DNA from: a bacterium
Lineage (GTDB): Bacteria; UBP18; UBA7526
NCBI GenBank assembly: GCA_030619985.1
Contig: JAUXAI010000048.1
Span: 1-9,861, forward strand
Direction of reading: 5' to 3'
Length of the DNA stretch: 9,861 nucleotides
The notes under the pieces were generated by a model, which was not told where the DNA came from, did no database searches, and saw nothing but the letters and a program-made list of their open reading frames with translations. The translations under genes and the position numbers were made by a program. Below, piece after piece: positions 1 through 9,861 of the stretch (its first letter is position 1; each line of letters starts with the position of its first letter).

Positions 1-258
1 CTCAATCTCCTCTTCTATTGCCTCTTCTTCTTGGGGAAGGAGCATCCGCGACTTTATCTTCATTAATGTTGAGGCCATGACCAAGAATTCACCTATTACA
101 TCTAAGTCCAGTAGCTTCATCATGTTGATGTATCCTAAATATTCTCCCGCAATCTGGGCGACGGGGATGTCCCAGATGTCCACTTCATCCCTCTTAATTA
201 AATAAAGGAGTAAGTCCAGAGGACCTTCATAGGCCTCCAGCTTAACGTGATACGCCAC
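1..258 (-). CDS. scpA: ScpA, kleisin subunit of condensin (5' part only)
   Basis: Segregation and condensation protein A bridges the SMC heads and binds ScpB to compact and segregate the chromosome. The first 86 codons are in the window and the gene runs off the left edge. Near the start (residues 11-20) is the family's typical [10 protein letters not shown] stretch, followed by [16 protein letters not shown] and, around residues 57-75, the [20 protein letters not shown] stretch. These are the hallmark N-terminal kleisin blocks that contact the SMC neck. An acidic run ([10 protein letters not shown]) begins at the truncation point, as is usual before the ScpA linker. The start is GTG at 256-258, with GGAG six bases upstream; the protein then begins [14 protein letters not shown], matching the usual family start. 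It lies 190 bp downstream of trpS, separated by repeats, so it may have its own promoter. Family identity is clear; the truncation is purely a window effect. Confidence 0.93.
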
Positions 259-295
259 TTTGCTCTCCGCTTTTGCTCAGAAATTAGTGTGATTC

Positions 296-370
296 GTCAT
301 TCGGTTACGGTTACGTTACTACCTAACCCCTCAACGTTACCGATACGGGCTTCGTTACCGTAACCCTTAA
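296..370. repeat. Imperfect inverted repeat of TTACGG type between trpS and scpA
   Basis: The sequence GGTTACGGTTACG at 303-315 is matched in inverted orientation by CGTTACCGTAACC at 353-365 (12 of 13 positions). Inside the right half is a small hairpin, TACGG (344-348), 9-base loop GCTTCGTTA, CCGTA (358-362). The same style of repeat recurs at 6222-6327. There is no coding potential. It fills the middle of the 190-bp gap between trpS and scpA, in which I see no convincing promoter. Confidence 0.7.
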
Positions 371-404
371 ACGCAACCTATTTTCTCTCTTCTATGACTT
401 TATT

Positions 405-451
405 TGTAATCTGTGCAAATCCGTATTAAATCCGCGACTATCCGCGTCTTA
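405..451. repeat. Degenerate tandem repeat of ATCCGCG/ATCTGTG units at trpS 3' end
   Basis: Four units of about 10-11 bases follow one another: ATCTGTGCAA, ATCCGTATTAA, ATCCGCGACT, ATCCGCGTCT. The repeat runs directly into the trpS stop codon (complement of TTA at 449-451). The segment at 408-424 matches 9311-9327 at 15 of 17 positions in the same orientation, so two distant spacers carry the same repeat family. Confidence 0.65.
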
Positions 452-1420
452 GATGCCCATTACCTTCTTCACTTCTTCTAAGGTTTGCTTGGCGATCTTG
501 CTCGCTTTCTTTCTTCCCTCTTCCAGAATCTTATTAATTATTTTTGGGTTCTGTAAAAGTTCTTTTCTTTTTTTATGGAGGTCAGAGAGGGCATTCACCA
601 AGATGTCAGCCAGGTTCTTCTTGCACTCCTTACAGCCCATCTCTGCTTTCTTACATTTCTCTTCAATCTCTGGGACTTTCTTTTTATTATAGATCTGGTG
701 GAACTTGAAGATGGTGCAGATATCGGGATGGCCTTTATCCTTCAAGGTCTTTCTCGCTGGGTCGGTAATGGCCTCCTCCACCTTCTCCCGTATTACTTTC
801 TCGTTGTCAGAGAGGTAGATACAGTTATTATAACTCTTACTCATCTTCCTTCCATCTATTCCGGGAAGCCGGGGAACCTTAGTTAATTTCGCTTGAGGAA
901 TGGGAAAGACCGGCTTATAGAGATGGTTGAACCTTCGGGCAATCTCCCGGGTCAGTTCCAGATGAGGTAACTGGTCCTCTCCCACGGGAACCACCCCCGC
1001 CTTATAGATTAAAATATCTGCTGCCTGAAGAACAGGATAGCCCAGAAAGCCATAGGTGGAGAGGTCTTTTCCTTTAATCTCTCTTAACTGTTCCTTGTAT
1101 GTGGGGCACCTCTCCAGCCAAGGGATGGGGATGAACATGGATAAGAGGAGATGGAGCTCAGAATGTTCCGGGATCTGGGACTGGATGAAAATGGTGGACT
1201 TTTTGGGATCGATGCCACTGGCCAACCAGTCAATGACCATCTCCTTTATATTTTTCTTTATTTCTCTAGTATCTGCGTAATCTGTAGTCAGGGCATGTAA
1301 ATCGGCCACCATATAGAAGCATTCATACTTTTCTTGTAAATTCTTCCAATTTGTCAAAGCGCCCAAGAGATTTCCCAAGTGAAGTCTGCTCGTCGGTCTC
1401 ATGCCACTCAATACCCTCAT
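449..1420 (-). CDS. trpS: Tryptophan--tRNA ligase (class Ic aminoacyl-tRNA synthetase)
   Basis: Charges tRNA-Trp with tryptophan using ATP in the cytoplasm. Taken from ATG at 1418-1420 the protein is 323 residues, close to the usual 320-340. Visible motifs are the HIGH-type signature HLGN (14-17) after SGMRPTSRL, the tryptophan/ATP pocket segments GYPVLQAADIL (127-137) and PVGEDQ (145-150), and a perfect KMSKS loop (192-196) preceded by LPGIDGR. The C-terminal helical domain carries GCKECKK, a common feature of the family. The open frame extends to a TTG at 1450, inside the end of the M50 gene, but a strong GAGGAGGT lies 10 bases before the ATG at 1420 and would sit inside the longer frame, so I chose the ATG. 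It starts 19 bp after the M50 stop, is probably co-transcribed with it, and ends inside an ATCCGCG repeat. Identification is secure. Confidence 0.97.
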   Translation of the reverse strand: MRVLSGMRPTSRLHLGNLLGALTNWKNLQEKYECFYMVADLHALTTDYADTREIKKNIKEMVIDWLASGIDPKKSTIFIQSQIPEHSELHLLLSMFIPIPWLERCPTYKEQLREIKGKDLSTYGFLGYPVLQAADILIYKAGVVPVGEDQLPHLELTREIARRFNHLYKPVFPIPQAKLTKVPRLPGIDGRKMSKSYNNCIYLSDNEKVIREKVEEAITDPARKTLKDKGHPDICTIFKFHQIYNKKKVPEIEEKCKKAEMGCKECKKNLADILVNALSDLHKKRKELLQNPKIINKILEEGRKKASKIAKQTLEEVKKVMGI

Positions 1421-1439
1421 ATTTCTTAAAACCTCCTCA

Positions 1440-2141
1440 CTAAGTTCCAAGTAATATTACCTTTAGTATATTAAGAGCTATTTGCCACAGTTCAGTCCCC
1501 AAGAGGGGCTGAGCTAAAAGCATCACAATGATCCATAAGATCTGGAAAAGTCCCAGGAAGAATAAGGCAAAAATGATTAAGAAGCCAAAGGGTTCCAATT
1601 TGCTGTAACTATAAGCAGCTTGAGGAGGAAGAAGTCCGGTAATTACCCGTGAGCCATCCAGAGGCGGGATAGGAATCATATTGAAGACTGCCAGAATAAT
1701 ATTGATAAAGACACTAAAGACTAAAAAGATGCCCAGAATATTAATAAGCCCTAGGTTAGAAAAATCCAAGGTTCTTATCCTGCCCACTCCTGCCCGGAGA
1801 AGAAAGGCACAGAGAATAGCTAAGATAATATTGGAAAGTGGGCCAGCCAAACCAACCCGAATGATATCTTGTTTCGGATTGTGGAAATTGCGGAAATCAA
1901 TAGGGACTGGCTTTGCCCAGCCAAAAATAAAAGGAGACTTCATCATAATAAGCATCAAGGGAAGGATAATAGTTCCCATAAGATCGATATGGGGGATAGG
2001 ATTTAAGGTTAGTCTTCCCGAAAGTCGTGCGGTAGGATCGCCACACCTTTCTGCTACCCAGCCATGGGCATACTCATGAATGACAACCGCGAATAAAAAT
2101 ACCGGAACCAGAATAGCCTTAATCCAAGTAATGTAATACAT
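1440..2141 (-). CDS. Site-2-protease-type intramembrane metalloprotease, peptidase family M50
   Basis: A 233-residue integral membrane protein of the short, PDZ-less M50 type often annotated as site-2 protease family protein. The zinc-binding HExxH is HEYAH at residues 22-26 within the first membrane helix (about 8-27), and the third ligand motif is NMIPIPPLDGSRV (154-166, D162). Other conserved family segments are NPIPHIDLMGTIILP (47-61), FGWAKPVPID (73-82), NPKQD and GPLSN (100-104). Hydrophobic helices are predicted near 54-68, 100-116, 132-153 and 185-212. Substrates of this subgroup are generally unknown; cleavage of a membrane-bound peptide is inferred from the family. The ATG at 2139-2141 has GGAAGAGA upstream and overlaps the end of the preceding nucleotidyltransferase gene by 23 bp, implying translational coupling. 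Confidence 0.92.
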   Translation of the reverse strand: MYYITWIKAILVPVFLFAVVIHEYAHGWVAERCGDPTARLSGRLTLNPIPHIDLMGTIILPLMLIMMKSPFIFGWAKPVPIDFRNFHNPKQDIIRVGLAGPLSNIILAILCAFLLRAGVGRIRTLDFSNLGLINILGIFLVFSVFINIILAVFNMIPIPPLDGSRVITGLLPPQAAYSYSKLEPFGFLIIFALFFLGLFQILWIIVMLLAQPLLGTELWQIALNILKVILLGT

Positions 2142-4767
2142 TTCTCTTCCCTATTAGTTTCTTTGCCAGGGCCTTTTCTTCTCCTTTACTCTTGACTTCT
2201 CCATCCAATCTGGCCTCAAAGACCTTATCCAATACTCTTTTAAACTGGGGACCAGGTCTTAAGCCTAGTTCTTTTAAATCCTCTCCCGTTATTCTCAACT
2301 TTGCTTTTCTTAAAGTCGTCAGGTAGAGGGTCACCCTCTCTTTTAGACGAGGACTCTTACTCTTACTGAGGATTAGCAAGAGGACCTCTAAGGGTAATTT
2401 AATGAGTCTCTTATAGATGGTGCTGGGAAGTATTCTCTTTCTCCCCGATAGTTCATGAATGAGATACTTCTTTATCTCTTTGGAAGCGATTATCTTATCG
2501 AAGTTCTTCCTCTTAAACTTGAACCTCTTGGCCAGTTGCCTCGTCTGCGATAGGTCCAGGTCTTCAATCAATGCTAAGAGATTCACCAGCCACCAGGAGA
2601 CCTTCTCCCCTTTGAGCATTCTTTTATACTCTTCCCTCCTTCTTTCAAACTCCTCTAAGATTCTTACTATTCTCTTGTTCAATCTGATCTCTGGATGGAT
2701 ATATCTCAAGACCCTGAATTCCTCCATCCTCCTTACGGCAGCCAATGGTTTCTTCTCATTCAGGATGAGGATGAGCTCATCCCTCATCCTCTCATTCCCC
2801 AACCTCTCGAAGAGTCCCTCTCCCAAGGCATTCTCAATGAAGCCCCGAGTCTGGGGATCGATTCTGAAGCCATACCTCTGTTCAAACCTTATCGCTCGGA
2901 AGATTCTGGTAGGATCCTCAACAAAACTCAAATTATATAAGACCCTTACCACCTTCTTCTTTAGGTCTCTTTCTCCTCCGTAGAAGTCAACTAAGTCTCC
3001 CAAACCCCTTCTATTTAACTTAAGAGCCATGCTATTTATGGTGAAGTCCCGGCGATAGAGGTCCTGTTTCAGAGAGGCGAACTCCACTCTCGGTAGGGCA
3101 GCAGGATATTCATAGAACTCGGTTCTCGCCGTAGCCACATCTATCTTGAAGCCATCGGGAAGAATGACCACCGCAGTACCGAACTCCGGAAATCTCTTTG
3201 CCTCTCCCCCAAGTTCTTTGGCCAACTTCTGGGCAAGGGCAATCCCCTTTCCCTCGACCACGATATCGATATCTAAGTTCTCTATTCCTAATAAAAGGTC
3301 TCTCACAAAGCCTCCCACAACATAGACCCCCATGCCCAGTCTATCCCCTACTTTGCCAACCCTTTTTAATAGATCTCGGATCTCTTTAGGAGGCCTCTCT
3401 TTCATCAGATCTCTCACCTTGTGTCTTGTTGCTTTTGATAGATCGGGCGCCAGATCATACTGACTATAGGGCTTCTTTACCATATCCTCATGCAGGATGC
3501 GCAATAGATCCGTTCTGGTAACAATGCCCACCATTCTCTTTCTTTTTATGACTGGCAGGCGGCCGATGTTATGTTCCAACATAAGAGACTGAACGCCAGA
3601 AAGGGAAGTATCAGGGGTAATGGTGATGAGATTGGTTGACATATATCCCTTTACCCTAGAATGGCCGAAGCCGTGATGGATGGCCTTATCGATGTCGCTT
3701 CTGGTTATGATTCCCACCAATCTTCCCTTCTCCATGGCGGGCAATCCCGTATGGTTCCATCTAAGGAGGATCTTCCTGGCTTCTTCTACAGTAGTATCTA
3801 TGGAGATAGTCTTCACTGGTGAGGACATCATATCCTTTGCCCTAACCAGGGGCATTATCTTTTCTTTCAATACCTTAATCAATCTCTTCTTCACTCTCTC
3901 CAGGGACATCTTCTTTATTGTGGCACTCGCTGCTTGAGGATGACCTCCTCCTCCAAACTCCTGGGCGATATCTCCCACATTCACGGTCTCCAGTCTACTG
4001 CGGGCAATAAGGTAGATGCGTTCCCCCATCCTTACTAAAGTAAAAATAACATTCAGATTCTCCAGGTCCATTATCTTATGTACCAGGACTGCGATATCCC
4101 CGATATACTCCTCGCTCTCCGCCTGGGCAATATCTATCCTTATCCCATTGATGAGATAGGGCTTACAGGAAGCGAGGAGCTCATTAAGTAGCACGACTTG
4201 GGAGGCGGAGAGCTCCCGATTCATGAAGTCTGAGACCATGGCCAAGTTGGCTCCCTTATCTAAAAGCCAGGAGATGGCCTCCAGATCCTCTCTGGTAGTT
4301 GAGGGAAAGGTGAAGGAGCCAGTATCCTCATAGATCCCTAAGGCTAAAATGGTTGCCTCCAGATGAGTGAGGGGGATTCTTCTTCTCTTCAATATCTGAG
4401 TAAGAATGGTGGTTGTTGCTCCCACCTCCTTAATCTCCTCTAACTTTCCTCTTATATCCTTCGGACCCCGAGGGTGGTGGTCATAGAGGTGAACTACAAC
4501 TTTTCTCTTTTTCACCAACTTCTCAAATATTCCTAACCTTCCTGCTATCTTGGTATCGACGATGATGAATCTGGTTATCCTGTCCAGATCAATATCCCTT
4601 AACCTCGTGATCTCAATGATGTGCTTATGGAGGGTAATGAACTCTCTTACATTCCTTTCACAGGAGCCACTGAAAGTAAGGATGGCTTCAGGATACAACT
4701 TCTTGCAGGCGAGCATGCCGGCTAAGACATCAAAGTCCGCATTACTATGACCAACAATAACATCCAC
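2119..4767 (-). CDS. DHH phosphoesterase - CBS pair - CCA-type tRNA nucleotidyltransferase fusion
   Basis: A protein of about 882 residues with three modules. (1) An NrnA-like DHH/DHHA1 domain, residues 1-300: metal ligands in GHSNADFD (6-13), DTK (near 71), the DHH triad (96-98), EDTGSF (near 147-152) and the DHHA1 glycine motif GGGGHPQAA (272-280). (2) A tandem CBS pair, about 307-428, each ending in VGI(I/V)TR-D, a possible adenine-nucleotide sensor. (3) A class II poly(A)/CCA polymerase head and body: GG (485-486) with catalytic D499 and D501 in LDIDIVV, RRDFTINSMA (572-581), DPTRIFRAIRF (618-628), then a helical RNA-binding region. The expected role is adding or repairing the tRNA 3' CCA end, perhaps only A or CC addition, alongside nuclease activity on short RNA or nucleotides. 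This architecture is known in several bacterial phyla. The GTG at 4765-4767 has AAGGAG six bases upstream and is preferred over the adjacent TTG at 4770. Nucleotide specificity cannot be read from sequence alone. Confidence 0.93.
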   Translation of the reverse strand: MDVIVGHSNADFDVLAGMLACKKLYPEAILTFSGSCERNVREFITLHKHIIEITRLRDIDLDRITRFIIVDTKIAGRLGIFEKLVKKRKVVVHLYDHHPRGPKDIRGKLEEIKEVGATTTILTQILKRRRIPLTHLEATILALGIYEDTGSFTFPSTTREDLEAISWLLDKGANLAMVSDFMNRELSASQVVLLNELLASCKPYLINGIRIDIAQAESEEYIGDIAVLVHKIMDLENLNVIFTLVRMGERIYLIARSRLETVNVGDIAQEFGGGGHPQAASATIKKMSLERVKKRLIKVLKEKIMPLVRAKDMMSSPVKTISIDTTVEEARKILLRWNHTGLPAMEKGRLVGIITRSDIDKAIHHGFGHSRVKGYMSTNLITITPDTSLSGVQSLMLEHNIGRLPVIKRKRMVGIVTRTDLLRILHEDMVKKPYSQYDLAPDLSKATRHKVRDLMKERPPKEIRDLLKRVGKVGDRLGMGVYVVGGFVRDLLLGIENLDIDIVVEGKGIALAQKLAKELGGEAKRFPEFGTAVVILPDGFKIDVATARTEFYEYPAALPRVEFASLKQDLYRRDFTINSMALKLNRRGLGDLVDFYGGERDLKKKVVRVLYNLSFVEDPTRIFRAIRFEQRYGFRIDPQTRGFIENALGEGLFERLGNERMRDELILILNEKKPLAAVRRMEEFRVLRYIHPEIRLNKRIVRILEEFERRREEYKRMLKGEKVSWWLVNLLALIEDLDLSQTRQLAKRFKFKRKNFDKIIASKEIKKYLIHELSGRKRILPSTIYKRLIKLPLEVLLLILSKSKSPRLKERVTLYLTTLRKAKLRITGEDLKELGLRPGPQFKRVLDKVFEARLDGEVKSKGEEKALAKKLIGKRNVLHYLD

Positions 4768-4796
4768 CAATATCTCCTTATAGGCGATCCAGATCT

Positions 4797-4860
4797 AAAT
4801 CACAAGCACCAAATCACAAATTACAAACAAATTCCAATTACCAAAATCACAATGACCAAA
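4797..4860. repeat. AAATTACAAATTCC-type repeat, left flank of the four-helix bundle gene
   Basis: An A/C-rich low-complexity stretch with repeated CACAAATTACAAA and AAATTCCAATTACC words, ending in ATGACC (4852-4857). It is inverted relative to the repeat at 5211-5280, which also reaches ATGACC when read on the minus strand. Together they bracket the four-helix bundle gene. Confidence 0.7.
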
Positions 4861-4867
4861 ACTTTGA

Positions 4868-5230
4868 CTACTTTGATTTATTAATTATTGAGGTAAATAT
4901 ATTCCTTAACTCTTGCGATTCCTTTATGAGAGTGTCTATATCCACTGTTTCATTAGGATTCGCTTCCTTTAAAAGTTCTAACCAATAACTACTTTCCTTA
5001 CATTCCTTTCTGGTAATCCTCATCCTATATACAAAGTCTTTCTTGCCTAAGGCTTCGTTCGCCTCTCTATAATTTGCTCCTACCGATCCAGAGGCACCTA
5101 TCAATTGGCCAATCAATCTTGTGTTTATTGGATTCTTGGGCAATCTTTTGCACAATCTAATAACATTCTTAGCAAAGTCTAAGGTTCTTTTCTCTAAGTC
5201 ATATCGTTTCTTGTTTGGGATTTCGGTCAT
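4868..5230 (-). CDS. Four-helix bundle protein, S23 / 23S rRNA-intervening-sequence family
   Basis: A 120-residue cytoplasmic all-helical protein of the S23/IVP family. Members were first noticed inside intervening sequences of 23S rRNA and also occur as free-standing genes; the related Avd proteins work with diversity-generating reverse transcriptases. Family signatures are the YDLEKRTLDFAKNVIRLCKRLPK start (10-32), the turn GASGSVGANYREANEA (45-60) and the helix KECKESSYWLELLKEA (75-90). It appears full length. Its own function is unknown; nucleic-acid binding and oligomerisation are inferred from the family. No Shine-Dalgarno sequence is visible before the ATG at 5228-5230, because the upstream bases are repeat sequence; codons 3-7 also match that repeat. 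It sits between the Xer recombinase and the nucleotidyltransferase gene, flanked on both sides by inverted AT-rich repeats, suggesting an inserted unit. No reverse transcriptase or rRNA is nearby. Confidence 0.9.
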   Translation of the reverse strand: MTEIPNKKRYDLEKRTLDFAKNVIRLCKRLPKNPINTRLIGQLIGASGSVGANYREANEALGKKDFVYRMRITRKECKESSYWLELLKEANPNETVDIDTLIKESQELRNIFTSIINKSK

Positions 5231-5280
5231 TTGAATTTGTAATTTGTTTGGGATTTGGAATTTGTAATTTGGAATTTAAA
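5211..5280. repeat. AAATTACAAATTCC-type repeat, right flank of the four-helix bundle gene
   Basis: A T/G-rich stretch made of TTTGTAATTTG and GGAATTTG words. The 13-mer TTGTTTGGGATTT occurs at 5244-5256 and again at 5211-5223, where it lies inside codons 3-7 of the four-helix bundle gene. The repeat therefore supplies the upstream region, the start codon context and the first codons. It is inverted relative to 4797-4860. Confidence 0.7.
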
Positions 5281-5304
5281 CTTTTTATCTTTCACCCTGT
5301 CTCC

Positions 5305-6192
5305 TTAGCCACGAGGATGATACTTCCTATGTATCTCCTTCAGCCTCTCCCGATCCACATGGGTATAGACCTGGGTGGTTGAGATGTCACTATGGCCCAG
5401 CATTTCCTGAATGCTCCTCAGGTCCGCTCCTCTCTCCAAGAGATGGGTGGCGAAGGAGTGCCTCAAGATGTGAGGGGTAATCCTCTTTTTAAAGTCCACT
5501 CTTTTAGCATACTTCTTGAGCATCTTCCAGAATCCCTGACGGGAAAGGGAATTGCCGAAGCGATTGACGAATAATTCTTTGGTATCCTTCTTTCTTACCA
5601 ATCTCTCTCTTCCCTTGTCTAAATAATTTTTAAGTGCTTCCTGGGCATAAGAGCCCAAGGGGATGATTCTCTCCTTCTTCCCCTTCCCCAAACAGCGTAG
5701 ATACCCCACTTCAAGATTAACATCTGTTATTTTTAGATTGATGAGCTCCGAGACCCTTACCCCAGTAGCATAGAGGAGCTCTAAGGCCGCCCTATCTCTC
5801 AGGCCCAGGGGGTCTTCTAAATCCGGTTTTTCCAGGAGTGCTTCTATCTCTCTTAAAGAAAGGGTCTCAGGTAGCTTTGACCAGACTTTTGGCGAGTCCA
5901 GGTTCATTGTGGGATCACTCGCCAGATATCCTTCCTGGGTTAAGAATCTATAGAAGACCTTTAGAGAGACCAAAGAACGGGCCACGGTTGTGGGAGCAAG
6001 ACCCTTATCTTTGAGCTCTAGCAAATAGGTCATAATCTCGTGTTTTGTTGTCTTTCCCAAAGTGAGGATGTGGCTCTTACGCAAGAAGGCGATATACTTC
6101 CTTAAGTCACTCCCATAGGAAAGAAGGGTATTCTGGGCCAGGCCCCTTTCTACCGAGAGATAATTTAAAAATTTCTCAACCAGCTCTTCCAT
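5305..6192 (-). CDS. xerD: Tyrosine recombinase of the XerC/XerD family
   Basis: A 295-residue site-specific recombinase, the usual length of XerC/XerD, which resolves chromosome dimers at dif during division. The N-terminal SAM-like core-binding domain spans about 1-88 (LVEKFLNYLSVERGLAQNTL and later SLKVFYRFL). The catalytic domain follows with R146 (ATGVRVSEL), the beta-hairpin lysine in GKGKKER (about 172), H241 and R244 (HILRHSFATH), H267 (MLGHSDISTT) and nucleophile Y276 (VYTHVD). All catalytic residues are present. The ATG at 6190-6192 has GAGGG upstream. The neighbours are housekeeping genes, with no phage or integron partner, so a chromosomal Xer role is more likely than a mobile-element integrase. 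XerC and XerD cannot be separated with certainty; the symbol follows the general resemblance. I found no convincing dif site in the window. Confidence 0.93.
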   Translation of the reverse strand: MEELVEKFLNYLSVERGLAQNTLLSYGSDLRKYIAFLRKSHILTLGKTTKHEIMTYLLELKDKGLAPTTVARSLVSLKVFYRFLTQEGYLASDPTMNLDSPKVWSKLPETLSLREIEALLEKPDLEDPLGLRDRAALELLYATGVRVSELINLKITDVNLEVGYLRCLGKGKKERIIPLGSYAQEALKNYLDKGRERLVRKKDTKELFVNRFGNSLSRQGFWKMLKKYAKRVDFKKRITPHILRHSFATHLLERGADLRSIQEMLGHSDISTTQVYTHVDRERLKEIHRKYHPRG

Positions 6193-6221
6193 CCAACCCT
6201 CGCTAACGCTCGGGGTGATCT

Positions 6222-6327
6222 GTGATCAGCAGCAATTAGTTTACGGTTTACGGTGAAAAACGGTAAACAGTCCTGAACGAAGTAAGGGACGGGTAAACCG
6301 TTAACCCTAAGTAACACGACTGATCAC
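6222..6327. repeat. Imperfect inverted repeat (GTGATCAG ... CTGATCAC) between MBL gene and xerD
   Basis: Outer arms GTGATCAG (6222-6229) and CTGATCAC (6320-6327) are perfect complements. Inner arms ACGGTTTAC (6243-6251) and GTAAACCGT (6293-6301) are also perfect, with partial pairing in between. In the centre a small stem GTCC/GGAC (6270-6273, 6287-6290) has AACGAAG in its loop. The right edge runs into the stop codon of the MBL gene through the words ACAGTGAACAGTGATCAGT. There is no coding potential. Confidence 0.72.
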
Positions 6328-6330
6328 TGT

Positions 6331-6957
6331 TCACTGTAAGAAGGGATTGTTCCTTCTCTCCTGGCCGATGGTGGTCTCTTCCTCATGTCCAGGATAAACC
6401 TCTATCCCATCTTCCAGAGGAAGGAGTTTCTCTTTAATGGATTGAACGAGCATCCTGCTTGAGGCTCCGGGAAAATCGGTTCTTCCTATAGTGTTTCTCA
6501 TGAGAGTGTCCCCGGTAAATAACCTATCATCTACTAAGAGACAGATGCTACCCCTGGTGTGACCTGGGGTATGGATGACCTTAATCTTAAGATTCCCCAA
6601 AGAGATTATCTCTCCATCCTTTAAGTGCCTATCTGCCGGAGGAGATTTGGTCATCCTTCCCCAGAAAATAGCCAAGTTCTTTGCTGGAGAAGTAAGTAAA
6701 TTCCGATCATCATGATGGATGAGGATCTTTGCTCCGGTTGCTTCTTTAACTTTTGCATTGGCCCCAATATGATCCATATGGCCATGGGTATTAATGATAT
6801 ACTTAACCTTTAGATTATTATCCTTTACTACCTTAAGGATCTCCTCTTCTTCTACGCTGGGATCGATGATTGCTGCCTCTTTCGTCTCTTCATCAGCAAT
6901 GATATAGCAGTTAGCGAGCATGGAGCCAGTCATAACTTTTTTTAAAAACATGGGCAT
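6331..6957 (-). CDS. Metallo-beta-lactamase-fold hydrolase, glyoxalase II-like
   Basis: A 208-residue cytoplasmic binuclear metal hydrolase of the hydroxyacylglutathione-hydrolase-like branch. The metal ligands are all present: HGHMDH giving H58, H60, D62 and H63, then H133 (HTPGHTRGS), D150 (LFTGDTL) and H191 (YPGHEEET). The C-terminus ERRNNPFLQ is the normal family ending. The natural substrate is uncertain; thioester hydrolysis is a family-based guess. The gene lies 41 bp after dtd in the same direction. The dtd-MBL pair is a recurrent neighbourhood in bacteria (for example next to relA in Firmicutes, from memory). The ATG at 6957 has little ribosome binding site; an ATG two codons later (6949-6951) with GAAG eight bases upstream is an alternative start. 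The stop codon is within the edge of a repeat. Confidence 0.9.
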   Translation of the reverse strand: MPMFLKKVMTGSMLANCYIIADEETKEAAIIDPSVEEEEILKVVKDNNLKVKYIINTHGHMDHIGANAKVKEATGAKILIHHDDRNLLTSPAKNLAIFWGRMTKSPPADRHLKDGEIISLGNLKIKVIHTPGHTRGSICLLVDDRLFTGDTLMRNTIGRTDFPGASSRMLVQSIKEKLLPLEDGIEVYPGHEEETTIGQERRNNPFLQ

Positions 6958-6998
6958 ATCTTCAATAGTTTACAATAACTTATCCCAAAAGGCAAGCA

Positions 6999-7475
6999 CT
7001 AATTTTTCGTGCTATCCAAAATGAGAGTGACCGGGCCATCGTTTTGAATCTCCAAGAGCATCTTTGCTCCGAATACCCCAGTTGCTACTTTGAGATTGCA
7101 TTCTCTCAAGAAGTTAATAAACTTCTCGTATAACTCTTCTGCCTTTTCTGGTTCTGCTGCCTGGGTAAAACTGGGTCTCCTCCCTTTCTTAGTATCCCCA
7201 TATAATGTAAACTGGGAGATGACTAAGGCCTCGCCCTCAATGTCCAGTAAAGAAAGATGAACCCCGCCCCTTTTCAAGGGGTCGGGGTTCATCCTATTCT
7301 TCTCATCCTCAAATATTCGCAGAGAGGAAACCTTGTCTGCCAAATACTTAGCATCTTCTTCCTGGTCATTCCTTCCTATTCCCAGGAGGATAACTATTCC
7401 CCGACCTATTTCTCCGACTATCTTTTCTCCCACAGAGACCTTTGCCTCTTTTACCCTTTGGATAACTGCTCTCAC
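6999..7475 (-). CDS. dtd: D-aminoacyl-tRNA deacylase with an extra 10-residue loop
   Basis: Removes D-amino acids (and glycine mischarged on tRNA-Ala) from tRNA, protecting translation in the cytoplasm. Family signatures are MRAVIQRV at the start, SQFTLYGD (87-94; the SQxTL motif), RRPSF and the cross-subunit Gly-cisPro motif in [11 protein letters not shown] (145-155; G147-P148). At 158 residues it is longer than the usual 145-150. Compared with E. coli DTD as I recall it, ten residues (64-73, [10 protein letters not shown]) are inserted between the conserved RMN and LSLLD; they are encoded by a near-perfect palindrome at 7256-7293. The catalytic motifs are intact, so the enzyme probably still works. 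The start is GTG at 7473-7475, sharing one base with the TAG stop of the ArsR gene, with AAAGGAAG upstream, which implies translational coupling. Confidence 0.95.
7256..7293. repeat. Palindromic in-frame insertion inside dtd
   Basis: Arms GATGAACCCCG (7256-7266) and CGGGGTTCATC (7283-7293) are perfect complements. Inside them CCCCTT (7267-7272) pairs with AAGGGG (7276-7281), leaving one unpaired base (7282) and a 3-base loop TTC: about 17 base pairs in 38 nt. Thirty of these bases (about 7257-7286) are extra relative to normal dtd genes, so the reading frame is preserved. Confidence 0.85.
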
Positions 7476-7777
7476 TACTTTCTTCCTTTAAGCTCTTTGC
7501 GAAGTAAGGCAACAAGATGAAGTGCCTGAGGGGAATCCTTTTCATATTTTATACTATAGTAGACCCATCTCTTACTCTGTCTATTCTTAACAAAGTTATT
7601 AGTCTCCAAGATCCCCAGATTACGAGAAACTCGGCTATGACTCATGCCAAGTTGGCGAGCGAGTTGAGTTACAGTCATTTCACTCTTTCTTAACAGAGTG
7701 GCAAGTAGTTTTAAACGGGTTTCGTTCCCCAGCGCTTTAAACGCCTTTAATAAAACCCTCATAGTAACCTTTCCCAT
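7475..7777 (-). CDS. ArsR-family winged-helix repressor without metal-binding cysteines
   Basis: A 100-residue (or 95-residue) dimeric DNA-binding repressor. The ArsR signature [18 protein letters not shown] is at 12-29, the helix-turn-helix [27 protein letters not shown] at 34-60 and the beta-wing [16 protein letters not shown] at 61-76, followed by a C-terminal dimerisation helix. There is no cysteine anywhere, and the metal site usually found in the first HTH helix (ELCVCDL-type) is replaced by EMTVTQL. With one histidine in the last helix the classical alpha5 site also looks incomplete, so a non-metal signal is likely. The ATG at 7777 has GAGG 11 bases upstream; an ATG at 7760-7762 with AAAGG five bases upstream is an equally good start. 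It heads the dtd-MBL operon and has a promoter/palindrome about 110 bp upstream, which suggests autorepression. The inducer is unknown. Confidence 0.9.
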
Positions 7778-7883
7778 CTTTCGTATAACCTCTTTGGTGT
7801 TTTTCCTAAATTCTCAAATCATTAATCTTTACTATTTTATTCTACCGTAGATCTATAAATTAAATCTTCTAAATGTTTCGTCA

Positions 7884-7901
7884 TTTGCACATATGTGCAA
7901 A
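7884..7901. promoter_or_regulatory. 18-bp perfect palindrome, probable ArsR operator
   Basis: TTTGCACATATGTGCAAA is its own reverse complement and lies immediately downstream of the -10 box, covering the expected transcription start. The size and symmetry are typical of operators for dimeric ArsR repressors. The regulator encoded next downstream is of that family, so autorepression is the simplest reading. Confidence 0.72.
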
Positions 7902-7904
7902 CAT

Positions 7905-7933
7905 ATTTTATTACTTCAAACATTATTTGTCAA
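7905..7933 (-). promoter_or_regulatory. Sigma70-type promoter for arsR-dtd-MBL operon
   Basis: On the minus strand a perfect -35 box TTGACA (7928-7933) is followed by exactly 17 bases and a -10 box TAAAAT (7905-7910). The -35 box overlaps the stop codon of the HIT gene. The predicted start at about 7898 falls inside the palindrome, leaving an AT-rich leader of roughly 120 nt before the ArsR gene, in which I see no clear structure. Confidence 0.72.
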
Positions 7934-8412
7934 GATTGTTTTATTGTTTTTAGTAATTTCCTATAGGTATCCTTAGGTAATTCTGGGATGACTTTGACTT
8001 GGGCAATGGTGGGCATGAAATTTGCATCCCCGCTCCACCTGGGAACGATATGAATATGTAAGTGGTCCTCAATTCCGGCCCCAGCAATCTTTCCCAAGTT
8101 CATCCCGATATTGAATCCTTCTGGCTTCAGAGCCTTCTTAAGCCACCCGACACTTCTACTTACCAGCCCCATGAGTTCACTTAACTCTTCCCTATTCAAA
8201 TCCTCTAAGTTGGCCAGATGGCGATAGGGGGCAACCATAAGATGACCATTATTGTAGGGAAAGGTGTTCAAGAGAACGAAACACTTCTTCCCTCGAAATA
8301 GAAGATAATTCTTCCTGTCCTTCTTCTCTTTTGCCACCCGACAGAAGAGGCAGTTCTTCTCTTTTTCTCCCATAATATACTTCATCCTCCAGGGCGCCCA
8401 GATAATATCCAT
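7930..8412 (-). CDS. HIT-family nucleotide hydrolase/transferase (Ap4A phosphorylase-like)
   Basis: A 160-residue cytoplasmic protein of the histidine-triad superfamily, which cleaves nucleotide phosphoanhydrides or phosphoramidates such as Ap4A. The N-terminal IWAPWRMKYIMG is typical of the Ap4A-phosphorylase-like branch. C21 and C24 (CLFCR) form half of a zinc site. The NTFPYNNGHLMVAP segment (49-62) is the nucleotide pocket, and the catalytic triad HLHIHIVPRW (117-126; H117, H119, H121) is complete. The ATG at 8410-8412 has AGGGG five bases upstream and lies 8 bp after the HAD gene stop, so the two are surely co-transcribed. The stop codon overlaps the -35 box of the next operon. The physiological substrate is not determined by sequence. 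Confidence 0.93.
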   Translation of the reverse strand: MDIIWAPWRMKYIMGEKEKNCLFCRVAKEKKDRKNYLLFRGKKCFVLLNTFPYNNGHLMVAPYRHLANLEDLNREELSELMGLVSRSVGWLKKALKPEGFNIGMNLGKIAGAGIEDHLHIHIVPRWSGDANFMPTIAQVKVIPELPKDTYRKLLKTIKQS

Positions 8413-8420
8413 TCTTTCCC

Positions 8421-9110
8421 CTAAAGATAATTTAACAATTCTCTTACGCTGGAAATGATTAAATCCGGCTTTAATTCTTTGAAGTCTTCTTTTGTTTTCT
8501 TGCCGCTCAATACTGCTACGGTCTTCACTCCCACTCTCTTCCCCACTCTAATATCTATGGGATGGTCACCAACCATGATGGTTTCTTCTGGCTTACTTTT
8601 CAAAACCTTTAAGGCCTTCTCCAAACTATGGGGCTCAGGCTTAACTGGTCGAATGTCATCCCTGGTCAATAGAAGGTCATAGGCGAAATCGTTCTTACCC
8701 AATCCAATCTTTACCGCCTCTTTACAGTTTCGGGTAACAATTCCTATTCTTATTCCCTTCTCCTTTAATATCTTCAGAGTCTGCCCGGCGCCAGGAACGA
8801 CCTCTGCTTCTTGAGCGGCTGCCACTTCCCTCTTCCTTAAAAATCCCTCCGCTTCTTTATTAAACCTTTTTGCCTCTTCTGGGTTATGCTCCTTTAATTT
8901 CTCAGTTATTGTTTCCACCAATTCGATCAGAAAGAGGTCTTGGTAGAGAGTAGGGTCTACACCATACCTCTTCACTATAGAATAGACTTCTCGATAAATC
9001 TCCGGGAAGTTTAGATTCAACTGAACCAGGGTTCCATCAAAATCAAAAAGAACCGTAGTGATTTCTTTAAACCTAATCAAGATAGGCCTCACGTCGTTCG
9101 GCAATTTCAC
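8421..9110 (-). CDS. HAD-superfamily hydrolase, phosphoglycolate phosphatase-like
   Basis: A 229-residue cytoplasmic phosphatase of HAD subfamily I. Motif I is LFDFDGTLV with nucleophile D23 and acid/base D25. A helical cap domain covers about 30-95. Motif II is IVTRN (T126), motif III the lysine in RPVKPEP (K157), and motif IV MVGDHPIDIRVGKRVG (D182, D186). All catalytic residues are present. The closest general class is phosphoglycolate phosphatase/pyrophosphatase (Gph/PpaX), but the substrate cannot be assigned. I chose GTG at 9108-9110, which has AAGG six bases upstream; a GTG six codons in (9090-9092) lacks a ribosome binding site. The chosen ribosome binding site lies in one arm of a 13-bp perfect inverted repeat (9110-9122 with 9172-9184), which could fold in the mRNA and restrict translation. 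It is followed by the HIT gene. Confidence 0.92.
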   Translation of the reverse strand: MKLPNDVRPILIRFKEITTVLFDFDGTLVQLNLNFPEIYREVYSIVKRYGVDPTLYQDLFLIELVETITEKLKEHNPEEAKRFNKEAEGFLRKREVAAAQEAEVVPGAGQTLKILKEKGIRIGIVTRNCKEAVKIGLGKNDFAYDLLLTRDDIRPVKPEPHSLEKALKVLKSKPEETIMVGDHPIDIRVGKRVGVKTVAVLSGKKTKEDFKELKPDLIISSVRELLNYL

Positions 9111-9184
9111 CCCGCACCTTTTAAATATTCAGAATTTCTTGAATACTTAAATAATGCCTTTATGAATGCTAAAAAGGTGCGGGG
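9110..9184. repeat. 13-bp perfect inverted repeat covering the HAD gene start site
   Basis: CCCCGCACCTTTT (9110-9122) and AAAAGGTGCGGGG (9172-9184) are perfect complements separated by 49 bases. Within the spacer TATTCA (9126-9131) and TGAATA (9140-9145) form a second, nested inverted repeat. In the minus-strand transcript the downstream arm contains the AAGG ribosome binding site and the first base of the GTG start codon. I see no target-site duplication outside the arms. Confidence 0.8.
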
Positions 9185-9185
9185 C

Positions 9186-9340
9186 AAGCAGATTAGCACG
9201 GATTGACTAAACTGATTACAGGATGCACTTCGTTGGCATCCTAGAGAGCATAAATAATTAAGCATTGACACGGATTTAGCGATGAGAATCGGTGCTAATC
9301 CGTATCTTTTAATCTGTGCCCATCCGTGTAACTATTCAAA
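9186..9340. repeat. ATCCGTG/ATCTGTG repeat region with hairpin, between PHP and HAD genes
   Basis: The word ATCCGTG or its complement appears at least four times. GATTAGCAC (9191-9199) is inverted at GTGCTAATC (9292-9300), and ACACGGAT (9268-9275) is inverted at ATCCGTGT (9322-9329). A compact hairpin AGGATGC (9220-9226), 9-base loop ACTTCGTTG, GCATCCT (9236-9242) sits in the middle. No promoter could be assigned with confidence and there is no coding potential. The sequence at 9311-9327 matches 408-424 at 15 of 17 positions. Confidence 0.7.
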
Positions 9341-9350
9341 TTCCGATACT

Positions 9351-9861
9351 TCATAATAATTTATCTTTCCTTCGGATTTTACTTAAAAAAAGGATTGCAT
9401 ATGAAAGAGGCGAGAATAACCAGCCCCTCCCTTTAATTACCGCTTTTGCCCCTCTCAGATTTCTTAAGAATTCCTGGGGCTCATTGAAATCCTCTAACTC
9501 CATACAGGCATTTCCTATCTCAAAGTGGGTGTGAGCATCACTGCCTACGGCAGTGGTGATTTCATTATTCCGGGCAAACTGGCTTGCCCTCTTGCCACTT
9601 CTCCTGAAGAAACTTCGGGCGTTGAAGACCTCGATGATGTCTATCTCCTTAGAAAACTTGTATAGTTCTTCACCTAAACTATTAGCAATGAGAGGAATGA
9701 AGGGATGGGGAATGTAGACTAATCCTCCCTGCTTTTTAATCCTTCGTATCGTCTCCTCAGGTGACAATGAGTAAGGAATCCTCTCTTTCAGGAACAGGCC
9801 GATGATCTCACCTTTAGTAGTAAAGATTTCCTCCCCAGTAATTACTTTGATCTCAGCCTTC
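9351..9861 (-). CDS. PHP-domain metal-dependent phosphoesterase (3' part only)
   Basis: The C-terminal 169 residues of a polymerase-and-histidinol-phosphatase (PHP) domain protein; the frame is open to the right edge, so the N-terminal HxH metal motif is outside the window. Visible PHP features are TGEEIFTTKGEIIGLFL (8-24 of the fragment), which holds the glutamate of motif II, then SPEETIRRIKKQGGLVYIPHPF with its HP (52-53), FNARS (79-83) and GSDAHT (106-111), whose Asp and His are late metal ligands. These proteins hydrolyse phosphoesters such as nucleoside 3',5'-bisphosphates or histidinol phosphate; this one's substrate is unknown. The TTG at 9767 is not a plausible start because strongly conserved PHP sequence continues upstream. 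The basic tail RRKDKLL ends at a TGA just before a repeat-rich spacer. Confidence 0.88.
   Translation of the reverse strand, partial: KAEIKVITGEEIFTTKGEIIGLFLKERIPYSLSPEETIRRIKKQGGLVYIPHPFIPLIANSLGEELYKFSKEIDIIEVFNARSFFRRSGKRASQFARNNEITTAVGSDAHTHFEIGNACMELEDFNEPQEFLRNLRGAKAVIKGRGWLFSPLSYAILFLSKIRRKDKLL

Follow-up and report, generated by a model that had tools for sequence, protein, structure and literature searches.

Rickettsia (RPE) and Wolbachia harbour palindromic elements that have inserted in frame in conserved protein genes and are crossed by an open reading frame (ORF) (PMC2229807, PMC10969869). RPE are given a length of 105–146 bp and an unknown target-site duplication (TSD) in PMC2229807, and a nuclease parent does not figure in the consulted parts of either paper. 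Known bacterial MITEs mostly have TA at their ends and are tied to IS transposases (PMC2229807). REP sequences are short GC-rich hairpins of 20–40 bp present in high copy (PMC3733652), and the REP/RAYT system employs a Y1 transposase (PMC2817692). Free-standing GIY-YIG homing endonuclease genes and the GIY-YIG ORFs in CPR rRNA insertions provide examples of a small ORF invading conserved genes, including 23S rRNA, with homing genes copying into one allele site by repair. The GC clusters of yeast mitochondria are short, palindromic and GC-rich within AT-rich genomes, and one of them lies in frame in var1; these clusters are organellar, and we know of no GIY-YIG parent for them.

The locus set beside these systems here is a palindrome within the D-aminoacyl-tRNA deacylase gene dtd of a bacterium. 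The window, by which we mean the whole 9,861-nt stretch analysed, is contig C47 of a 1.25-Mb genome that is 84% complete, and it holds the following features:

6999..7475, minus strand: dtd, D-aminoacyl-tRNA deacylase, 158 aa, with the ten-residue insert as residues 64–73
7256..7293, strand not assigned: complete 38-nt palindrome, inside dtd
7262..7287, strand not assigned: 26-nt element core, CCCCGACCCCTTGAAAAGGGGCGGGG on the sense (minus) strand, two palindromic end arms with next to nothing between them
7288..7291, minus strand: TGAA (sense strand) retained from the 4-nt target duplication, part of the original dtd ATGAAT
7258..7261, minus strand: other target copy, expected to be TGAA, reading TTCA on the sense strand and lengthening the palindrome
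9110..9184, minus strand: second element of the family, 75 nt, CCCCGCACCTTTT..AAAAGGTGCGGGG, at the 5′ edge of a HAD-like gene (8421–9110)

The identity of dtd is given by a profile match to TIGR00256 (E 1e-53). The original prediction of a near-perfect 38-nt hairpin at 7256–7293 was right in sequence and coordinates: the plus strand reads GATGAACCCCGCCCCTTTTCAAGGGGTCGGGGTTCATC, which folds into 18 pairs interrupted by a bulge of 1 nt and closed by a loop of 3 nt. Folded within 71 nt, the hairpin reaches -36.4 kcal/mol compared with -17.8 +/- 3.0 for shuffles (z -6.2), a stability matched by 0 of 200 shuffles. A known RNA family was ruled out, as an Rfam search of the window returned no match, and plasmid homologs of the region were dropped after a single partial match. 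The same prediction had counted exactly ten extra residues, gained as 30 nt without breaking the frame, and both statements hold. Residues 64–73 are occupied in 0 of 51 diverse DTDs, although both flanks are occupied in all 51, and solved DTD structures display a gap at the same place; an ordinary loop of the protein family, named beforehand as the outcome that would count against an insertion, is not what the alignment reveals. The 26-nt core and a 4-nt duplication together add 30 nt, so that the frame of dtd is kept and ten residues are gained. In an AlphaFold model, the insert-bearing protein retains the DTD fold (mean pLDDT 91), with the insert region alone forming a loose, low-confidence loop (block 61–70, pLDDT 53).

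The insert was followed through the source genome (G000) and the five others of its family, all that were found among its relatives; the genomes compared are 53–93% complete. G000 and G005 have the insert in common, at the same position and with 25 of the 26 core bases matching. The site is empty in G001, G003, G004 and the distant G006, which read ATG AAT CTY TCT with a single TGAA. G000 keeps TGAA on the left and has TTCA on the right; G005 has TTCA on the left and keeps TGAA on the right. The simplest history would be an insertion with direct duplication of TGAA, after which one copy changed to its inverse complement in each lineage, a replacement that hairpin-templated repair could yield. 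Loss of the direct repeat in this manner (TGAA/TTCA) would shield the dtd copies from precise slippage excision between repeats. A recent horizontal origin was rejected, given 80.7% identity between the two dtd genes and a tree that does not group them. With no special closeness between G000 and G005 in dtd, the patchy distribution implies losses or repeated insertion, of which we consider repeated independent insertion the less likely and several losses the better account.

The dtd hairpin represents the shortest form within a family of palindromic elements that is spread across the genome and has the ends CCCCGCNCC...GGNGCGGGG. The proposed genome search for its core retrieved the exact 26-nt sequence once, with no second full copy in the source genome, and its arm in dozens of copies. 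Pattern searches gave 63 matches (at most 2 mismatches) to the arm GATGAACCCCGCMCC versus 5 for the reversed control, and 79 to the right end versus 3. Enrichment of the arm extends to all six genomes of the bacterial family, each of which contains family members, and is near background in most other genomes. Using patterns and sequence stretches, a set of 89 non-redundant elements was compiled, 61 of them from the source genome, which bears out the expectation of a small repeated palindrome that tolerates in-frame insertion into genes. The compiled copies span 23–181 nt and possess the terminal inverted repeats (TIR) CCCCGCMCC/GGKGCGGGG, as MITEs do.

The second element of the window (9110–9184) has near-identical copies elsewhere in the genome and is itself without a TNAA duplication. 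Near-identical 75-nt elements at no fewer than four places (9110–9184, L022, L057, and L254) have common flanks, CTTG / TGAAATTGCCGAACG, and a larger repeat unit therefore travels with them. At two loci of G000 (L037 on C8 and L016 on C53), tRNA genes are bracketed by the same CCCCGCACC / GGTGCGGGG arms, also without TNAA duplication. Elsewhere in the window, a minus-strand ORF at 4868–5230 (flanks 4820–5295), of four-helix-bundle / 23S-IVS type from the look of its sequence, is flanked by the AT-rich inverted repeats AAATTCCAAATTACAAATTCC.. / ..GGAATTTGTTTGTAATTTGTG and resembles a small mobile ORF cassette.

Flanks and empty sites show that the family inserts into TNAA and leaves a 4-nt direct duplication. 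Identical 4-nt direct flanks border 63 of the 89 elements (shuffled mean 38.6, maximum 49), comprising TGAA in 51, TCAA in 8, TAAA in 3, and TGAG in 1 of a set gathered with search patterns biased toward TGAA; among elements with a left flank other than TGAA, 12 of 30 are duplicated versus 1.4 in shuffles (maximum 7). Orthologous empty sites were found by joined-flank searches. A 26-nt copy in a membrane-protein gene (L256) has empty counterparts in G001, G002, and G004, with surroundings 97% identical to the G002 empty site over 280 nt, and a 26-nt copy in lipA likewise has an orthologous empty site with a single TNAA. Relatives also retain empty sites with a single TNAA at the starts of galT, argD, tsf, and rplI. 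The tsf start codon is occupied by a 103-nt type in G000 and by a different 50-nt type in G002, G003, and G004, with none in G001. Target-site duplication, as in a MITE, is thus visible from the empty sites, with one of the two duplicates altered in the dtd copy. Every in-frame interior copy (dtd, lipA, the membrane-protein gene, and four more) has a length that comes to a multiple of 3 once the 4 nt of the duplication are added, and the smallest copies that bear the duplication measure 25–26 nt.

Start codons (ATGAA/GTGAA) are the usual location of TGAA-flanked copies, two thirds of which sit exactly on one. An ORF of at least 80 aa follows 34 of the 51 TGAA-flanked copies in the frame of a rebuilt start, this being an [G/A]TG made by the last element base plus the duplicated TGAA, and 0 in the other frames. 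The original ATGAA/GTGAA, often with a Shine-Dalgarno sequence, stays on the left of the element and opens a leader ORF (MNPAP...GAG) that spans the element, usually to a TGA stop overlapping the new GTG/ATG. Among 33 long copies, this leader is open and terminates precisely at the overlapping TGA in 24, compared with 1.9 expected, its frame contains 22 stops in 1274 codons compared with 136 in 1249 and 103 in 1246 for the other frames, and 25 of the 33 long copies have lengths equal to 1 modulo 3 (p 7.5e-7), statistics that overstate independence because the copies are related by descent. That many different lengths keep frame argues for selection on coupling. The right arm provides a Shine-Dalgarno-like sequence (GGAGG/AGGTG). 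A single conserved leader-peptide family was rejected, since most of the peptides have no Pfam match, GIY-YIG included, at E<10. The orthologous 124-nt leader elements of G001 (L217) and G005 (L277) differ at 8 of 132 positions, with dtd about 20% different.

One 130-nt copy retains the first part of a GIY-YIG ORF in truncated form (Pfam E 4e-4). Full-length elements of 270–310 nt occur in several distant lineages, where they carry one gene for a GIY-YIG nuclease of about 77–100 aa and in part display the same ends, TSD, and start-codon overlap as the short copies. G000 and G002 contain a 273-nt element, TCAA-CCCCCGCCCCCATTTT...GIY-YIG...AAATGGGGGCGGGG-TCAA (L290/L287), whose sole gene encodes a 77-aa GIY-YIG protein, and G002 has another GIY-YIG element at a start codon. 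G091 and G118, which belong to unrelated lineages, have an intact GIY-YIG ORF that runs from the old ATG of the host gene to an overlapping TGA (GTGA/ATGA overlap); the elements are delimited by CCCAGCACCTC or TCCAGCCCTTCC arms together with TGAA duplications. Arms of 14–23 paired bases surround the GIY-YIG gene in G293, G155, G056, G100, and G213, and arms of at least 14 appear in 0 of 57 control windows; the ortholog of the G293 site in G155 is without the element. Judged by sequence, L281, L290, and the elements of G091, G118, G293, G155, and G056 are candidates for the autonomous partner that shares its ends with a MITE; the arms enclose a GIY-YIG ORF in these full-length copies, and the dtd copy is arms only.

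Two GIY-YIG elements with GC-rich palindromic ends, L334 (G056) and L330 (G100), interrupt genes that we take from their sequence to be 23S rRNA, and no duplication was seen at either insertion. Many small GIY-YIG genes are without such ends. Other GIY-YIG genes of the family (L282, L283, and L285) lie beside different palindromic repeats (CACCCCGTAAA..TTTACGGGGTG; AGCCCTGCACYGG..CTGGTGCAGGGCT). Five further small GIY-YIG genes (L286, L289, L294, L339, and L332) abut tRNA genes, three of them next to tRNA-Ser-like sequence, which suggests a further niche for insertion. End pairing across six genomes was also used to look for other long elements, and the pairs retrieved were neighbouring elements around host genes.

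The short hairpins, that of dtd included, are best read as remnants of GIY-YIG elements, and the dtd hairpin very probably derives from a GIY-YIG mobile element as its minimal, non-autonomous MITE of 26 nt. The proposed full-length element would comprise about 270–310 nt, in which short palindromic ends rich in GC (consensus about CCC[C/A]GC[A/C]CC...) enclose a single small gene for a GIY-YIG endonuclease. Counting against this reading are the leader peptides, most of which have lost any match to GIY-YIG, the many small GIY-YIG genes without such ends, and the patchy distribution of the dtd insert. On the basis of gene content, the nuclease would cut TNAA with staggered ends and so drive transposition. 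The element would borrow the host initiation site for its nuclease and return a new start by stop-start overlap, with host expression surviving through termination-reinitiation coupling; such coupling would select for in-frame shrinkage until the two arms alone remain. Within coding sequence, minimal copies could then persist wherever their length and the 4 duplicated nucleotides add up to a multiple of 3. The elements probably form a class of their own among DNA transposable elements, about 300 nt long with a GIY-YIG gene of ~77–100 aa, palindromic ends, and TNAA targets, a start-codon specialist that decays in frame via leader-peptide elements to 26-nt hairpins that jump into conserved genes.

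In kind, the family is a MITE, and so far as the open-access literature goes it is previously undescribed: no precedent was found there for GIY-YIG in connection with palindromes, with TSD or MITEs, with candidate-phylum genomes, or with transposition and start codons. The resemblance to RPE raised in the original prediction stands for the general kind, a protein-coding palindrome or MITE inserted in frame in protein genes. It fails for length, the dtd copy having 26 nt and the family 23–181 nt, and the TNAA duplication, shorter members, start-codon placement, and GIY-YIG parent are not RPE features in the descriptions consulted; the hosts are unrelated as well. Correia/NEMIS, RUP, and ERIC are similar in their TIR, TSD, and non-autonomous copies, whose ends recur on a longer element that encodes an enzyme, whereas the dtd family has TNAA as target, ends in common with a GIY-YIG element, and duplicated copies as small as 25–26 nt. 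Homing genes offer a parallel in the GIY-YIG ORFs of G056 and G100, but the dtd family occupies many sites and has palindromic ends, a TSD, and non-autonomous remnants. The likeness to GC clusters is one of short GC-rich palindromes, apart from their organellar setting.

Could the palindromes instead be MITEs of an undetected DDE-type transposon, with the GIY-YIG gene a passenger repeatedly caught between the ends? We consider this unlikely, even though TIR with a fixed-length TSD are typical of DDE elements, the ends can face the target in both orientations (L258, the outer copy of L276, and L266), and the role assigned to the nuclease derives from gene content. The GIY-YIG gene is the only ORF between the ends and fills the element in several distant lineages, the leader ORF of short copies is framed MNPAP...GAG like the intact G091 nuclease ORF, and no longer element carrying another enzyme between such ends was seen among the loci examined. 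Domesticated translational control hairpins, selected at start codons for regulation rather than being selfish DNA, would account for the Shine-Dalgarno sequence in the right arm, the coupled leader ORF, and the strongly kept frame. This explanation is quite improbable in light of the patchy distribution among close relatives, the unlike elements found at the tsf start codon, several copies nested inside one another, the intergenic and interior copies, and the intact nuclease-bearing versions.

Very improbable is an IS200/IS605- or RAYT-type origin (Y1 HUH), in which a tyrosine transposase moves REP-like hairpins. Both REP/RAYT and the dtd family feature short GC-rich high-copy hairpins, here with an adjoining tetranucleotide, but REP/RAYT elements are extragenic and have a GTAG or CGTC tag; the GTAG tag is absent here, the duplication is genuine and varies together on both sides (TGAA, TCAA, TAAA), and both orientations are used, where IS200/IS605 or REP/RAYT elements would show no target duplication and a fixed orientation. 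The Y1 origin was rejected on finding no Y1_Tnp match in the six family genomes (53–93% complete), with 6 of 14 control genomes positive. A one-off quasi-palindrome from local template switching, the other origin first suggested, is scarcely credible for the insert, being refuted by dozens of family copies, the empty sites, the insert common to G005, and similar TSD-bearing 26-nt inserts in lipA and L256, and template switching plausibly explains only the outermost arm, where TTCA resembles a product of the adjoining TGAA and lies on opposite sides in G000 and G005.

The GIY-YIG element reading provides an insertion route onto conserved genes (argD, tsf, rplI, galT, dtd, and lipA) that does not destroy them, and it puts forward a candidate enzyme for palindromes that code for protein. 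Small GIY-YIG genes scattered across uncultured bacteria would gain a role as selfish elements, and gene finders can misread the leader peptides and displaced start codons that such elements create. If the 26-nt copies truly transpose, they would be, to our knowledge, among the smallest mobile DNAs, and the insertion of ten-residue loops into proteins would become a trackable evolutionary process.
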